From positions 1,171,758-1,235,757 of the forward strand of contig NZ_CTDZ01000009.1 in the NCBI RefSeq assembly GCF_001375555.1: a stretch of DNA of 64,000 nt, in the 5' to 3' direction. Positions 1 to 64,000 of this stretch are shown in pieces. The DNA is from Numidum massiliense (GTDB lineage Bacteria > Bacillota > Bacilli > Thermoactinomycetales > Novibacillaceae). The translations under genes and the position numbers were made by a program. Within the stretch, counting starts at the first letter, position 1. Each line of letters begins with the position of its first letter. The notes beneath the pieces are model-generated. The model made no database searches. It saw only the letters and a list, made by a program, of their open reading frames with translations, and had not been told where the DNA came from.

Positions 1-30
1 TCCGGTTTAAGAAAAAACCAACTCAAACCG

Positions 31-52
31 GGATTTTGGCATGCCAAAATCC
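31..52. repeat. 22-bp perfect palindrome
   Basis: A perfect inverted repeat with the core TTGGCATGCCAA lies near the left edge. Just outside it, CCGGTTT (2-8) is matched by AAACCGG (25-31). The DNA from 1 to about 154 has no supportable gene, and the truncated reading frame at 155-517 has no start codon on this side. The palindrome may therefore belong to the end of another insertion or to a rearrangement junction. A terminator is possible but there is no T-run. Confidence 0.5.
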
Positions 53-154
53 AACTCGCAGGACAATAGGGACAAAGGTTTCCATGTTTTTTTCGTCACT
101 ATTATCGTTAATCGCTTCGCTTCACTTACAGGTAAGGCGGTTTAGTTGATTTAA

Positions 155-517
155 ATCACCGGGCTTTTAGAAGGTATTGGTTTTATTGAACGGTATTCAG
201 ATCTGTCAAAGGAATATTCTTTTGATCTAGACGATTCCTTTGAAGATTATTCTAATGAGAAGGTATTAGGGGTCATTAATGAACTGGGCTATAATGCAAG
301 GTATTATAAGGGGGAGGATTTCTTTAAGATCGTTGATAAACATCCCCCTTATAAGTTTAATCTTAATCTTAGATTCAAATACGGAGTTGTGGAATTTGTA
401 TGGTCCATTTGGAAGGATGATGAGATACAAATAGGAATGCCTTGGGGTTTCTTAAAGGACTTACTGGATGGTAAGGATGAAAGAGTGAGCAAGCCCATTT
501 CTATTAAGCCCCTATAG
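155..517 (+). pseudogene. 5' part of an IS-interrupted acidic protein, immunity-protein-like
   Basis: An open frame without an ATG/GTG/TTG start and ribosome site follows a TAA at 152-154 and runs to a TAG at 515-517 exactly where the IS3 element begins. The roughly 120-residue product is acidic and aromatic-rich, with stretches such as FDLDDSFEDYSNE and VVEFVWSIWKDDE. The missing C-terminus continues in frame beyond the IS (about 1991-2094). The style (small, acidic, AT-rich, beside another broken gene of the same type) resembles immunity proteins of polymorphic toxin or contact-inhibition loci, but I do not recognise a specific family. Both the 5' end and the interruption by the IS make it non-functional. 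Confidence 0.6.
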
Positions 518-575
518 TAACTTGGACATCACTAAACACTTTAAGTTATACTAGTGATGAAAGGGGCAGAATCAA

Positions 576-887
576 ATGAAACGCCGTCAGTTCACCAAGG
601 AATTTAAAATCCAAGTCGCAAAGGAAGCCATGGAGGTTGGTAACCAAGCGCTAGTTGCTCGCCGCTATGATCTCGGTTCTAACTTGCTTAACCGATGGGT
701 TCGCGAATATAAGGACGGGCACTACGGGGACGTCCCGATCGAATCCGCCCAACCACGCGAATTCAGTGATCTTGCTCAGGAAAATGATCAGCTAAAACGG
801 TTGTTGGGCGAAAAGGATTTAGAAATTGCCATTTTGCGTGATCTTGTAAAAAAGCAGCACCCTCACTTGCTGAAAAGATTGAAGTAG
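576..887 (+). CDS. IS3-family transposase OrfA
   Basis: This 103-residue protein carries the N-terminal helix-turn-helix of IS3 OrfA proteins (starts MKRRQFTKEFKIQVAKEA) and a C-terminal leucine-heptad region (ENDQLKRLLGEKDLEIAILRDL). It binds the IS ends and regulates transposition. Near its 3' end is a perfect in-frame slippery heptamer A-AAA-AAG at 848-854. After a -1 shift there, the reading frame runs without a stop into orfB, so an OrfAB fusion transposase is expected by programmed frameshifting. The ATG at 576 follows a ribosome site AAGGGG at about 560. Confidence 0.9.
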   Translation: MKRRQFTKEFKIQVAKEAMEVGNQALVARRYDLGSNLLNRWVREYKDGHYGDVPIESAQPREFSDLAQENDQLKRLLGEKDLEIAILRDLVKKQHPHLLKRLK

Positions 888-982
888 CGGACAAGTGGAT
901 TTCTAAGGGATACCCGATCCAAACCGTTTTACGGATTGTCCACGTACCGCGTTCCACCTATTACTATCAGAAACACTATCGG

Positions 983-1804
983 GTGAAGGAGAAGAAAGTA
1001 AGTGGGGGGAGACCGGCACCAGGTTACTCCTTCACAAACAGCGGGCAAAAAGTGTCCGACGAACAAATTAAAGAATGGCTTATGGAGCTCGTCTCGGGTG
1101 ATGGCTACGCGTATGGGTACCGAAAATTAACGGTGGCGCTCCGTTCGACGTACGATTTAGTCATTAATAAGAAAAAAGTGTACCGTCTCTGCAAACGGTT
1201 AGGCATCTTACTGCCGCAGCGACGGAAGCGAATCCGCCACCCTAGGCGCCTTGCACGTAACCGCCTCGTTGAGCGATCGAATGAGCTGTGGGAAACAGAC
1301 ATCAAGTATGGGTACATTGCCGGAGAAAACCGCTTTTTCTTCCTGCTTTCCTACATTGACGTTTATGACCGTTCGATTATTGACTATCATGTTGGATTAG
1401 CTTGCGAAGGTCAAGACGCTGTTCAGGTGCTACAACGAGCGCTTTCGACACGCGGGCTTCAGGAGGCACAAGAAAAGCCGATCATCCGGACGGACAATGG
1501 TCCACAGTTCGTATCTAAAGTATTCGAAGAAGCTTGTGAACACTACGGTTGTGAGCACGAACGTATTCCGCCGAACACACCGAATAAAAATGCCCATATT
1601 GAGGCGTTTCATCGGATCGTTGAGGACGAATGCTTCAACAAGTATTCCTTTGAGACGTACGAGGAAGCATATCGTACCGTCATAGGCTTTATGGACTTTT
1701 ATAACAACCGCCGCATACACGGTAGTATTGGGGACATGAGCCCCGCGCAGTTTTTCCATGCGCATCAAACATCTTCGTTGCGCACGAAAGCCGTTCGACT
1801 CTGA
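983..1804 (+). CDS. IS3-family transposase OrfB (DDE integrase core)
   Basis: This is the catalytic half of the IS3 transposase, with an rve integrase fold. The DDE residues are visible in the segments ETDIKYGY (first Asp, about residue 105), RTDNGPQF (second Asp) and NAHIEAFHRIVE (Glu). The frame is open upstream to about 855, which allows production as OrfAB through the -1 slip site in orfA; the GTG at 983 is only the first listed start and may not be used alone. Length and motif spacing match the family, with no internal stops. Confidence 0.9.
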   Translation: MKEKKVSGGRPAPGYSFTNSGQKVSDEQIKEWLMELVSGDGYAYGYRKLTVALRSTYDLVINKKKVYRLCKRLGILLPQRRKRIRHPRRLARNRLVERSNELWETDIKYGYIAGENRFFFLLSYIDVYDRSIIDYHVGLACEGQDAVQVLQRALSTRGLQEAQEKPIIRTDNGPQFVSKVFEEACEHYGCEHERIPPNTPNKNAHIEAFHRIVEDECFNKYSFETYEEAYRTVIGFMDFYNNRRIHGSIGDMSPAQFFHAHQTSSLRTKAVRL

Positions 1805-1850
1805 TCCTTCCCTTTCGTCTTCCAAGCCAACAGCCGCTGTAAGACGTGAC

Positions 1851-1893
1851 GTCAAGGGCGAGCGAAAGCGAGGGCGTAGCCTTTACCCTTGAC
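1851..1893. repeat. hairpin inside the IS right end
   Basis: GTCAAGGG (1851-1858) and CCCTTGAC (1886-1893) form an 8-bp stem in the roughly 180-bp non-coding stretch between orfB and the right IS end. It may protect the transposase mRNA or belong to the IS end architecture. No further gene is visible from 1805 to 1982. Confidence 0.5.
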
Positions 1894-1990
1894 GGAAGGT
1901 CTGAAGCGACTACACTTCTATTGACGAAAGGAAGCGAGAACCAGAGATAACGTGAGCTTGTAGTTATGTATGTCCAGTTTTAAGGGGTTT

Positions 1991-2094
1991 ATCCGATTTT
2001 CCGAAACTACGATGATTTAAAGGAAATATTGACAAAGGCATTTAGTATGTATGAGGATTTTAAGCGAAAGTTAATCGCCACGGGGGATATATAA
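1991..2094 (+). pseudogene. 3' part of the IS-interrupted acidic protein
   Basis: Immediately beyond the IS an open frame reads PIFRNYDDLKEILTKAF, continues SMYEDFKRKLIATGDI and stops at TAA 2092-2094. Amino-acid style and base composition match the fragment at 155-517, so this is its severed C-terminus. It has no start of its own. Confidence 0.6.
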
Positions 2095-2122
2095 TCCTCA
2101 GAAACATATGATGACCCTTTTT

Positions 2123-2169
2123 ATAACCGAGCTTTGGTAAGCTTCAATCACTCAAGGTTCGGTTATTTT
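2123..2169 (+). terminator. terminator after the split gene
   Basis: ATAACCGA (2123-2130) pairs with TCGGTTAT (2159-2166), followed by TTTG. It sits about 30 bp after the stop of the interrupted gene. Confidence 0.5.
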
Positions 2170-2246
2170 GTCTGAATAATAACAGACGTCCTGAGAAGAA
2201 GGCAGATGCCATGGGAAGCAAAATCATTGACTAGGAGGATGATGGC

Positions 2247-2623
2247 ATGGATAAGTTTCCTTACTTTAAATGTTCTGTTCCAATAATCTCTGAGAAGGAC
2301 ATCCATGGAGTAGCCCAAATAATCTCCGACAAATTATTTAAAGGGTTTCTTTTGGAGGTTTGGAAAATTATATTTACGAAGAAGTGCCCGCAATATATAT
2401 TGATGGGTCCATTTTGGGATTAGAGGTAGTCATTCAAGGTTTTGGAGGAGAGCACGGTTATGTTTTGGAAGTTAATAATTTTCCGGATATAGAACCCGAG
2501 GATGTAGCTGAAAAAGACATCGATATTACGGGATATGTAGCTTCCTTGTTAGAAGGAACTAACGGTATCGAGATTGTGTATCAACAAATTAAAGAGAAAG
2601 GTTATATTAAAATAACTGAGTAA
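2247..2623 (+). pseudogene. frameshifted small acidic protein, immunity-like
   Basis: An ATG at 2247 with a strong ribosome site (CTAGGAGG at about 2231) opens a frame reading MDKFPYFKCSVPIISEKD, then HGVAQIISDKLFKG. This frame runs out of sensible sequence near 2345, while the neighbouring frame, open from 2342, reads FGGLENYIYEEVPAIY, IDGSILGLEVVIQG and onward to TAA 2621-2623. Joining them would give one protein of roughly 125 residues, so a single-base indel near the TTTAAAGGG run (about 2337-2345) is the likely lesion. The downstream part (2360-2623) alone would be an 87-residue TTG-started ORF. I do not recognise the family. Confidence 0.6.
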
Positions 2624-2810
2624 CATGGTCAGTTGAAGTGGAATAAGGGAAAATCAGATGATTCCACCTTATTTATATTAAACACCTATTATGCATTGTA
2701 TTATATTTGTGGTTTGTTCCCAAACAGGTGGGGTTCACCGAAAACATCCAATGAGAACACGATATAAAGAGCGCCTCCTGTATGCTGGGTTCCGAGTTTC
2801 CCCTTATCAC

Positions 2811-2847
2811 TTCCCCGCGATCCCTGTAGACGGCGGATCGCGGGGAA
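2811..2847. terminator. strong 13-bp hairpin downstream of the SDR gene
   Basis: TTCCCCGCGATCC (2811-2823) and GGATCGCGGGGAA (2835-2847) form a perfect 13-bp stem with an 11-nt loop, 19 bp beyond the stop of the minus-strand SDR gene. There is no clear T-run on that strand, so termination efficiency is uncertain. Confidence 0.6.
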
Positions 2848-2865
2848 TGTTAGCATTGGCAGTAC

Positions 2866-3615
2866 TTATTTTTGCAACTCTGGCGGAACCTGCGGGCGCA
2901 TGACCACTTGGTTGAGAATGACTCCTTCTGGAGCAGTCACCATATCGTACGCAACTTTTGCCACGTGTTCCGGTTTGAGTGAGTACGACTTTGCCGGTGT
3001 ACCTGCAAAGTCCGTTTGGATCGAACCCGGACAAATGACGGACACGCGTACTTGGTGTGGCTTTAGCTCCTCGGTCAACACATCGGTGAGCGCCATAAGT
3101 CCGAATTTAGACGCGCAGTAGCCGCCTCCGCCTTTAAATGTCACCGTACCGGCAACGCTGGAAATGTTGACGATGTGGCCCGCTTGGCGCTCGATGAAGT
3201 GCGGGATGGCGTATTTGCACGTTAAGTACGGCGCTTTTAAGTTGACGGCCATCATCGTGTCCCAATCTTCTTCCGCAATCTCGTGCACAGGTGCATAGCT
3301 GCCGACGCCAGCGTTGTTGATAAGCACGTCGATTTGCCCGTACTTGTCGAGAGTGAAACGGATTAAATCTTCTACTTCATTTGCGACGGTCAAATCACAG
3401 GCGTGAGGGACGATCGTGCCACTCCCTAAGACACCGTTTTCTGTATCGTTTGTTTTGCAATTATGCCATTCGTCGGCCAACTGTTGTAAGGCGTCTTTGC
3501 TGCGGGCGGTGGCAATGACCGTTGCCCCTCCATCAGCGAAGCGGGTGGCGATGCTCCGCCCGAGGCCGCGGCTCGCTCCAGTGACGATGACGACTTTATT
3601 CGCAAGTGGCTGCAT
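2866..3615 (-). CDS. short-chain dehydrogenase/reductase (FabG-like SDR)
   Basis: This 249-residue classical SDR is a soluble NAD(P)-dependent oxidoreductase. The cofactor motif TGASRGLG is at residues 12-19, NNAG at 100-103, and the catalytic Ser (ISS, about 152), Tyr166 and Lys170 (YCASK) are all present. Residues 51-66 carry a Cys/Asn-rich insert not usual between these strands. The ATG follows AAAGGAGC at good spacing. It stands alone, with a hairpin terminator downstream and a repeat array upstream. The substrate cannot be told from sequence; 3-oxoacyl reductase-like activity is one possibility. Confidence 0.85.
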   Translation of the reverse strand: MQPLANKVVIVTGASRGLGRSIATRFADGGATVIATARSKDALQQLADEWHNCKTNDTENGVLGSGTIVPHACDLTVANEVEDLIRFTLDKYGQIDVLINNAGVGSYAPVHEIAEEDWDTMMAVNLKAPYLTCKYAIPHFIERQAGHIVNISSVAGTVTFKGGGGYCASKFGLMALTDVLTEELKPHQVRVSVICPGSIQTDFAGTPAKSYSLKPEHVAKVAYDMVTAPEGVILNQVVMRPQVPPELQK

Positions 3616-3737
3616 AGGGCATGCTCCTTTCAGGTAAAACAGGATTAATTTGTACGTATCTCCCTTAGCGTATCAAAGCTGAGCGCTGCCGTCTAACGGT
3701 CTACGTCACACGGTCGCCTTTAGATACCCGAGGGGGT

Positions 3738-3972
3738 ACACTGAATATAATTGCTGGATAGTTGTGCTGAATAGTTCCACTGGATCGCTTTGCTGGTATT
3801 GTAACCCTAGATCGTAACCCTCGATTGTTCTGCCGAATAGTTCCACTGGATTTTTCTGCTGGGTAGTATCCCTCGATTGTTCTGCTGGATAGTGTCTCTC
3901 AATTGTTCTGCTGGATAGTACCCCTAGATAGTTCTTCTCGATGGTTTCGCTGGATCGTTCTGCTTGATTCCC
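3738..3972. repeat. degenerate 13-bp tandem repeat array (about 18 units)
   Basis: About eighteen consecutive units of 13 bp (one of 14) run from 3738 to 3972 with the loose consensus cTGCTGGATaGTT. The best copies include 3751-3763, 3882-3894 and 3908-3920. Alternate units are more alike (period 26), for example ctgctggatagt at 3882 and 3908 and the ccctcgattgtt type at 3869. As 13 is not a multiple of 3 it is not coding in one frame. It occupies most of the 463-bp gap between the SDR gene and serA. The rest of that gap holds only the hairpin at 4007-4037. Confidence 0.8.
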
Positions 3973-4006
3973 ATGTCATGTCCATCGTTCTTGGGGGGAA
4001 AGTGAC

Positions 4007-4037
4007 GTAGGGACGAGGAGTAGCATCCCGTCCCTAC
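4007..4037. terminator. 9-bp hairpin downstream of serA
   Basis: GTAGGGACG (4007-4015) pairs with CGTCCCTAC (4029-4037), about 40 bp past the serA stop. The T-run (TTTT) lies on the plus-strand side, so as a terminator for minus-strand serA it is imperfect. Confidence 0.4.
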
Positions 4038-4078
4038 TTTTAAATGTGCGTGAGAAGTACATAAAAAAGGCAGTGCGT

Positions 4079-5668
4079 TTACAGCAAGTCAATCTCGGTG
4101 ACAGAGTCGATTCCCTCGATGTCGCTCAGCGTTGCCAGTAAGTCTTCCGGGACTTGCTTGTCGACGCTCAAGAGCATGATTGCCTGTCCACCGATGTCGC
4201 GCCGGCCGACTTGCATCGTGGCGATGTTTATGCCGAGATTGCCGAGCGCGGTGCCGACGCGGCCGATCGCCCCGGGGCGGTCTTGGTGTTTGACGTACAG
4301 CAAGTGGCCGTCCGGTAGCAAGTCGATGCTGTAGTCGTTAATTTTTACGATGCGTGCCCCGAATCCGTTCACGAGGGTGCCAGCGACGCGATGTTCTTCG
4401 CGCGACGTGCGGATGTGGACGGTAATTAAGTTCGTAAAAGCGCGACTAGCGGAGGAGCGCTGTTCCGTGACGTCGAGGCCACGCGCTTTTGCCAGTAGCG
4501 GTGCATTGACGTAATTGACGTCTTGCAAGTAGCACGATAACGCCCCTTTGAGGATCATGCGCGTCAGTGGCGACGTGTCGAATTCGTTCAGGTCGCCGGC
4601 GTACGTAATCGTCATTTGTTCTAATGCGCCATTCGTCGCTTGGACGACAAAACTGCCGAGCTTTTCTGCTAATTGTTGGTATGGCTCGATTTGCGCCTGT
4701 AGTTCGGCTGGCACGGACGGTAAGTTGACCGCGTTTTTAAACGTTTCCCCGCGCAGGACGTGTAACACTTCTTCCGAGACGTCGATAGCGACATTTTCTT
4801 GTGCTTCGACGGTGGATGCGCCTAAGTGCGGCGTGACGATAACACGGGGGTGGGCGAGCAGCGGATTCGTTTCTGGCGTGGCCGGTTCACTCTCGAATAC
4901 GTCGAGGGCGGCGCCGGCGACTTTGCCCGCTTCGAGTGCCGCGAGCAGCGCCTGTTCGTCGACGATGCCGCCGCGGGCGCAGTTGAGAATGCGTACACCG
5001 TCTTTCATTTGCGCAAAAGCTTGCTCGTCGATTAAGTGGCGCGTTTCTTTAATTAACGGCGTATGCACCGTAATAAAGTCGCTCTCGCGATATAACTGGG
5101 CAAGATCCGTTTTCGCAATGCCGAGCTGTTTAGCCCGCTCCTTCGTCAAATACGGGTCAAAGCCGAGGATGGTCATACCGAACGCTTTTGCCCGTTTCGA
5201 CACTTCGGTGCCGATGCGACCCATGCCGACGACGCCAAGCGTTTTGCCACGCAATTCGACGCCGACGTACGCTTTGCGATCCCACTTCCCGCCTGTAAGG
5301 GAATGGTACGCTTGCGGGATGTTGCGCGCTAAGGCGAGCAGCATGGCAAACGTGTGCTCTGATGTGGAGACGGTGTTGCCGTCGGGGGCGTTGAGGACAA
5401 TGACGCCGTGCTCGGTGGCGGCGCGCACGTCGATGTTGTCGACGCCGACGCCGGCGCGTCCGACGACTTTTAAGTTTTTTCCTGCTTCAAGTACGGCGGC
5501 GGTCACTTGCGTCTGACTGCGCACGAGCAACGCGTCGAAAGGGGCGATCACTTCGAGCAGTTCCTCTTCGCTGAGGCCGATTTTTTTCACTAAGTTGACG
5601 TCTTCTGCCTTGATCAGTTGCTGAATGCCGTGTTCACTTAACGGATCTGTCATGAGGACGTTATACAT
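4079..5668 (-). CDS. serA: D-3-phosphoglycerate dehydrogenase
   Basis: First enzyme of serine synthesis: NAD-dependent oxidation of 3-phosphoglycerate to phosphohydroxypyruvate in the cytoplasm. From the start chosen (MYNVLMTDPLSEHG) it has 529 residues, the long three-domain type: catalytic/NAD domain with GMGRIG at 148-153 and TPHLGAST in the C-terminal half of that domain, an ASB-type regulatory domain, and a C-terminal ACT domain (HQDRPGAIGRVGTAL) that normally senses serine. The ATG at 5668 has AGGAGG 8-9 nt upstream and overlaps the stop of the upstream aminotransferase gene by 8 bp, so the two are translationally coupled. Expression should follow the T-box leader at about 6846-7130. 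Confidence 0.95.
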   Translation of the reverse strand: MYNVLMTDPLSEHGIQQLIKAEDVNLVKKIGLSEEELLEVIAPFDALLVRSQTQVTAAVLEAGKNLKVVGRAGVGVDNIDVRAATEHGVIVLNAPDGNTVSTSEHTFAMLLALARNIPQAYHSLTGGKWDRKAYVGVELRGKTLGVVGMGRIGTEVSKRAKAFGMTILGFDPYLTKERAKQLGIAKTDLAQLYRESDFITVHTPLIKETRHLIDEQAFAQMKDGVRILNCARGGIVDEQALLAALEAGKVAGAALDVFESEPATPETNPLLAHPRVIVTPHLGASTVEAQENVAIDVSEEVLHVLRGETFKNAVNLPSVPAELQAQIEPYQQLAEKLGSFVVQATNGALEQMTITYAGDLNEFDTSPLTRMILKGALSCYLQDVNYVNAPLLAKARGLDVTEQRSSASRAFTNLITVHIRTSREEHRVAGTLVNGFGARIVKINDYSIDLLPDGHLLYVKHQDRPGAIGRVGTALGNLGINIATMQVGRRDIGGQAIMLLSVDKQVPEDLLATLSDIEGIDSVTEIDLL

Positions 5669-6812
5669 GTGCCCATACCTCCTCGGCTGCTTGTACACCA
5701 CGTCCCAGTTCAATCGGGACGTGCAATTTTTTTAGTGCGACTTCGAGTGTGGCGATGACGGCGAGAATGTCGCCCGGTTCACAGTAACCCATATGCCCGA
5801 TGCGGAAGATTTTTCCTTTCAAATGTTGTTGTCCACCGGCGACGACGACGTTTAGTTGGCGCAGTGTTTGCCGCAATGTTTCGACGTCAAAAGCGTCCGT
5901 GCCGTACAGCGACGTGACGGTCGGCGACGCTGCTTCGTCCGTCGTCATGAGCGGCAGCTCGAGCGCGCGGGCGGCGGCACGCGTCATGTTCATCATCAGA
6001 TTGTGGCGGGCGATCACTTGCGCAAGGCCTTGTTCTTCGAACATATCTAGCACTTCCCCCAACCCGAACAACAGTGAGACAGCGGGTGTGTACGGGGTAG
6101 TGTGCTTGGCAAGACTTTTTCTGTAGGTGCGTAAGTCTAAGTAGAAGCGAGGGGTGTCGTTTTGTTCGATCACTTGCCACGCTTTCTCACTGACGGCGAC
6201 TAAGGCGAGACCGGCGGGTAGCATGAGTGCTTTCTGCGAGCCGGTGACGACGATGTCGATGCCCCAATTGTCCATCTCGAGCGGGACGGCGCCTAGGCAG
6301 CTGACAGCGTCGACGATGCTGAGTGCGTCCGTTTCTTCTCGGATCACTTTCGCGAGTTCCTGTACCGGGTTGAGCACGCCAGTTGACGTTTCACAGTACG
6401 TCATAAAAACAGCTTTACTCTGCGGGTGTTGTTGCAAATGCGTGCGCAATGTATCCGGTGTGCAGGCTTCGCCCCATGGAATGTCGAGGCGGTGCACGGT
6501 ACAGCCGTACGTTTCTGTCAGTTTAGCGAAGCGGTCGCCGAAGGCGCCGGTAACGACGACGGTCACTTTGTCGCCGGCAGCCACCGTATTTGCGACAGCG
6601 GCTTCGAGCGCGGATGTGCCGCTCCCCGTTAAGATGAGGACGTCCTGTGCCGTGCCAAATAGCGGGCGCAACTTAGCGCTACACTCGGCGATGAGCGCGG
6701 AGCAGTCGGCGCTGCGGTGGCCGATCATCGGTCGGTTCATCGCTTGTTGGACGCGCGGTGGAATCGGCGTCGGACCTGGGGTGTGTAAGCGAAATTTGTC
6801 TTTGAACAGCAT
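5661..6812 (-). CDS. class V PLP aminotransferase, probable phosphoserine-forming partner of SerA
   Basis: This 383-residue fold-type I, class V aminotransferase is of the alanine-glyoxylate/serine-pyruvate type, starting with TPGPTPIPPRVQQAM. The PLP lysine is in GSQKALMLPAG (Lys194), the SGTSALEAAVAN phosphate-binding segment is at 64-75, and the Asp that holds the pyridine nitrogen is in SIVDAVSCLG (about 168). It is not a canonical SerC. Its 8-bp overlap with serA and the shared Ser-type T-box leader argue that it supplies the second step of serine synthesis, transamination of phosphohydroxypyruvate. Glycine/serine-glyoxylate exchange is the alternative. Confidence 0.85.
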   Translation of the reverse strand: MLFKDKFRLHTPGPTPIPPRVQQAMNRPMIGHRSADCSALIAECSAKLRPLFGTAQDVLILTGSGTSALEAAVANTVAAGDKVTVVVTGAFGDRFAKLTETYGCTVHRLDIPWGEACTPDTLRTHLQQHPQSKAVFMTYCETSTGVLNPVQELAKVIREETDALSIVDAVSCLGAVPLEMDNWGIDIVVTGSQKALMLPAGLALVAVSEKAWQVIEQNDTPRFYLDLRTYRKSLAKHTTPYTPAVSLLFGLGEVLDMFEEQGLAQVIARHNLMMNMTRAAARALELPLMTTDEAASPTVTSLYGTDAFDVETLRQTLRQLNVVVAGGQQHLKGKIFRIGHMGYCEPGDILAVIATLEVALKKLHVPIELGRGVQAAEEVWAHV

Positions 6813-6845
6813 AGTTTCTATCCCTCCACAGTAATAATAAAGTAA

Positions 6846-7130
6846 TAAAAAAACCGCCCCACACTACGTCTGTAGTGAGGGGCGGGGGACCGCGGTACCA
6901 CCCTCGTGCGTTGCGCGTTCACACGCGCAACCTCTTAAGGTTCGTTAACCTAAGCGATAACGGGGCTACCGAGTAAACTTACTGCCAAATGTTCGGGTTC
7001 AACTTACTGGCTCGGGAGTGCTCCGCGTGAAGTAAGCACCGGTTTTCACCAGCCACCGGTTCTCTACGCCTTACGGGACACGCTTGGCTCCGTCACGGCC
7101 TCTCAAACAGTTCTTGAAGTTGAATAGAAC
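6846..7130 (-). promoter_or_regulatory. T-box leader of the serine operon
   Basis: On the minus strand the conserved T-box GGTGGTACCGCGG (about 6888-6901) precedes a GC-rich terminator: GGGGCGG (6879-6885), CCGCCCC (6854-6860), then a T-run (6846-6853). Further 5' is the Stem I part, with GAACCGGTGGCTGGTG and a long stem. The specifier region reads GGAGCACTCC, which contains two serine codons, AGC and TCC; TCC is in the more usual position. Uncharged tRNA-Ser should stabilise the antiterminator and allow transcription of the aminotransferase and serA. The leader explains the whole 365-bp gap. Confidence 0.9.
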
Positions 7131-7158
7131 TGTAACACGAATGTTTGGCAACTGTCAA
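7130..7158 (-). promoter_or_regulatory. candidate sigma-A promoter of the serine operon
   Basis: On the minus strand a perfect -35 TTGACA (7153-7158) is followed after 17 bp by TTACAG (7130-7135), a weak -10. It sits directly upstream of the T-box Stem I, where the leader transcript should start. Confidence 0.5.
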
Positions 7159-7177
7159 GGGAAATAATTCGTTTTTT

Positions 7178-7675
7178 TTATTGTTCGTTTTTGAAGCGGG
7201 CGACGCACTCCTCGTACAGCTTCCGTGCCGTCGGACCGTTTTCCCAACGCTCAATCTTCGTCTCTTTATTTTCTAAGTCCTTGTATACTTGGAAAAAGTG
7301 TTCGATTTCTTTGAGCGTATGTGCCGGAATATCTTCTAATTTTTGTACCTCGCTCCAACGCGGATCGTCGACGGGAACGGCGAGTAATTTTTCGTCTTTC
7401 CCTTTGTCGTCGGACATGATGAGCACGCCGATTACGCGTGACGTCACGATGCAACCCGGAAATGTCGGGAATGTCGTCAAAACGAGAATGTCCAATGGGT
7501 CGCCGTCGAGGGCGAGGGTGTCTTTTAAGAAACCGTAATCTGCCGGATAGTGCATCGGCGAATACAGGACGCGGTCCAAGCGAAACGCTTGCAGTTCCTC
7601 GTCGTATTCGTATTTGTTTTGGCTTCCGCGCGGAATTTCGATAAAGGCATCGACAACTAAGCTGCTGTCTGCCAT
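7178..7675 (-). CDS. ppa: inorganic pyrophosphatase, family I
   Basis: This soluble enzyme hydrolyses pyrophosphate to phosphate and pulls biosynthetic reactions forward. It has 165 residues, typical of the small family I enzymes. The metal-binding signature DGDPLD is at residues 57-62, with the active-site stretches EIPRGSQNKYEYD and YPADYGFL. The ATG at 7675 follows GAGGTGA by 5 nt; an upstream GTG at 7684 overlaps the ribosome site and is unlikely. Many Bacillales use the unrelated family II PpaC, so family I here is a small lineage clue. It is monocistronic. Confidence 0.9.
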   Translation of the reverse strand: MADSSLVVDAFIEIPRGSQNKYEYDEELQAFRLDRVLYSPMHYPADYGFLKDTLALDGDPLDILVLTTFPTFPGCIVTSRVIGVLIMSDDKGKDEKLLAVPVDDPRWSEVQKLEDIPAHTLKEIEHFFQVYKDLENKETKIERWENGPTARKLYEECVARFKNEQ

Positions 7676-7830
7676 GTGAATCACCTCGAAGTGGTTTGAA
7701 TTTCGATAAATAGTTACCGATGACAGCTACCATTATAACAATTCGTACGTGCAATGGAAATGTGTGATACAATTAATTTACAATTTATACACGGTCGTTG
7801 ATAGTTTTGGGAAGGTAGCGGTGAGGGAAC

Positions 7831-8184
7831 GTGCAAGAGGTCGACGCGAAACAGTTTGTACAAAAATATTGCAAGGGTGCACTGGGCGACGCCCTGTTAC
7901 TCGACGTGCGCGAATGGGAAGAGTGGGAAGACTACCATCTCGAAGAGGCAGTCCTCATTCCGCTCGGCAATTTGCCGGCGGAGTCAGGACAACTCGATCG
8001 ACAACGTAAGATTTATGTATTGTGCGCGCACGGCGTACGAAGTCAATACGCGTGTCACTTTTTAATGAATGCCGGTTTTAACGATGTCGTCAACGTCCAG
8101 AACGGACTTGCGACAGTGCGCCACTATTTGGAGGAGCACGTAGATGTAGAAGGAGAGCCGAGTGAAGGGGGAGGTGCCCCGTGA
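7831..8184 (+). CDS. single-domain rhodanese
   Basis: This 117-residue rhodanese-fold sulfurtransferase carries the catalytic loop CAHGVRS (Cys65), which takes a persulfide; the active-site loop is six residues, as in rhodanese/GlpE-type enzymes. LLLDVREWEEWEDYHLEEAVLIPL is the usual N-terminal rhodanese stretch, abbreviated here. The GTG start follows GGTGAGGG. The stop overlaps the start of the next gene by 4 bp (GTGA), so both are translated together. The substrate and acceptor are unknown. Confidence 0.85.
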   Translation: MQEVDAKQFVQKYCKGALGDALLLDVREWEEWEDYHLEEAVLIPLGNLPAESGQLDRQRKIYVLCAHGVRSQYACHFLMNAGFNDVVNVQNGLATVRHYLEEHVDVEGEPSEGGGAP

Positions 8185-8990
8185 TTGCCCGTATCGCACT
8201 AGGACTTCTGTTTAGTGCGCTCATCGCGTTACTCGCTTACTTAAAAAAGTCGCTCTCCATAAGCGGTGTCGTCGCAGCGATCGGCGTCGGCACGGTGTTG
8301 TACGCGATGGGAGACGCGTTTTGGTACGTCTTGCTGTTGCTCTTTTTTATTTCCTCTAGCATTTGGTCGCATTATAAACGGCGGTTAAAAAAAGAGGTAG
8401 AACAGCAGTTTGCTAAAGGTGGCCGTCGCGATTACTTGCAGGTGCTCGCGAACGGTGGTGGGGCGACCGCCTTCGCCTTATTGTATGCGTGGACGTCTCA
8501 TCCGCTGTGGCTGTGGGGGTTTGTCGGTTCACTGGCGACAGTGACGGCAGACACGTGGGCGACGGAATTAGGTGTGCTCAGCAAAAGTCCGCCAAGGTCT
8601 ATTTTAACGGGTAAACTGGTGAGTCGCGGGACATCTGGAGGTGTTTCTCTGTGGGGGACGCTTGCTGCGGCGAGCGGCGCGGCGCTAATCGGAGCTGCCG
8701 GTTACTTGCTTTGGCCGATTACGGGGGAAGGGTTGCCGGGGTGGGTGTTTATTAGTCTCGCCACCGTGTCTGGCGTCTTCGGCGGTGCGGTCGACAGCAT
8801 CCTCGGTGCGACGTGGCAACAGCAGTTCCGCTGTGTCCGCTGTGAGTTGACAGTCGAACGAATGGCACATTGCGGGCAAAAGACGACGGTCGTTCGAGGG
8901 GTGCGTTGGATGACGAACGACGCCGTCAACGCGCTGAGCGCCCTTTGCGGCGGCATCGCCTGTATTGCACTCGCCTATTTGGTCAGTTGA
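8181..8990 (+). CDS. DUF92 family membrane protein
   Basis: This 269-residue integral membrane protein of the DUF92 (TIGR00297) family has about six hydrophobic segments and the family features LLFFISSSIWS, ADTWATELG and GGVSLWGTLAA. Plant and cyanobacterial relatives (VTE6) phosphorylate phytyl phosphate, so a prenyl-phosphate kinase-like activity has been suggested for the family; this is not shown for Firmicutes. A small Cys-bearing loop (RCVRCELTVERMAHCG) lies near residue 220. It is coupled by a 4-bp overlap to the upstream rhodanese. Confidence 0.85.
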   Translation: MIARIALGLLFSALIALLAYLKKSLSISGVVAAIGVGTVLYAMGDAFWYVLLLLFFISSSIWSHYKRRLKKEVEQQFAKGGRRDYLQVLANGGGATAFALLYAWTSHPLWLWGFVGSLATVTADTWATELGVLSKSPPRSILTGKLVSRGTSGGVSLWGTLAAASGAALIGAAGYLLWPITGEGLPGWVFISLATVSGVFGGAVDSILGATWQQQFRCVRCELTVERMAHCGQKTTVVRGVRWMTNDAVNALSALCGGIACIALAYLVS

Positions 8991-9135
8991 GCCCTCCGGT
9001 CAACAGTAAATCATTATACAGTCAATAAAAACGTCACTCAACGACGTGAGTTAAGTTCAACAGCCGACACATATCGTGAAACACGAAAGTGTTATACAGT
9101 TTGTTTTCAAAAACATTTTAGGAGGGGATCTGGAT

Positions 9136-10575
9136 ATGCAATCCGGTATTTATATCGGTGGGAATTGGCGTGAAGGAAGTGGCGAAGTGACCGTTGTCGA
9201 TCCGGCGACGGGCGAAACGGTGGACGTCGTCGCATACGGCGATACCGTGCAGGCGACGGAAGCGGTCGACGCCGCGAGCGAGGCGTTTCCACGGTGGGCG
9301 CAGCTTCCGGCGGAGACGCGCGCCGACTACTTGTACAAGCTGTATGAAAAAATGATGGAACGGCGAGAATTCCTCGCACAGCTCATGACGGCTGAGCAAG
9401 GGAAACCGCTGCGCGAGGCGAAAGGCGAAGTCGCCTATGCCGCCAGTTTTGTCAAATGGTACGCGGAAGAGGCTAAGCGCGTGTACGGAGAGACGATTCC
9501 CGCCTCCACACCGAACAAGCGGCTGTTAGTGATGAAACAGCCCGTTGGAGTCGCAGCGATTATTACCCCGTGGAACTTTCCGAGTGCGATGATTACGCGC
9601 AAAATCGCTCCCGCACTCGCGGCCGGATGTACGGTCGTCATTAAACCGCCGTTTGAGACCCCGCTCAGCGCCATTGAACTCGTGAAACTGACGGAGGAAG
9701 TCGGATTTCCGCCTGGGGTCGTCAACTTGCTGCTCGGACCGTCGCGCGACGTGGCAGAAACGTGGCTGAGTGATGCACGCGTGCGTAAACTGTCGTTCAC
9801 GGGCTCGACCGAAGTGGGGCGGGAACTGATGGGGAAAGCGGCGCAAAACGTGACGCGGCTGTCGCTCGAACTCGGCGGGCATGCGCCGTTTATCATTTTT
9901 GACGATGCCGACCTCGATCTGGCTGTCACGGGATTAATTAACAGCAAGTTCCGCAACACGGGGCAGACGTGTATTTGCGCTAACCGCGCCTACGTGCAGC
10001 GATCGGTCTACGACGACGTGATACAAAAGTTGCAACAGCGCGTCGGGAGAATGACCGTCGGCAACGGGAGCGACAATCCAGATGTCGGACCGCTCATCAA
10101 CAAAGCAGCTTACGAAAAAGTGCAGGAGCATATCGACGACGCGGTGCAAAAAGGGGCGCGGCTCATTGTCGGAGGGAATCGGCTGCGCGGCGAAGCGTAC
10201 GACCGCGGCTATTTCGTCGAACCGACGGTATTAGGCGAAGCGACGGCAGAGATGCGCGTACTTGCGGAAGAGACGTTCGGTCCAGTCATTCCCCTCGTCC
10301 CGTTTGAACGGGAAGAAGAGGCGATTGCACAGGCAAACGATACGATTTACGGTTTGGCCGCTTATTTTTTCACCAAAAACTTAGCGCGTGCATACCGGGT
10401 GGCCGAGCAGCTCGCGTACGGGATCGTCGGCTTAAACGATGCGGTTCCTTCGACTGCGCAAGCGCCGTTCGGCGGGATGAAACAGAGCGGTCTCGGGCGC
10501 GAAGGTGGCCAGGCGGGCATCGAGGCGTTTCTCGAAACGAAGTTCGTCTCCATCGGACTTTGGGATCGCCGATGA
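9136..10575 (+). CDS. NAD(P)-dependent aldehyde dehydrogenase, succinate-semialdehyde dehydrogenase-like
   Basis: This 479-residue soluble aldehyde dehydrogenase has the oxyanion Asn in PWNFP (about 147), the cofactor motif FTGSTEVG (221-228), the general base Glu245 (LELGG) and catalytic Cys279 (GQTCICANR). The GQTCICANR segment and overall length are typical of the GabD/succinate-semialdehyde group, but other aldehydes are possible. The ATG at 9136 is chosen because AGGAGG lies 9-10 nt upstream; an earlier in-frame GTG at 9076 has none. The stop overlaps the ATG of the CPBP gene (ATGA). Confidence 0.9.
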   Translation: MQSGIYIGGNWREGSGEVTVVDPATGETVDVVAYGDTVQATEAVDAASEAFPRWAQLPAETRADYLYKLYEKMMERREFLAQLMTAEQGKPLREAKGEVAYAASFVKWYAEEAKRVYGETIPASTPNKRLLVMKQPVGVAAIITPWNFPSAMITRKIAPALAAGCTVVIKPPFETPLSAIELVKLTEEVGFPPGVVNLLLGPSRDVAETWLSDARVRKLSFTGSTEVGRELMGKAAQNVTRLSLELGGHAPFIIFDDADLDLAVTGLINSKFRNTGQTCICANRAYVQRSVYDDVIQKLQQRVGRMTVGNGSDNPDVGPLINKAAYEKVQEHIDDAVQKGARLIVGGNRLRGEAYDRGYFVEPTVLGEATAEMRVLAEETFGPVIPLVPFEREEEAIAQANDTIYGLAAYFFTKNLARAYRVAEQLAYGIVGLNDAVPSTAQAPFGGMKQSGLGREGGQAGIEAFLETKFVSIGLWDRR

Positions 10576-11177
10576 AACGCCTCGACGTCGCACGAATTAG
10601 CGACCGCGTGCTTTTGTTAAACTTGTACCTCACACAGGCGCTCGTTTTGGCGGTCGCCTGTGTCCTTTTGTGGTGGCAAGGATTCCCAGGGGGCGACCTG
10701 TGGCACAGCGATACGTGGACGGTGTGGCTATGGGGAATCGCCGCCGGGCTAACCGTCGTTAGTATCGATTTGACGCTCACTTACTTTTTTCCTAAGCATA
10801 TGATCGACGACAGCGGGATCAACGAAAAGCTGTTCCAAGGTCGGCCCTATTGGCACATCTTCGTCATCGCTGCTGTCGTCGCCTTTTGTGAGGAGCTGTT
10901 ATTTCGCGGAGCGCTCCAGCCGCTCATCGGCATTTGGGGGACAAGCCTCGTCTTTACGTTGATTCACTTCCGCTATTTGAAACGGTGGGCAATGACTGGA
11001 TATTTATTTTTCGTCAGTATGGTGCTTGGGTGGCTCGCCCAATGGACCGGGTCGCTCGTCGCTTCGATGGCTGCGCACTTTACGATCGATTTTGTGCTCG
11101 CGCTAATCTTGAAGGCGGGGTGGTTGGATCCGCTCGTGCGCCGTGTGGAACAACGTGAAAAAAATAGCAGCGTCTAG
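10572..11177 (+). CDS. CPBP-family intramembrane metalloprotease
   Basis: This 201-residue polytopic membrane protein of the CPBP (CAAX protease/bacteriocin-processing, Abi) family has the diagnostic EELLFRG (EExxxR), then HFRY and a C-terminal HFTIDF motif supplying metal ligands. Members include prenyl-protein proteases and bacteriocin self-immunity proteins; which role applies here is unknown. The start overlaps the aldehyde dehydrogenase stop as ATGA, so the two are co-transcribed. Confidence 0.85.
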   Translation: MKRLDVARISDRVLLLNLYLTQALVLAVACVLLWWQGFPGGDLWHSDTWTVWLWGIAAGLTVVSIDLTLTYFFPKHMIDDSGINEKLFQGRPYWHIFVIAAVVAFCEELLFRGALQPLIGIWGTSLVFTLIHFRYLKRWAMTGYLFFVSMVLGWLAQWTGSLVASMAAHFTIDFVLALILKAGWLDPLVRRVEQREKNSSV

Positions 11178-11241
11178 AAGTTATCCCCGACCGCATATAC
11201 ATATGTTTATAGTTAAAAACGTGGGACGGGGGTCTCGCATC

Positions 11242-11709
11242 GTGTTTATGTTGTACACGTTTTTATACCCGCTCGGCGCGTTGGCACTTTGTGCGCTAGC
11301 TGTGGCACTGTTTCCATTCGCGGGTGCGGCAGATGGGCGCGATCCGGCGAAATGGTTGTATTGGCTTTACGACACGGTCGATTATTTGTTTGCCCTTCTA
11401 CTGTTTGTAGCGAGTATGCTCATTTTGCGCCGCGTCGTCGTCCGCGCAGCATCGCTCATTCTATTACTAGAACGGCCACTGTGGCGTTGGGGCCGTTTGA
11501 AGCACGTGGCGACGTTACTGTGTGCAGGCATCGTCCTCTCGTACGCGTTTGCGCATCTATTTTTACACACGCTTGCGTTTGTCGGTTTTTTCTCCATTCA
11601 CCGCTTCGTGCAGTGGACGAATAGGCTTAAGGAAGAGGAACGCGAAGGCACACACCAACGCGAAGTGGACGAAAAAAACGAGTTAGCTCGCTGGGAAATT
11701 GAGGATTAA
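11242..11709 (+). CDS. hypothetical membrane protein (about three TM segments)
   Basis: I do not recognise the family. About 155 residues are predicted from the GTG at 11242 (GACGGGGG upstream); in-frame starts exist at 11143, 11203 and 11248, so the N-terminus is uncertain. Three hydrophobic spans (about residues 5-27, 45-65 and 90-120) are followed by a charged cytoplasmic tail ending in LKEEEREGTHQREVDEKNE. It follows the CPBP gene closely and may share its transcript. Confidence 0.6.
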   Translation: MFMLYTFLYPLGALALCALAVALFPFAGAADGRDPAKWLYWLYDTVDYLFALLLFVASMLILRRVVVRAASLILLLERPLWRWGRLKHVATLLCAGIVLSYAFAHLFLHTLAFVGFFSIHRFVQWTNRLKEEEREGTHQREVDEKNELARWEIED

Positions 11710-11813
11710 TACAACTGCCATACTTCATCCGATAAACCCCTATTATTAGCATTACATTTATGTCATACTTAGATTGTGAACAGATAAACATACTTCTTTA
11801 GGGGGAGACAGCA

Positions 11814-12260
11814 ATGGCACAAGAGACATTTAAAGCAACAGCTAAATATACAGGAGAAGGGTTGGCTGTAGAAACAGAATCGCGTGGTTTTAAACTTATT
11901 TTAGACGAACCGAAAGAACTCGGTGGGACGAACAAAGGGATGAACCCGGTAGAAGTGTTACTGTGCGGCCTCGGCGCTTGCCAAACGATCGTGGCAAAAG
12001 CATTCGCTCCAAAATTCGGCATTGACTTACGTGGATTTTGGATCGAATTAGAGGGGGACCTCGATACACGCGGCTTCAAGGGAAAAGCAGGGGTTAAACC
12101 GGGGTTCAGTGAAATTCGCTATAAAATGCATATGGCAACCGATGCAGCACCTGAGAAAGTTGAAGAATTTGCAGCATTTATCGAGAAAACGTGCCCCGTA
12201 GGCGACACGATCGCAACGCCTGTGCCAATGGTGTCTACAGGGGTAGTGATCGAGAACTAA
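11814..12260 (+). CDS. OsmC-family peroxiredoxin-like protein
   Basis: This 148-residue OsmC/Ohr-family protein keeps both cysteines expected for thiol-dependent reduction of organic hydroperoxides: Cys in GLGACQTIVA and Cys in EKTCPVGDTI. The N-terminal strand pattern and MNPVEVLLCGL match YhfA-type OsmC proteins more than Ohr. The ATG follows AGGGGGAGA. It is monocistronic, with an imperfect hairpin downstream at 12291-12334. Confidence 0.85.
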   Translation: MAQETFKATAKYTGEGLAVETESRGFKLILDEPKELGGTNKGMNPVEVLLCGLGACQTIVAKAFAPKFGIDLRGFWIELEGDLDTRGFKGKAGVKPGFSEIRYKMHMATDAAPEKVEEFAAFIEKTCPVGDTIATPVPMVSTGVVIEN

Positions 12261-12290
12261 TTGTAGGGGGGGGAACGTAAATCGTATCAT

Positions 12291-12334
12291 CCTCCTGCCT
12301 CCATTTTTCCGTTAGTTGGAGTGGAGGCAGGGGG
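12291..12334 (+). terminator. hairpin after the OsmC gene
   Basis: CCTGCCTCCA (12294-12303) pairs with TGGAGGCAGG (12322-12331), extendable outward to about 13 bp. No T-run follows, so this is a weak or factor-assisted terminator. Confidence 0.45.
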
Positions 12335-12383
12335 AGCGCGTCGACAGTTTACTAGCGTAACAAACATTCGGCGAAAAAAAGTG

Positions 12384-12412
12384 TTGACAAGCTGCATGAG
12401 CCAATGTAGAAT
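12384..12412 (+). promoter_or_regulatory. sigma-A promoter of tRNA-Met
   Basis: TTGACA (12384-12389), a 17-bp spacer and TAGAAT (12407-12412) lie about 43 bp upstream of the mature tRNA 5' end. Confidence 0.75.
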
Positions 12413-12454
12413 GTAATTTGTTGACTCAATACAACCGTGAGTAAACGAATATAC

Positions 12455-12531
12455 GGCGGTGTAGCTCAGCTGGCTAGAGCGTACGGTTCATACCCGTGAG
12501 GTCGGGGGTTCGATCCCCTCCGCCGCTACCA
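12455..12531 (+). tRNA. tRNA-Met (CAT), elongator type
   Basis: A complete 77-nt cloverleaf with encoded CCA. The acceptor stem GGCGGTG pairs with CGCCGCT (one G-T at position 1), the D stem is GCTC/GAGC, the anticodon loop TTCATAC gives CAT, and the T arm GGGGG-TTCGATC-CCCTC is nearly perfect. The anticodon stem lacks the three G-C pairs of initiator tRNA, so it is elongator Met. A lysidine-modified tRNA-Ile2 also has CAT and cannot be excluded. Confidence 0.92.
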
Positions 12532-12546
12532 ACGGAATCCTTACGA

Positions 12547-12576
12547 AAAGATTGACGGAAGTCGGTCTTTTTTTTT
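12547..12576 (+). terminator. intrinsic terminator of tRNA-Met
   Basis: AAAGATTGAC (12547-12556), loop GGAA, GTCGGTCTTT (12561-12570) with two G-T pairs, then a T-run to 12576. Confidence 0.8.
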
Positions 12577-12653
12577 GAGACAAACCCCTTTACTTACATA
12601 CTGTATATAGGTATCATTGCATTGTAAATAATACAGCAGGGGAATGAATCGCA

Positions 12654-13202
12654 TTGCGCATCATCGGAAAAAACGTGTGCGTCGCCCTATGTGTGCTAGC
12701 GCTTAGTATAACGAGCCTTGCCGCTTGTCAAACAGAGGAACGTACGGACAGTGCCGACAAAAGCGGCGAGCAGTCGGCTAGTGCTGTGCGTGGGCAGGCA
12801 GCTGCACACGAGGCAAGCGGGGATATCATTGAAACGACCGCGAGTCGTGACGAGCTTCCTTCGTTTCTAGACGACGTTGACCCGCTGATCGCCGATGTGT
12901 ACGAAGTTGCAGCGAAAAACGACAACATCGTCAAGCATATGGCGTGTTATTGTGGCTGTGGGGATAGCGTCGGCCATAAGAGTAACCTCGATTGTTTCAT
13001 TAGCGAAATAAAAGAGACGGGAGAAGTCGAGTGGAACTCCCATGCGATCACCTGTATGAATTGCTTGGAAATAGCGGCTGAATCCGTATCTTTAACGCAA
13101 AAAGGAAAAAGTTTGTCCGACGTGCGCGCGCACATCGACGACAAGTATCGCGAAGGGTACGCGGAACCAACGCCGACACCGCTACCGGACGATTCAAACT
13201 AA
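12654..13202 (+). CDS. PCYCGC-motif lipoprotein
   Basis: This 182-residue predicted lipoprotein has a signal peptide (MRIIGKNVCVALCVLALS) and lipobox LAAC with Cys25. A low-complexity linker follows, then the core KHMACYCGCGDSVGHKSN, DCFISEIK and AITCMNCLEIA. The ACYCGC stretch with later CxxC-type cysteines identifies the 'protein with PCYCGC motif' family found in spore-formers, whose function is unknown; metal binding is likely. The TTG start lies about 11 nt after AGGGGA. Confidence 0.8.
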   Translation: MRIIGKNVCVALCVLALSITSLAACQTEERTDSADKSGEQSASAVRGQAAAHEASGDIIETTASRDELPSFLDDVDPLIADVYEVAAKNDNIVKHMACYCGCGDSVGHKSNLDCFISEIKETGEVEWNSHAITCMNCLEIAAESVSLTQKGKSLSDVRAHIDDKYREGYAEPTPTPLPDDSN

Positions 13203-13411
13203 GCGTTTAGCTTGTGCGGCTCTAGCTAGCAATTGAGACGCTTGCTGTATTTGCCGGAACTTGTCACATTTTATTAGCTGCAAAAAAGAGACAAGATGTG
13301 TATAGTATGAGTTATAATAAAAATAAAAACAAGTCGTTACCGTAACGCACCTTTTTTCTCGCACATAATCTGTGAGTAACACGTAATTGAAGCAAGGGAG
13401 GGTGAACAACT

Positions 13412-14002
13412 GTGCGCGTTGAACGTTTAGGACAAGACAAAATACGGGTTTTCTTATCTTTCGACGACTTAATGGAACGGGGAATCGAAAAAGAGGACAT
13501 GTGGCGCGACATACCAAGAGTCCACCAATTGTTTAACGAAATGATGGAACAAGCGTATGAAGAGCTCGGCTTTGAAGTGTTTGGTCCAGTAGCTGTAGAA
13601 GTTTTTGCCCTTCCCGCTCAAGGTATGGTCGTCGTCGTAACTCGCAGCAAATCGCAAGAACACGATCTTGACGATGACGACGCACTATACGCCCTGGAAG
13701 TGACGTTGGCCGAGAGCGAGAGCGTCGTGTTCGCTTTTTCACATTTAGAACCGCTTATACAGCTGGCTCATCGGATTGAACCATTAGTTGTCGCAGAAGG
13801 TGGTCGCGTTTACGCGTATAATGACAGCTACTACCTCGTCTTCGACAACGGGGCGGGGGAAGAGCCGTTTGACAATTTGCTGGCCGTTGTAAGTGAATAC
13901 GGCGAGCTGGCGACGGTGACAGAGGCTGTACTCGTCGAGTACGGGAAAACGGTATTTGCGACAGACGGCGTCCGCCAGCTGTGTCAGCATTTTCCCTTGT
14001 GA
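13412..14002 (+). CDS. mecA: ClpC adaptor protein MecA
   Basis: This 196-residue adaptor delivers substrates to the ClpCP protease and is a negative regulator of competence in Bacillus. The N-terminal substrate-binding region reads MRVERLGQDKIRVFLSFDDL, then an acidic linker, then a C-terminal ClpC-binding domain (YALEVTLAESES, FSHLEPLIQLA, YLVFDN). The length is slightly short for MecA (about 218 in B. subtilis) and closer to YpbH, so a paralogue is possible. The GTG follows GGGAGGGTGA. Confidence 0.85.
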   Translation: MRVERLGQDKIRVFLSFDDLMERGIEKEDMWRDIPRVHQLFNEMMEQAYEELGFEVFGPVAVEVFALPAQGMVVVVTRSKSQEHDLDDDDALYALEVTLAESESVVFAFSHLEPLIQLAHRIEPLVVAEGGRVYAYNDSYYLVFDNGAGEEPFDNLLAVVSEYGELATVTEAVLVEYGKTVFATDGVRQLCQHFPL

Positions 14003-14026
14003 ACTGTTTACGACAAAGCATCCGAA

Positions 14027-14070
14027 AGGGTATCCACCTTCTTTAACAAGGGCGGATACCCTCTTTATTA
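14027..14070 (+). terminator. terminator after mecA
   Basis: AGGGTATCC (14027-14035) pairs with GGATACCCT (14054-14062), followed by CTTTATT. Confidence 0.7.
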
Positions 14071-14231
14071 GGGAGGAGTACGTATCCCTGTTGAGAGGGC
14101 GACCACTCCCATTAGCGAGCAAACCGATTGTGTATTTTACAAAGTTTACATATTTTATGTTAGCCCTTCTCATAATTCACTTTGAGGTGTATACTAAAGG
14201 ACGAACAGAATGGTTGAGGTGAATAAAGCAA

Positions 14232-15515
14232 ATGGCCAATGAAGTAAACGCTTCCGATGAGAAAACGCAGCAGTCGGAAAGCACCGACATTATGCGTTCG
14301 ACGCAGTCTGTGATTAAGGAGGCGCTCGAAAAACTCGGTTACTCCGAAGAAGTGTTCGAATTGCTGAAAGAACCGCTCCGGATGATGACAGTAAGAATTC
14401 CGGTGCGGATGGACGACGGTAAGGTGCAAGTATTTACCGGCTACCGCGCGCAACATAACGACGCTGTCGGCCCGACGAAAGGCGGGGTACGCTTTCATCC
14501 AGACGTCACTTACGACGAAGTGCAAGCCCTGTCACTCTGGATGAGTTTAAAGGCGGGTATTGTCGACCTTCCGTACGGCGGTGGTAAAGGTGGCGTCGTC
14601 TGCGAACCGCGCAACATGTCGTTCCGCGAGTTGGAAGGGCTAAGCCGCGGGTACGTGCGCGCCATCAGTCAAATCGTCGGACCGTCGAAAGACATCCCGG
14701 CCCCCGACGTGTTTACGAACTCGCAAATTATGGCGTGGATGATGGACGAGTACAGTCTCATGCGCGAATTTGATTCGCCGGGATTCATAACGGGTAAGCC
14801 GGTCGTCTTAGGAGGGTCCTTCGGACGTGAATCGGCGACAGCTAAAGGGGTGACGATCGTCATCCGCGAAGCGGCGAAAAAGCGGGGACTCGACCTTAAA
14901 GGGGCGCGCGTCATCGTCCAAGGGTTCGGCAATGCGGGCAGTTTCTTGTCTAAGTTTTTACACGACGCCGGGGCTAAAATTGTGGCGATCTCCGACGTAA
15001 ACGGGGCGTTGTACGATAAAAACGGTTTAGATATTGATTATTTGCTCGACCGACGCGACTCGTTTGGCAGTGTGACGAACTTATTCGAAAATACGATTTC
15101 TAACAAAGAAATGCTTGAGTTAGATTGCGATATTCTCGTGCCGGCGGCGATTCAAAACCAAATTACCGCAGACAATGCGCACAACATTCGCGCTGATATC
15201 GTCGTCGAAGCGGCGAACGGGCCGACGACACTCGAAGCGACGCGTATTTTGACCGAGCGGGGCATTTTGCTCGTCCCGGACGTTTTAGCTAGCTGCGGCG
15301 GCGTCACTGTGTCGTACTTCGAATGGGTCCAAAACAACCAAGGGTATTACTGGACAGAAGAAGAAGTAAGTGATAAGCTTGAAAAGATGCTTGTAAAGGC
15401 TTTTGACAACGTCTACAATACATCGCAAAGTCGCCAAGTGAACATGCGGCTGGCAGCGTACATGGTCGGGGTTCGCAAAATGGCGGAAGCCGCCCGGTTT
15501 CGTGGATGGGTGTAA
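14232..15515 (+). CDS. NAD-specific glutamate dehydrogenase
   Basis: This 427-residue enzyme interconverts glutamate with 2-oxoglutarate and ammonium (RocG/GudB type, catabolic in Bacillales). Lys119 in PYGGGKGGVVC is catalytic, and the substrate region YRAQHNDAVGPTKGGVRF and Rossmann motif VQGFGNAGSF are intact. There is no sign of the GudB inactivating duplication. It lies upstream of ypdA and prsW, as gudB does near ypdA in B. subtilis. The ATG has GAGGTGA upstream, and a strong terminator follows. Confidence 0.93.
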   Translation: MANEVNASDEKTQQSESTDIMRSTQSVIKEALEKLGYSEEVFELLKEPLRMMTVRIPVRMDDGKVQVFTGYRAQHNDAVGPTKGGVRFHPDVTYDEVQALSLWMSLKAGIVDLPYGGGKGGVVCEPRNMSFRELEGLSRGYVRAISQIVGPSKDIPAPDVFTNSQIMAWMMDEYSLMREFDSPGFITGKPVVLGGSFGRESATAKGVTIVIREAAKKRGLDLKGARVIVQGFGNAGSFLSKFLHDAGAKIVAISDVNGALYDKNGLDIDYLLDRRDSFGSVTNLFENTISNKEMLELDCDILVPAAIQNQITADNAHNIRADIVVEAANGPTTLEATRILTERGILLVPDVLASCGGVTVSYFEWVQNNQGYYWTEEEVSDKLEKMLVKAFDNVYNTSQSRQVNMRLAAYMVGVRKMAEAARFRGWV

Positions 15516-15540
15516 GGCTTTTTACAACGATATGCGGCAA

Positions 15541-15573
15541 AAAACCCTATTGTCAGTCGATAATAGGGTTTTT
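15541..15573 (+). terminator. intrinsic terminator after glutamate dehydrogenase
   Basis: AAAACCCTATT (15541-15551) pairs perfectly with AATAGGGTTTT (15562-15572) and ends in Ts. Confidence 0.9.
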
Positions 15574-15597
15574 CTATACGTCTAGGGGGAGTTTACC

Positions 15598-16581
15598 GTG
15601 GAGAAAGTAGAGAAAAAGGAGTGGATCGTCGTCGGAGGTGGCCCGTGCGGGCTGTCAGCGGCGGTCGAGTTAAAAAAACGCGGCATAGACGCGCTCGTAC
15701 TCGAAAAAGGGTGCGTCGTCAATTCGATTTATGGGTATCCGACGTTTATGCAGTTTTTTAGCACGCCCGAGTTGCTAGAACTTGGTGAATTGCCGTTTAT
15801 TACGCAAGGCGACAAGGCGTCACGCCACGAAGCGTTAAAGTATTACCGAGCCGTCGTCAACCACTTCGATCTCGACGTACACCAATACGAAAAAGTGGCG
15901 CACATCGCGCGGAAGGGCGAAACGTTCGTCGTCTCAACTGAGAAGCGCGACGAGCAGACGGCACAGTATGAAGCAAAGCACATTGTCATCGCAACCGGTT
16001 ATTTTGACACGCCGAATTTAATAGGCATTCCAGGGGAAAATTTAGAAAAGGTGCACCATTACTTCAAGGACGCACACCCGTACAACAAGCAAAAGGCGGT
16101 CGTGATCGGCGGCAAAAACTCCGCTGTCGAAGCGGCAATGGAGCTTTCAAAAACGGGGGCAGAAGTGACGATGGTGTACCGGCGCGAGTCGTTCACGAAA
16201 AGTGTCAAACCGTGGGTTCGGCCGGTCATCGACAGCGTAATCGAAAAAGGGCGTATTCGCATGTACTGGAAGGCGGAAGTGACTGAGATCACACCGACGA
16301 CCGTCGTTATCGAACAAGATGGCGAGCGTATCGAAATCGAAAACGACGTCGTCTTTGCCCTCACAGGTTATCGTCCGGACACGTCAATGTTAGAAGGACT
16401 CGGAGTGACTGTCGACCGCGAGACGGGTGTGCCGGCGCACAATCCGGAGACGATGGAGACGAACGTGCCTGGCGTGTACATTGCTGGCGTGATAGCCGCC
16501 GGTTTTGACGCCAACCGCATTTTTATCGAAAACGGTCGTTTTCACGGTCACGCCATCGCGAAGGGTGCCGTCCTAAAGTAG
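15598..16581 (+). CDS. ypdA: YpdA-family bacillithiol disulfide reductase
   Basis: This 327-residue flavoprotein oxidoreductase has an N-terminal FAD motif VGGGPCGLSAA (12-22), a second NADPH motif IGGKNSAVEAAMEL, and FALTGYRPDT. It lacks the CxxC of thioredoxin reductase. The YpdA family reduces bacillithiol disulfide to keep the cytoplasmic low-molecular-weight thiol pool reduced. GTG start after AGGGGGA. Glutamate dehydrogenase upstream and prsW downstream repeat the B. subtilis neighbourhood. Confidence 0.9.
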   Translation: MEKVEKKEWIVVGGGPCGLSAAVELKKRGIDALVLEKGCVVNSIYGYPTFMQFFSTPELLELGELPFITQGDKASRHEALKYYRAVVNHFDLDVHQYEKVAHIARKGETFVVSTEKRDEQTAQYEAKHIVIATGYFDTPNLIGIPGENLEKVHHYFKDAHPYNKQKAVVIGGKNSAVEAAMELSKTGAEVTMVYRRESFTKSVKPWVRPVIDSVIEKGRIRMYWKAEVTEITPTTVVIEQDGERIEIENDVVFALTGYRPDTSMLEGLGVTVDRETGVPAHNPETMETNVPGVYIAGVIAAGFDANRIFIENGRFHGHAIAKGAVLK

Positions 16582-16682
16582 AAATGGTCCCAAACGCAGA
16601 ACCCATAGTCGTACGCTATTAGTAAGACTAAAGGAAAAGCTTTTACGGTGCCACTTGCAGGAAGCCGAACGAAAAAACGAGC

Positions 16683-16730
16683 TCCCCGCCCTGCCACAGA
16701 TTTCCTTGCGGTAGTAGCGGGGATTTTTTT
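16683..16730 (+). terminator. terminator after ypdA
   Basis: TCCCCGC (16683-16689) pairs with GCGGGGA (16717-16723), then seven Ts to 16730. Confidence 0.75.
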
Positions 16731-16783
16731 GCATCCAGTTTCGTGGTAGGATAAGAACGGATGGAAGGCAAAGGAGAACAGTC

Positions 16784-17476
16784 ATGAACGTATTATCGTA
16801 TATTGTCGCCGGTTTCGCACCGGGAATTGCACTTTTATGCTACTTTTATTTACGGGATCAGTACCGACCGGAACCGATTAAATACGTGTTAAAAATGTTC
16901 ATCGCCGGCTTATTCCTCGTTTTTCCGACAATGGCGCTGCAACATGCGTTTCGGCAAGGGTTCGGTGAACCGATGTTGTTCGATTCGTTTGTGACAATCG
17001 CTTTTTTAGAGGAAGCGCTGAAATGCTTTTTCCTATACCAAATGGCGTATAAGTTTCCCGGCTTTGAAGAACCGTACGACGGGATCGTTTACGGGGTGGC
17101 GATCGCCCTCGGTTTTGCGACGGCAGAAAACATGTTTTACATATTCATCAACGGGATTCACGTCGCTTGGCTGCGCGCGTTAGTGCCCGTGTCCGGACAC
17201 GCACTGTTCGGAGTGTTAATGGGATTTTACCTAGCAAAGGCGCGCTTTGCCGAAACGCGCAAAAGGTGGGTTAAGTGGACGGCGTGGGCTGTATGTATAC
17301 CGGTGGCGGCCCACGGTTGTTTGGACTTTATTTTGTTGTATACGGATGTATTTTGGAAGTGGATCATCGGGCCGTTTATGATCGTGTTGTGGTTCATCGC
17401 GCTCAGGCGGGCAAAAATCGCTCTCGAACGTTCGCCGTTCGCTAAAGCTGGCGAAGTGGGCTATTATTCGACGTAG
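16784..17476 (+). CDS. prsW: PrsW-family intramembrane protease
   Basis: This 230-residue polytopic membrane protease has about seven spans. The glutamate motif is seen in FLEEALKCFF (EExxK, about residue 72), with further conserved parts AEN (ATAEN) and a His in VSGHALFG and HGCLDF. In B. subtilis PrsW makes the site-1 cut in anti-sigma factor RsiW and affects germination protein SleB. The position between ypdA and ypeB matches that locus. The ATG has AAAGGAGA upstream. Confidence 0.88.
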   Translation: MNVLSYIVAGFAPGIALLCYFYLRDQYRPEPIKYVLKMFIAGLFLVFPTMALQHAFRQGFGEPMLFDSFVTIAFLEEALKCFFLYQMAYKFPGFEEPYDGIVYGVAIALGFATAENMFYIFINGIHVAWLRALVPVSGHALFGVLMGFYLAKARFAETRKRWVKWTAWAVCIPVAAHGCLDFILLYTDVFWKWIIGPFMIVLWFIALRRAKIALERSPFAKAGEVGYYST

Positions 17477-17547
17477 CTCAGGTGGGCGAATGAAACAGAG
17501 TGCAGAGGCAATAATGAAAGAATAACAGAAAGAAAGGAAGGTTCCCT

Positions 17548-17706
17548 TTGCAAAAAGAACGTTTTCGCGTGACCATACAGTGCAACCGCTGCGGCGAGAA
17601 ATATTTTTTGCGGGGGCGGAAGCACAAAGACCACATCGAAACAGGTTTTCGCCGCTGTTTATGTGACAACGATGAAGATTTAGAGGTCAAGTCGGAGAAG
17701 ATGTAA
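17548..17706 (+). CDS. small Cys-rich (zinc-ribbon-like) protein, 52 residues
   Basis: A short basic protein with a possible zinc site: CNRCG at residues 12-16 and CLC at 37-39, separated by KYFLRGRKHKDHIETGFRR. The TTG start follows AAGGAAGG at suitable spacing and the stop is 77 bp before ypeB. Its place between prsW and ypeB is where B. subtilis has small Ype proteins, but I cannot assign a family. Function unknown. Confidence 0.6.
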   Translation: MQKERFRVTIQCNRCGEKYFLRGRKHKDHIETGFRRCLCDNDEDLEVKSEKM

Positions 17707-17783
17707 CGTGAGCAAAACCGTGCATAATCGTGCGCACATGTACTCAAACTAGTGATACAAATGCGCGTAAGGAGTGATACGGT

Positions 17784-19142
17784 ATGTACAAACGTTTTGC
17801 GGCGGTCGCTTTTCCCTTCGCTCTCGTCGCCCTCATCGGAATGGGTGTGTGGGGGTTTCAAGAAAACCAAGAGAAAAACTCACTCTTAATTAAAGCGGAA
17901 AACCAGTATCAGAGAGCCTTTCACGACCTCAATTTTCACATGGATCAACTGCAAGACGAAATCGGTAAAACGCTAGCGGTCAATTCGCGCCGCCAGTTGA
18001 CGCCAAGCCTTGCGAACGTGTGGCGCTTGTCGTACTCGGCGCAAAGCGATGTCGGTCAATTGCCGCTGACGCTTATGCCATTCAACAAAACAGAAAGCTT
18101 TTTGTCTGATATCGGTAATTTTGCCCACCGAGTGGCGGTACGCGATTTACAGAAAGAGCCACTGTCAAAAAAGGAATACAAGACGCTACAGACGCTTTAT
18201 AAACGGTCGAACAGCTTGCAAGAGGAACTGCAGAAGGTGCAAAGCACGGTCATTAACCGCAATTTACGCTGGATGGACGTCGAACTCGCCCTTGCAGCGG
18301 ACGATAAAAAAACGGACAACACGATTGTCGACGGCTTGCGTTCGATCGATAAAAAAGCTGAGTCATACGCCGAAGTCGACTGGGGTCCAGGAGTGAACGA
18401 CGCCGCACAGCGTAAGCGAGAAACGGTTCAACGCATCAAAGGACACAATATTTCTGCCGAGGAAGCGAAGCAGCGCGTGGCTAACTTTCTAGGGATGAAG
18501 CACGCGGCTGGCGTACAAGTGACGAAAAGTAAAGAAAAAAACTTCCCCGTGTACAGCGCATCGGTACGGAAGCAGGGAGACGACGATCGGTTGCATGTCG
18601 ATGTGACGAAAAAAGGTGGGCACGTCATTTGGATGGTCAACAACCGCGACGTGAAAAAGCGAAAGTTGTCTCTCCGAGAAGGAGAGGCGAGCGCGGAAAA
18701 ATATTTGCGGCAGCACGGTTTCCACTCGATGCAATCGATCACTTACGACGACTACGGTGACGAAGCGGCGTACACGTTCGTCTACAATGAAGGCGGCGTC
18801 ACGATGTATCCCGATTTAGTGACAGTGAAGGTGGCGCTCGACAACGGCGAGGTGATGGCGTTCGAAAGTTCCCAGTACGTCGCCAACCACAAGGAACGGC
18901 ACCTGGCCCCGCCGAAGTTGTCTCAGAAGGAGGCACTCACACGTGTGAATCCGAACTTGAAGGTGCAAGAGATGTCGCGCGCGCTCATCAACCGCGAAGA
19001 CGGTACCGAAGTGTTATGTTACGAAGTGCTCGGTTACCTCGGCAAGACACAGTACCGCATTTTTGTTAACGCGGATACAGGTGACGAAGAAAAGGTAGAA
19101 AAAATCAAAAACGTCGACTTACCGCATACGACTGCATCGTGA
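17784..19142 (+). CDS. ypeB: germination protein YpeB
   Basis: This 452-residue spore protein has an N-terminal membrane anchor (FAVVAFPFALVALIG-like, residues 5-25), an N-terminal helical domain containing QLPLTLMPFNKTESFLSDIGNF, and three C-terminal PepSY-like repeats (FLGMKHAAGVQVTK, YLRQHGFHSM, RVNPNLKVQEMSR). YpeB stabilises and localises the cortex-lytic enzyme SleB in spores. The usual sleB gene is not present directly upstream; prsW and a small Cys-rich gene are there instead. The ATG has AAGGAGTGAT upstream. Confidence 0.9.
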   Translation: MYKRFAAVAFPFALVALIGMGVWGFQENQEKNSLLIKAENQYQRAFHDLNFHMDQLQDEIGKTLAVNSRRQLTPSLANVWRLSYSAQSDVGQLPLTLMPFNKTESFLSDIGNFAHRVAVRDLQKEPLSKKEYKTLQTLYKRSNSLQEELQKVQSTVINRNLRWMDVELALAADDKKTDNTIVDGLRSIDKKAESYAEVDWGPGVNDAAQRKRETVQRIKGHNISAEEAKQRVANFLGMKHAAGVQVTKSKEKNFPVYSASVRKQGDDDRLHVDVTKKGGHVIWMVNNRDVKKRKLSLREGEASAEKYLRQHGFHSMQSITYDDYGDEAAYTFVYNEGGVTMYPDLVTVKVALDNGEVMAFESSQYVANHKERHLAPPKLSQKEALTRVNPNLKVQEMSRALINREDGTEVLCYEVLGYLGKTQYRIFVNADTGDEEKVEKIKNVDLPHTTAS

Positions 19143-19212
19143 CAAGCGATTAGCGGTATTGGTCGTGTGAGGGGCAGACTGCATCACAGTGACTCGGCTA
19201 GCGGTGAACGCG

Positions 19213-19251
19213 CGGCAGCTTTTTTTCCAGTAATAGAATAAAAAGCTGCCG
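19213..19251. repeat. 12-bp hairpin downstream of ypeB
   Basis: CGGCAGCTTTTT (19213-19224) pairs with AAAAAGCTGCCG (19240-19251). It probably ends ypeB transcription although there is no trailing T-run. The rest of the 389-bp gap to cmk contains no gene, only a second hairpin at 19486-19508. Confidence 0.5.
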
Positions 19252-19485
19252 GGCGGGAGCCTGCTGACAAATTTGTCCGATTTGCAAACAAATGTGTACA
19301 GGTGTGCAAGAAATATTGCTAACGCTTGCGTAACGATTGCAACGGATGCCGCTTTGTGTTACGATTAGTGCGTAATAATTTAATTACATATGCCGCCACT
19401 GGCTCTTGCTGTCCGTGTTGTCGTTCCCGTAATTGGTCACACTTCGTTTGCACATGCGGAATTTAATAAACGTACGCACGTTTTT

Positions 19486-19508
19486 ACAAGCAGGCGGCGC
19501 CTGCTTGT
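19486..19508. repeat. 10-bp perfect hairpin in the cmk leader
   Basis: ACAAGCAGGC (19486-19495), loop GGC, GCCTGCTTGT (19499-19508), only 24 bp before the cmk start. With no T-run it is more likely a leader structure or attenuation element than a simple terminator. Confidence 0.45.
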
Positions 19509-19531
19509 TGTTGTATAGAAGGGAAGGGCTC

Positions 19532-20209
19532 ATGAACACGTTTAACATTGCGATCGACGGCCCAGCAGGGGCAGGAAAGAGTACTGTTGCACGACTAACA
19601 GCGAACCGCTTACATTTCCAGTATATCGACACTGGCGCAATGTACCGGGCTGTCACTTGGCTTGCGCTGCAGCGGCAGTTGCCGCTCGACGACAGCGAGC
19701 GAATGGCGGCGGCGGCTATGGAGATGGATCTCGTCCTCGAGACAACACCGGAAGGGACAAGGGTGTATGTCGGCGGTGTCGAAATTACGGAAGATATTCG
19801 CACGCCACAAGTGACCTCACACGTGTCTGCCGTAGCTAAAATTGCCGCCGTCCGCGATATTTTAGTGAAAAAACAGCAGCAAATGGCAGCACGCGGCGGT
19901 GTGGTCATGGATGGGCGCGACATTGGGACGAAGGTGTTGCCACATGCTGAAGTTAAAGTCTTTTTGACGGCTTCCATCGAAGAACGGGCCAGGCGACGTT
20001 TTGCAGAAATGCAGGCGAAAGGGATTGACACGAGTTTAAGCGAATTGACGAAAGACATCGCTAGACGGGATGAGTTGGACAGTCAGCGTGTCGTTTCTCC
20101 GCTAAAAAAGGCTAATGACGCTACCGTTCTCGATACGACGGGGCTTGACGTAGCAGAAGTCGTGGAAAAGATTTTAGCACTTTGTCGCACGAAGGTAGCA
20201 AGACCGTAA
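19532..20209 (+). CDS. cmk: cytidylate kinase
   Basis: This 225-residue enzyme phosphorylates CMP and dCMP. The P-loop GPAGAGKST is near residues 10-18, with YIDTGAMYRAVT and MDGRDIGTKVLP as CMP-binding motifs and RRDELDSQR near the end. The ATG at 19532 is preceded by GGAAGGG; the longer upstream frame has no ribosome site and would run through the leader hairpin. It begins the conserved cmk-S1 block of Bacillales. Confidence 0.93.
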   Translation: MNTFNIAIDGPAGAGKSTVARLTANRLHFQYIDTGAMYRAVTWLALQRQLPLDDSERMAAAAMEMDLVLETTPEGTRVYVGGVEITEDIRTPQVTSHVSAVAKIAAVRDILVKKQQQMAARGGVVMDGRDIGTKVLPHAEVKVFLTASIEERARRRFAEMQAKGIDTSLSELTKDIARRDELDSQRVVSPLKKANDATVLDTTGLDVAEVVEKILALCRTKVARP

Positions 20210-20276
20210 TGAAACGCGCATGTGGTAGCAGTAAGCAGTTATGCGGTGTCACTGTATCAACTTTTCGCGTTTAGTG

Positions 20277-20302
20277 AAAAGGGTTGTCCGCAACACTTTT
20301 TT
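20277..20302 (+). terminator. terminator after cmk
   Basis: AAAAGGGTTG (20277-20286) pairs with CAACACTTTT (20291-20300), one mismatch, and Ts continue to 20302. A second small hairpin, CCGGC-GCAATAA-GCCGG (20311-20327), follows in the S1 leader. Confidence 0.65.
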
Positions 20303-20387
20303 CATTAAACCCGGCGCAATAAGCCGGTATAGATGGTAGTGACTGCACGGTTTAAAACCTTGCGGTCAATCAAGGAGGTTGTCTGAA

Positions 20388-21542
20388 TTGGTAGAGGAAA
20401 TGAACACAGAACTAGACAATGTGCAAGTTTTGCAACCTGGCGACATTGTCAAAGGTAAGGTAACAAAAGTGGAAGACAAACAGGCTCTCGTCGATGTCGG
20501 GTATAAGACGGATGGAATCGTTCCGATTTCCGAACTGTCGAGCCTGCACGTCGAAAAAGTGTCTGACGTACTCAGTGAAGGGGATGAAATTGAGCTCAAA
20601 GTCCTTCGCGTCAACCACGATGAAGACGAGTTGATCCTCTCCAAGCGGGTCGTCGAGGCAGATCGTGCGTGGGGCGAATTGCGCGACAAAATGGCTACGG
20701 GCGAAATCGTTGAAGCGGACGTCGCCGAAGTAGTGAAAGGAGGTCTCGTCGTCGACCTCGGTGTGCGCGGGTTTATTCCAGCATCACTCGTCGAACGCCA
20801 TTTTGTAGAAGACTTTTCTGACTACAAAGGGCGGACATTGCGGCTTAAAGTAATCGAACTCGATGAAGATAAAAATAAATTAATCCTCTCGCAAAAAGTG
20901 GTGTTGGAGGAAGAGGCGGAAGCGCAGAAACAAGAGACGTTGGATCGTTTGGAGGTTGGCCAAGTCATCGAAGGAACCGTACAACGGCTAACCGATTTCG
21001 GTGCATTCGTCGATGTCGGCGGCGTTGACGGCCTCGTGCACATTTCTGAACTCGCGTGGCACCGGGTAGAAAAACCTTCTGACGTCGTAAACGAAGGGGA
21101 TACGGTGCAAGTAAAAGTGTTGAAAGTCGATCGCGACAACGAGCGCATCAGCTTGAGCATTAAGGAAACCGAACCGGGTCCGTGGGATCGCGTCGGTGAG
21201 GAAATGAACACCGGGGAAGTCGTTACCGGTACGGTGAAGCGGCTAGTTTCCTTCGGTGCATTTGTCGAAGTGTACCCGGGCGTTGAAGGGTTAGTCCACA
21301 TTTCGCAAATTTCGCACCGCCACATCGGGACTCCTAGCGAAGTGTTAAAAGAAGGGGAAGAAGTACAAGTGAAAATCTTGGACATGAACCCCGCCGATCA
21401 ACGCATTAGTTTGAGCATTAAAGAAGTGGAAGAGTTGCCGAAGCGGGAAAGCAAACCGCAACATGAGGAGCAATCGACCGACAGCGGAATGAATGTGACG
21501 CTCGGTGACATGTTCGGCGACGAACTGCGAAAACTTAAGTAA
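20388..21542 (+). CDS. 30S ribosomal protein S1 homologue (YpfD type)
   Basis: This 384-residue RNA-binding protein has four S1 (OB-fold) domains beginning near GDIVKGKVTKVED, GEIVEADVAEVVK, GQVIEGTVQRLTD and GEVVTGTVKRLVS. The last two are canonical S1 (FGAFVDVGGVDGLVHISEL and FGAFVEVYPGVEGLVHIS). Four domains is the low-GC Gram-positive form; its ribosomal role is looser than in E. coli. The TTG at 20388 is chosen because AAGGAGG ends 9 nt upstream; the TTG at 20379 overlaps that site. Confidence 0.9.
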   Translation: MVEEMNTELDNVQVLQPGDIVKGKVTKVEDKQALVDVGYKTDGIVPISELSSLHVEKVSDVLSEGDEIELKVLRVNHDEDELILSKRVVEADRAWGELRDKMATGEIVEADVAEVVKGGLVVDLGVRGFIPASLVERHFVEDFSDYKGRTLRLKVIELDEDKNKLILSQKVVLEEEAEAQKQETLDRLEVGQVIEGTVQRLTDFGAFVDVGGVDGLVHISELAWHRVEKPSDVVNEGDTVQVKVLKVDRDNERISLSIKETEPGPWDRVGEEMNTGEVVTGTVKRLVSFGAFVEVYPGVEGLVHISQISHRHIGTPSEVLKEGEEVQVKILDMNPADQRISLSIKEVEELPKRESKPQHEEQSTDSGMNVTLGDMFGDELRKLK

Positions 21543-21554
21543 GACGAAGGGCAA

Positions 21555-21592
21555 AGCCGGTGATCGTAAGCAGTCGCCGGTTTTCTTTTTTA
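21555..21592 (+). terminator. terminator after the S1 gene
   Basis: AGCCGGTGA (21555-21563) pairs with TCGCCGGTT (21574-21582), followed by TTCTTTTTT. Confidence 0.8.
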
Positions 21593-21657
21593 CTTTGATT
21601 TTCTTTTGATTCCGTCGTCGATACTAAGTGCATCCCACAACGAAAGGTGGAGATGCA

Positions 21658-22293
21658 ATGAACGAGGGTGTGGCAAGTGTCATTTTATTTGCGATTGTCG
21701 TTACGCTCGTCTGTAGCGGTTGGTGTGAACGCTTGTTGCTACAACTAAACGTGCGCACATACGGACTTGTCCTCTGGCTCGCGCTGTGCATTGCGGCCAC
21801 CCAGCTGTCCGTACCCGTTCTCGCCCTGCCAATGCGTCCCATTTCCGTCAATGTCGGCTTTTTGTTCCTGTTGGCAAGCGGATTGTTTTGTCTCGCAAAA
21901 ATTGCGGACAGGCGGCGTCCACTCGTATTGGCCACTGTGCTACTCGCCGGAGCAACTTGTTTTTTTGTGCGTGAAATGGGGGCGTTTCAGCCGCGGCTTG
22001 CTGTCATTTCGAGCCAGTGGTTACAAGTAGCCACATTGCTGTCGCTCGCGGTGACGTCTCTCGTCGGCGTTTGGGAACGGTTTACACTTTTAACAGGCGG
22101 GGTGACTCTCGCGTACGGCTTGTCCTTTTCTACCCACCTGCGGGAGCTTACCGAATGGCTGATCGTTCCGCTGGAGGAACTAGACCTGCTCTGGACGGCC
22201 ATTGCTTGTTTGGCGCTCCTCGAGAGCGTGCCGTGGGGAGATAGCTGGCAGAAGGTGTGGCTATTCTTAAAAAGGGTGAACCATCGACTTTAA
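21658..22293 (+). CDS. YphA-like membrane protein
   Basis: This 211-residue hydrophobic protein has about six spans and little soluble sequence. The position between the S1 gene and der matches B. subtilis yphA, which has a similar size and topology; the assignment rests on synteny and topology rather than on a motif. The ATG at 21658 has AAAGGTGGAGA upstream. Function unknown. Confidence 0.65.
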   Translation: MNEGVASVILFAIVVTLVCSGWCERLLLQLNVRTYGLVLWLALCIAATQLSVPVLALPMRPISVNVGFLFLLASGLFCLAKIADRRRPLVLATVLLAGATCFFVREMGAFQPRLAVISSQWLQVATLLSLAVTSLVGVWERFTLLTGGVTLAYGLSFSTHLRELTEWLIVPLEELDLLWTAIACLALLESVPWGDSWQKVWLFLKRVNHRL

Positions 22294-22417
22294 CGCCCTA
22301 GCGTGTGATAATATATATGCATTGGCGTGCAACTTTTGCAGAACGACTATTGCGGTGCGGCGGAAATGCTTATATGATAATAGCGGCAGTCGGATCGTTG
22401 GAAAGTGAGGACACATC

Positions 22418-23746
22418 ATGAGTTTACCAGTAGTAGCGATTGTTGGACAACCGAATGTCGGAAAATCGACGCTATTCAACCGCATCGTCGGTGAGCGCGT
22501 CGCCATCGTCGAAGACAAACCGGGCGTGACGCGCGACCGCATCTACAGTAAGGCCGATTGGTCGGGCCGCGACTTTCACCTCATCGACACGGGGGGGATC
22601 GCCACAGGTGACGACGAGGCGATTCCGTCGTCAGTACGCGCGCAGGCGGAGCTGGCGATGGAGGAGGCCGATGTGATCGTCTTTGTCACGAGTGTCGAGA
22701 CAGGGGTGACGGCGGCGGATCGAGAAATTGCGACGCTGCTGTTAAAGACGCACAAACCGGTCATCGTCGCTGTGAACAAAGTAGACAACCCGGAACGGCA
22801 AACGGCAGCGTACGAGTTTTACAGTTTAGGGTTTGCCGAAGTGTTTGGCATCTCGAGTGCGCACGGTAGAGGAACTGGCGATTTGTTAGACGCGATCGTC
22901 TCCGAACTTCCGGACGACGTGCCAGAAACGGACGATGAGGACGTCATCAAAGTGTCGCTCATCGGGCGTCCGAATGTCGGAAAATCGTCGCTCGTGAATG
23001 CGTTGCTCGGCGAAGAGCGCGTCATCGTGAGCGATGTAGCTGGTACGACGCGCGATGCGATCGATACGACGGTTCAAGCGGAGGGCGATACGTACACGCT
23101 CATCGATACAGCCGGTATGCGTCGGCGGGGCAAAGTATATGAGAAAACGGAAAAGTACAGCGTATTGCGCGCGATGCGGGCAATCGAACGTTCCCACGTC
23201 GCACTCGTCGTCTTAGACGGCGGCCAAGGCGTGATCGAACAGGACAAAAAGATTGCCGGTTACGCGAAAGACGCCGGACTCGCCACCGTGATTGTCGTCA
23301 ACAAATGGGACATCGTCGACAAGGATGAAAAGACGATGTACAGGTTTGCGGAAGAGATTCGCTCGCACTTCGCCTTTATCGACTATGCGCCGATCGTGTT
23401 CGTCTCCGCAAAAACGGGAAGACGCGTCGCGAACATTCTTCCCGTCGTGAAGCAAGTGGCGGAAAACCACGCCATGCGCGTACAGACGTCGACGTTAAAC
23501 AACGTGTTGCGCGAGGCGGTGGCGATGACACCGCCACCGACGGACAAGGGGCGCCGCTTACGGGTGAATTACATGACGCAAGTCGGGGTCAAACCACCCG
23601 CTTTCGCCGTGTTTGTCAACGATCGCGAGCTGATGCACTTCAGTTATGAACGTTATCTCGAAAACCAGTTGCGCGAGGCGTTCGACTTTACAGGGAGCCC
23701 GATTAAACTGTTTATTCGCGGCGGCAAGTCTCCGCGAGAAAAATAG
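22418..23746 (+). CDS. der: GTPase Der (EngA), 50S assembly
   Basis: This 442-residue tandem GTPase is needed for late assembly of the large ribosomal subunit. Two G domains are clear: G1 motifs GQPNVGKST (8-16) and GRPNVGKSS (about 184), DTGG and DTAG switch II, NKVD and NKWD base-recognition motifs. The C-terminal KH-like domain ([16 protein letters not shown]) docks it on RNA. ATG start, with a good but not close ribosome site (GAAAGTGAGG). Confidence 0.95.
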
Positions 23747-23756
23747 GGGGAGTAGT

Positions 23757-24350
23757 ATGGAATGGAGCGCACTTGTTGTAGGGTATTTACTAGGTTCGAT
23801 CAGTTTTAGCTTTATTGTCGTGAAAAAAGTAGCCGGGATCGATATTCGCGACCATGGGAGCGGGAACGCTGGGGCGACGAACACGCTGCGCGTCGTCGGA
23901 AAGCGGACGGCGCTAATCGTCTTCGCCCTCGACGTCTTAAAGGCGATGGCCGCTGTCGGTGTCGGGCTTTGGTTGTCACACGATTGGACGATCGCATTCG
24001 CGAGCGGGTTTGCAGCAATTATTGGCCACAATTGGCCCATCTTCTTTCAATTTCGCGGAGGAAAAGGCGTCGCAGCGACGATTGGCGTAACGGCACTCGT
24101 CACGTTCGTACCGGCGCTTATCACCGGGGTCATTGCGATCCTGTCCATCGTTTTTACGCGTTACGTCTCACTCGGGTCACTCATATTCACGGTGTTACTG
24201 CCGTTTGCGGTGTGGTTATACGGTGAACCGACTTCTTTTATATGGATTAGTGCCGGCATTGCCGTATTAACCGTACTGCGGCATTGGACGAACATCGGGC
24301 GCTTGTTGAAGGGCACAGAGAGTCGCCTCGGCCAGTCGTCAAAATCGTAG
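23757..24350 (+). CDS. plsY: glycerol-3-phosphate acyltransferase PlsY
   Basis: This 197-residue integral membrane enzyme transfers the acyl group from acyl phosphate to glycerol 3-phosphate, the first step of phospholipid synthesis. The three conserved loops are present: GSISFS, GSGNAGATNTLR and FRGGKGVAATIG. The ATG at 23757 follows AGGGGGAGT, 10 bp after der; a longer in-frame extension inside der is not used. gpsA follows after 12 bp and makes its substrate, so the two form a lipid-precursor unit. Confidence 0.95.
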   Translation: MEWSALVVGYLLGSISFSFIVVKKVAGIDIRDHGSGNAGATNTLRVVGKRTALIVFALDVLKAMAAVGVGLWLSHDWTIAFASGFAAIIGHNWPIFFQFRGGKGVAATIGVTALVTFVPALITGVIAILSIVFTRYVSLGSLIFTVLLPFAVWLYGEPTSFIWISAGIAVLTVLRHWTNIGRLLKGTESRLGQSSKS

Positions 24351-24362
24351 GGGGTTATAACA

Positions 24363-25382
24363 GTGAAAGCAGCAGTGTTAGGTGCAGGAAGTTGGGGGAC
24401 GGCGCTAGCGATGGTGCTAACTGCAAACGGCGACGACGTCGCGTTATGGTCGCGTAGCGAGGCTCACGTCGCTGAGATGGAAGCGACACGGAAAAACGAG
24501 AAATATTTGCCGCAGGCGACATTGCCCCGCAATATTCGCGTGACGTCGTCGCTAAGAGAGGCGGTTTCTGATGCCGCACTCGTACTATTCGTCGTGCCAT
24601 CGCAAGCGATGCGCGACGTTGCGGGCGAGGCGGCAGCGGTAATTAGGGACGATCAACTCGTCATCCACGCGGCGAAAGGATTCGAACAAGGAACGTTTAA
24701 GCGGATGTCCGAAGTGTTGGCCGAACAACTGCAAACGCACGACTCAGCGCAAATCGTCGTCCTCTCCGGTCCTAGTCACGCGGAAGAGGTGGCGGAACAG
24801 TCGCCGACGACTGTCGTCGTCTCTGCAGAAGAAATCGCTTATGCCGAACAAGCGCAAGATTATTTGATCAATCCGTTTTTTCGCGTGTACACGAACCCAG
24901 ACGTGGTCGGGACGGAGATCGGCGGTGCGCTAAAAAACATTATTGCGCTCAGCGCGGGCATGTCTGACGGGCTCGGGTACGGCGACAACGCGAAAGCGGC
25001 GCTACTCACGCGCGGGCTCGCGGAAATTGTCCGCTTAGGGGCGCGCATGGGAGCCGATCCGCGCACGTTCGCCGGACTGGCCGGTTTCGGCGACTTGGTC
25101 GTCACGTGTACAAGTAAACATAGTCGCAATTGGCAGGCGGGCTATTTATTGGGACAAGGCAAACCGTTGGGCGATGTGCTTCGGCAAATGGGTATGGTCG
25201 TCGAAGGGGTGAAGACGACGCAGACGGCGCACGCGCTCGCTAAGCAGTATCAGGTGGAGATGCCGATCACGGCTGAGCTGTACAATGTCTTGTTCGCGGA
25301 CAAAAATCCGCGACTCGCTGTCGAACATTTGATGGGCCGGGTGAAGCGGCACGAAACGGAAGACGTTTTACGCGAGTTGTAG
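24363..25382 (+). CDS. gpsA: NAD(P)-dependent glycerol-3-phosphate dehydrogenase
   Basis: This 339-residue enzyme reduces dihydroxyacetone phosphate to sn-glycerol 3-phosphate for PlsY. N-terminal dinucleotide motif GAGSWGTAL (7-15), SGPSHAEEVA, then the catalytic region IGGALKNIIALSAGMSDGLGYGDNAKAALLTRG with the conserved Lys. GTG start with TAGGGGGT upstream. Confidence 0.95.
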   Translation: MKAAVLGAGSWGTALAMVLTANGDDVALWSRSEAHVAEMEATRKNEKYLPQATLPRNIRVTSSLREAVSDAALVLFVVPSQAMRDVAGEAAAVIRDDQLVIHAAKGFEQGTFKRMSEVLAEQLQTHDSAQIVVLSGPSHAEEVAEQSPTTVVVSAEEIAYAEQAQDYLINPFFRVYTNPDVVGTEIGGALKNIIALSAGMSDGLGYGDNAKAALLTRGLAEIVRLGARMGADPRTFAGLAGFGDLVVTCTSKHSRNWQAGYLLGQGKPLGDVLRQMGMVVEGVKTTQTAHALAKQYQVEMPITAELYNVLFADKNPRLAVEHLMGRVKRHETEDVLREL

Positions 25383-25545
25383 GATTGGGCGCGTTGCGAG
25401 TTGCCGTTTTTACTTGCGTAACATACGATGTAGTATGTCTCACCCAAAAAACGCATGGGCTTATCATTCAGTGCAAGGCGGGGTGCAGTTATCGACAACA
25501 TTTCGCTGATGAAAAAGCTTGCGAAGTGAGGGTGGGACAATAAAA

Positions 25546-25577
25546 GGGTGGCGCAGTGGATGCGTCACCCATTTTTT
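25546..25577. terminator. bidirectional terminator between gpsA and a convergent gene
   Basis: GGGTGGCGC (25546-25554) pairs with GCGTCACCC (25562-25570), one mismatch. A T-run follows on the plus strand (25572-25577) and TTTTATTG on the minus strand, so it serves both converging genes. Confidence 0.8.
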
Positions 25578-26256
25578 ACTTTGCCCGCGAACCACCTAAG
25601 CCCTGTTGAAACATTTGTTTCACAAACCCTTGTATGAACGGCGATTGTAACATCGACATCAGTTGCCCGATGTCGACTTGATCAAAAATACCGGCGAAGG
25701 GTGCAGCATCGTTCACTTGATTGCTGCCCGGCGAACGCTTACTGCTCGTGGGCGGGCGACTGCGGCCCCGTTTACTGTTTGACGGGGGGACGAGCTGCAA
25801 TTGTGGCCGGCTTCTTTCTGCGGCCCCACTTTTTACGAATCCGCGTGCAATCTCGAATATTTGGTAGGCGGAATCCATCGCATCGTCTAGCCGCTCTAAC
25901 GACGTTCGAATGTCTTTAACCGTTGAGCGAATCGTATAGAACGAATTTAAAACACCTACCAAATTGAGCGCCCCGAGCGATTTTGCGTGCGGGGTCGATT
26001 CATCGAACGTCTGACCTTGACCGCTCCGTTTTTGTGTCTCTGACCGTGGCGTATAACCCGAGCGGTTAGGCACTCTCGCATATTGACTATTTGCGCGGGT
26101 GCGCTTGTTCGCATACGTATAGCGGCTGCTGCTATGCGTTCGCTGACTTGGGCGGTATGTGGGCGTGCGCTTAGGCGATCGACTGCGCGTGCGAATGTAG
26201 GTGTTGGACGGGATTCGTCTTCTAGCGTTATAACTATAATAGTCCGTCTGTTTCAT
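25576..26256 (-). CDS. Arg/Ser-rich basic protein, possible spore protein
   Basis: Not recognised. 226 residues: the first half is very basic and rich in Arg, Ser, Thr, Tyr (YNARRRIPSNTYIRTRS, KRTPTYRPSQRTHSSSRY), then a short helical region (NLVGVLNSFYTIRSTVKD), a second basic linker and a C-terminal hydrophobic tail (IGQLMSMLQSPFIQGFVKQM). The layout resembles spore-associated YqfQ/VrrA-like or coat proteins; this is inference. The ATG at 26256 follows AGGAGGGATGGC. It is convergent with gpsA, just upstream of the spoIVA neighbourhood. Confidence 0.6.
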   Translation of the reverse strand: MKQTDYYSYNARRRIPSNTYIRTRSRSPKRTPTYRPSQRTHSSSRYTYANKRTRANSQYARVPNRSGYTPRSETQKRSGQGQTFDESTPHAKSLGALNLVGVLNSFYTIRSTVKDIRTSLERLDDAMDSAYQIFEIARGFVKSGAAERSRPQLQLVPPSNSKRGRSRPPTSSKRSPGSNQVNDAAPFAGIFDQVDIGQLMSMLQSPFIQGFVKQMFQQGLGGSRAK

Positions 26257-26356
26257 GCCATCCCTCCTAGACGTAAAACATCTCCTAAGTATGTTATGCC
26301 AGCGCTTATGCATAGGTTACTTCCTATGATATAATGTGCATAGGAGGGTGATAACC

Positions 26357-26518
26357 GTGCTCGACGCAATGATTGCCATCGGCTTACTCGTCGTGGCAAA
26401 CTTTTTAATTATGCTTTCGCGGCAAAGAAAGCGCCGTTTCTTCCGCTTTATCCTTTCGGGCGCTGCGGTGTGTGCACTGCTCCCAGCCTTTTTATTTGCA
26501 GTGCGCGCCCTTATATAA
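26357..26518 (+). CDS. small membrane protein (YphE-position), 53 residues
   Basis: A 53-residue protein with two hydrophobic spans (MIAIGLLVVANFLIML and GAAVCALLPAFLFAV) joined by a basic loop RQRKRRFFRF. The GTG at 26357 is preferred since TAGGAGGG lies 9 nt upstream; an upstream GTG at 26336 would place that site inside the gene. It lies between gpsA and the yphF-like gene, as yphE does in B. subtilis. Function unknown. Confidence 0.65.
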   Translation: MLDAMIAIGLLVVANFLIMLSRQRKRRFFRFILSGAAVCALLPAFLFAVRALI

Positions 26519-26533
26519 CAACAGTGTAGAAAG

Positions 26534-27187
26534 TTGGCGACGGTAGAGATGCCCGATCAGTTACAACAGGTGCAACCGCACCGCCTATTGCACAATGTTT
26601 ACACGCCGCTCGCATCTGTGTGCGGCCGACTGGCTAGCACGAGTGCCCCGTGGCTCGTTGCCGGTAGTACGAGCTGTCTCTTGCAAGGGGTGCACCTCGA
26701 GACGGAGCCGAACGATATAGACCTTTATACGGATCGCGGACAACTCGTCCCGCTCGAGCAAGCTTTAGCCGACTGGATGACCGTGCCGACGCGTTTTAGC
26801 GAAACGACACAGTATGCGAGTTTTTTAAGTCGATACGACGTGCAGGCGAAGCCGGTAGAGCTCGTGGCCGATTTGCGCGTCCGTACCGCCTGGGGCACGT
26901 ATACGGTCGAAGTTGCTCAACTACTGTACCGCTTTGCGAAGGCGGTGGCGCTCGCCGAACATACGGTGAGGCTCGTACCGTTGGAGCATGAATACATATT
27001 CAACTTATTGCGCGAGCGGAAGGATCGTTATGCCCCGATCGCCGCTCATTTGCGCCTGTACGGTGTGAACAGGCGGTTATGGCACCAGCTGCAAGCGCGT
27101 AATACGTTGTCGGCGGCGTTTTGGCAACGGGCTGCCAGCCTCGTCGACCATTCGCCACAGGAGGGGAGTGCACCGTGCGGATCCTAA
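26534..27187 (+). CDS. nucleotidyltransferase-like protein
   Basis: This 217-residue soluble protein has the minimal nucleotidyltransferase pattern: WLVAGSTSCLLQG (G-S motif with helix) followed by NDIDLYTD (DxD metal site) at about residues 41-67. The rest is helical, without a recognisable substrate domain. Such folds occur in MNT/HEPN-type toxin-antitoxin pairs and in hypothetical proteins of Firmicutes; no partner gene is seen, so no function is claimed. The TTG start is uncertain (ATG at 26549 possible). The 3' end overlaps the next gene by 13 bp. Confidence 0.55.
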   Translation: MATVEMPDQLQQVQPHRLLHNVYTPLASVCGRLASTSAPWLVAGSTSCLLQGVHLETEPNDIDLYTDRGQLVPLEQALADWMTVPTRFSETTQYASFLSRYDVQAKPVELVADLRVRTAWGTYTVEVAQLLYRFAKAVALAEHTVRLVPLEHEYIFNLLRERKDRYAPIAAHLRLYGVNRRLWHQLQARNTLSAAFWQRAASLVDHSPQEGSAPCGS

Positions 27188-27903
27188 ATGTTTCGAAGCG
27201 GGTGCTCGGCTTCTGTCTCTGCTTTACGGTCTTCTTCACCGCTGGCTGTATGTATCCTGGGGAACGGAAGACGGGTGGAATGGAGGCGCTACCGGCACAC
27301 GTGGACGACGTACAGCGTGCGGTGGAACGCTACCGCGACGACACGTCCGTACTGCCGATCAAGACGGTGGAGGCCGATACGCCGCTCTATCAAAAATATG
27401 TCGTCGACTTTGGGCGACTCATCCCGCAATACGTGAGTGACGCCCCCCCAAGTGCGTTTGAAAAAGGGGGCAGTTTTATGTATGTGTTACTCGAAGTGGA
27501 AAATAACCCGACTGTTAAATTGTTCGACTTGCGCGTGAGCGATGCGGTCCAGAAGGTGCAACAAGAAGTTGACCGTTACCGCGACAAACAGAACCGTTTG
27601 CCGCAAGGGGGAGAATTGTCACCGGGCGTGTTTGTACTTGACGACGCGGCGGTGCGAGCTGCGCGGCAACCGATTCCGAGCCCGTATAGTGAAGAGCTCA
27701 CGCTTCCTTTTCTCATCGACTCGAGCGGCACTGTTTACGTCGATTACCGCGGCGATTTAACGCGGCTCGTGCAAAAGCTAGACACGCAGCCGCCCGCAAA
27801 AAAAGACATTCGCTATTTGTTGACGAACGATTCTTTGTTTGTGCCTGCACATTCGCTGCCGTACAAGGTGGAACAGGGTGAGGTCGTTCCGTACAGCCAG
27901 TAG
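27175..27903 (+). CDS. YphF-like lipoprotein
   Basis: This 242-residue predicted lipoprotein has a basic N-terminus, hydrophobic segment and lipobox TAGC (Cys about 22), then an extracytoplasmic domain with two similar halves (HVDDVQRAVERYRDD and AVQKVQQEVDRYRDKQNRLP), which look like an internal duplication. Position just before spoIVA matches B. subtilis yphF. GTG at 27175 after AGGAGGGGAG. The stop codon is part of the terminator stem. Confidence 0.7.
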   Translation: MRILNVSKRVLGFCLCFTVFFTAGCMYPGERKTGGMEALPAHVDDVQRAVERYRDDTSVLPIKTVEADTPLYQKYVVDFGRLIPQYVSDAPPSAFEKGGSFMYVLLEVENNPTVKLFDLRVSDAVQKVQQEVDRYRDKQNRLPQGGELSPGVFVLDDAAVRAARQPIPSPYSEELTLPFLIDSSGTVYVDYRGDLTRLVQKLDTQPPAKKDIRYLLTNDSLFVPAHSLPYKVEQGEVVPYSQ

Positions 27904-27922
27904 TAGCTACTGGCTGTTTTTT
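27893..27922 (+). terminator. strong terminator after the yphF-like gene
   Basis: ACAGCCAGTAG (27893-27903), loop TAG, CTACTGGCTGT (27907-27917), then a T-run to 27922. Confidence 0.92.
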
Positions 27923-28058
27923 CTCGTTTGGGCGTCATAACCGCGTATTCCTCTCATATATTTATAGTGTCCAATTTGACTAGTACGAGCAAAAGAAGAA
28001 ATGGTTGTAGACAGTAGGTACTACTGTATGGGGCTTGATTTACGAAGGAGGGAATCAC

Positions 28059-29537
28059 GTGGAAAAGGTCGATATCTTCAAAGATATTGCCGAGCGGACG
28101 GGGGGCGATATTTACCTCGGTGTCGTCGGGGCCGTACGCACCGGGAAGTCCACATTTATTAAGCGATTTATGGAAATGATGGTGTTGCCGAATATCGACG
28201 ACGAGGCAGACCGGGTACGCGCGCAAGACGAGTTGCCGCAAAGCGGCGCCGGAAAGACAATCACGACAATCGAACCGAAATTCGTGCCGAATCAGGCCGT
28301 CAATATTCACGTCGCCGAAGGCTTAAATATGAACGTGCGCATGGTCGACTGTGTCGGTTACGCCATTGACGGGGCGAAAGGATACGAAGACGAAAGCGGG
28401 CCGCGCATGATTAATACGCCGTGGTACGACGAACCGGTCCCGTTTCAAGAGGCGGCTGAAATCGGCACGCGCAAGGTGATCCAAGAGCATTCGACACTCG
28501 GCGTCGTAGTGACGACCGACGGCTCGATTACCGACCTGCCGCGGGCGGCTTACCTCGAAATGGAAGAACGCGTCATTAACGAAATGAAAGAAGTCGGCAA
28601 GCCGTTTGTCGTCGTGATCAACTCAGTAAAGCCGTACAGCGAGGAAGCAAAATATTTGAAAGAGGAGTTGGCAGAAAAGTACGATGTTCCCGTGCTCGCG
28701 GTCAGTGCGGCCACGATGGACGAACCGGACATTTTAAATGTTTTGAAAGAAGTGTTGTTCGAATTCCCGGTGCACGAAGTGAACGTGAACTTACCGAGTT
28801 GGGTCATGGTGCTGGACGAAGATCACTGGTTACGCCACCACTTTGAGGACTCGGTACGCGAAACAGTGAAAGACATTCGCCGCTTGCGCGATGTCAATCG
28901 CGTCGTCGACAGTTTCGATACTTACGATTTCATCGACCGCGCCTCACTCGCCGACATGAACATGGGGCAAGGGGTCGCCGAAATCGACCTGTACGCGCCT
29001 GACGAATTGTACGACCAAATTTTAACGGAAGTCGTCGGCGTGGAAATTCAAGGGAAGGACCACTTGCTACAAATTATGCAAGACTTCAGTAAGGCGAAAA
29101 AAGAGTACGACAAAGTCGGCGAGGCGCTCAAAATGGTGAAGACGACCGGTTACGGCGTCGCGGCGCCGACGTTAGAAGAAATGACGTTAGACGAACCGGA
29201 ACTCATTCGCCAAGGGTCACGTTTCGGGGTGCGCCTAAAGGCGACGGCGCCGTCCATTCACATGATTAAAGTGGATGTCCACTCCGAGTTTGCCCCGATT
29301 ATCGGCAGTGAACGGCAGAGTGAAGAATTAGTGAATTTCTTAATGCGCGATTTTGAAAGTGATCCGTTAAAAATTTGGGAATCGGACATTTTTGGCCGCT
29401 CCCTCAACTCGATCGTGCGCGAAGGGATTCAGGCGAAGCTGTCGATGATGCCGGAAAACGCGCGCTACAAATTGCAAGAAACGTTGCAGCGCATCATCAA
29501 CGAAGGTTCCGGCGGTTTGATCGCGATTATTTTATAA
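28059..29537 (+). CDS. spoIVA: stage IV sporulation protein A (spore coat ATPase)
   Basis: 492 residues, the same length as in B. subtilis. SpoIVA polymerises on the forespore surface using ATP and forms the coat basement layer. The TRAFAC-type P-loop GAVRTGKST is near residues 24-32, DCVGYAIDGAKGYE is the Walker B/switch region, and the C-terminal helical and Ser/Gly-rich end (INEGSGGLIAIIL) is intact. The GTG at 28059 follows AAGGAGGG; the ATT/TTG-type start further upstream has none. Confidence 0.97.
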   Translation: MEKVDIFKDIAERTGGDIYLGVVGAVRTGKSTFIKRFMEMMVLPNIDDEADRVRAQDELPQSGAGKTITTIEPKFVPNQAVNIHVAEGLNMNVRMVDCVGYAIDGAKGYEDESGPRMINTPWYDEPVPFQEAAEIGTRKVIQEHSTLGVVVTTDGSITDLPRAAYLEMEERVINEMKEVGKPFVVVINSVKPYSEEAKYLKEELAEKYDVPVLAVSAATMDEPDILNVLKEVLFEFPVHEVNVNLPSWVMVLDEDHWLRHHFEDSVRETVKDIRRLRDVNRVVDSFDTYDFIDRASLADMNMGQGVAEIDLYAPDELYDQILTEVVGVEIQGKDHLLQIMQDFSKAKKEYDKVGEALKMVKTTGYGVAAPTLEEMTLDEPELIRQGSRFGVRLKATAPSIHMIKVDVHSEFAPIIGSERQSEELVNFLMRDFESDPLKIWESDIFGRSLNSIVREGIQAKLSMMPENARYKLQETLQRIINEGSGGLIAIIL

Positions 29538-29614
29538 CGCGCAATAAAAACGAACCAAATGTTAAAATTTACGACTTTTCACTAAAAGATTTATGTTTAA
29601 AGACGGTGAAGCTG

Positions 29615-29645
29615 AAGCACTCGGCGCGAGTGCTTTTTGCTTTTT
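29615..29645 (+). terminator. terminator after spoIVA
   Basis: AAGCACTCG (29615-29623) pairs with CGAGTGCTT (29627-29635), followed by TTTGCTTTTT. Confidence 0.88.
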
Positions 29646-29728
29646 CGCCTCTAAGACAAAAAAAGACTTGAATTTCTTGAACGACGTATATTATGATAAA
29701 GCGTGCAAGTTGCTTAGGAGGTGACATC

Positions 29729-30001
29729 GTGAACAAGTCGGAGTTAATTACACATGTTGCGGAAAAGTGCAACCTTACGAAGAAAGACGCGACGCAAGCA
29801 GTAGATGTCGTTTTTGATTCGATTGCCGAAGCGTTAAAAGCCGGTGAGAAAGTCCAACTTTTTGGATTCGGTAACTTCGAGGTGCGGGAGCGCGCTGCCC
29901 GTAAAGGGCGGAACCCGAAAACAGGTGAAGAAATCGATATTGCGGCGAGCAAAGTACCTGCGTTCAAACCGGGGAAGGCGCTTAAGGACATGGTACAGTA
30001 A
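29729..30001 (+). CDS. hup: HU DNA-binding protein
   Basis: This 90-residue nucleoid protein bends DNA and compacts the chromosome. Full HU fold: [12 protein letters not shown], the beta arm with [17 protein letters not shown] and the [13 protein letters not shown] end. The GTG at 29729 sits behind TTAGGAGGTGAC. The position between spoIVA and folE is conserved (hbs in B. subtilis). Confidence 0.95.
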
Positions 30002-30042
30002 GTGCTTGCTTAAGTTACGCTTACATAAGCGCATGCTTTAAA

Positions 30043-30068
30043 GGGAGTCTCCGGACTCCCGGTTTTAT
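30043..30068 (+). terminator. terminator after HU
   Basis: GGGAGTC (30043-30049), loop TCCG, GACTCCC (30054-30060), then GGTTTTATTT. Confidence 0.7.
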
Positions 30069-30123
30069 TTAGAAAACGACGTATGGTATTATAAAACGTG
30101 TAGGCTTTGTGGAGGTGGCAAAA

Positions 30124-30690
30124 TTGGCAGTCGATCACGAAAAGATTGAAGCAGCTGTGCGGATGATGCTGGAAGCGATCGGTGAAGATCCGGACCGCGA
30201 AGGGCTCGTCGACACCCCGAAACGCGTCGCCCGGATGTACGAAGAACTATTCGTCGGTTTATCCATCGATCCTAGTGAATATTTTTCGGTCATTTTTAGC
30301 GAAGAACACGAAGAGCTCGTCCTCCTTAAAGATATCCCGTTTTTCTCATTGTGCGAACACCACTTAGTACCGTTTTTCGGGAAGGCGCACGTCGCTTACA
30401 TTCCGCGTGGCGGTCGCGTGACTGGCTTAAGCAAGTTGGCGCGGGCTGTCGAAGCTGTCGCCCGGCGCCCACAACTGCAGGAGCGCATTACGGCGACGGT
30501 CGCCGATACGATCATGCGTAAATTAGACCCGCACGGGGTCGTCGTCGTATTAGAAGCGGAACATATGTGTATGACGATGCGCGGTGTGAAGAAGCCCGGT
30601 TCAAAGACGATCACCTCTGCTGTACGCGGTAGCTTTCGCGAAGATGCGGCTTCGCGCGCCGAAGTATTTAGTTTGATCAACAGCCGTTGA
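30124..30690 (+). CDS. folE: GTP cyclohydrolase I
   Basis: This 188-residue enzyme makes dihydroneopterin triphosphate, the entry to folate. Zinc ligands are in [10 protein letters not shown] and [32 protein letters not shown] is the active-site stretch. The TTG at 30124 is chosen because GGAGGTGG precedes it; an in-frame GTG at 30109 is itself part of that site. In B. subtilis folE (mtrA) forms an operon with mtrB; here a tRNA-Pro gene with its own promoter and terminator separates them. Confidence 0.95.
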
Positions 30691-30760
30691 GGCAGTAACG
30701 GTTAACCATACGACTGATCTTCAAGCGACTGGCAAAGCCACTGATCGCACAAAATAATGG

Positions 30761-30789
30761 TTGACTTTCCTGTTAATGTGCGGTAAATT
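30761..30789 (+). promoter_or_regulatory. promoter of tRNA-Pro
   Basis: TTGACT (30761-30766), 17-bp spacer, TAAATT (30784-30789), 18 bp upstream of the tRNA. Confidence 0.65.
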
Positions 30790-30807
30790 ATTTAGTGTGG
30801 CTTTTAT

Positions 30808-30884
30808 CGGGCTATGGCGCAGCTTGGTAGCGCGCTTGCATGGGGCGCAAGAGGCCGTCGGTTCAAATCCGGCTAGCCCGACCA
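30808..30884 (+). tRNA. tRNA-Pro (GGG)
   Basis: A complete 77-nt cloverleaf with encoded CCA: acceptor CGGGCTA/TAGCCCG, D stem GCGC/GCGC, anticodon stem CTTGC/GCAAG with loop ATGGGGC giving anticodon GGG, and T arm GTCGG-TTCAAAT-CCGGC. It reads CCC and CCT codons. It lies between folE and mtrB. Confidence 0.92.
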
Positions 30885-30889
30885 GTAAC

Positions 30890-30922
30890 AAATCCTCCGC
30901 TTCGATTCGAGGCGGAGGATTT
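30890..30922 (+). terminator. terminator after tRNA-Pro
   Basis: AAATCCTCCGC (30890-30900) pairs with GCGGAGGATTT (30912-30922), a perfect 11-bp stem ending in TTT. It would cut read-through from folE into mtrB. Confidence 0.75.
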
Positions 30923-30957
30923 AACTTATGAGCTAACTTATTAAGGGGGTGCGGCGG

Positions 30958-31179
30958 ATGAACCCTTATCACAATGGCGATTATGTCATCATTAAAGCGA
31001 AAGAAAACGGTGTGAACGTCATCGGCTTAACGCGTGGGCGCGATACGCGCTTCCACCATTCGGAAAAGCTAGATGAAGGCGAAGTGATGATCTGCCAGTT
31101 TACGGAGCATACGTCAGCAATTAAAATACGCGGCAAAGCGTTCATCCAGACGTGTCACGGCGAGGTCGAGACAGAATAA
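30958..31179 (+). CDS. mtrB: trp RNA-binding attenuation protein (TRAP)
   Basis: This 73-residue protein forms an 11-subunit ring that, when loaded with tryptophan, wraps RNA carrying eleven (G/U)AG triplets and stops trp operon expression. [20 protein letters not shown], then [11 protein letters not shown] and the RNA-binding [10 protein letters not shown] are all present. The ATG at 30958 has AAGGGGGT upstream. Its predicted target is the trp leader at 60058-60118 in this window. No anti-TRAP (rtpA) gene is seen here. Confidence 0.95.
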
Positions 31180-31242
31180 ACGCCTAGCGGTGCGCATGTT
31201 AGACCTCTTTGTTCGATACAATAGGACAAAGGGGGAAGCGCG

Positions 31243-31710
31243 ATGGTACGCACATTCGGTTCGACGCTCGTCGCCGCGCTCGCGCTGGCGATCGCTTTGT
31301 CCTATTTGCCACAAGTTGAGTTAAGTGGGCATGAGGACGTGGCCGTCTTTAAACGGGAGCGCCCGACAGCACTAAGCGAGGCGACGTTAGTCGATTTTTT
31401 AACCTTGCAAAAACCGCGTTTTACTTATTTGAGAGCGTATTGGGACGACGTGGAGTCCGCGTTGTACGTCGATTTTCAGGCCACGGCAGCGAGAGCCAAG
31501 GCCGATGTGGCCGCTGGTTGGCTGCCGTTCTTAGAAAGTGTGTTCAGGCGGACGAGCAACGTACAGACGTTGACCTGTCGCCTATACGGTGCCGACGGAG
31601 CCGTACGCGCCACGCTTACGGCGCAAAAAAAAGCATACACGCCACCAAGAGCGAACGATTCGGCGTTGCACTATTTGGAACGCCATTTTCACTTTCAAGT
31701 GAATGAATGA
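31243..31710 (+). CDS. hypothetical membrane-anchored protein
   Basis: Not recognised. 155 residues with one N-terminal hydrophobic segment (STLVAALALAIALSYLP, about residues 7-23) that could be an uncleaved signal anchor, followed by an alpha/beta extracytoplasmic domain (LRAYWDDVESALYVDFQ, LTCRLYGADGAVRATLTAQ). The ATG follows AAAGGGGGAAGC. It sits between mtrB and hepS and could be co-transcribed with hepS, whose start is 93 bp downstream. Confidence 0.65.
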   Translation: MVRTFGSTLVAALALAIALSYLPQVELSGHEDVAVFKRERPTALSEATLVDFLTLQKPRFTYLRAYWDDVESALYVDFQATAARAKADVAAGWLPFLESVFRRTSNVQTLTCRLYGADGAVRATLTAQKKAYTPPRANDSALHYLERHFHFQVNE

Positions 31711-31802
31711 GGAAAAATGCGTGTGGCGACTACTTTTTTATGTTATACTGTACACGAATCATCGACCCTTTAAGTCGGGAACGAACTGTTGGAGGCTCCC
31801 TC

Positions 31803-32582
31803 ATGACGTTTTTAAATGGCACCTACAAAAGTGAACTAGAAACAATAGCCGCTGATATTTACGATCAGGCCAACCACTTTATGTTCGAACGCGTAATCGG
31901 GCCACCTGATATTCCACAACTGTCGTTAGCGCTTCAATACTTATACTTTAAACAACACAATTATTCACAGGAAAATATTCAGGCGTATTGCGTCAGCACG
32001 ATTTTAGTGCAGATGGGACTTGAGATACACAACAGGGTCTCACAGGAAGAAGCCCCGGCCTTTTCGGATGAAAATCGCGAACGGCAAATGCAAGTGTTAG
32101 CGGGTGATTTGTACAGTGGGAAGTTTTACCGACTACTCGCCCGCCACGGTGCAGTTCGCGTCATATATTTTTTGTCAGACGCCATTTGTCACATTAATCA
32201 AGCACGGGCAAATGTGTACAAACTACTACAAGAAGTGCAAGTCCCGCTTAAGCAATATCTCGCGGAAATGGAACGGCTCAGTACGTCGCTGTTTAAGGCG
32301 TGGTTACATAATGAGCGCAGTACGTTTGGTGCCAAATGGGAAGTGCTTGCCACGAATTTGTTGACTGCGGAAAGCTTGTCGCAAGAGATTGAGCGGCCGT
32401 CGACCAAATGGCCGCAAAGCATGCTGGCGCAAATGAAACACAAAATGCAGCGGATGGTGGCGAACGCAAGTCACGTGCTTAACGAATGGCACTGTGCGGA
32501 TACGAAGCGCGAACTTGTGCATTTGATTGACGTTCATTTTCCTAACCTAGCGGGTTGGGGGCGAACGGCGGAGGAATATTAA
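31803..32582 (+). CDS. hepS: heptaprenyl diphosphate synthase component I
   Basis: This 259-residue small subunit of the two-component heptaprenyl diphosphate synthase has no DDxxD motif and acts with HepT to set product length for menaquinone-7. It is poorly conserved in general; the identity rests on LAGDLYSGKFYRLLAR, size, and the hepS-menG-hepT order. The ATG at 31803 has GGAGGCTC upstream; a longer frame from 31707 has no ribosome site. Confidence 0.88.
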   Translation: MTFLNGTYKSELETIAADIYDQANHFMFERVIGPPDIPQLSLALQYLYFKQHNYSQENIQAYCVSTILVQMGLEIHNRVSQEEAPAFSDENRERQMQVLAGDLYSGKFYRLLARHGAVRVIYFLSDAICHINQARANVYKLLQEVQVPLKQYLAEMERLSTSLFKAWLHNERSTFGAKWEVLATNLLTAESLSQEIERPSTKWPQSMLAQMKHKMQRMVANASHVLNEWHCADTKRELVHLIDVHFPNLAGWGRTAEEY

Positions 32583-32584
32583 GC

Positions 32585-33307
32585 ATGGAAAACAAGACGA
32601 GACAACCGACGAACGAAGCATTTATTCACGATGTGTTTGAAAGCATCGCCCCGAAGTACGACCGCATGAATTCGCTGCTCAGTTTTCGGCGGCATAAAGC
32701 GTGGCGCAAGAAGGCGATGCGCGAAATGAACGTGCAGGCGGGTGATGAAGCGATCGACGTCTGCTGCGGAACTGCCGACTGGGCGCTGAGCATCGCCGCA
32801 GCGTCTGGCACGGGAAAGGTAGTCGGCTTAGATTTTAGTGGGGAGATGCTTCGTTACGGACAAAATAAAGTTGACGCGCACGGCATGGCGGACAGGGTTA
32901 GCCTCGTCCAAGGCAATGCGATGGCGCTGCCGTTCGAAGACAACTCGTTCGATTACGCGACGATTGGTTTTGCGTTGCGCAATGTGCCCGACTTTCGCCA
33001 AGTTCTCCAAGAGATGCAGCGAGTCGTACGTCCCGGTGGACAAGTTGTATCGCTGGAGTTGTCCAAGCCGGCGTGGCCGCCTTTCCGTAAATTGTACTAT
33101 TTTTATTTCCAAAAGATCCTCCCGCTCTTAGGAAAAATGTTTGCTGATCGGTATGAACAATACCGCTGGTTACCGGAGTCGCTTGTCCATTTTCCAGATT
33201 ACCGGGAGCTGGCAGACATCTTTCGCGAAAGCGGACTTCAGGACGTACGTGTGTACCCGTTAACAGGGGGCATTGCGGCGCTGCACATCGGGACGAAAGA
33301 GGCGTAA
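32585..33307 (+). CDS. menG: demethylmenaquinone methyltransferase
   Basis: This 240-residue SAM-dependent methyltransferase (UbiE/MenG family) makes the last step of menaquinone synthesis. Motif I VCCGTADWAL, YDRMNSLLSF near the N-terminus, FALRNVPD and LELSKPAWPPFRKLYY-type motifs fit the family; the last is truncated here for length. The ATG is 2 bp after hepS with GGAGGAAT upstream. With hepS and hepT it forms the menaquinone side-chain and methylation unit that feeds the quinol-using respiratory chain. Confidence 0.93.
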   Translation: MENKTRQPTNEAFIHDVFESIAPKYDRMNSLLSFRRHKAWRKKAMREMNVQAGDEAIDVCCGTADWALSIAAASGTGKVVGLDFSGEMLRYGQNKVDAHGMADRVSLVQGNAMALPFEDNSFDYATIGFALRNVPDFRQVLQEMQRVVRPGGQVVSLELSKPAWPPFRKLYYFYFQKILPLLGKMFADRYEQYRWLPESLVHFPDYRELADIFRESGLQDVRVYPLTGGIAALHIGTKEA

Positions 33308-33384
33308 GGGGCGTAAGGTAATTCCCATGAATAGAATAAGGCGTTGCACGTGCGACGCGATCGATTGAGAAAGACGGTGGGCGT

Positions 33385-34356
33385 GTGAATTTAGCAGACG
33401 TATATTTCGATTTAAAGGGCGATTTGGAGGAATTGGAACGCGAACTTTCCTCCGCGATTGCTACAGACCACCCGGTGCTCAATGAGGCATCGCATCATTT
33501 ACTACGTGCAGGAGGGAAGCGGATTCGCCCAGTTTTCGTCCTCCTGGCAGGGAAATTTGGCAACTATTCGTTAGAGCGGTTGAAGCTTGTCGCGGCTCCT
33601 TTAGAACTGATCCATATGGCGACGCTCGTTCACGACGACGTGATCGACGATGCGGAGACGCGGCGCGGACGCAAGACGGTGAGGGCCGAATGGGATAACC
33701 GCATCGCCATGTATACGGGGGACTACATCTTCGCTCGCTCGTTAAAAATGATTGCTCACTTGCCGGATCCGAAAATCCATCGGGCGCTTTCTAATGTCGT
33801 CGTCCAAGTATGTGAAGGCGAGATCGAACAAATTCGCGACTTTTATAATTGGCAACAAAACTTGCGCAACTATTTACGCCGTATCAAGCGCAAGACGGCC
33901 CTATTAATCGCAGTTAGTTGTGAGTTAGGGGCGATGGTGAGCGAGGCGCAACCGCAGGACGTGCGCGCGCTGCGCGATTTCGGTTACTATGTCGGAATGG
34001 CGTTCCAGGTGATCGACGACATTTTAGACTTTACTGGAACGGAGAAACAGTTGGGCAAGCCGGCGGGCAGCGATTTACGGCAAGGAAACATCACCCTTCC
34101 GGTTCTTTATTTGCTCGCACACGCCGATGAGGCGACGCGACAACCAATTATTAACTACATCCAGTCGGAAGGGGCTGCGCATCCGGCGGAAGAAATTGTC
34201 CAGTTAATTAAGGAGAGCGAGGGCATTACATTCGCGCAGTCGCTCGCGGATAAGTATTTAAATAAAGGGCTACATGCGCTGTATAAACTGCCGCACAATG
34301 AGGCGCGCGATGCGCTGGAGCAGCTCGCCTTGTTTGTCGGCAAACGCTCTTATTAG
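33385..34356 (+). CDS. hepT: heptaprenyl diphosphate synthase component II
   Basis: This 323-residue catalytic subunit of trans-prenyltransferase type condenses isopentenyl diphosphate onto farnesyl diphosphate. First Asp-rich motif HDDVIDDAETRRG, second FQVIDDILDFTG, and GGKRIRP at the substrate site. The GTG start is weakly served (GACGGTGGGC). It follows menG in the conserved hepS-menG-hepT order. Confidence 0.93.
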   Translation: MNLADVYFDLKGDLEELERELSSAIATDHPVLNEASHHLLRAGGKRIRPVFVLLAGKFGNYSLERLKLVAAPLELIHMATLVHDDVIDDAETRRGRKTVRAEWDNRIAMYTGDYIFARSLKMIAHLPDPKIHRALSNVVVQVCEGEIEQIRDFYNWQQNLRNYLRRIKRKTALLIAVSCELGAMVSEAQPQDVRALRDFGYYVGMAFQVIDDILDFTGTEKQLGKPAGSDLRQGNITLPVLYLLAHADEATRQPIINYIQSEGAAHPAEEIVQLIKESEGITFAQSLADKYLNKGLHALYKLPHNEARDALEQLALFVGKRSY

Positions 34357-34494
34357 TGACGGGTTCGTGTGAGGCCAGTGTATTTAGCAACATATTGCTA
34401 TGTTATGTAGTTTCTAGTAAAATATAACGGTAACATGAAGTGGAGGATTTACGTCTTCCTATAAATACATATGTGAATAACGGAGGCAAGAGAA

Positions 34495-34941
34495 GTGGAA
34501 CAAACGTTTCTAATGGTAAAACCGGATGGCGTTCAACGCGGTCTGATCGGTGAGATCGTCGCTCGCTTTGAACATAAAGGATTTCAACTCGTCGGCGCCA
34601 AGTTGATGACGATTGCGCCCTCCTTGGCGGAACAACACTACGCCGAGCATAAGGACAAGCCGTTTTTCGGCGAATTAGTCGATTTTATTACGTCTGGCCC
34701 CGTCTTTGCCATGGTGTGGCAAGGCGAGAACGTCATTCGTGTCGCGCGGGCGATGATGGGCAAGACAAACCCAGCGGAAGCTGCGGCAGGAACGGTACGC
34801 GGCGACTACGGCCAAACGGTCGGCATGAATATCATTCACGGCTCGGATTCACCGGAAAGTGCCGCACGTGAAATTAAGTTGTTCTTCAACGACGATGAAT
34901 TGACCACTTATGAAAAAACGATTAACAAGTGGATTGTGTGA
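34495..34941 (+). CDS. ndk: nucleoside diphosphate kinase
   Basis: This 148-residue enzyme transfers gamma phosphate between nucleoside triphosphates and diphosphates through phospho-His115 (NIIHGSDS). [15 protein letters not shown] and GETFKMEN-like [17 protein letters not shown] match the fold. GTG start after CGGAGGCAAG. It lies after hepT as in B. subtilis. Confidence 0.95.
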
Positions 34942-35212
34942 CGTCTGTTTACCACTGCTACCTTATTTTAACCGCTTATTCTCTTTTAGTTGAGGGAAGG
35001 CGGTTTTTTTATGGCTTTTTATGCCAAACATTTACGCCTGCTTAACATCGTCTTTACGAAGGCGCGATACAATTAGAGCGTGCTGTTGAAGGGCGCTGCG
35101 TGACACGATTAATTCTGGACACAAGGTGGTGGTAGTAACACTATTCATTAAAAAATACGTTTATGAGTTGACTGATGTTACGCGCTGTAGTAACTTTCTG
35201 TTGAAAGCGTTT

Positions 35213-35314
35213 TTACTTACAGTGTGTGAGGCGAATTACTTACAGTGTGGGTGAGGCGGACTCCGCTGAAACGAGGTGATGTACATGAAGTGATGTACAT
35301 GAGTTGATGTACAT
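35213..35314. repeat. two sets of short direct repeats upstream of a solute-binding protein gene
   Basis: TTACTTACAGTGTG occurs twice (35213-35226 and 35236-35249, period 23), each followed by a TGAGGCG. Then TGATGTACAT occurs three times with an exact 14-bp period (35277, 35291, 35305). They fill the middle of the 470-bp gap between ndk and the next gene, about 100-200 bp before its start; regulator binding is possible. Nothing else gene-like is visible in the gap. Confidence 0.7.
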
Positions 35315-35414
35315 ATTAAGTGGCGCATGAATTGCTATGCAACAACCGTGCACTGCGCGTAAGTACGGCTTTTGTATAAGGGGTAAAAAAATGACGTAAA
35401 GGGAGAGAGCGTTG

Positions 35415-36776
35415 GTGAGATTAAACAAAATATGGCTGTCTGCACTTGTCTTCTTGTTACTTATGTCTACAGTGTTAGGTTGTAGTTCCAGCAATACGGA
35501 TGGTGGCAAAGAAGGAAAGACAAAAGATGTCGTCAAAGAAGACGGTAAAGTCGTGATCGATTTTTGGCATTCGATGGGTGGTACACCCGGGGATGCGTTA
35601 ACTGAGCTCGTCGATCAGTTTAACGATCGCCAAGATAAAATCAAAGTGTCACTCGAGTTCCAAGGGGATTACGAAGAGGCGATCAACAAACTGAAAAACG
35701 TGGCCGGTACCGATAAGGCACCTGCAATCATGCAAATTTACGAAATAGGTACCCGTTTCATGATTGACAGCGGCTATGTTAAACCGATGCAGGCGTTCAT
35801 CGACGCCGACAACTACGATATTAGTGCACTGGAAGAAAATATTTTAGGTTACTACACGGTCGACGACAAATTGTACTCGATGCCGTTTAACTCTTCGAAC
35901 GCGGTAATGTTTTACAATAAAGACGCCTTTAAGGAGGCAGGGCTCGATCCGGAAAAACCGCCGCATACGTTTAGCGAGATTGAAGAAGCGGCGAAAAAGT
36001 TGACGACGAATGACCGTTCTGGATTCGCGATTCTCATTTACGGCTGGTTTTTTGAGCAGTTGATGGCCAACCAAGGGGCTCCGATGGTGAACAACGACAA
36101 CGGGCGAGCTGAACCGGCGACGGAGGCTCTTGTAAACAGCAAGGAAGGTGAGCACGTCTTCGCCTGGTTACAAAAGATGCACAAAGACGGGGTGCTCGGT
36201 AATTTTGGCCGCAAGTGGGACGACATTCGCGCCGCTTTCCAAGCGGAAAAAGTAGCGATGTACCTCGACTCGACCGCTTCGACGGCAGCGAACATTAAGG
36301 ATGCGTCCTTCGAAGTCGGTACCGCTTATATTCCCGTACCGGACGGCACGGACCCGCAAGGGGTCATCGTCGGCGGTGGGTCGCTATGGATGATGGACGG
36401 CATCGCCGAAGAGTCGCAGCAGGCGGCGTGGGAGTTCATCAAGTTTTTGACTCAGCCGGAACAGCAAGCGTTTTGGGCGGTCAATACGGGCTATTTCCCA
36501 GTAACGAAAAAAGCGTACGACGAACCGCTTATGAAGGAGAACTTGAAGGAATACCCACAGTTCCAAACGTCGATCGACCAGTTGCACAACACAAAGTTGA
36601 GTCCGGTCACCCAAGGGGCGTTAATCGGCGTTTTTCCAGAGGTTCGGGCGAACATCGAGGATCAAATTGAACGGCTTTACGAAGGAAGTGTCGAGCCGCA
36701 GGAGGCGCTTGACTCCGTCGTGCAGAAGGTGAACAAAGCGCTCGAAGTGTACAACAAGACGAACAGCAAGAAATAA
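35415..36776 (+). CDS. extracellular solute-binding lipoprotein of a sugar-type ABC importer
   Basis: This 453-residue protein has a signal peptide (WLSALVFLLLMSTVLG) and lipobox LGCSSS, so it is anchored outside the membrane. The mature part is a family 1 (UgpB/MalE-like) binding protein: VVIDFWHSMGGTPGD, APAIMQIYE, MPFNSSNAVMFYNKDAF and GGGSLWMM motifs. UgpB-type glycerol-3-phosphate or oligosaccharide binding is plausible. No permease or ATPase genes are adjacent, so it is an orphan component. GTG at 35415 after GGGAGAGAGC (TTG at 35412 also possible). Confidence 0.85.
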   Translation: MRLNKIWLSALVFLLLMSTVLGCSSSNTDGGKEGKTKDVVKEDGKVVIDFWHSMGGTPGDALTELVDQFNDRQDKIKVSLEFQGDYEEAINKLKNVAGTDKAPAIMQIYEIGTRFMIDSGYVKPMQAFIDADNYDISALEENILGYYTVDDKLYSMPFNSSNAVMFYNKDAFKEAGLDPEKPPHTFSEIEEAAKKLTTNDRSGFAILIYGWFFEQLMANQGAPMVNNDNGRAEPATEALVNSKEGEHVFAWLQKMHKDGVLGNFGRKWDDIRAAFQAEKVAMYLDSTASTAANIKDASFEVGTAYIPVPDGTDPQGVIVGGGSLWMMDGIAEESQQAAWEFIKFLTQPEQQAFWAVNTGYFPVTKKAYDEPLMKENLKEYPQFQTSIDQLHNTKLSPVTQGALIGVFPEVRANIEDQIERLYEGSVEPQEALDSVVQKVNKALEVYNKTNSKK

Positions 36777-36812
36777 AATAATTAGCACTAGACGGGAAAT
36801 AAGCGCCCGATG

Positions 36813-36850
36813 TGACGGCAACCACCCGCGTGAGGCGATGGTTGCCGTCA
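36813..36850. terminator. 12-bp hairpin between convergent genes
   Basis: TGACGGCAACCA (36813-36824) pairs perfectly with TGGTTGCCGTCA (36839-36850). It serves the solute-binding protein gene; the stop of the convergent membrane gene lies in the stem. No T-run. Confidence 0.6.
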
Positions 36851-37327
36851 GGGGCGCGTGTCAGTTTGTAAATAAGAACGTCCGCCGTTGTTTGCGTACA
36901 TGAGTCGGTTGCGAGCAGTGGATGGCTGCTCGGAAAAGGAGTGACTTTTGACGAGGCGAAGTGGCGCCTTCTGGCGTTCCTTCGCTTGTTCGTGGGTCGA
37001 AAAAATGACAGACAGTGGTGCGGTTTGCCCCCTATTTCCGTTACCGTCGATTACCGTGAGGCGACGTTTCATGCGGCGGCGCCTATACACAGGTCCGGTG
37101 AACAGCAGTCGCACGCCATACGCGGTGAGGATCGCATTGCCGACAAAAAAGAAGATGTAAAGGAAGTGAACGTACGTCCCTAAGTTAGTGGAAAAACTGA
37201 TGGTGTAAGCGACCCACATGGCAGTTATGAACGGTAGTTGGACTAAAGCTAGTTGCTGGTTTTCGATCCACAACAAGAACGGTGCCGCGCAGCTGGCGAT
37301 CAATAGGCATACGATCAAGACGTCCAT
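36848..37327 (-). CDS. hypothetical membrane protein
   Basis: Not recognised. 159 residues from the ATG at 37327 (GAGGGGGACG upstream): three hydrophobic spans (LIVCLLIASCAAPFLLW, LVQLPFITAMWVAYTIS, VHFLYIFFFVGNAILTAYG) followed by a basic, probably cytoplasmic tail (RRRRMKRRLTVIDGNGNRG). A longer frame to 37678 has no ribosome site. The 347-bp stretch upstream to nagZ holds its promoter region and the nagZ terminator. Confidence 0.6.
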   Translation of the reverse strand: MDVLIVCLLIASCAAPFLLWIENQQLALVQLPFITAMWVAYTISFSTNLGTYVHFLYIFFFVGNAILTAYGVRLLFTGPVYRRRRMKRRLTVIDGNGNRGQTAPLSVIFSTHEQAKERQKAPLRLVKSHSFSEQPSTARNRLMYANNGGRSYLQTDTRP

Positions 37328-37553
37328 CGATTCGTCCCCCTCATACGAAATTGCGATGTTTGCAAACGCGCGATTGTGGCAAACTAAGTAACGATTTGTG
37401 AACGTTATGTTACAATTAGTATACCACAAGCACCACACAATGACACGTCGATTCGTATAAGTTAGAGCGTTATACAAAAAAGTTGACCAGCAGGATGGCG
37501 GTAAACGGCATGCACGAAGGACTTCCAACACGAATGACTCGCCAACCGCAAAC

Positions 37554-37587
37554 AAAAAATCCCGTAACGAGGGCGAGTTACGGGATT
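37554..37587 (-). terminator. terminator of nagZ
   Basis: On the minus strand AATCCCGTAAC (37587-37577) pairs with GTTACGGGATT (37568-37558) followed by TTTTTTG. It is a strong intrinsic terminator about 90 bp past the stop. Confidence 0.88.
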
Positions 37588-37674
37588 GTTGGCGATGAAA
37601 AGGTGTATTGGCGATGAGAAGGTGTATACGTAGGACACTCGTACACGTAGCGTGGTCGCAGCGGAAACCGATGT

Positions 37675-39042
37675 TCACGGTACGTACTTTTGTAACAACT
37701 GCTCAATTTCGCGGTTGATGGAGGCGACGCCGACACGATCGACCGGTAAATCCGTTATGCGATACGCGCGTTTTAACGCCAAAATACGGTACACGCTTTC
37801 GTCGATGCGCTGTTCAGAAAGCGTACGATCTGCTACTGCTTTCCGTAACGCTTCGATGACTGCGACGGTGTTGTCGTACTCGTGGCACACTAACAATAGA
37901 TCGGTACCAGCGGCGACGGCAGTCACTGCTGCTTCTCCGATGTCATACTGTTCCACAATCGCCCCCATCGTCAAATCGTCACTGACGACGACACCGCCAA
38001 ATGTTAGTTGTTCGCGCAGCAAATCGGTGATGACTGCTTTCGATAACGAGGCGGGATGGTCAGGGTCGAGTTGCGGCAGTAAAATGTGGGCGATCATGAC
38101 AGCGTCGGCCCCTTGTGCGATCGCCTGCTTAAACGGTACGAGCTCGAATGCGTCGAGGCGTTCCACATCGTGAGTGACGACGGGCAAGCCGACGTGGGAA
38201 TCGACGGACGTGTCGCCGTGCCCGGGAAAGTGTTTCACGACGGGAATGACGCGTTCGGCCTTCATTCCTTGTAGCGTTGCAAGCCCTAGTTTGCTGACGA
38301 CTTTAGCGGTTGCACCGAACGAGCGGTCACCGATGACCGGATTATCCGGATTGCTGTTAATGTCTAACACGGGCGCAAAGTTTGTGTTAAAGCCGAGTGT
38401 TTTTATTTCTCGCGCAATGACGCGTCCAATTTCATACGAAAACGTGCGGTCGTTCACGGTGCCGATCCGTTCGCTCGTCGGCAGTGGTACAAACGAGTCC
38501 GGCATGCGACTAACCGTCCCACCTTCTTCGTCCACACCGAAAAAGAGGGGCACCTTATTTTTGGCATTCAACTTTTTTAACGCATTGAGCAGCGTACGCG
38601 TTTGTTCCGCATCTTGTATGTTGCGCTCGAACAAAATAATGCCGCCGACGCGGTACGTTTGGATCAGCTGTTTGGCGTGTTCATCGCTCGTGTAGCCGTC
38701 TACGCCAGTGAAGACTAGTTGGCCGATCTTTTCCTCGAGCGACATCTTGCTAATTTGTGCTTTGAGCGGATCAGCGGGCGGTTTCGGTTTCGATTGCGAT
38801 GGTTGCTTCTGTTGTCGCTCGCTTTGCTCCTTCCTACCTTGCGTCTGTTTTTGATCGTCCGTACGATTCGCGCCTGTAGAATTCGTTCCCTTCGTTTGCT
38901 TCGCGTCTGCGGCGCGGTTTTCTGCACGTTCATCGGTCTTGTCGCCGTCTGCTTGGCAGCCAAACAGTAAACTAAACGCTATTAAACTAATGAACCACAA
39001 GTAGACAACGTTTTTTACACCTTGATTGTGTCTCTTATGCAT
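37675..39042 (-). CDS. nagZ: beta-N-acetylhexosaminidase lipoprotein (GH3, NagZ)
   Basis: This 455-residue glycoside hydrolase family 3 enzyme releases N-acetylglucosamine from muropeptides in cell-wall recycling. The signal peptide ends in LLFGC (lipobox, Cys about 29), followed by a charged Gln/Lys-rich linker to about residue 90. The catalytic domain holds KHFPGHGDTSVDSH (the His-Asp general acid/base loop of NagZ) and VVSDDLTMGA (nucleophile Asp). The length suggests a one-domain form without the C-terminal domain of B. subtilis NagZ. ATG after AAGGATGTGA. Confidence 0.9.
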   Translation of the reverse strand: MHKRHNQGVKNVVYLWFISLIAFSLLFGCQADGDKTDERAENRAADAKQTKGTNSTGANRTDDQKQTQGRKEQSERQQKQPSQSKPKPPADPLKAQISKMSLEEKIGQLVFTGVDGYTSDEHAKQLIQTYRVGGIILFERNIQDAEQTRTLLNALKKLNAKNKVPLFFGVDEEGGTVSRMPDSFVPLPTSERIGTVNDRTFSYEIGRVIAREIKTLGFNTNFAPVLDINSNPDNPVIGDRSFGATAKVVSKLGLATLQGMKAERVIPVVKHFPGHGDTSVDSHVGLPVVTHDVERLDAFELVPFKQAIAQGADAVMIAHILLPQLDPDHPASLSKAVITDLLREQLTFGGVVVSDDLTMGAIVEQYDIGEAAVTAVAAGTDLLLVCHEYDNTVAVIEALRKAVADRTLSEQRIDESVYRILALKRAYRITDLPVDRVGVASINREIEQLLQKYVP

Positions 39043-39333
39043 GTTTCACATCCTTCGTGGACAATTTTATCTATAGACTAACAAAAAACGCGTGTTGCGT
39101 CTCCTATGAAATAGCAGACTACTTAATCGGTCATCGCCAGTATCATTTCCACGTCACGAATAATGGGCGAATTTTTTCGTATGTAGCGCGCGACGCGCGG
39201 CCGCGGAGCGGTCATGTCGTTTGTCAAAAAATGCGCGCTATACTATAATACACAAAAGCGCTAAAGTACGCCTGAACGTATTCCGTGCAATTGTGCTATG
39301 ATAGAACAATATTTATGTGAGAGGAAGACGAGC

Positions 39334-40497
39334 ATGCGTTATCTTACTGCAGGTGAATCACACGGGCCACAGTTGACGGCCATTATCGAAGGGCTGCCGA
39401 GTAACGTACCGCTTTCCGCGGAACAGATCAACGAACAGATGGCGCGGCGACAAAAAGGTTACGGCCGCGGCAACCGCATGAATATCGAAAAAGACCGCGC
39501 GCAAATCGTGTCCGGTGTGCGTTTTGGCAAAACGACGGGAGCGCCGCTCACGCTCGTCATCGAAAATAAAGATTGGAAGCGTTGGACCGACGTGATGCAG
39601 ATCGAAGCAGGTGGCGTCGACGAAAGTAAGCGCCGCGTGTCGCGTCCAAGGCCAGGACACGCCGATTTAAACGGTGCGATCAAATACGGGCACCGCGACA
39701 TGCGCAACGTACTCGAGCGCTCGAGTGCGCGTGAAACGGCGGCGCGGGTAGCGGTCGGGGCGGTAGCGCGGCAGTTGCTCGCGCACCTCGGCATCGAGAT
39801 CGCCGGTCACGTCGTGCGCATCGGGGCCGCGGGGACGGTACCGACTCCGGATGTGCCTGTAAGCGAGTTGCGCGAACGGTCGGAGGCGTCGCCGGTGCGC
39901 TGCATCGACGAACAACTGGAACAGCAAATGATCGCCGCCATCGACAAAGCGAAAAAGGAAGGCGACACAGTTGGCGGGGTCGTCGAAGTGATCGCCAGCG
40001 GCGTGCCGGTCGGCCTGGGCAGCCACGTCCATTGGGACCGCAAATTGGACGCGCGCCTCGCACAAGCGGTCATGAGTGTGCAGGCGTTTAAAGGGGTCGA
40101 GTTCGGCATCGGCTTCCGCGCCGGCGAGCGGATGGGTTCGGAAGTGCACGACGAAATTGCTTGGACAGCTGAACGTGGCTATTACCGTAAGACGAATCGC
40201 CTCGGTGGGTTTGAAGGCGGCATGACGTCAGGGGCGCCGATCGTCGTCCGCGGCGTGATGAAGCCGATTCCGACGTTGTACAAACCGCTGCAAAGTGTGG
40301 ATATCGACACGAAAGAGCCGTTTGCAGCAAGTATCGAGCGCTCAGACAACTGTGCCGTACCAGCAGCGAGCGTCGTCGTCGAAGGGGTTGTCGCGTGGGA
40401 AATTGCACGCACCGTTTGCGAGACGTTCAGCAGTGACACGTTCGCTTCGCTTCAGCGGGAGATCGCCGCGTACGCACAGCACGCAAAGGAGTTTTAG
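39334..40497 (+). CDS. aroC: chorismate synthase
   Basis: This 387-residue FMN-dependent lyase makes chorismate from EPSP. Signatures [46 protein letters not shown] with [17 protein letters not shown], and [12 protein letters not shown] are present. The ATG at 39334 has AGAGGAAG upstream; the listed earlier frame has none. It starts the aroC-aroB-aroH operon (2 and 1 bp spacings). Confidence 0.95.
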
Positions 40498-40499
40498 CG

Positions 40500-41615
40500 A
40501 TGGCAAACGGCGCAACGCTACACGTCGATTTAGGAGAGCGGTCGTATCCGATCCACATCGCTGCCGATTTACTGTCCAACTTGCCTTCCCTACTCGCTGC
40601 GCGCGATGTCACGACGCAGCATCCACTGTTTGTCGTGACGGACGAAAACGTCGACGCTCATTACGGATCGGACGTGCTTCTGTCGCTGCGGCTGGCAGGT
40701 TACCGCGTGCACAAAAGTGTCGTACCACCCGGCGACCGCTCGAAGTCGCTCACCGTATTGGAGCGGCTCGTCGCGGAAGCGTTAGAGGCGGGGTTAGACC
40801 GGAGCGGCGTCGTCCTCGCGCTCGGGGGAGGCATGATCGGCGACTTGGCCGGTTTTTTTGCCGCTAGTTTCATGCGCGGCATTCGCTATGTGCAACTGCC
40901 GACGACGTTACTTGCCCACGACAGCAGTGTTGGCGGTAAAGTCGCGGTCAACCACCCATTGGCGAAAAACGTCATCGGCGCCTTCCACCAACCGCTAGCC
41001 GTCATTTATGACATTGCTACGCTACAGACGCTTTCAACGCGGGAGCGACGGTCCGGTTTTGCCGAACTTCTGAAGCACGGATTTATTCGCGACGCAGCGC
41101 TGCTCGACGACGTGAGCGAAAATCGCGAGTCGCTGTTGGCTGTAAAGTCGCCGTACATCGAAGAGGCGATTTTACGCGGCTGTCGCATTAAGGCCAACGT
41201 CGTTGCCAACGACGAACGCGAGCAAGGCTTGCGCGCGATATTAAACTACGGGCACACGATCGGGCATGCGATCGAAGCGTTAGGCGGCTTTAGTCGCTTT
41301 ACGCACGGCGAAGCGATTGCGATCGGCATGGTCGGGGCGGCGATGGTAGGGGAAAAACTCGGCACGGTGCGCGAAGACGTCGTCACGCCGACGCGCAAGC
41401 TACTTGCCGCTTACGGGCTACCGACCGCCTTGCCGGAGTCATTTGCCGAGGACGACATCGTCGCCCGCATGAAACACGACAAAAAGAATCGCGCAGCGGA
41501 ACTCGTCATGGTGCTTCCGACGAAGTGGGGCGACGTCGATATTTTTTCCGGCATTTCTGAAGCTGTCGTACGCGACGTACTGACAGCGTTAAAAAATCCT
41601 GCGGAGGAGGGGTAA
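40500..41615 (+). CDS. aroB: 3-dehydroquinate synthase
   Basis: This 371-residue NAD- and metal-dependent enzyme cyclises DAHP to dehydroquinate. NAD-binding GGGMIGDLAGF, PTTLLAHDSSVGGKVAVNHP and zinc-ligand region LNYGHTIGHAIEA are intact. The ATG is 2 bp after aroC, with AAGGAG upstream. Confidence 0.95.
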   Translation: MANGATLHVDLGERSYPIHIAADLLSNLPSLLAARDVTTQHPLFVVTDENVDAHYGSDVLLSLRLAGYRVHKSVVPPGDRSKSLTVLERLVAEALEAGLDRSGVVLALGGGMIGDLAGFFAASFMRGIRYVQLPTTLLAHDSSVGGKVAVNHPLAKNVIGAFHQPLAVIYDIATLQTLSTRERRSGFAELLKHGFIRDAALLDDVSENRESLLAVKSPYIEEAILRGCRIKANVVANDEREQGLRAILNYGHTIGHAIEALGGFSRFTHGEAIAIGMVGAAMVGEKLGTVREDVVTPTRKLLAAYGLPTALPESFAEDDIVARMKHDKKNRAAELVMVLPTKWGDVDIFSGISEAVVRDVLTALKNPAEEG

Positions 41616-41616
41616 G

Positions 41617-41991
41617 ATGAAGGTGCGAGGTATTCGCGGTGCGACGACCGTCGAACACAACCGGACAGAGGACATTTTGCGCGAGACAGCGGCGTTGCTC
41701 GAAGAGATCGTCGCTCGCAACGGCATTGAGGCGGATGAGATCGCTAGCGTGTTTATTACAGTGACGCCTGATCTGAATGCGACGTTTCCGGCGCGGGCGA
41801 TTCGCTCGATGGCTGGGTGGAAGCACGTCCCACTCATGTGTGGACAGGAGATTGCCGTCCCGGACAGTTTGCCGAAGTGCATTCGCCTCATGCTCCTCGT
41901 CAATACGGAGCTCACGGCGCAAGAGGTCGCGCACGTGTACTTGAAAGGTGCTGTCGCGCTGCGGCCCGATTTAGCGCAAGTGAACGGGTGA
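41617..41991 (+). CDS. aroH: chorismate mutase (AroH type)
   Basis: This 124-residue trimeric chorismate mutase of the B. subtilis AroH fold converts chorismate to prephenate. VRGIRGATTVEHN at the start, SVFITVTPDLNATFPARAIR and the C-terminal RLMLLVNTE with VAHVYLKGAVALRPDL are characteristic. ATG one base after the aroB stop, AGGAGGGG upstream. Confidence 0.95.
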   Translation: MKVRGIRGATTVEHNRTEDILRETAALLEEIVARNGIEADEIASVFITVTPDLNATFPARAIRSMAGWKHVPLMCGQEIAVPDSLPKCIRLMLLVNTELTAQEVAHVYLKGAVALRPDLAQVNG

Positions 41992-42253
41992 AACCGATTC
42001 GTAAGGTAGCGTTGAGGTTGCATGCAGCAAGACGATATTGATCATCCCGACGAGCAACAGCAACCAAAGTCACACGATCCCTTCACCTCCTTCTTTTACA
42101 ACGAATAGTTTTCCCCCTTGTACTTACAACATAGCGGAATACTTAGCAAATATTCGACTAGTAGCCTGCGCTCCCTGCTCTTTACTGAATCGGGGGGAAA
42201 CTTTTTTAGCTCCAAATATGGGCTACCTCTGGGGGATCACCTTGCCTATAATA

Positions 42254-42296
42254 AGGGGAATCCCTCATACCGTTAGGAAGGGAAAATCTTTATAAT
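42254..42296 (+). promoter_or_regulatory. promoter with NreC-box-like palindrome upstream of the 96-residue unknown
   Basis: AGGG-GAAT-CCCT (42254-42265) lies upstream of a perfect -10 TATAAT (42291-42296), with no -35 consensus at the usual place. The palindrome centre (42259.5) is 31.5 bp before the -10, a position suited to an activator near -43. The same geometry occurs at 49.2 kb. The start codon (42319) is about 16 nt after the predicted transcription start. The rest of the 327-bp gap from aroH holds nothing else recognisable. Confidence 0.55.
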
Positions 42297-42318
42297 GGTA
42301 GGTGAAGGGGGGAAGGCC

Positions 42319-42609
42319 ATGCGTGCGTTTTTACAGGTGAGTAACGAACGGACAGCGGCTCGCATTTTGCGTTTTTTACAGTTAGATCCGGAGCAGGCAA
42401 AGCTTACCGATGTGTGTCGGCAGGCGCAGTTTTTTCTCGACACTCTAAAAGAAGAAGCCACCCCCATCTTGTACGGAAAGGTACTCGCCGTTAACGACAT
42501 CGGCTTAACGCTCGAATTTAACGACCGCGTCGCCCGTTACGTCAGCTTTATTCCGTGGCATGCGGTGCACGAATTTAAAATGTCTACTATCTTAAGTTTG
42601 CAAAAATAA
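42319..42609 (+). CDS. unknown 96-residue protein under a predicted NreC-type box
   Basis: No family recognised. The N-terminal half is helical (MRAFLQVSNERTAARILRFL, then DVCRQAQFFLDTLKEE). The C-terminal half looks like a small beta-barrel (LYGKVLAVNDIGLTLEF, RVARYVSFIPWHAV, HEFKM), which by eye recalls Sm/SH3-like folds; that is speculation. The ATG at 42319 has AGGGGGGAAGG upstream; an ATG at 42295 falls inside the predicted -10 and is excluded if that promoter is real. A strong terminator follows, so it is monocistronic. Confidence 0.6.
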   Translation: MRAFLQVSNERTAARILRFLQLDPEQAKLTDVCRQAQFFLDTLKEEATPILYGKVLAVNDIGLTLEFNDRVARYVSFIPWHAVHEFKMSTILSLQK

Positions 42610-42641
42610 GCCTCCCACGATGCGGTTGTGGGAGGCTTTTA
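42608..42641 (+). terminator. terminator after the 96-residue unknown
   Basis: AAGCCTCCCAC (42608-42618) pairs with GTGGGAGGCTT (42628-42638), then TT. Confidence 0.85.
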
Positions 42642-42787
42642 CATTCGTTTTAGTTGGTGGGTTGGGTGGTGAAGACTGGGGTAGCGGAGATGGCGCGACA
42701 GAAACTGCCGCGGGTAGAGATAAATCGTCGGTGCTAGTAATAGTGTATACTGATGCATAAAACCTCGTACGCTAGGAGGGTCAGCAA

Positions 42788-44284
42788 GTGTTACTGCGTT
42801 ATTTTTATAACGAAAAATTGGCGCACGCGTCGTACCTCGTCGGGTGTCAACAGACGGGGGAAGCGATCGTGATCGATCCGGCGCGGGACGTCACACCGTA
42901 TCAGCGAGTGGCACAAGCGGAAGGTCTGCAAATCGTGGCAGCGACGGAAACGCACATTCACGCTGATTTTGTCTCGGGCGCGCGTGAATTGGCTGAGCAG
43001 TGGCAAGCGAAGCTCTATTTGTCTGCCGAGGGGGGTAAGGATTGGCAGTATCGCTATGTGGGACAACTGGGGCACAGGCAGTGCGGCGGAAGTGACAACT
43101 ACGAGCTGGTACGTGACGGTGATCGCTTTACAGTCGGGAACGTCGCGTTCGACGTGATGCACACGCCCGGGCATACACCGGAAAGCATGTCGCTCTTACT
43201 CACCGACTGCGGTGGGCAGGCGGAGCGGCCGATGGGTATTTTTACTGGCGATTTCGTGTTTGTCGGCGACGTCGGTCGGCCAGATTTGCTAGAAAAAGTA
43301 GGCGGCGCGGCAGGGAGCGCCGTCTCCGGGGCGCGGGCGATGTTTCGTTCGCTGCAAACATTCAAGCAGCTGCCCGATTACGTGCAAGTGTGGCCTGCGC
43401 ACGGTGCCGGTAGTGCCTGCGGAAAGGCGCTTGGGGCTGTACCGTCTTCAACAGTCGGTTACGAGAAATTGTACAACTGGGCCCTTGCGCACACTGACGA
43501 AACAGCGTTTGTCACGGCGTTACTCAGTGGCCAGCCGGAGGCGCCAACATATTTCGCAGCGATGAAACAGGTGAACAAAGATGGGCCGCCATTGTTGAAA
43601 GAGTTACCGCAACCGGAACGGATCCAGACGGGTGAGCGACTGCGCGAGCTACTCCCGTCACGTGCCCGCATCGTCGATACGCGTCCGTGCGACGCGTTCG
43701 CGAAACGGCATGTGGCGGGGACGATCAACATACCGTACAACCGCTCGTTTACGAACTGGGCCGGTTGGTTAATCGACGACACAAGACCGCTTTACTTTTT
43801 AGTTGCTGCTGAAGCTGTCCCTGACATGTTACGCGATTTACGCGCGATAGGTATCGACCGCGTCGCCGGATACATGCATCTCGACGACGCGTTTACCCAA
43901 TGCGCGGACTTATTTAATGAGTCGTACCGCGAAGCGGAACCGGCGGAAATGTGCGAGCCGATCGCCGTAGGCGATGTCACGCTCATCGACGTGCGCAACA
44001 GGGACGAGTGGCAGGAGGGGCACATCGCCGGCGCCCATCATATGATGCTTGGCACATTGCCCGAGGGGCTAGATGAAGTGGATGAACTGATTGAACGAAC
44101 GAGCGGGAAGCCACTCCTGTTGCAGTGCCGCTCGGGAGCCCGTTCCGCGATCGCAGCTAGCATTTTGCAAGCGTATGGCGTGAAAGAGGTCGTTAACTTG
44201 CAAGGTGGCATCGATGACTGGCAAGCGAAGGGATTGCCAGTCGTGCGCCCGTCTGTGCAAAAGTTCCCTTGCGAACGCAAGTAG
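42788..44284 (+). CDS. metallo-beta-lactamase fold protein with two rhodanese domains (persulfide dioxygenase-like)
   Basis: 498 residues. Residues 1-240 form an ETHE1/CstB-like metallo-beta-lactamase domain: THIHADF (His56, His58, Asp60), MHTPGHTPES, FTGDFVFVGDVGRPDL and WPAHGAGSACG, which provide a mononuclear iron site for persulfide oxidation. The first rhodanese domain (about 265-370) has FLVAAEAVPDM where the active Cys should be, so it is inactive. The second (about 385-490) has LLQCRSGARS with the catalytic Cys. Such proteins oxidise or detoxify sulfane sulfur. GTG start after TAGGAGGGTC; monocistronic. Confidence 0.88.
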   Translation: MLLRYFYNEKLAHASYLVGCQQTGEAIVIDPARDVTPYQRVAQAEGLQIVAATETHIHADFVSGARELAEQWQAKLYLSAEGGKDWQYRYVGQLGHRQCGGSDNYELVRDGDRFTVGNVAFDVMHTPGHTPESMSLLLTDCGGQAERPMGIFTGDFVFVGDVGRPDLLEKVGGAAGSAVSGARAMFRSLQTFKQLPDYVQVWPAHGAGSACGKALGAVPSSTVGYEKLYNWALAHTDETAFVTALLSGQPEAPTYFAAMKQVNKDGPPLLKELPQPERIQTGERLRELLPSRARIVDTRPCDAFAKRHVAGTINIPYNRSFTNWAGWLIDDTRPLYFLVAAEAVPDMLRDLRAIGIDRVAGYMHLDDAFTQCADLFNESYREAEPAEMCEPIAVGDVTLIDVRNRDEWQEGHIAGAHHMMLGTLPEGLDEVDELIERTSGKPLLLQCRSGARSAIAASILQAYGVKEVVNLQGGIDDWQAKGLPVVRPSVQKFPCERK

Positions 44285-44355
44285 AGAATCGGAGGAGCGG
44301 GCAGGCGGCAAAAACTCGCGAGTTTAGCACACTGTCAGTCACTTTCCAAATCGCG

Positions 44356-44385
44356 GACCGTCTCGCTGCGGGCGGTCTTTTTTTC
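44356..44385 (+). terminator. terminator after the MBL-rhodanese gene
   Basis: GACCGTC (44356-44362) pairs with GGCGGTC (44371-44377), then a run of seven or more Ts. Confidence 0.75.
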
Positions 44386-44490
44386 GTCTTCGTATGGTGA
44401 TCGTAATGAAGGCGCTTTAATATTTTTAAAAAGAATACGTGTTCAACGATGTGTCCAAATAGCGCGTCCTCCTTCTAAACGCCTCTCATT

Positions 44491-44507
44491 TTAAACACTT
44501 TGTTTAA
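44491..44507. promoter_or_regulatory. palindrome TTAAACA-CTT-TGTTTAA upstream of gldA
   Basis: A perfect 7-bp inverted repeat with 3-nt centre lies 158 bp before the glycerol dehydrogenase start, in a 380-bp intergenic region. A possible operator. A TATAAT at 44621-44626 with weak TTGGTC at 44600 (15-bp spacer) could be the promoter. Confidence 0.4.
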
Positions 44508-44664
44508 GGTGAATTTTGGCATGTATTCGCGATATTGTCAAGAAGTTGCCAGGTTTCAAGCGACAAGAAAAGTGTCACATAACTGTAACCTAGAAGGTGT
44601 TGGTCCTTTATGATCTCACCTATAATAGACATGAAAGGTATCAATTGGAAAAGGGGACATCGTA

Positions 44665-45759
44665 ATGGCACGGATTGTTAATTCACCCGGAAAATATATT
44701 CAAGGTAAAGGCGAATTAGCGAAAATAAAAGACCACCTTGCCGGCGTGGGGAAGTCGCCGCTCGTCATTGCCGACGAGTTTGTGCAGTCGATCACGAAGG
44801 ATATAGTGGAAGGAAGCTATGCTGACAGTGACGCTTCTGTCGCTTTTGAAACGTTCGGCGGCGAATGCTCCAAGCCCGAAATTAATCGGTTGCGCGACGT
44901 TGTAGAAGCGGGTGGTCACGATGTCGTCGTCGGCATCGGCGGTGGGAAGACGCACGATACAGCGAAGGCAGTCGCGTATTACACACACAAACCTGTCGTC
45001 GTCGTACCGACGATCGCTTCGACCGACGCTCCGTGTAGTGCGTTGTCTGTCGTATATACGGAGGACGGTATGTTTGACGAATACTTACTGCTTCCGAAAA
45101 ACCCCGACATCGTGTTAGTCGATACGCAAATCGTCGCTAACGCACCGGCGCGCTTGCTTGTAGCCGGGATCGGCGATGCGTTGGCGACACTGTTTGAGGC
45201 GAGAGCTTGCGAAGCGGCAAACGGTGTGCCGATGGCGGGAGGACAAGTGTCGAAGGCGGCGATGGCGCTAGCTGAACTGTGTTATGACACGTTACTGGAG
45301 GACGGTCTAAAAGCTAAGTTAGCCGTCGAGCAAAACGTCGTCACTGAAGCAGTGGAAAATATCGTCGAAGCGAATACGTATTTGAGCGGTATCGGCTTTG
45401 AAAGCGGTGGTCTCGCAGCAGCGCACGCGATCCACAACGGCTTTACCGTCATCGACGATTGTCATCAGTTGTACCACGGCGAAAAAGTCGCTTTCGGTAC
45501 GCTTGTACAACTGGTGTTGGAGAACAGTCCGCTCGAGGAAATGGACGAAGTGATCGAGTTGTGCCTGGGCTTAGGACTACCCGTCACGTTAGAAGAGATG
45601 GGCATCAAGGAAAATATTGCAGATAAAATGCGCCAAGTGGCTGAAGCATCTTGTGCGGAAGGTGAAACGATTCACAATATGCCATTTCCGGTGACCCCGG
45701 ACGACGTCTACGCGGCAATTCTCACCGCAGATGCATTAGGGCGGCAGTACCGGGCGTAA
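44665..45759 (+). CDS. gldA: glycerol dehydrogenase
   Basis: This 364-residue iron-type, zinc-containing NAD-dependent dehydrogenase oxidises glycerol to dihydroxyacetone. [16 protein letters not shown] is the NAD-binding stretch and zinc ligands lie in [10 protein letters not shown] (Asp), AAHAIHNGF (His) and [10 protein letters not shown] (His). [15 protein letters not shown] is typical of GldA. ATG start with AAAAGGGGAC upstream. Monocistronic. Confidence 0.93.
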
Positions 45760-45762
45760 GGC

Positions 45763-45796
45763 CACGTACAAACATAGGATCACGTACAAACATAGG
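45763..45796. repeat. 16-bp direct repeat after gldA
   Basis: CACGTACAAACATAGG occurs at 45763-45778 and 45781-45796 (period 18), followed by a partial copy AACAAACATA. It lies just past the gldA stop in a 486-bp gap. Confidence 0.7.
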
Positions 45797-45864
45797 GCCA
45801 AACAAACATACGCTATAAATTCGAAACAGGGCGGAATCGCAGGGACGGAAATGTCCTCCCTGTA

Positions 45865-46048
45865 CATGAGTAAAACTGAGCGAAACCGAGTGAGTGCTCC
45901 CGGCCTTGACCGCAGGGGTCGTCCTCGGTTTTTTGTCGCACATTTTTGTACAAGGCGGTTCTGTCGGCGAGGCGGTCAATACGTTACTAGGCGAGAAAAA
46001 AAACAGACCCGTGCATTCGAGGGATCGACATCATATGGACACGTTCCT
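45865..46048 (+). pseudogene. possible decayed small membrane protein
   Basis: The frame from a GTG at 45894 reads LPALTAGVVLGFLSHIFVQG then GSVGEAVNTLLGEKKNRP, a plausible transmembrane segment plus basic tail, but it starts right after a TGA and has no ribosome site. The overlapping frame from an ATG at 45865 (MSKTERNRVS) could supply an N-terminus if one base were changed near 45893. A small gene inactivated by an indel is possible; chance is the alternative. Confidence 0.3.
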
Positions 46049-46049
46049 T

Positions 46050-46077
46050 AACCCCGTACGTTTGTGCGGGGTTTTTC
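46050..46077 (+). terminator. terminator upstream of the NreBC-like genes
   Basis: AACCCCGTAC (46050-46059) pairs with GTGCGGGGTT (46064-46073, one G-T), followed by TTTCG. Confidence 0.75.
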
Positions 46078-46147
46078 GTCGCAGCGAATGGCACGGCGTG
46101 AACGCGACGTGTAATCGTTACAAATTTATTAATGTTTGTCGTCGGCT

Positions 46148-46169
46148 TTGTGAAACATGACATTCACAA
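46148..46169. promoter_or_regulatory. TTGTGAA-N8-TTCACAA inverted repeat upstream of the kinase gene
   Basis: Perfect 7-bp arms TTGTGAA (46148-46154) and TTCACAA (46163-46169) lie 77 bp before the kinase start. The arms equal those of the Rex redox-repressor operator, but the spacer is 8 rather than 4. Fnr-type sites (TGTGA-N6-TCACA) also differ in spacing. A redox-linked operator is possible. Confidence 0.45.
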
Positions 46170-46245
46170 CTTAAACGTTTAGGAAAGTTGTGATACGATA
46201 AATATACACGACATTTGAACGGGCTAAGGGAAAGGAAGACTTGCT

Positions 46246-47379
46246 GTGGAGATTAGTGGAGAGCGTTTACAGCTAAACGGCGAGGATACGCTGCGGGAAG
46301 GGTGGGGTGACGTTTTCACCCGCATGAGTAACCCGTGGAGTCCCTTATTGAACGTGTTTGCATATATGACCGACGGCATCCTTATTATGAACCACTTCCG
46401 ACAAATCGTCGGGATCAACCGCGCAGCAGAAGAGATGTTAGGTTGGACGAACGAAGACTTACTTAATAGCGTCGCCTTTTGCCAATTGTGCGACGGGGTT
46501 GTGTCGAATCGGGAAGACACGCTGGCGACGTGCTTAAACTGCCAGGTGTTTACAGAGAATTCCCCGTACGTAGAACTGGTACTTAAGGCTAAGGATGGGC
46601 GCGAAGTGACGGTGACGGCGAGTAGTACAATTATGGCAGCCACGGCCGACGTACCAGCTTGTACGATCGTCGCGATCCGCGATATTTCGGCACAAAAGCG
46701 GCAGGCGAAAGCGCGCATGTCTCGTCTGTTATCTAATAAAATGATGCAAACGCTCGAAGAGGAACGGAAGCGCGTCTCGAAAGAGTTACACGACGGGATC
46801 GGACAAAACGTGTTTAGTATGCAAATGATGTTAGATCTGCTACTCTGCCAATTAGACGGTCACCCGTCAGCTGAAATGTGTGGCAACGTGCGGCAGATGA
46901 CGGCGCAAGTGCTCGAAGAAGTACGCAATTTATCGGTCGAACTGCGGCCGTCCATTCTCGACGATTTAGGGTTAATACCGGCGATTCGCTCAACTGTGAA
47001 GCGAATGGAAGCAGCTGCTCCCTTCGAAATGACGTTTACGTATAACCGCAACCGCCGATTGTCAGCCGAGCGAGAGTTGGCGCTGTACCGCATTTTTCAA
47101 GAAGCACTCAATAACGCGTTGAAGTATTCCGAGGCAGAGCACTTCCAAGTCGATGTCTTGTTTGAAGAAGGAGATTGTGCGCCTGTCATGCTAACGGTGA
47201 TCGATGACGGAAAAGGTTTCCTCCCCGATCAGCTCGGGGAAAGCGGACGCGGCTTAGGTCTGTTTAGTATGCGGGAACGAGTGGCCCAATTGAACGGAAA
47301 AATACATATCGACTCACGTGTGGGTGAGGGGACTCACATCCGCGTATGGCTGCCACAAGGAGGAGAGAACTGTGAATAA
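46246..47379 (+). CDS. NreB-like sensor histidine kinase with Cys4 PAS domain
   Basis: This 377-residue soluble kinase has no membrane segment. An N-terminal PAS domain carries four cysteines as C-x2-C-x13-C-x2-C (Cys79, 82, 96, 99), the arrangement expected for an oxygen-labile [4Fe-4S] cluster as in staphylococcal NreB. The HisKA_3 domain has ELHDGIGQN with His182, and the ATPase domain has FQEALNNALKYSEA, DDGKGF and GLGLFSMRER. GTG start after AAAGGAAG. It overlaps the response-regulator gene by 8 bp, so the pair is translated together. Predicted to signal low oxygen. Confidence 0.88.
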   Translation: MEISGERLQLNGEDTLREGWGDVFTRMSNPWSPLLNVFAYMTDGILIMNHFRQIVGINRAAEEMLGWTNEDLLNSVAFCQLCDGVVSNREDTLATCLNCQVFTENSPYVELVLKAKDGREVTVTASSTIMAATADVPACTIVAIRDISAQKRQAKARMSRLLSNKMMQTLEEERKRVSKELHDGIGQNVFSMQMMLDLLLCQLDGHPSAEMCGNVRQMTAQVLEEVRNLSVELRPSILDDLGLIPAIRSTVKRMEAAAPFEMTFTYNRNRRLSAERELALYRIFQEALNNALKYSEAEHFQVDVLFEEGDCAPVMLTVIDDGKGFLPDQLGESGRGLGLFSMRERVAQLNGKIHIDSRVGEGTHIRVWLPQGGENCE

Positions 47380-48055
47380 GATCCGCGTGTTAATCGCCGA
47401 CGATCATGCGATCGTACGCTCCGGCGTCAACATGTTACTGTCATCGCAACCTGACATTGTCGTCGTCGGCGAAGCGAGCGATGGGCGGGAAGCGGTGCAG
47501 AAGGCGCTAGAGTTGCAACCGGATGTCGTGATGATGGATTTAAGTATGCCGCCGGGCCTCGACGGCATTGCGGCGACGACCGAACTGAAAAAAGAGGCAC
47601 CCGACATACACGTCCTCGTATTGACGATGTACGACGACGAAGAGTATTTGTTTCGCGTATTAAATGCAGGGGCGTCGGGATACATTATAAAAAACGCACA
47701 CGACTCGGAGCTCGTCGCTGCCGTTCGCGCCGTTTACGAAGGGCAGGCGTACTTGTACCCGACAGCGGCTAAACGATTAGTGGAGAGCTTTCTCCACCGG
47801 GTCGAAGAAGGGGAAAACGTCGATATTTACCACCTGCTGACAGACCGCGAACGGGAAGTACTCACCTTGATCGCTAAAGGTTACGGCAATAAGGAAATGG
47901 CGGAACAACTGTTTATTAGTGTGAAGACGGTGGAGAGCCACAAAGCGCGCGTCATGAATAAACTCGGCTTGTACACGCGCCACGAACTCGTCGATTACGC
48001 CATCAGAAAAGGATTGCTCGATTTAGAATACAGTCGCGAGGGGACGATTAGCTAA
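47372..48055 (+). CDS. NreC-like response regulator (NarL/LuxR type)
   Basis: This 227-residue regulator has a receiver domain with acidic pair ADDH, phospho-acceptor Asp56 (VVMMDLSMP), conserved Thr/Lys region (LTMYDDEEY, YIIKNAHDSE), and a C-terminal LuxR helix-turn-helix (LTDREREVLTLIAKGYGNKE with SVKTVESHKARVMNKLGL). The GTG at 47372 has AGGAGGAGAG upstream and overlaps the kinase stop. Related NreC proteins bind TAGGGN4CCCTA boxes; similar boxes occur here at 42254 and 49207-49241. Confidence 0.88.
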   Translation: MNKIRVLIADDHAIVRSGVNMLLSSQPDIVVVGEASDGREAVQKALELQPDVVMMDLSMPPGLDGIAATTELKKEAPDIHVLVLTMYDDEEYLFRVLNAGASGYIIKNAHDSELVAAVRAVYEGQAYLYPTAAKRLVESFLHRVEEGENVDIYHLLTDREREVLTLIAKGYGNKEMAEQLFISVKTVESHKARVMNKLGLYTRHELVDYAIRKGLLDLEYSREGTIS

Positions 48056-48151
48056 AGCGGCTAGCTTAAGGAGGCTAGCGAAGGCGGCGACTTGCGAATG
48101 AACTTCGCAGTGGTGCGATGGCAGCAAAAAAGAATAATGTACACCTTAACG

Positions 48152-48181
48152 ACTCCGCACGGACAAGGTGCGGAGTTTTTT
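48152..48181 (+). terminator. terminator after the NreC-like gene
   Basis: ACTCCGCAC (48152-48160) pairs with GTGCGGAGT (48168-48176), then a T-run to 48181. It lies between this gene and the convergent ywiC-like gene. Confidence 0.9.
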
Positions 48182-48185
48182 GCTC

Positions 48186-48914
48186 TTACGATAACGACGT
48201 CAATCCGAACAGCAGGATGAAAAAGACGATGCCATTAGCGATCTCGATCAGACCAATTTTTAGCGGTGCTAACCGTTTCCCGCGTGGGGTGAACCAATCT
48301 TTCACAGTCCCCGGCAAGTAGGCCCACGCGACCGTTCCGTATCCCGTAAGGAGCGGAAGTGCGAGTAGTACGGCGTGAAAGATGTGCGACTTTTTACGAA
48401 AGGTGTCGTTTTTGCGCTCCCGAATGAGCGATTTCACATAAAAAGACGTCCCGACGAAATACAAGGTGACGATCGCGAATAGCTGCCAAGCTTGCCCCGT
48501 CAGTGCCCCGCGGCCGACTGTGTACGCCGCGACACTCCCGAGGGAGAAAATAGCGACGCCGCAGATGTCGTTTAGCATGTGGCGTTCATTTTTTTTCCGC
48601 AAAAAGGTCAAGTTGACGGCAAAGCAAGGGAGGGCGACGACAGTTAACCATAACAGCTCCGGGAAAAACGCGACGACCGGTAAGGCAAAGGCGAGGCCGA
48701 TCGCCGTATAGGAGAGTGCCCACGGACGCATCTCTCGCACGAGGCTCGAATTGCGCAACTGGGCGAGCCACGGCGTCATACTCAAATATATGAAAAACCA
48801 ACCGATGAATAAGGGCAGATGGATCCACTTCGGACCGGAAAAAGCCATTCCTAACACGTACGGGAGCAAGAACATCATCCACGTGCCGTGTTCTTTCGGC
48901 AAAACGAGCTTCAC
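48186..48914 (-). CDS. ywiC: YwiC-like membrane protein
   Basis: This 242-residue polytopic protein of the YwiC family has about seven or eight spans. It begins with the family signature KLVLPKEHGTWMMFLLPYVLG, followed by LTFLRKKNERHMLNDICG. The GTG at 48914 is chosen because GAGGAGAGAA precedes it; the listed longer N-terminus lacks a ribosome site. In B. subtilis ywiC lies beside the narK-fnr-narGHJI anaerobic locus. Here it is next to an NreBC-like pair and an oxidase, again a respiratory setting. Function unknown. Confidence 0.85.
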   Translation of the reverse strand: MKLVLPKEHGTWMMFLLPYVLGMAFSGPKWIHLPLFIGWFFIYLSMTPWLAQLRNSSLVREMRPWALSYTAIGLAFALPVVAFFPELLWLTVVALPCFAVNLTFLRKKNERHMLNDICGVAIFSLGSVAAYTVGRGALTGQAWQLFAIVTLYFVGTSFYVKSLIRERKNDTFRKKSHIFHAVLLALPLLTGYGTVAWAYLPGTVKDWFTPRGKRLAPLKIGLIEIANGIVFFILLFGLTSLS

Positions 48915-49206
48915 TAGTATTCTCTCCTCTATTTGCGCGATTTGCGCGCACCGTATGTGCGCGTCCGCTTTTTTATCGTATAACACCTCCTTCATTATAA
49001 GCGAAACAAGGTGCGCGTTGTCTATGACACACGTCACAGAGGTGAAAAAACGCGTACAATACGTTTACAAGCCAAACAAAGCGTTCACGATGACGGGCAA
49101 ACGGTTGTAAAATTTATGCAATAAAACGGGCTAAATCAATCAAACCGCAACACATAACATCACTCGTTAACAAACAATCACAGCAATTTATACTAGAAAT
49201 TAGAGT

Positions 49207-49272
49207 TAGGGAAATCCCCGCATGTTATAAGGGGATTCCCCGATAGGCACCTGGCGTCCATTCACTTATGAT
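49207..49272 (+). promoter_or_regulatory. promoter with two NreC-box-like palindromes before the oxidase operon
   Basis: Box 1 is TAGGG-AAAT-CCCC (49207-49219), box 2 is AGGG-GATT-CCCC (49230-49241); their centres are 22 bp apart, two helical turns. A -10 TATGAT (49267-49272) starts 31.5 bp after the centre of box 2, and no -35 is visible. The predicted start site is about 20 nt before the first oxidase gene. Box sequence and spacing match the promoter at 42254-42296. The rest of the 384-bp divergent gap toward ywiC shows no other gene. Confidence 0.6.
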
Positions 49273-49298
49273 GAAGCTAAACATCAGGAGGTGAGAGC

Positions 49299-49472
49299 AT
49301 GGCGGAATTATCGCGAAGGGATGAAACGGTCCGTACAGAGCGCGCACATACGCAACAGACGGAGGAAGAGGAACATTCGTTCAAAGGCACGTTCGTCTCC
49401 GTGTTAATGGTCGGTGGCGTCATCATTGTCTCTTGGTTTGCCGTGTTCTTTCTATTTTTGTCACGTCAGTAG
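49299..49472 (+). CDS. small cytochrome oxidase subunit (subunit IIa/CbaD-like), 57 residues
   Basis: 57 residues: a charged N-terminal part (AELSRRDETVRTERAHTQQT, EEEEHSFKG) and one C-terminal membrane span (VSVLMVGGVIIVSWFAVFFLF). This layout and the position directly before subunit II match the small subunit IIa of ba3-type oxidases. ATG after CAGGAGGTGAGA; 18 bp before the next gene. It is the first gene after the boxed promoter. Confidence 0.75.
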   Translation: MAELSRRDETVRTERAHTQQTEEEEHSFKGTFVSVLMVGGVIIVSWFAVFFLFLSRQ

Positions 49473-49490
49473 GACGAGGGGGAATAAAAC

Positions 49491-49958
49491 ATGCATTTGC
49501 ATCGCTATGAACGTATTTGGCTGACCATCGGTAGTGTCACGTTAGCCGTTTTTTTAGCCATTTTAGCTTTTCAATCGTTTGCACTCGGCATGGGGCCGCC
49601 AAGTAACACGGAGGTGATCGATGCGAAGGCGGTCGAAACGACGCCGCCGTTCGATCAACCGGGGATACACAAAATAGGAGATAAACAATACGAGGCGGTC
49701 ATCGTCGGACTCGCCTTCGGCTACAACCCGAACGAGATTAAGATCCCCGCTGGCTCGACAGTCCATTTTACGATGACGAGTAAAGACGTCGTCCACGGCT
49801 TTCAAATTGCCGGCACGAACGTTAACGCGATGTTGACACCAGGGTATATTAGTAAAATTAGCCACACGTTCAAAAAACCCGGCGAATATCTCATTTTATG
49901 TAACGAGTATTGCGGGACTGGCCACCAAGTCATGATGGCGAAAGTGATCGTACAATGA
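49491..49958 (+). CDS. cbaB: cytochrome c oxidase subunit II, ba3 type
   Basis: 155 residues: one N-terminal membrane anchor (WLTIGSVTLAVFLAILAF, about 10-28) and an outward CuA domain. The CuA ligands are complete: His102, Cys137, Cys141, His145 and Met148 (CNEYCGTGHQVMM). One transmembrane span rather than two, and the short length, are typical of the B-family (ba3) oxidases. It accepts electrons from a cytochrome c-like donor. ATG after GAGGGGGAAT. Confidence 0.92.
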   Translation: MHLHRYERIWLTIGSVTLAVFLAILAFQSFALGMGPPSNTEVIDAKAVETTPPFDQPGIHKIGDKQYEAVIVGLAFGYNPNEIKIPAGSTVHFTMTSKDVVHGFQIAGTNVNAMLTPGYISKISHTFKKPGEYLILCNEYCGTGHQVMMAKVIVQ

Positions 49959-49980
49959 GCAATGTTGGAGGGAAGAGGTC

Positions 49981-51651
49981 ATGAGAGACTCAGTACAGTC
50001 GAGTGAGCAGTTTCAAGGGTTTGAACGTCAGGACGCGCGCCTCGGTAGCGCACACCTCGTCGTCGCCTTCACTGCATTGTTAATCGGCGGCATCTGTGGT
50101 TTATTGCAAGCGCTAGACCAAGGCGGAATGGTCAATATGCCGTCCTGGATCGGCTACTACCAGTTGTTGACCGCTCACGGCGTCTTGTTAGCACTCGTAA
50201 CGACGACATTTTTCATTATCGGTTTTATTTACGCCGGATTAGCGCGCGTTTTAGGAGGAAAGCTCATCCCAGCGACGCGGCGTTACGGCTGGATCGGCTT
50301 CGTTTTAATGACGGTCGGCACGATCATGGCGACGGTGATGATTCTCGCGAACAAAGCGACGGTATTGTACACGTTTTACGCCCCGATGCAGGCGTCGCCG
50401 TGGTTTTACATCGGCTTGGCCCTACTTGTCGTCGGATCGTGGAGTAGTGGCATCGGCGTGTTTTTGAACTATCGGCATTATCGCCACACGCATCCAGGTA
50501 AAACGTCTCCCTTGCTTTCATTTATGGCTGTGGCGACGTTCATTATGTGGTTCGTCGCTTCCATTGGCGTGGCGATCGAAGTGGTCGTACAACTTATCCC
50601 GTGGTCGTTCGGTTGGGTTGAAACGGTTAACGTCTTGCTCAGTCGTACGCTGTTCTGGTTTTTCGGTCACCCGCTCGTCTATTTTTGGTTGTTGCCGGCG
50701 TACATGATTTGGTACGTCTGTCTCCCCAAAATTGTCGGCGGCAAAATTTTCAGTGACGCGTTGGCACGGCTCGCGTTCGTATTGTTCATTATGTTTTCCA
50801 TTCCGGTCGGTTTTCACCACCAGCTAACTGAACCGGGTGTGGCACAAGGTTGGAAGTTCCTGCAAGTGTCTCTGACGATGGCCGTTGTCGTGCCGTCGCT
50901 AATGACCGCCTTTTCGATGTTCGCGACGTTCGAAAGTGTCGGACGGGCAAAAGGGGCGCGTGGCCTATTCGGTTGGTTGAAGGTGTTGCCGTGGAACGAT
51001 GTGCGCTTCTTGGCGCCGTTTATCGCGATGCTCCTGTTTATTCCCGGGGGTGCCGGCGGAATTATTAACGCTAGTAACCAGATGAACCAAGTCGTGCACA
51101 ACACGATGTTCATTACCGGGCACTTCCACTTAGCAGTCGCTACGACGGTACTGCTCACATTTTTCGGAGCAGCTTACTGGCTCATTCCGGCGCTGACAAA
51201 CCGCCGCTTGACGCCAGCGATCAACAAGCTCGGCATCGTGCAGACGATCTTGTGGACGGTCGGGATGTTGATCATGTCCGGGGCGATGCACATCGTCGGC
51301 TTACTCGGGGCACCGCGGCGCACGTCGTTTACCGATTACCAAGGATCCGCTGTCGCGGCCGACTGGGTACCGTACAAAATAGCGATGGGCGTTGGCGGAG
51401 CGATTCTGTTCGTCGCTATCATCTTGATGGTGTACATCGTTATTCACCTGTTTTTGTTTGCGCCGAAAGGAAAGACCGACTTTGTCGTCAGTGAAGTCGC
51501 AGAAGGCGCGCAAAAGACGCCGATGTGGTTGGAACACTGGCCCGTTTGGGTTGGTCTGATCGCAACGTTAATCCTCATTGCGTATGTCAGTCCAGTCATC
51601 CACATTATTGAACAATCGCCGCCAGGCTCGCTCCCGTTTGTGACGTGGTAA
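49981..51651 (+). CDS. cbaA: cytochrome c oxidase subunit I, b(a/o)3 type
   Basis: 556 residues, about 13 membrane spans. Haem and CuB ligands are seen in LTAHGVLLAL, WFFGHPLVYFWLLPAYM (CuB His and Tyr-region), PVGFHHQL and ITGHFHLAVAT. The K-channel pattern and absence of the D-channel Glu motif place it in the B family of haem-copper oxidases, which have high oxygen affinity. It pumps protons while reducing oxygen. ATG after GGAGGGAAGAGG. Together with cbaB and the small subunit it forms one operon behind the boxed promoter. Confidence 0.93.
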   Translation: MRDSVQSSEQFQGFERQDARLGSAHLVVAFTALLIGGICGLLQALDQGGMVNMPSWIGYYQLLTAHGVLLALVTTTFFIIGFIYAGLARVLGGKLIPATRRYGWIGFVLMTVGTIMATVMILANKATVLYTFYAPMQASPWFYIGLALLVVGSWSSGIGVFLNYRHYRHTHPGKTSPLLSFMAVATFIMWFVASIGVAIEVVVQLIPWSFGWVETVNVLLSRTLFWFFGHPLVYFWLLPAYMIWYVCLPKIVGGKIFSDALARLAFVLFIMFSIPVGFHHQLTEPGVAQGWKFLQVSLTMAVVVPSLMTAFSMFATFESVGRAKGARGLFGWLKVLPWNDVRFLAPFIAMLLFIPGGAGGIINASNQMNQVVHNTMFITGHFHLAVATTVLLTFFGAAYWLIPALTNRRLTPAINKLGIVQTILWTVGMLIMSGAMHIVGLLGAPRRTSFTDYQGSAVAADWVPYKIAMGVGGAILFVAIILMVYIVIHLFLFAPKGKTDFVVSEVAEGAQKTPMWLEHWPVWVGLIATLILIAYVSPVIHIIEQSPPGSLPFVTW

Positions 51652-51679
51652 GTGTCTCGCCGCTCGCTCATCGGGCGCA

Positions 51680-51758
51680 GTAGAAAAAAGGTGCTGGATC
51701 AGGCATGGCAGTTTGACGAAGGTTTAACTGCTCGCTTGATTTTCAGCACCTTTTCTAC
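51680..51758. repeat. 79-bp imperfect inverted repeat after the oxidase operon
   Basis: GTAGAAAAAAGGTGCTG at the left matches CAGCACCTTTTCTAC at the right, and inner arms GATCAGGC..GGCAGTT and AACTGCT..GCTTGATT continue the pairing, giving about 30 paired bases per arm with small bulges. It can act as a transcription terminator (TTTTCT on the plus strand) but is much longer than needed; a miniature inverted-repeat element or a structured leader of the downstream moaC gene are alternatives. Confidence 0.65.
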
Positions 51759-51826
51759 TACTCTCTAAAAGAGGATGCCGTCTTTAGGCAACTCGACTGT
51801 AAGATTTTTTGGGAGGTTATTGGCGG

Positions 51827-52333
51827 ATGGCAGACGAACAACTGACCCACTTTAATCGTCAACAGCGAGCGAAGATGGTCGATGTTTCCCATAAACAGAC
51901 GACGAAGCGCGTTGCAGTAGCCAAAAGCCGCGTGACGATGGCTCCGGCGACGCTGAAGCGCGTGCAAGATGGGACGATGGGTAAAGGGGATGTGCTCGCC
52001 GTCGCGCAAGTAGCGGGGATTATGGCGGCCAAACAGACGTCAGAGCTCGTTCCGATGTGCCACCCGCTGCCGCTCACTGGGGTCGATATTTTCTTTGACA
52101 CGACTGCAGACGACGCCATCGCCATCGAAGCGCAAGTGAAGACGGTCGGCGTCACCGGGGTGGAAATGGAAGCTCTTACGGCAGCGAGTGTCGCCGCACT
52201 CACCATTTACGATATGTGTAAAGCGATTGACAAGGAGATGACGCTCGGTCCGACATACGTGGCAGCCAAATCGGGTGGAAAAAGCGGCGACTACGTGCGC
52301 GAACAACCAGTCGACGTACCCGATGTACGGTGA
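51827..52333 (+). CDS. moaC: cyclic pyranopterin monophosphate synthase MoaC
   Basis: This 168-residue enzyme works with MoaA in the first step of molybdenum cofactor synthesis, GTP to c[17 protein letters not shown] near residue 17, [22 protein letters not shown] and [22 protein letters not shown], with the catalytic KSGGKSG at the end. The quoted stretches are the diagnostic ones. ATG at 51827 after GGGAGGTTATTGG. Confidence 0.94.
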
Positions 52334-52401
52334 TAGTCCGCGACTTTAGCTTGTGAAAATTGTAATAGACATAGTTTCAGTACGAACAGGAGGCTTTACT
52401 C

Positions 52402-53649
52402 ATGCGGTTTGGGCGTACAGCGATTAAAGTTGCAGAAGCACAGGCACGCATTGCACCGTTCATTCACCCCGGTGATACAGAACAAATTGCACTCGCGGAC
52501 AGTAGTGGGCGCTACCTTGCTGAGGACGTAACTGCGACGCACGACGTGCCACACTTTCGCCGCTCCGGCATGGACGGGTTCGCCATTCGCGCTGCGGATA
52601 CACGCGGGGCGACGCGGGAACGGCCAGTGTTGTTAGAAGTGATCGAGACAGTACCGTGCGGGGACGTGCCGACGACTGAAGTGGCGACAGGGCAGGCGAC
52701 GCGCATTATGACTGGCGCAGCAGTGCCGGAAGGAGCCGACGCTGTCGTCATGTTTGAAATGACAGATGCGGTCGAACGCGAGGGAAAAGTGTACACGGCT
52801 GTAAAGAAAGAAATTGCGCCTGGAGACAACGTGACAGCGATCGGCCAAGAAGTGCAAAAAGGGACGATGCTACTGGAAAAAGGACGGCGCATTAACGCCG
52901 GAGAAGCGGCGTTGCTAGCGACATTCGGTTATGATACGCTTAGCGTATACCGCCAGCCGACAGTAGCTATTTTTGCGACGGGCTCGGAATTGCTCCCGGT
53001 AGGTGAAGCGATCCGGCCAGGTAAAATTCGCAACAGCAACAGTTACATGTTGGCGAATCAAGTAGAAAATGCGGGTGGCACCCCGTACGTGCAACAAATT
53101 TTGCCCGACGTCGTCGACGAAGCGGAAGAGGCGATTTTTAATGCCCTACAGACGGCTGACATGGTGATTACGACTGGTGGCGTCTCCGTCGGAGATTACG
53201 ACATTCTCGTCGACATTTTAGCAAAATGGGACGGCGACGTATTGTTCAATAAATTAATGATGCGCCCTGGCAGTCCGACGACCGTCGGTAGGTGGCGCGA
53301 CACGTTTTTGTTCGCCCTCTCCGGTAATCCGGGTGCGTGTTTCGTCGGTTTTGAACTGTTCGTGCGGCCGGTAATCGCCGGGATGCTCGGCAAGCGAGAG
53401 CGCGAGCTCCAGCCGTTTACCGCGATTCTCGGCGCAGACTTTCGCAAACCGGGCGCGTTTCCGCGTTACGTGCGCGGCAAAATGTCGAGCGAGGACGGCC
53501 AAGTCGTCGTACGCCCGAACGGCGTCGACAAGTCGAGCATTACCGTCTCCATCGTAGACGCCGATTGCTTAATCGTCATACCGCCCGGCGGACAAGGTGT
53601 GCGCGCCGGTGAGCGCGTGACGGCGCTGAAGTTAAATGTCGTAGATTGA
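52402..53649 (+). CDS. moeA: molybdopterin molybdenumtransferase MoeA
   Basis: This 415-residue enzyme inserts molybdate into adenylated molybdopterin. The domain I/III signatures AEDVTATHDVPHFRRSGMDGFA, MTGAAVPEGADAVV, the MPT-binding domain with TTGGVSVGDYD and MMRPGSPTTVG, and SGNPGACFVGFELFVRP are intact; quoted parts are shortened. Domain IV is at the C-terminus (PPGGQGVRAGERV). ATG after AGGAGGC; mobB follows in 6 bp. Confidence 0.93.
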   Translation: MRFGRTAIKVAEAQARIAPFIHPGDTEQIALADSSGRYLAEDVTATHDVPHFRRSGMDGFAIRAADTRGATRERPVLLEVIETVPCGDVPTTEVATGQATRIMTGAAVPEGADAVVMFEMTDAVEREGKVYTAVKKEIAPGDNVTAIGQEVQKGTMLLEKGRRINAGEAALLATFGYDTLSVYRQPTVAIFATGSELLPVGEAIRPGKIRNSNSYMLANQVENAGGTPYVQQILPDVVDEAEEAIFNALQTADMVITTGGVSVGDYDILVDILAKWDGDVLFNKLMMRPGSPTTVGRWRDTFLFALSGNPGACFVGFELFVRPVIAGMLGKRERELQPFTAILGADFRKPGAFPRYVRGKMSSEDGQVVVRPNGVDKSSITVSIVDADCLIVIPPGGQGVRAGERVTALKLNVVD

Positions 53650-53655
53650 GGTAGT

Positions 53656-54237
53656 ATGCGAATGAAGACGGAGCAATTGGTAGTCAATTCACCGGCAGTT
53701 TTTCATATCGTCGGTTATAAAAATAGCGGCAAAACGACGCTCGTCTGTCGCTTAGTCGAGCGTTTGCGCAGGCGCGGCTACCGCGTCGGGACGGTAAAAA
53801 GCGACGCGCACCAGTTCGAGATGGACCACCCGGGGAGAGACACGTGGCAGCATCGCGAGGCCGGTGCCGAAGTCGTAGCAATTACGTCGCGCACGCGTAC
53901 GGCCATTCTCGAAGAGCAGCCTCGCACGCTGTCGGATCTACTCGCACACATGCGGGAAATGGACATCGTGCTCGTCGAAGGGATGAAAGCAGGGTCTTAT
54001 CCGAAGGTCGTACTCCTGCGGCACGAGGACGATCGCGCGTTGATCGACCAATTGGAACGGGTGATCGCTGTCGCGACGTGGCTTCCGGCGGACACAATTA
54101 ACGCTGAGTGGGGATCAGCGGAACACGTCTCTTCCACCCCCAAAGTTTACCACATCGACGACGTCGAACGGATTGCCAACTTGTTGGTAAAAGCGATGGG
54201 AGCGGAAAAAGATGACATACTGTGCGATAACGAATGA
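53656..54237 (+). CDS. mobB: molybdopterin-guanine dinucleotide adaptor MobB
   Basis: This 193-residue P-loop GTP-binding protein is thought to help GTP delivery in guanine dinucleotide cofactor formation. Walker A GYKNSGKTTL near residue 20, then GTVKSDAHQFEMDHPGRDTW (typical MobB) and DIVLVEGMKAG. The 3' end overlaps moaE by 26 bp. No mobA lies in the window. Confidence 0.9.
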   Translation: MRMKTEQLVVNSPAVFHIVGYKNSGKTTLVCRLVERLRRRGYRVGTVKSDAHQFEMDHPGRDTWQHREAGAEVVAITSRTRTAILEEQPRTLSDLLAHMREMDIVLVEGMKAGSYPKVVLLRHEDDRALIDQLERVIAVATWLPADTINAEWGSAEHVSSTPKVYHIDDVERIANLLVKAMGAEKDDILCDNE

Positions 54238-54676
54238 GCGCATTCGCATCGAGGACGTCGTGGCTGCGGTGAGCAACCCGCTAGCCGGTGCCGTCTGTAC
54301 GTTTATCGGTACGGTGCGAGAATTGACTGGCGACAAAAAAACACTGTACTTACAGTATGAAGCATATACAGAAATGGCGGAGCGGAAGCTCAAGCAAATC
54401 GCTGCGGAAATAAAGGAACAGCACGCCGGTGCCAAAGTGGCAATTGTCCACCGCATCGGCCGCCTCGACATTGAAGACGTCGCCGTAGCGATTGCCGTGG
54501 CGACCCCGCATCGGCCAGAGGCGTTCGCCGCCTGTCGCTATGCGATTGAGCGGCTTAAAGAAATCGTCCCTATTTGGAAAAAGGAACATTGGGCCGACGG
54601 TTCGTTTTGGGTCGGCGATCAGCAAGAACGCGTGGCTTATCCGACTGGCAAGCCACCCCGCGAGGGGAGTGAGTAG
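54212..54676 (+). CDS. moaE: molybdopterin synthase large subunit MoaE
   Basis: This 154-residue catalytic subunit of molybdopterin synthase converts cPMP to molybdopterin with sulfur from MoaD. GAVCTFIGTVRELTGDK, LQYEAYTEMAERKLKQIA, VAIVHRIGRLDIEDV, and the active-site lysine stretch VPIWKKEHWADGSFWV. ATG inside mobB with GGAGCGG upstream; MoaD follows in 2 bp. Confidence 0.93.
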   Translation: MTYCAITNERIRIEDVVAAVSNPLAGAVCTFIGTVRELTGDKKTLYLQYEAYTEMAERKLKQIAAEIKEQHAGAKVAIVHRIGRLDIEDVAVAIAVATPHRPEAFAACRYAIERLKEIVPIWKKEHWADGSFWVGDQQERVAYPTGKPPREGSE

Positions 54677-54678
54677 CA

Positions 54679-54918
54679 TTGAAGGTACAATTGTTTGCCG
54701 GATTGGCAGAACGGGTAGGGCAGCGCGAGCTCGAATTGCCCGTCACTAAGGAAGTGACGGTGCAAACAGTGCGCGAACTAATCGGAACACATTACCCTAA
54801 CTTGCGCGAAGCAGTCGCGTCATGCATGGTCGCGGTCAACCAAGAGTACGCGGCGGACGAGGAACGCGTCTCTGCACGCGACGACGTCGTCCTAATTCCC
54901 CCCGTGAGCGGGGGCTAA
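54679..54918 (+). CDS. moaD: molybdopterin synthase sulfur carrier MoaD
   Basis: This 79-residue ubiquitin-like sulfur carrier ends in Gly-Gly (PPVSGG), the site thiocarboxylated before sulfur transfer to MoaE. TTG start with GAGGGGAGTGAG upstream. The following 231 bp to moaA hold a GC-rich hairpin (about 54923-54953) and no gene. Confidence 0.92.
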   Translation: MKVQLFAGLAERVGQRELELPVTKEVTVQTVRELIGTHYPNLREAVASCMVAVNQEYAADEERVSARDDVVLIPPVSGG

Positions 54919-55149
54919 TTAAGAAGGGGGCGCGGATCTCCACCCGCCCCTTGATCCCGCCTTAAGGTGCGTTGCGTGCGAAGAATGCCCGAGCGGGAAA
55001 GAATGTGTGAAGGACCCCGTCGATGGACGGTAATCGTCGAGTGGTATGTTATCGCATGGGTTATAGCATTTTGAGTGGGCAGCCGTTGTCGATACGATAT
55101 GTTGCGCTTGATGCGAAAGGGCGCGGGATTAGAGGAAGGTGTATCCATC

Positions 55150-56169
55150 ATGACAAACGAAAAAGTAACAGACATCTGGAATCGGCCGCTCAGCGACTTG
55201 CGCATCTCGGTGACCGACCGCTGCAACTTCCGCTGCACGTACTGTATGCCGGAGGAAACTTTCGGGCCGGATTATCGGTTTATGCCAAAAGAACAGTTGT
55301 TATCATTCGCGGAAATTGCACGCCTCGCGCGTATTTTTAACGTGCTCGGCGTAAAAAAAATTCGCCTCACCGGCGGGGAACCGCTGTTGCGCAAAGACCT
55401 GCCTGACTTAATCCGCACGATTAGCGCCATCGACGACAACCTAGACATCGCGCTGACGACGAACGGCACGTTGCTCAAACGATTGGCAGGACCGCTGCGG
55501 GAAGCGGGATTACAACGCGTCAACGTCAGTTTAGACACGTTGGACGAGGACTTGTTTCATCGTTTAAACAGTCGACACACGACGGTTAAACAAGTGCTCG
55601 CCGGCATAGAAGCCGCTGCGCAAGCGGGGCTGAAGGTAAAAATTAATACCGTCGTGCAAAAAGGAGTCAACGAAGACAGTATCGTGCCGCTAGCGCGTCA
55701 TTTCCGCGGTAGTGGGCACGTCCTACGCTTTATCGAATATATGGACGTCGGCAATTCGAACGGCTGGGACTTACAACAAGTCGTGCCGAAAAAAGACATC
55801 GTCGCCCGCATCGACGCGGAGATGCCGCTCGAACCGATCGCCGCCAACTATTACGGTGAAGTCGCGTCGCGTTACCGCTACGTCGGCTCGGACGAAGAAA
55901 TCGGCGTCATTTCTTCAGTGTCTGACACGTTTTGCGGGTCATGTACGCGGGCGCGCCTCTCGGCAGACGGGCGGCTGTACACCTGTTTATTCGCAACGGA
56001 GGGCACGGACATTAAAGCGCTGTTACGTTCGGGTGCAAGCGACGACGAATTGGAACGCGCCATTCGCGACGTATGGCAAAAGCGGAACGATCGTTACTCC
56101 GACGAACGCGCCGCGCAAACCAATCCCGCGAAGCAACGGAAAATTGAGATGTCGTACATCGGGGGGTAG
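55150..56169 (+). CDS. moaA: GTP 3',8-cyclase MoaA (radical SAM)
   Basis: This 339-residue radical SAM enzyme starts molybdenum cofactor synthesis with MoaC. The N-terminal [4Fe-4S] site is CNFRCTYC (Cys25, 29, 32), followed by [12 protein letters not shown]. The C-terminal second cluster is in [21 protein letters not shown] (quoted in part). It ends in the catalytic-type Gly-Gly. The ATG at 55150 has GAGGAAGGT upstream; the longer listed frame lacks one. Confidence 0.94.
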
Positions 56170-56349
56170 CGAACGACCGCGCTATAAAAAATTGGGGGAG
56201 AACTTTTGAACAAAAAGAAAGTACGGGGATGGAAGCGACAGTAGTTGACCGCCTCACCCCTGCGCGTTTACTTTTCTTAATTTTGGTTAAATATCTATAG
56301 TTTCTGCAGTTTCTACGAAATAGTAACGCATACATCAATGAGGGCCACT

Positions 56350-56628
56350 GCCAATTCATGTTTATGGGAAAACGATTGAAGCCGCGTTGCATCGAGAAGT
56401 ATTCGAAGAAACCGGATTAAAAGTGACGGAAATATTGCATGAGACGAACCGCCATGTGTATACGTATAACCATACTGCAATCGAGGGGCTAACGCCGTTT
56501 TTCGTGTATCAAACGATGGAGGGCCCTGTCGATTCAATCGGTTTCCCGAGACATTCGATTGGTTGACGCAAGGGATTTTGGATAATTACTTGAAGTGGCG
56601 GAAAGGTGGAAGGAAGGGGGAACTTTAG
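56350..56628 (+). pseudogene. decayed Nudix hydrolase
   Basis: One frame reads PIHVYGKTIEAALHREVF, EETGLKVTEILHETN, then HTAIEGLTPFFVYQTMEGP and stops at a TGA near 56566. The shifted frame continues FDWLTQGILDNYLKWRK to TAG 56626-56628. The Nudix box core REVFEETG is clear, but the N-terminal strand and the first half of the box (GGxxE) are missing and a frameshift breaks the C-terminus. The stretch 56170-56349 shows no gene. An intact Nudix-containing gene starts 3 bp later. Confidence 0.75.
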
Positions 56629-56631
56629 CGC

Positions 56632-57423
56632 ATGTACTATCGGCGTAAAACGTATAAAATTAAACCTGACAAACTAGAGACGTTTAACGCGTTTTTTCAC
56701 GAGTATTTGTTGCCGAACCAACTGAAGCACGGGACGGAGCTGATCGGTCGTTGGGTGACAGAAGACGGTTCAGAAATCGTCGCCATCTGGAAGTATAAAG
56801 ATAAAGAAAGTTATGAGCAAATCGAAGCGCGAATCCGACGAGATCCACTCCACCGACGCGCACAACAAAAACTCCAACAGCTGGGGCAGCTGTTCGAGGA
56901 GAGCAAACAAGATTTTTTGCGACCGACAGGCGATTACGTCGGGGATTCCGTTAAACGGCCCTTTAAAATGTCCGTGTCGGTTTTGGTAACGAATGACGCT
57001 GGAGAAGTGTTGTTAGTAAAAGATTGTGCGCGGACGGATACGTGGGAGCTGCCCGGTGGAAAAGTTGAGAGTGGGGAGCGGCTCGACCTCGCCGTGCAAC
57101 GGGAAGTGCTGGAAGAGACGGGGGCCACCATTCGCCTTAAAGGTGTCTCAGCCGTCTATCAAAAACTGAGTGATAGTGGTAAGGTGACGGTTACGATAAC
57201 GTTTCAAGCCGACTACGTTTCGGGTCACATACAACCGCATGACCCGGAGATTGTAGCTGCGGACTTTATCGTCCTTGACGAAGACAACCTTGGGCAGTAC
57301 GTCACGCGCCCCCATTTGCAACTTCGCGTGTTAGACGCGATGCGCCTGCCGGTCGTGACGTTCTCCTCGTACCAGGTGACTCCGTTCGAGCTCGTCAGCC
57401 GCTTAAATGTGCGCACCGAATAA
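56632..57423 (+). CDS. NIPSNAP-Nudix fusion protein
   Basis: 263 residues. Residues 1-100 resemble a NIPSNAP/dimeric alpha-beta barrel domain (YYRRKTYKIKPDKLETFNAFF, LIGRWVTEDGSEIVAIWKYKD, RIRRDPLHRRAQQKLQQL). Residues 112-255 are a Nudix hydrolase with a complete box at 142-164 (GGKVESGERLDLAVQREVLEET, shortened). It would hydrolyse a nucleotide-linked or similar pyrophosphate; the substrate is unknown. ATG after AAGGAAGGGGG. The decayed Nudix gene immediately upstream may be a relic of duplication or of a neighbouring copy. Confidence 0.75.
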   Translation: MYYRRKTYKIKPDKLETFNAFFHEYLLPNQLKHGTELIGRWVTEDGSEIVAIWKYKDKESYEQIEARIRRDPLHRRAQQKLQQLGQLFEESKQDFLRPTGDYVGDSVKRPFKMSVSVLVTNDAGEVLLVKDCARTDTWELPGGKVESGERLDLAVQREVLEETGATIRLKGVSAVYQKLSDSGKVTVTITFQADYVSGHIQPHDPEIVAADFIVLDEDNLGQYVTRPHLQLRVLDAMRLPVVTFSSYQVTPFELVSRLNVRTE

Positions 57424-57482
57424 CGGGTTGCGCCCATGTTAGCCGTGCAATTAATTCACCAACACAATCTATTGAAAAACAC

Positions 57483-57878
57483 GTGCCGACGGCGGAAGTT
57501 CTCCAGGACGCAAAAGTGCTTGTCATTCCATTGCGCGATTTTAACGAGTTGCTGTTGCAATACCCACACACGGCGATCAACTTAATGCACACAATGGAGC
57601 AAAAAATTGTAGAATTGCAAGCGCGGTTGCAAAAATTAATCGCTGGAGACGTACAGCGGCGCGTCGTTCATTTTTTAACGTATTTAGCGAAGGAATTTGG
57701 TGAAAAAACTGCTGTAGGTACTATGATCGACGTGCCGGTGACGAACGAAGATATCGCCAATGTCGTCGGGACGTCGCGCGAGTCGGTCAATCGCATCTTA
57801 AACCATTTGAAAAGAGAGCATCTACTTGACATTGGGCGGCAAAAAATGTGTATTTACGATATCGAGGCGCTGCAGTAA
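57483..57878 (+). pseudogene. Crp/Fnr-family regulator lacking its sensor barrel
   Basis: 131 residues starting in the last strand of the effector domain (PTAEVLQDAKVLVIPLRDF), then the long dimer helix (MHTMEQKIVELQARLQKL) and a complete winged helix (VPVTNEDIANVVGTSRESVN, RILNHLKREHLLDIG). A full Crp/Fnr protein has about 100 more N-terminal residues. The frame is open upstream to within the Nudix gene but shows no barrel sequence, and the GTG has no ribosome site. So a deletion has removed the sensor half. It may be dead or act as a constitutive DNA-binding fragment. Confidence 0.7.
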
Positions 57879-58106
57879 AGAGTGAGCTAACTTTATTTTA
57901 TAAAAAAAAGGGTTATACAATACAAAGCAAATGTGTTCGGTTAGCGTCTCCAAAAGACAATGCTATGATATTTGTCACAACCTGTACTTGATTGAAGAGG
58001 TAAGATATAGATTACAATACACATAAAAGAAGTGTTTGCGGGAGGACGCGTCGGTACACGATAGCATGCAATTAATGATTGGACTAGAAAAAAGGAGACG
58101 GTAACG

Positions 58107-58451
58107 GTGCAACTGACGAATATAAAGGCGGGACAAGAGTGGAGCGAGGAACGGTTTACGAAACGGATGTTATTTACGAACGGGGACAGTAGCTGTGCCT
58201 TCGTGTTGAATTTTCAGCCGGGGCAGGAACTGCCCGCACACCGCCACCCGGGAAGTGACGTTTACTTACTCGCACTGCAAGGGAATGGCACGTGTGAAGT
58301 TGACGGACAATCGCAACCGTTTGCGCAAGGGGATGTGCTTTACTGCAACGGCGAGGAAAAATTGCGGCTCGCAAACGACGGGGACGAGCCCTTTAGTGTG
58401 TACGTCGTGTTGAGTCAAGTGCCCGATCCCGCTTATGCGAAAAACGTTTAG
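58107..58451 (+). CDS. cupin-domain protein
   Basis: This 114-residue single-domain cupin has the metal-binding motif 1 QELPAHRHPGSDVYLLALQG (His residues and Glu/Asp) and motif 2 PFAQGDVLYCNG, where the usual His is replaced by Cys/Asn. Small cupins of this sort are often paired with redox regulators, but the substrate is unknown. GTG after AAAGGAGACGG. The hemerythrin gene follows 43 bp downstream. The 228-bp gap upstream shows no gene. Confidence 0.8.
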   Translation: MQLTNIKAGQEWSEERFTKRMLFTNGDSSCAFVLNFQPGQELPAHRHPGSDVYLLALQGNGTCEVDGQSQPFAQGDVLYCNGEEKLRLANDGDEPFSVYVVLSQVPDPAYAKNV

Positions 58452-58494
58452 TTAATTAAGCGAAAAAATCAAAGGAAAATCGGAGGTGTTGACG

Positions 58495-58986
58495 GTGCGA
58501 GTGCGGCGACGGCTCCGCCATGAGCGGGTAAAGATTTTGCGTCACGAAGGGTTACACCGGTTAAGCGGTCATCACCACCACGCGTTAGTGATCGCACACC
58601 GACTCATGAAGGCGGGAGGGGGCGACAGTCAATGGACGCCCCTAGAGTTGCAACAAAAGCTCCGCGATTTTTGGGATAACGGCGGCAACGAGCACTTTCG
58701 CGAGGAAGAAGAAATCTTGCTCCCGACGTACGTGCGCTACGCGGACATCGAGCGGCCAGAAGTTGTCGAGATGTTGCTTGACCATGTGGAGTTGCGCAGT
58801 ATGGTGCAACTAATACTTGCCGCGGAGACGCCGCGAGTAGAAGATTTGCGCACGCTCGGGGAGTTGCTTGAAGACCACGTGCGCAAAGAAGAGCGAGTCA
58901 TTTTTCCGCTGATCGAAAAGGCGATCCCGGAGGACGTACTCCGCGAACTCGGGGATGAATTTACGGATTTAACGCCAGAGAGATGA
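58495..58986 (+). CDS. hemerythrin HHE domain protein
   Basis: 163 residues in a four-helix bundle with di-iron-type ligands: HHHHALVIAHR, NEHFREEEEILLP, LDHVELRSM and LEDHVRKEERVIFP. Such proteins bind oxygen or respond to nitric oxide and iron-sulfur damage. GTG at 58495 with CGGAGGTG upstream (TTG at 58489 and GTG at 58486 are too near that site). Operon with the cupin gene; strong terminator after it. Confidence 0.85.
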   Translation: MRVRRRLRHERVKILRHEGLHRLSGHHHHALVIAHRLMKAGGGDSQWTPLELQQKLRDFWDNGGNEHFREEEEILLPTYVRYADIERPEVVEMLLDHVELRSMVQLILAAETPRVEDLRTLGELLEDHVRKEERVIFPLIEKAIPEDVLRELGDEFTDLTPER

Positions 58987-58988
58987 AC

Positions 58989-59034
58989 AAATCCCTCGCA
59001 CTGCCTAACTCGAAGGGCTGTGCGAGGGATTTGT
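58989..59034 (+). terminator. terminator after the hemerythrin gene
   Basis: AAATCCCTCGCAC (58989-59001) pairs perfectly with GTGCGAGGGATTT (59020-59032). Confidence 0.85.
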
Positions 59035-59137
59035 TATTGTTGACAGCTGCGTACGTCAATCCCGTGGGTAGGTCTAAGCAACGCGTACAGAAAGGATGCC
59101 CCAAAGCACGGATACGTCGTGTACATACGTGTGTCTG

Positions 59138-59887
59138 CTAAATCGTTAGCAACTGCTGCAGGGCGTCATCCGTCAACCGCTCACCGACGAAAAACGAGCC
59201 GAATTCGGCGTAGCGTGCACTCACTTCGTCGAAGCGCATTTCGTAGATCAATTTTTTAAACTGTAGCGGGTCGTCGGCGTACAAGGTGACGCCCCACTCC
59301 CAGTCGTCGAGCCCGACGGATCCGGTAATAATTTGTTTCACCTTACCAGCGTAGGAGCGGCCGATTTTGCCGTGGCTCATCATCATGCGCTGTCTTTCTT
59401 CCATCGACAGCATGTACCAGTTGTCTTCGCCGTCGCGCTTTTTGTTCATCGGATAAAAACAGACGTGTTTCGCTTCGGGTAGAACTGGTTTCAACCGCGA
59501 CTGCAAGTAGGCGTCCGTTTCCGGATCGACTTCGCCACCTTTGGCTAAATAGCTGCTCAGTTCGACGACGGAAAAATATGAGTAAGGTGAAACGGTGAAG
59601 TCGGCGAAACGCGTTTTGTTAAACTTCGTCTTAACCGCAGTCAGTTCTTCCACGGTCGGGCGCATATGTATAAACAGTACGTCGGCCTTATTTCCGACGA
59701 TCGCGTATTGACCGTAACTGCCTGTTCGTTCCGGGGTGACGGCGGCAAACTGCACGGTCAGATCGCGCAACTCAGTGAGCGCTCGTTCGCGTTCAGCTGG
59801 CTCAGCAGCTTTCCACGCTTGCCAGTCGATGAGGCGAAAATCGTGGTAGGCGTACCATCCGTCTAATGTCATTACGGCTTCATTCAT
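59138..59887 (-). CDS. hemQ: coproheme decarboxylase HemQ (ChdC)
   Basis: This 249-residue enzyme converts coproheme III to haem b, last step of the Gram-positive haem pathway. The catalytic Tyr lies in VSPYSYFSVVELSSYL and the proximal His in MMMSHGKIGRSYAGKVKQI. The haem-environment segment LDDWEWGVTLYADDPLQFKKL is intact. Fold and length are those of chlorite dismutase-like Bacillales proteins. ATG after GCAGGAGGAT. Haem supply fits the nearby cytochrome oxidase. Confidence 0.94.
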   Translation of the reverse strand: MNEAVMTLDGWYAYHDFRLIDWQAWKAAEPAERERALTELRDLTVQFAAVTPERTGSYGQYAIVGNKADVLFIHMRPTVEELTAVKTKFNKTRFADFTVSPYSYFSVVELSSYLAKGGEVDPETDAYLQSRLKPVLPEAKHVCFYPMNKKRDGEDNWYMLSMEERQRMMMSHGKIGRSYAGKVKQIITGSVGLDDWEWGVTLYADDPLQFKKLIYEMRFDEVSARYAEFGSFFVGERLTDDALQQLLTI

Positions 59888-60020
59888 GTTAATCCTCCTG
59901 CTCTTCGTGTTCGCTAGTTGTCAGCTTTATCATAATACAGTCGGCTATCGATAACAAATGTCACTACTAATGTTAGCATACATACGACATAAATTTGTTG
60001 CGGAACCGTGAACGAACGTA

Positions 60021-60049
60021 TTGACAGGGACGAAAGGGGCGGGTACAGT
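60021..60049 (+). promoter_or_regulatory. promoter of the trp operon
   Basis: TTGACA (60021-60026), 17-bp spacer and TACAGT (60044-60049); the transcript would start near 60056, just before the first TRAP triplet. TACAAT slightly downstream is an alternative -10 but with poor spacing. Confidence 0.7.
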
Positions 60050-60057
60050 ATACAATA

Positions 60058-60118
60058 TAGTGAGCAGAGTTGAGATGAGAACGTGAGACGAGTGGTGTAA
60101 GAGTTGAGCCGAGCCGAG
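60058..60118 (+). promoter_or_regulatory. TRAP binding site: eleven (T/G)AG triplets
   Basis: One TAG (60058) and ten GAG triplets (starting 60062, 60067, 60072, 60077, 60085, 60090, 60101, 60106, 60111 and 60116) lie at mostly 2-nt spacing, with longer gaps after the fifth and seventh. Eleven matches the eleven RNA sites of the TRAP ring encoded by mtrB at 31 kb. Bound TRAP should favour the terminator at 60180-60216 and so repress trpE. Confidence 0.88.
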
Positions 60119-60179
60119 CCTTCCTATTTGTGGTGTGCATATTTTCATGTACGCCGTTCACTTTCCTTTTGTGAAGACA

Positions 60180-60216
60180 AACCAGGGCCGGTACGATGCC
60201 TATGGTTTTTTTATTT
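60180..60216 (+). terminator. trp leader attenuator
   Basis: AACCA-GGGC (60180-60188) pairs with GCC-TATGGTT (60197-60206) with a bulge, then a run of Ts to about 60216. It lies between the TRAP site and trpE, as needed for attenuation. Confidence 0.7.
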
Positions 60217-60274
60217 TTTCCACTCCATCCTTTTCATCTCTCCTCTTAGCATAAAGCAAAAGGAGGAGAAGCGC

Positions 60275-61882
60275 GTGATTCATCCCCAGGTGAGTGAGGT
60301 TGTCCACTTAGCACGCACGTACAACGCCATTCCCATTTGTCGCACCGTACTCGCCGATACAGAGACACCCATCGGTCTGTTTCAAAAAGTGAAGCGCTCC
60401 CGTTACGCTTTTCTGTTAGAGAGTGTCGAAAGGGGCGAAAAATGGGGGCGTTATTCGTTTATCGGCAGTGAGCCGTTTTTAGTGTTTAAAGCGAAAGACA
60501 GTCGCGTGACGGTGCGTACAGCGGCTGGCGCATCGGCCTCGACACATCAGACGGATCGCACACGCACAGCGGTTGGTGCCGCCGGCCGAACAAACGAGGT
60601 AAATCGTGCCGCGGAGCAGACAGTCCTATGCACTGATCCGATCGGCGAATTAGAGCGCATCGTCGAACAGTATAGAAGTCCGGAATACGAAGGGTATCCC
60701 CCATTTCTCGGCGGTGCGATCGGGGCACTTTCGTATGAAGCGCTTTGTTACGCCAAGAACATTCCCGTCCCCGCGGCCGATCCGCTCGCTGTGCCAGACG
60801 TGCACGTCATGTTGTGTAGACGGATGCTCGCCTTTGACCATCTGACGAACCACGTCATCGCGATGCAATTGCTCCACGTGCCGCCTGCGGCGGACGACGC
60901 GCGTATGGCGCAGCTTTATGAAGAAACCGTAAGTGAGTTAGTAGCGTGGAGTGACGGTGTGCTCCAGTCACAGCGACGGGGGGCGCACGCTTTCCCGTCA
61001 GGCCGTGCGGCGCAAACCTCTGTACAAGCGCCACTTTCGTATCGGTCAAACGTGACGAAACAGACGTTTATGGACAACGTCGTGCGCGCAAAGCAGCACA
61101 TTGCGCGAGGCGAGGCCGGGCAAATTGTGCTCTCACAGCGGCTCGAAGCAGCGGTGGAGGCGGCGCCGTTTGACGTCTACCGGGTGTTGCGCACGATTAA
61201 CCCTTCCCCGTACATGTATTTTTTAGCGCTAGATGAAGAAACGGTCGTCGGAGCTTCGCCGGAGTCGCTCGTCAAAGTGAGCGGGGGGGTCGTCGAAACG
61301 CGGCCGATTGCCGGGACGCGCAAACGGGCGGCGGATCGCGACGAAGATGAGCGGTTGGCCCGAGAACTTTTGCAAGACGCGAAAGAATTGGCCGAACACG
61401 CGATGCTCGTCGACTTAGGAAAAGGTGATCTCAGCCGCGTGTGTGATGCGGAAACAGTAGAAGTCACGCAATCGATGGCTGTGGAGCGGTATTCACACGT
61501 GATGCACCTCGTATCGCGCGTGAGCGGTCGTCTGAAGAGCGATCTTGGTCCTTTTGCCGCGCTGACGGCGTGCATTCCGGCTGGGACTGTCTCGGGGGCG
61601 CCACGCGAGCGGGCGATGCAAATCATCGCTGACATCGAGGGGGAACGGCGTGGCATTTACAGCGGCGGTATCGGTTATTTGGCGTTTTCCGGCAACATCG
61701 ACTTGTGCATCGCAATCCGCACGATCGTTTTTAAACATGGCAAAGCGTACATCCAAGCAGGAAGCGGGATTGTCGCTGGCTCCGTCCCGGAAAACGAGTA
61801 TGAGGAAAGTTTAAATAAGGCGCGGGCGCTGTTGGCGGCATTGGCACAGGCGGAACAGATGTACCAACGAGAAAAGGTCTAG
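60275..61882 (+). CDS. trpE: anthranilate synthase component I
   Basis: This 535-residue enzyme forms anthranilate from chorismate. Feedback region LLESVERGEKWGRYSFIGSEP, catalytic motifs PSPYMYFLALDEETVVGASPE, RPIAGTRKRAADRDED, LVDLGKGDLSRV and GIGYLAFSGNIDLCIAIR (quoted in part) are intact. Two low-complexity stretches (about residues 78-115 and 230-250) are longer than usual. GTG at 60275 with AAAGGAGGAGAAGC upstream; upstream in-frame codons lie in the leader. No trpG is adjacent, as in Bacillus where PabA/TrpG sits elsewhere. Confidence 0.94.
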   Translation: MIHPQVSEVVHLARTYNAIPICRTVLADTETPIGLFQKVKRSRYAFLLESVERGEKWGRYSFIGSEPFLVFKAKDSRVTVRTAAGASASTHQTDRTRTAVGAAGRTNEVNRAAEQTVLCTDPIGELERIVEQYRSPEYEGYPPFLGGAIGALSYEALCYAKNIPVPAADPLAVPDVHVMLCRRMLAFDHLTNHVIAMQLLHVPPAADDARMAQLYEETVSELVAWSDGVLQSQRRGAHAFPSGRAAQTSVQAPLSYRSNVTKQTFMDNVVRAKQHIARGEAGQIVLSQRLEAAVEAAPFDVYRVLRTINPSPYMYFLALDEETVVGASPESLVKVSGGVVETRPIAGTRKRAADRDEDERLARELLQDAKELAEHAMLVDLGKGDLSRVCDAETVEVTQSMAVERYSHVMHLVSRVSGRLKSDLGPFAALTACIPAGTVSGAPRERAMQIIADIEGERRGIYSGGIGYLAFSGNIDLCIAIRTIVFKHGKAYIQAGSGIVAGSVPENEYEESLNKARALLAALAQAEQMYQREKV

Positions 61883-61999
61883 CCCCGTTCTACCCATTAC
61901 GCGAAGTACCGGTATACGGACGGTAGCTTGCCGAACGTCAAGCAGGAGCGAGTGTTTTAGTACTTATAGAGGTGAATTTTTTAGAGGAGCTGAGCTGAG

Positions 62000-63025
62000 A
62001 TGATCCATACGTATTTAAGGCGAGTGATTGCGGGGGAACATTTGACCCGCGTCGAGGCAGCAGAAGTCATGCGACAATTAATGGAAGGAACTGTTACTCC
62101 TGCCCAACAAGGGGCCTTACTGACGGCACTACACATGAAAGGCGAAACGGTCGAGGAACTGACGGGATTTGCGGAAGTGATGCGTCAACACGCTGTGCCC
62201 GTATCGCTCGGCGAAGACGAGGCGGTAGACACGTGTGGCACAGGCGGCGACGGTGGCAAAACATTTAACGTATCGACGGCGACGGCCATCGTCGCCGCGA
62301 GCCTCAGCGTGAAAGTGGCCAAACACGGCAACCGTTCGGTGTCGAGCAGGAGTGGCAGTAGCGACGTGTTGGAAGCGCTCGGCGTCGAAGTGCAACAGAC
62401 GGCTACAGAAGCCGCGGCAACCTTGCGGCAACTCGGCATTTGCTTCATGTTTGCCCCGCAGTTTCACCAATCGATGCGACACGTCATGTCGACGCGCCAA
62501 CAGTTAGGATTTCGCACCGTCTTTAATTTGCTCGGACCGCTGACGAATCCGGCTGGGGTGAAGCGGCAGTTGCTCGGTGTTTACGACCGCGCACTGACCG
62601 AACCGCTCGCCCGCGTGTTACAAGCGTTAGGCAGTGAACGTGCGCTCGTCGTCGCGAGTGAGGACGGGTTAGACGAAATATCGGTTAGTGCGACGACGCA
62701 AGTGAGTGAGTTGTGTGACGGGCAGGTCCAAACGTACCACCTAGAGCCTGCGCACTTCGGTTTGCCACAGCATGAGCTAACTGACGTCGCTGGCGGCGAC
62801 CCCACAGTAAATGCAGCTAGTATACGGGCCGTTTTTGCGGGAAAAAAAGGGGCGGCGCGCGATATCGTCGTCGCCAATACAGCAGCGGTGCTGTATCTGG
62901 CAGAGCGTGCCAATAGTTTGCGCGAAGGCGCGCGGTTGGCGGAACAGGCGCTCGACGACGGGGCAGCTGCCGCCAAATTGAACGAAATGACTGCGTATAC
63001 GGGAGGAGAACGCCATGTTTCTTGA
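62000..63025 (+). CDS. trpD: anthranilate phosphoribosyltransferase
   Basis: This 341-residue enzyme transfers phosphoribose from PRPP to anthranilate. DTCGTGGDGGKTFNVSTATA, KHGNRSVSSRSGSSDVLEALG and GRTVFNLLGPLTNPA-like FRTVFNLLGPLTNPAGVKR are complete (shortened here). ATG after AGAGGAGCTGAG. The 3' end overlaps trpC by 11 bp. A 117-bp gap separates it from trpE and holds no gene. Confidence 0.95.
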   Translation: MIHTYLRRVIAGEHLTRVEAAEVMRQLMEGTVTPAQQGALLTALHMKGETVEELTGFAEVMRQHAVPVSLGEDEAVDTCGTGGDGGKTFNVSTATAIVAASLSVKVAKHGNRSVSSRSGSSDVLEALGVEVQQTATEAAATLRQLGICFMFAPQFHQSMRHVMSTRQQLGFRTVFNLLGPLTNPAGVKRQLLGVYDRALTEPLARVLQALGSERALVVASEDGLDEISVSATTQVSELCDGQVQTYHLEPAHFGLPQHELTDVAGGDPTVNAASIRAVFAGKKGAARDIVVANTAAVLYLAERANSLREGARLAEQALDDGAAAAKLNEMTAYTGGERHVS

Positions 63026-63941
63026 ACGGATTCTTGCAGTAAAAGCGCAAGAAGTCGCTCAGCTAAGGGGCGATTCCGCGTTAGTACAGGACAGCGCGCC
63101 CGCTAGCGATCCCGCGTCTGCACACAGTCCAGCGTTTATCCGTTCATTCGAGAGTACTGCCACCTCCGAGAGTACTGCCGCCCGAGCAAAGCGACCTAGC
63201 TTGGCAGAAGCACTTGCTCAAGGGCCGGACGGATTCGGGTTAATCGCCGAAGTAAAAAAAGCGTCGCCGTCAAAAGGGGTGATCCGACCCGACTTCGATC
63301 CAGTCGCCCTCGCCCGCGCGTACGAGGCTGCAGGGGCGCAAGCGATTTCGGTGTTGACGGACCGTCACTTTTTTCAAGGGGACATCGGCGATCTCGTCGC
63401 GATCCGCGAACACGTCCGTGTACCGCTCTTGCGCAAAGATTTTATTATCGACCGTTTGCAAATCGACGAGAGTGTGCGGGCAGGGGCAGACGCCATATTA
63501 CTCATTGCTGCAGCGCTTGGCGATGCGCAGCTCGCCGACTTGTGCCAGTATGCGAGGCGGTGTGGGTTGGACGTGTTGTTGGAAGTGCACACCGCACGCG
63601 AGGTGGCGGCAGCGCTGCGGGCGAAACCGAACGTCATCGGCATCAATAACCGCGATTTACACACGTTTGACGTGTCGCTCGCAGTAACCGCCGAGCTGGC
63701 ACCACTCATAACGACCGGAATCCCGGTCATAAGCGAAAGCGGCATCAGCCGTCCAGAAGATGTTGCCGCATTGAAAGATCTAGGGGTATCCGGCATGCTC
63801 GTCGGGGAATTTTTCATGCGGCAGTCGGATGTCACAGGCGGCGTACGGGCGTTGTGTGGCCCTTCCACTACAAGTGCGAACGCGAGTTTTACTAGTGCCA
63901 GCACAAATGTGAAAGGGGGGGCGGCGAGTGGTGGCAAGTGA
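63015..63941 (+). CDS. trpC: indole-3-glycerol phosphate synthase with low-complexity extensions
   Basis: 308 residues against about 255-265 usual. The TIM-barrel core is intact: IAEVKKASPSKGVIRPDFDP, AISVLTDRHFFQG, LLRKDFIIDRLQI, VIGINNRDLHTF and ISESGISRPEDV, giving the catalytic Lys and Glu. Extra material lies at residues 20-55 (Ser/Ala/Thr-rich, with a repeated ESTA) and in the C-terminal 25 residues (SANASFTSASTNVKGGAASG). ATG inside trpD; AGGAGAACGCC upstream. Confidence 0.9.
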   Translation: MFLERILAVKAQEVAQLRGDSALVQDSAPASDPASAHSPAFIRSFESTATSESTAARAKRPSLAEALAQGPDGFGLIAEVKKASPSKGVIRPDFDPVALARAYEAAGAQAISVLTDRHFFQGDIGDLVAIREHVRVPLLRKDFIIDRLQIDESVRAGADAILLIAAALGDAQLADLCQYARRCGLDVLLEVHTAREVAAALRAKPNVIGINNRDLHTFDVSLAVTAELAPLITTGIPVISESGISRPEDVAALKDLGVSGMLVGEFFMRQSDVTGGVRALCGPSTTSANASFTSASTNVKGGAASGGK

Positions 63942-64000
63942 ACAGGCGAAAAACGCGGCAACTGTTCAGAAGGCCGTGCCGGCGCTCGGGCAAGTGAACC
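63928..64000 (+). CDS. start of the next trp gene, probably trpF (partial)
   Basis: A GTG pair at 63928/63931 behind GAAAGGGGGGG opens a frame that overlaps the trpC stop by 11-14 bp and stays open to the window end: VASEQAKNAATVQKAVPALG and onward. trpF follows trpC in the Bacillales order, but the visible residues lack the usual TrpF start (KICG), so identity is by position only; an unusual N-terminal extension would fit the other trp genes here. Confidence 0.5.
   Translation, partial: MVASEQAKNAATVQKAVPALGQVN

Follow-up and report, generated by a model that had tools for sequence, protein, structure and literature searches.

The window (the whole stretch of DNA that was analysed, 64,000 nucleotides) contains a sensor kinase gene and a response regulator gene and, further along the same strand, the operon of a ba3-type cytochrome oxidase. 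The features of the locus are as follows:

46246..47379, + strand: soluble sensor kinase resembling NreB, with PAS, HisKA_3 and HATPase_c domains; GTG start, 377 aa
46480..46542, + strand: codons of Cys79 to Cys99, C-x2-C-x13-C-x2-C motif in the PAS domain
46789..46791, + strand: His182, predicted phospho-acceptor (ELHDG, HisKA_3 match)
47372..48055, + strand: NreC-like response regulator (Response_reg + GerE); GTG start, 227 aa
48151..48187, + strand: terminator-like hairpin with T-run, 3' of the regulator gene
49206..49221, + strand: NreC-type box, upstream copy, TTAGGGAAATCCCCGC; candidate site
49228..49243, + strand: NreC-type box, downstream copy, TAAGGGGATTCCCCGA, 22 bp from the first; candidate site
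49244..49272, + strand: promoter-like TAGGCA-17-TATGAT, directly 3' of the second box; layout common to genome G001
49299..49472, + strand: CoxIIa-like small one-span subunit, first gene of the oxidase operon; 57 aa
49491..49958, + strand: cbaB, oxidase subunit II (CuA domain)
49981..51651, + strand: cbaA, subunit I of the ba3-type oxidase; its GHPLVY motif carries the cross-link tyrosine

The Pfam matches of the kinase are a PAS domain, HisKA_3 (residues 173-237) and HATPase_c (277-371), which is the soluble arrangement with an N-terminal PAS domain found in canonical NreB. No transmembrane segment is detected, as the 19-residue Kyte-Doolittle maximum is 1.39, compared with 3.05 for CbaA. The cysteines of the PAS motif are residues 79, 82, 96 and 99, and further cysteines are located at 139, 201, 212, 311 and 376. 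The Pfam matches, hydropathy and residue positions confirm the original prediction of a soluble kinase with a C-x2-C-x13-C-x2-C PAS domain and a NarL-type regulator. The overlap of the two genes that it gave is also exact at 8 bp, with the regulator beginning at the GTG at 47372; the open reading frame listed from 47318 is merely a longer mechanical start. Because a terminator-like hairpin lies 3' of the regulator gene, the pair is probably a separate transcription unit.

An alignment of the window kinase with its homologues from G001 and G054 reveals that the four motif cysteines are invariant, and four cysteines occupy the equivalent place in 32 further homologues; on account of this conservation, a chance occurrence of the motif is rejected. 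The central spacing, for which a comparison with known NreB sequences had been advised, is 13 residues in the window kinase versus 11 in every canonical NreB-type kinase aligned (C-x2-C-x11-C-x2-C in 32/32, from other families). G001 is the sole same-family relative compared, and its kinase, 58% identical to that of the window, also has a longer loop with all four cysteines kept, in the form C-x3-C-x14-C-x2-C (3-14-2, beside 2-13-2 in the window). At another locus (L115), narGHJI, a 156-aa open reading frame, nreB, nreC and narK stand in an apparently classical order and the NreB spacing is x11, which is therefore the spacing of nar-linked NreB. An AlphaFold model of the kinase from a three-row alignment is poor (mean pLDDT 51.6), with a better PAS core and a disordered cysteine loop (residues 85-95).

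Staphylococcal NreB holds a [4Fe-4S] cluster in its four-cysteine PAS domain, and the kinase is active without oxygen (PMC4601167). By analogy, the four PAS cysteines of the window kinase would hold an oxygen-labile Fe-S cluster. Alternatively, the cysteines might bind zinc or form a thiol/disulfide switch with no Fe-S cluster, the wiring to the oxidase described below being unchanged. The two family members differ in spacing (2-13-2, 3-14-2), a difference that would be tolerable for a zinc site or for disulfides, and WalK is a known zinc-binding PAS kinase (PMC6624279). However, all four cysteines align with relatives whose staphylococcal member carries [4Fe-4S], and all four are retained in both stretched members, the window kinase and that of G001; we regard this alternative as quite unlikely. 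With an Fe-S cluster as the preferred reading, the loop of x13 (x14 together with C-x3-C) could conceivably tune cluster stability toward a microaerobic rather than an anoxic set point, which would suit a low-oxygen oxidase better than an anaerobic reductase, a suggestion that we hold as possible but doubtful.

The pair was placed with two quick trees. In the tree of the kinase alone it is unplaced (support 12), and a join with the sulfur clade is possible there. In the tree of the kinase core plus regulator, the pair is an early branch within the nar/cba clade of 50 rows (support 100), outside the sulfur clades, its LuxR-type regulator belonging to the NreC clade of nar/cba systems. The regulator is 61-71% identical to those of the cba group versus 38-49% to the sulfur-linked ones. 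The proposed kinship with NreB is thus borne out by four aligned cysteines and by a position in the NreBC (nar/cba) clade. A search of genome contigs yields mainly distant kinases that have the catalytic half alone in common with the window kinase.

The trees and identities also bear on a different signal for the kinase. It might sense sulfide or sulfane sulfur and shield respiration from sulfide, as does NreB of Bacillus licheniformis, in which NreBC responds to sulfide and controls sqr-pdo (PMC9918477). In addition to this precedent and the join allowed by the kinase-only tree, a metallo-beta-lactamase/rhodanese gene (42788-44284) lies 2 kb 5' of the kinase gene, and G001 has genes for DsrE, a rhodanese and a CstR-like protein ahead of the oxidase. 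The overall architecture and a homologous kinase core are shared with the B. licheniformis system, but its persulfide-linked relatives have three cysteines, a distant regulator and oxidase operons without the box described below. Three-cysteine kinases stand beside sulfur genes in 20/23 loci, whereas the window kinase has four cysteines and falls in a separate clade, even though sulfur genes are nearby; the regulator identities, the support of 100 for the separation and the missing box in genomes with three-cysteine kinases only point the same way. Sulfide sensing is improbable, and it keeps some weight because sulfur genes lie near the pair in both the window and G001.

Neighbourhoods were gathered for about 80 homologues, with linkage counted within 9 kb. 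Among the 48 canonical four-cysteine kinase loci, 13 are nar-linked, 26 are cbaAB-linked and 9 are neither; by the coordinates of a separate CbaA search, two of these nine (G191, G222) have CbaA within about 5 kb, and two more (G373, G389) have it at about 12 kb. The window and G001 also show the kinase-cbaAB linkage, and the linkage of NreBC to a ba3 oxidase operon is found repeatedly, across eight or more bacterial genera. Tests of 27 cba-linked genomes find narG missing (none over the cut-off) in 26.

Oxidases of the ba3 type are known as a family for high affinity. The motif GHPLVY, with the cross-link tyrosine of oxygen-reducing oxidases, is present in the window CbaA and in every complete linked CbaA. 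CuA-type NO reductases have an asparagine at this position (PMC3475470), and a reading of CbaA as an NO reductase is rejected because the tyrosine is present. G001 contains a second ba3 subunit I gene (L104:7472-9235), broken by an in-frame TAG, which lies near a sulfur gene cluster and reads GHALVY.

Two NreC-type boxes stand in tandem before the oxidase operon, and the second (49228-49243) abuts the promoter-like sequence, a layout that is identical in G001. If transcription starts near 49279, the box centres fall near -65 and -43, which would be an activator-type position. The core GGGN4CCC occurs within 350 bp 5' of 21/22 CbaB genes versus 106/1054 other open reading frames. Of 35 cba upstream regions from genomes in which the kinase gene lies close to the operon, 33 (8/8 genera) have the full box (T, A/C/T, A/G, GGGN4CCC, C/T/G, N, A) and 2 do not. 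It is found in 0/48 cba upstream regions from genomes of 36 genera in which no kinase was detected, in 0/6 of genomes with three-cysteine kinases only and in 0/4 second cba copies. The co-occurrence of box and kinase has a genus-level Fisher p of 6e-9, which is the fairer figure because the pattern was fixed after the data had been seen and a single genus dominates the sample. Within genus g69, the kinase-bearing member has tandem boxes and two members without the kinase have none. In G054 and G091, the kinase is in a nar cluster, yet the box is at a remote cba operon; the box is missing at cba in 8/10 genomes with an unlinked four-cysteine kinase.

In the window's own genome, the box pattern is matched perfectly at a single site, which together with a neighbour that has one mismatch forms the tandem pair before cba. 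The pattern TNRGGGNNNTCCCYGA has two sites per genome in this genome and in G001, one in each at cba. No box is present upstream of the window's own nreBC, in contrast to several relatives. The pattern TWGGGN4CCCWA, which is reportedly the staphylococcal NreC site, was rejected as a stand-alone predictor: it has 32 matches in the window versus 48 expected by chance and is therefore uninformative alone. A third NreC-type box, TAAGGGGAATCCCTCA (42252-42267, matrix score 17.0), is located 52 bp before a small open reading frame (42319-42609, 96 aa, starting MRAFLQVSNERTAARIL), which in turn lies 5' of the metallo-beta-lactamase/rhodanese gene; this box possibly marks a second target of the regulator.

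The pair could also be an ordinary NreBC that runs nitrate respiration, with the adjacent oxidase incidental. The original prediction saw no nitrate reductase in view, which holds for the window and fails for the genome. Its argument for oxidase control from the absence of nitrate reductase falls, since a complete narGHJI lies 640 kb from the kinase pair (C9:1859262). Additionally, moa genes for molybdenum cofactor adjoin the region of the pair, and the close homologues with canonical spacing in G054 and G091 are inside nar clusters. However, no NreC-type box occurs upstream of the genome's own narG, where an FNR-type site, TGTGAAGAGCTTCACA, is found instead, and the box is located at cba. The gene before narG encodes a Crp/FNR-type protein ending CENCPAVYCSIE, which we take to resemble the C-terminal cluster motif of Bacillus subtilis FNR. 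The B. subtilis protein has a C-terminal cluster and controls narGHJI (PMC8139620). A separate regulator of FNR type, whose gene stands immediately 5' of narG, probably governs nitrate respiration in this genome. In G001, no narG is found, and the pair, the oxidase and the box are kept. A search with one model (GAF_2) finds no NreA partner in the genome; the sole GAF_2 protein is unlinked to the pair and presumably resembles free-methionine-sulfoxide reductase. We consider control of nitrate respiration by the pair very unlikely.

In the window, the number of FNR-type sites matches chance expectation (21 observed, 22 expected). A Crp/FNR-like gene (57483-57878) is missing the start of its cyclic-nucleotide-binding-like domain and looks truncated, since the upstream reading frame supplies no missing domain part. 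About 30 kb from the start of the narG region, and 5' of the FNR-narGHJI region, two open reading frames resembling cytochrome bd oxidase subunits (L120:9011-11489) have ABC-transporter-like (cydDC-like) frames next to them, as identified by eye.

The wiring of the kinase to the oxidase rests on the gene linkage, the co-occurrence of box and kinase, and the boxless narG. We put the probability at roughly 0.66 that the pair is a branch of NreBC with stretched cysteine spacing, wired to the ba3-type oxidase as a low-oxygen switch. When oxygen is scarce, the oxygen-labile cluster would be intact on the four PAS cysteines, and the kinase, as expected from its family, would phosphorylate itself at H182 and pass the phosphate to the NreC-like regulator. 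The regulator would then bind the tandem GGGN4CCC palindromes (49206-49243) and presumably activate, rather than repress, the promoter before coxIIa-cbaB-cbaA; air would destroy the cluster, and the cba operon would fall back. The activity of staphylococcal NreB without oxygen (PMC4601167) fits an oxidase used at scarce oxygen. The cysteine spacing, unlike that of all canonical relatives aligned, speaks against this circuit, as do the boxless operons (2/35 linked ones, and cba in 8/10 genomes with an unlinked four-cysteine kinase) and the boxless region 5' of the window's own nreBC. The original prediction of oxidase rather than nitrate control is supported by the linkage, by the box at the cba promoter and by the missing narG in most linked genomes, in place of the argument that failed.

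In staphylococci, NreBC is the known anaerobic switch for nitrate respiration. The systems of Staphylococcus carnosus and S. aureus share with the window a soluble four-cysteine PAS kinase, a HisKA_3 core, a LuxR-type partner and a palindromic target of the GGGN4CCC type. The window pair differs in its loop (13 versus 11), in that NreA was not found and in its location away from nar. The target of phosphorylated NreC in staphylococci is a GC-rich palindrome, present at nar, nir and narT (PMC8139620), whereas the window box is at the ba3 oxidase. AirSR of S. aureus includes a [2Fe-2S] kinase that answers oxygen (PMC4601167) and is comparable as an Fe-S kinase, given the putative cluster here, but its cysteine motif is C-x7-C-x-C-x17-C. 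The ba3-type CbaAB of Thermus and of Bacillus/Geobacillus (PMC3475470) is alike in oxidase type, cross-link tyrosine and CuA subunit II; the literature search found no NreBC-type regulator described for it. No paper that links NreBC to a ba3-type oxidase emerged from the search, a result that does not prove novelty because most subscription papers were outside its reach.

The data indicate that an NreBC module drives an oxygen-consuming oxidase in many Gram-positive bacteria, and with the DNA site named, the claim of oxidase control is directly testable. Such control would give ba3-type oxidases a regulator, of which the literature search found none described, and would reveal how a sensor family whose cysteine chemistry varies was rewired among nitrate, oxygen and sulfide respiration genes.

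Located 5' of the kinase gene (46145-46193) are TTGTGAAACATGACATTCACAA and an inverted repeat with perfect 9-bp arms, TCACAACTT/AAGTTGTGA (46164-46193). Their spacing is that of neither an FNR nor a Rex site, and the nreBC promoter may have a regulator of its own. Short direct repeats are also present 3' of gldA (45763-45810), with two copies of CACGTACAAACATAGG at 18-bp spacing and three copies of ACAAACATA.
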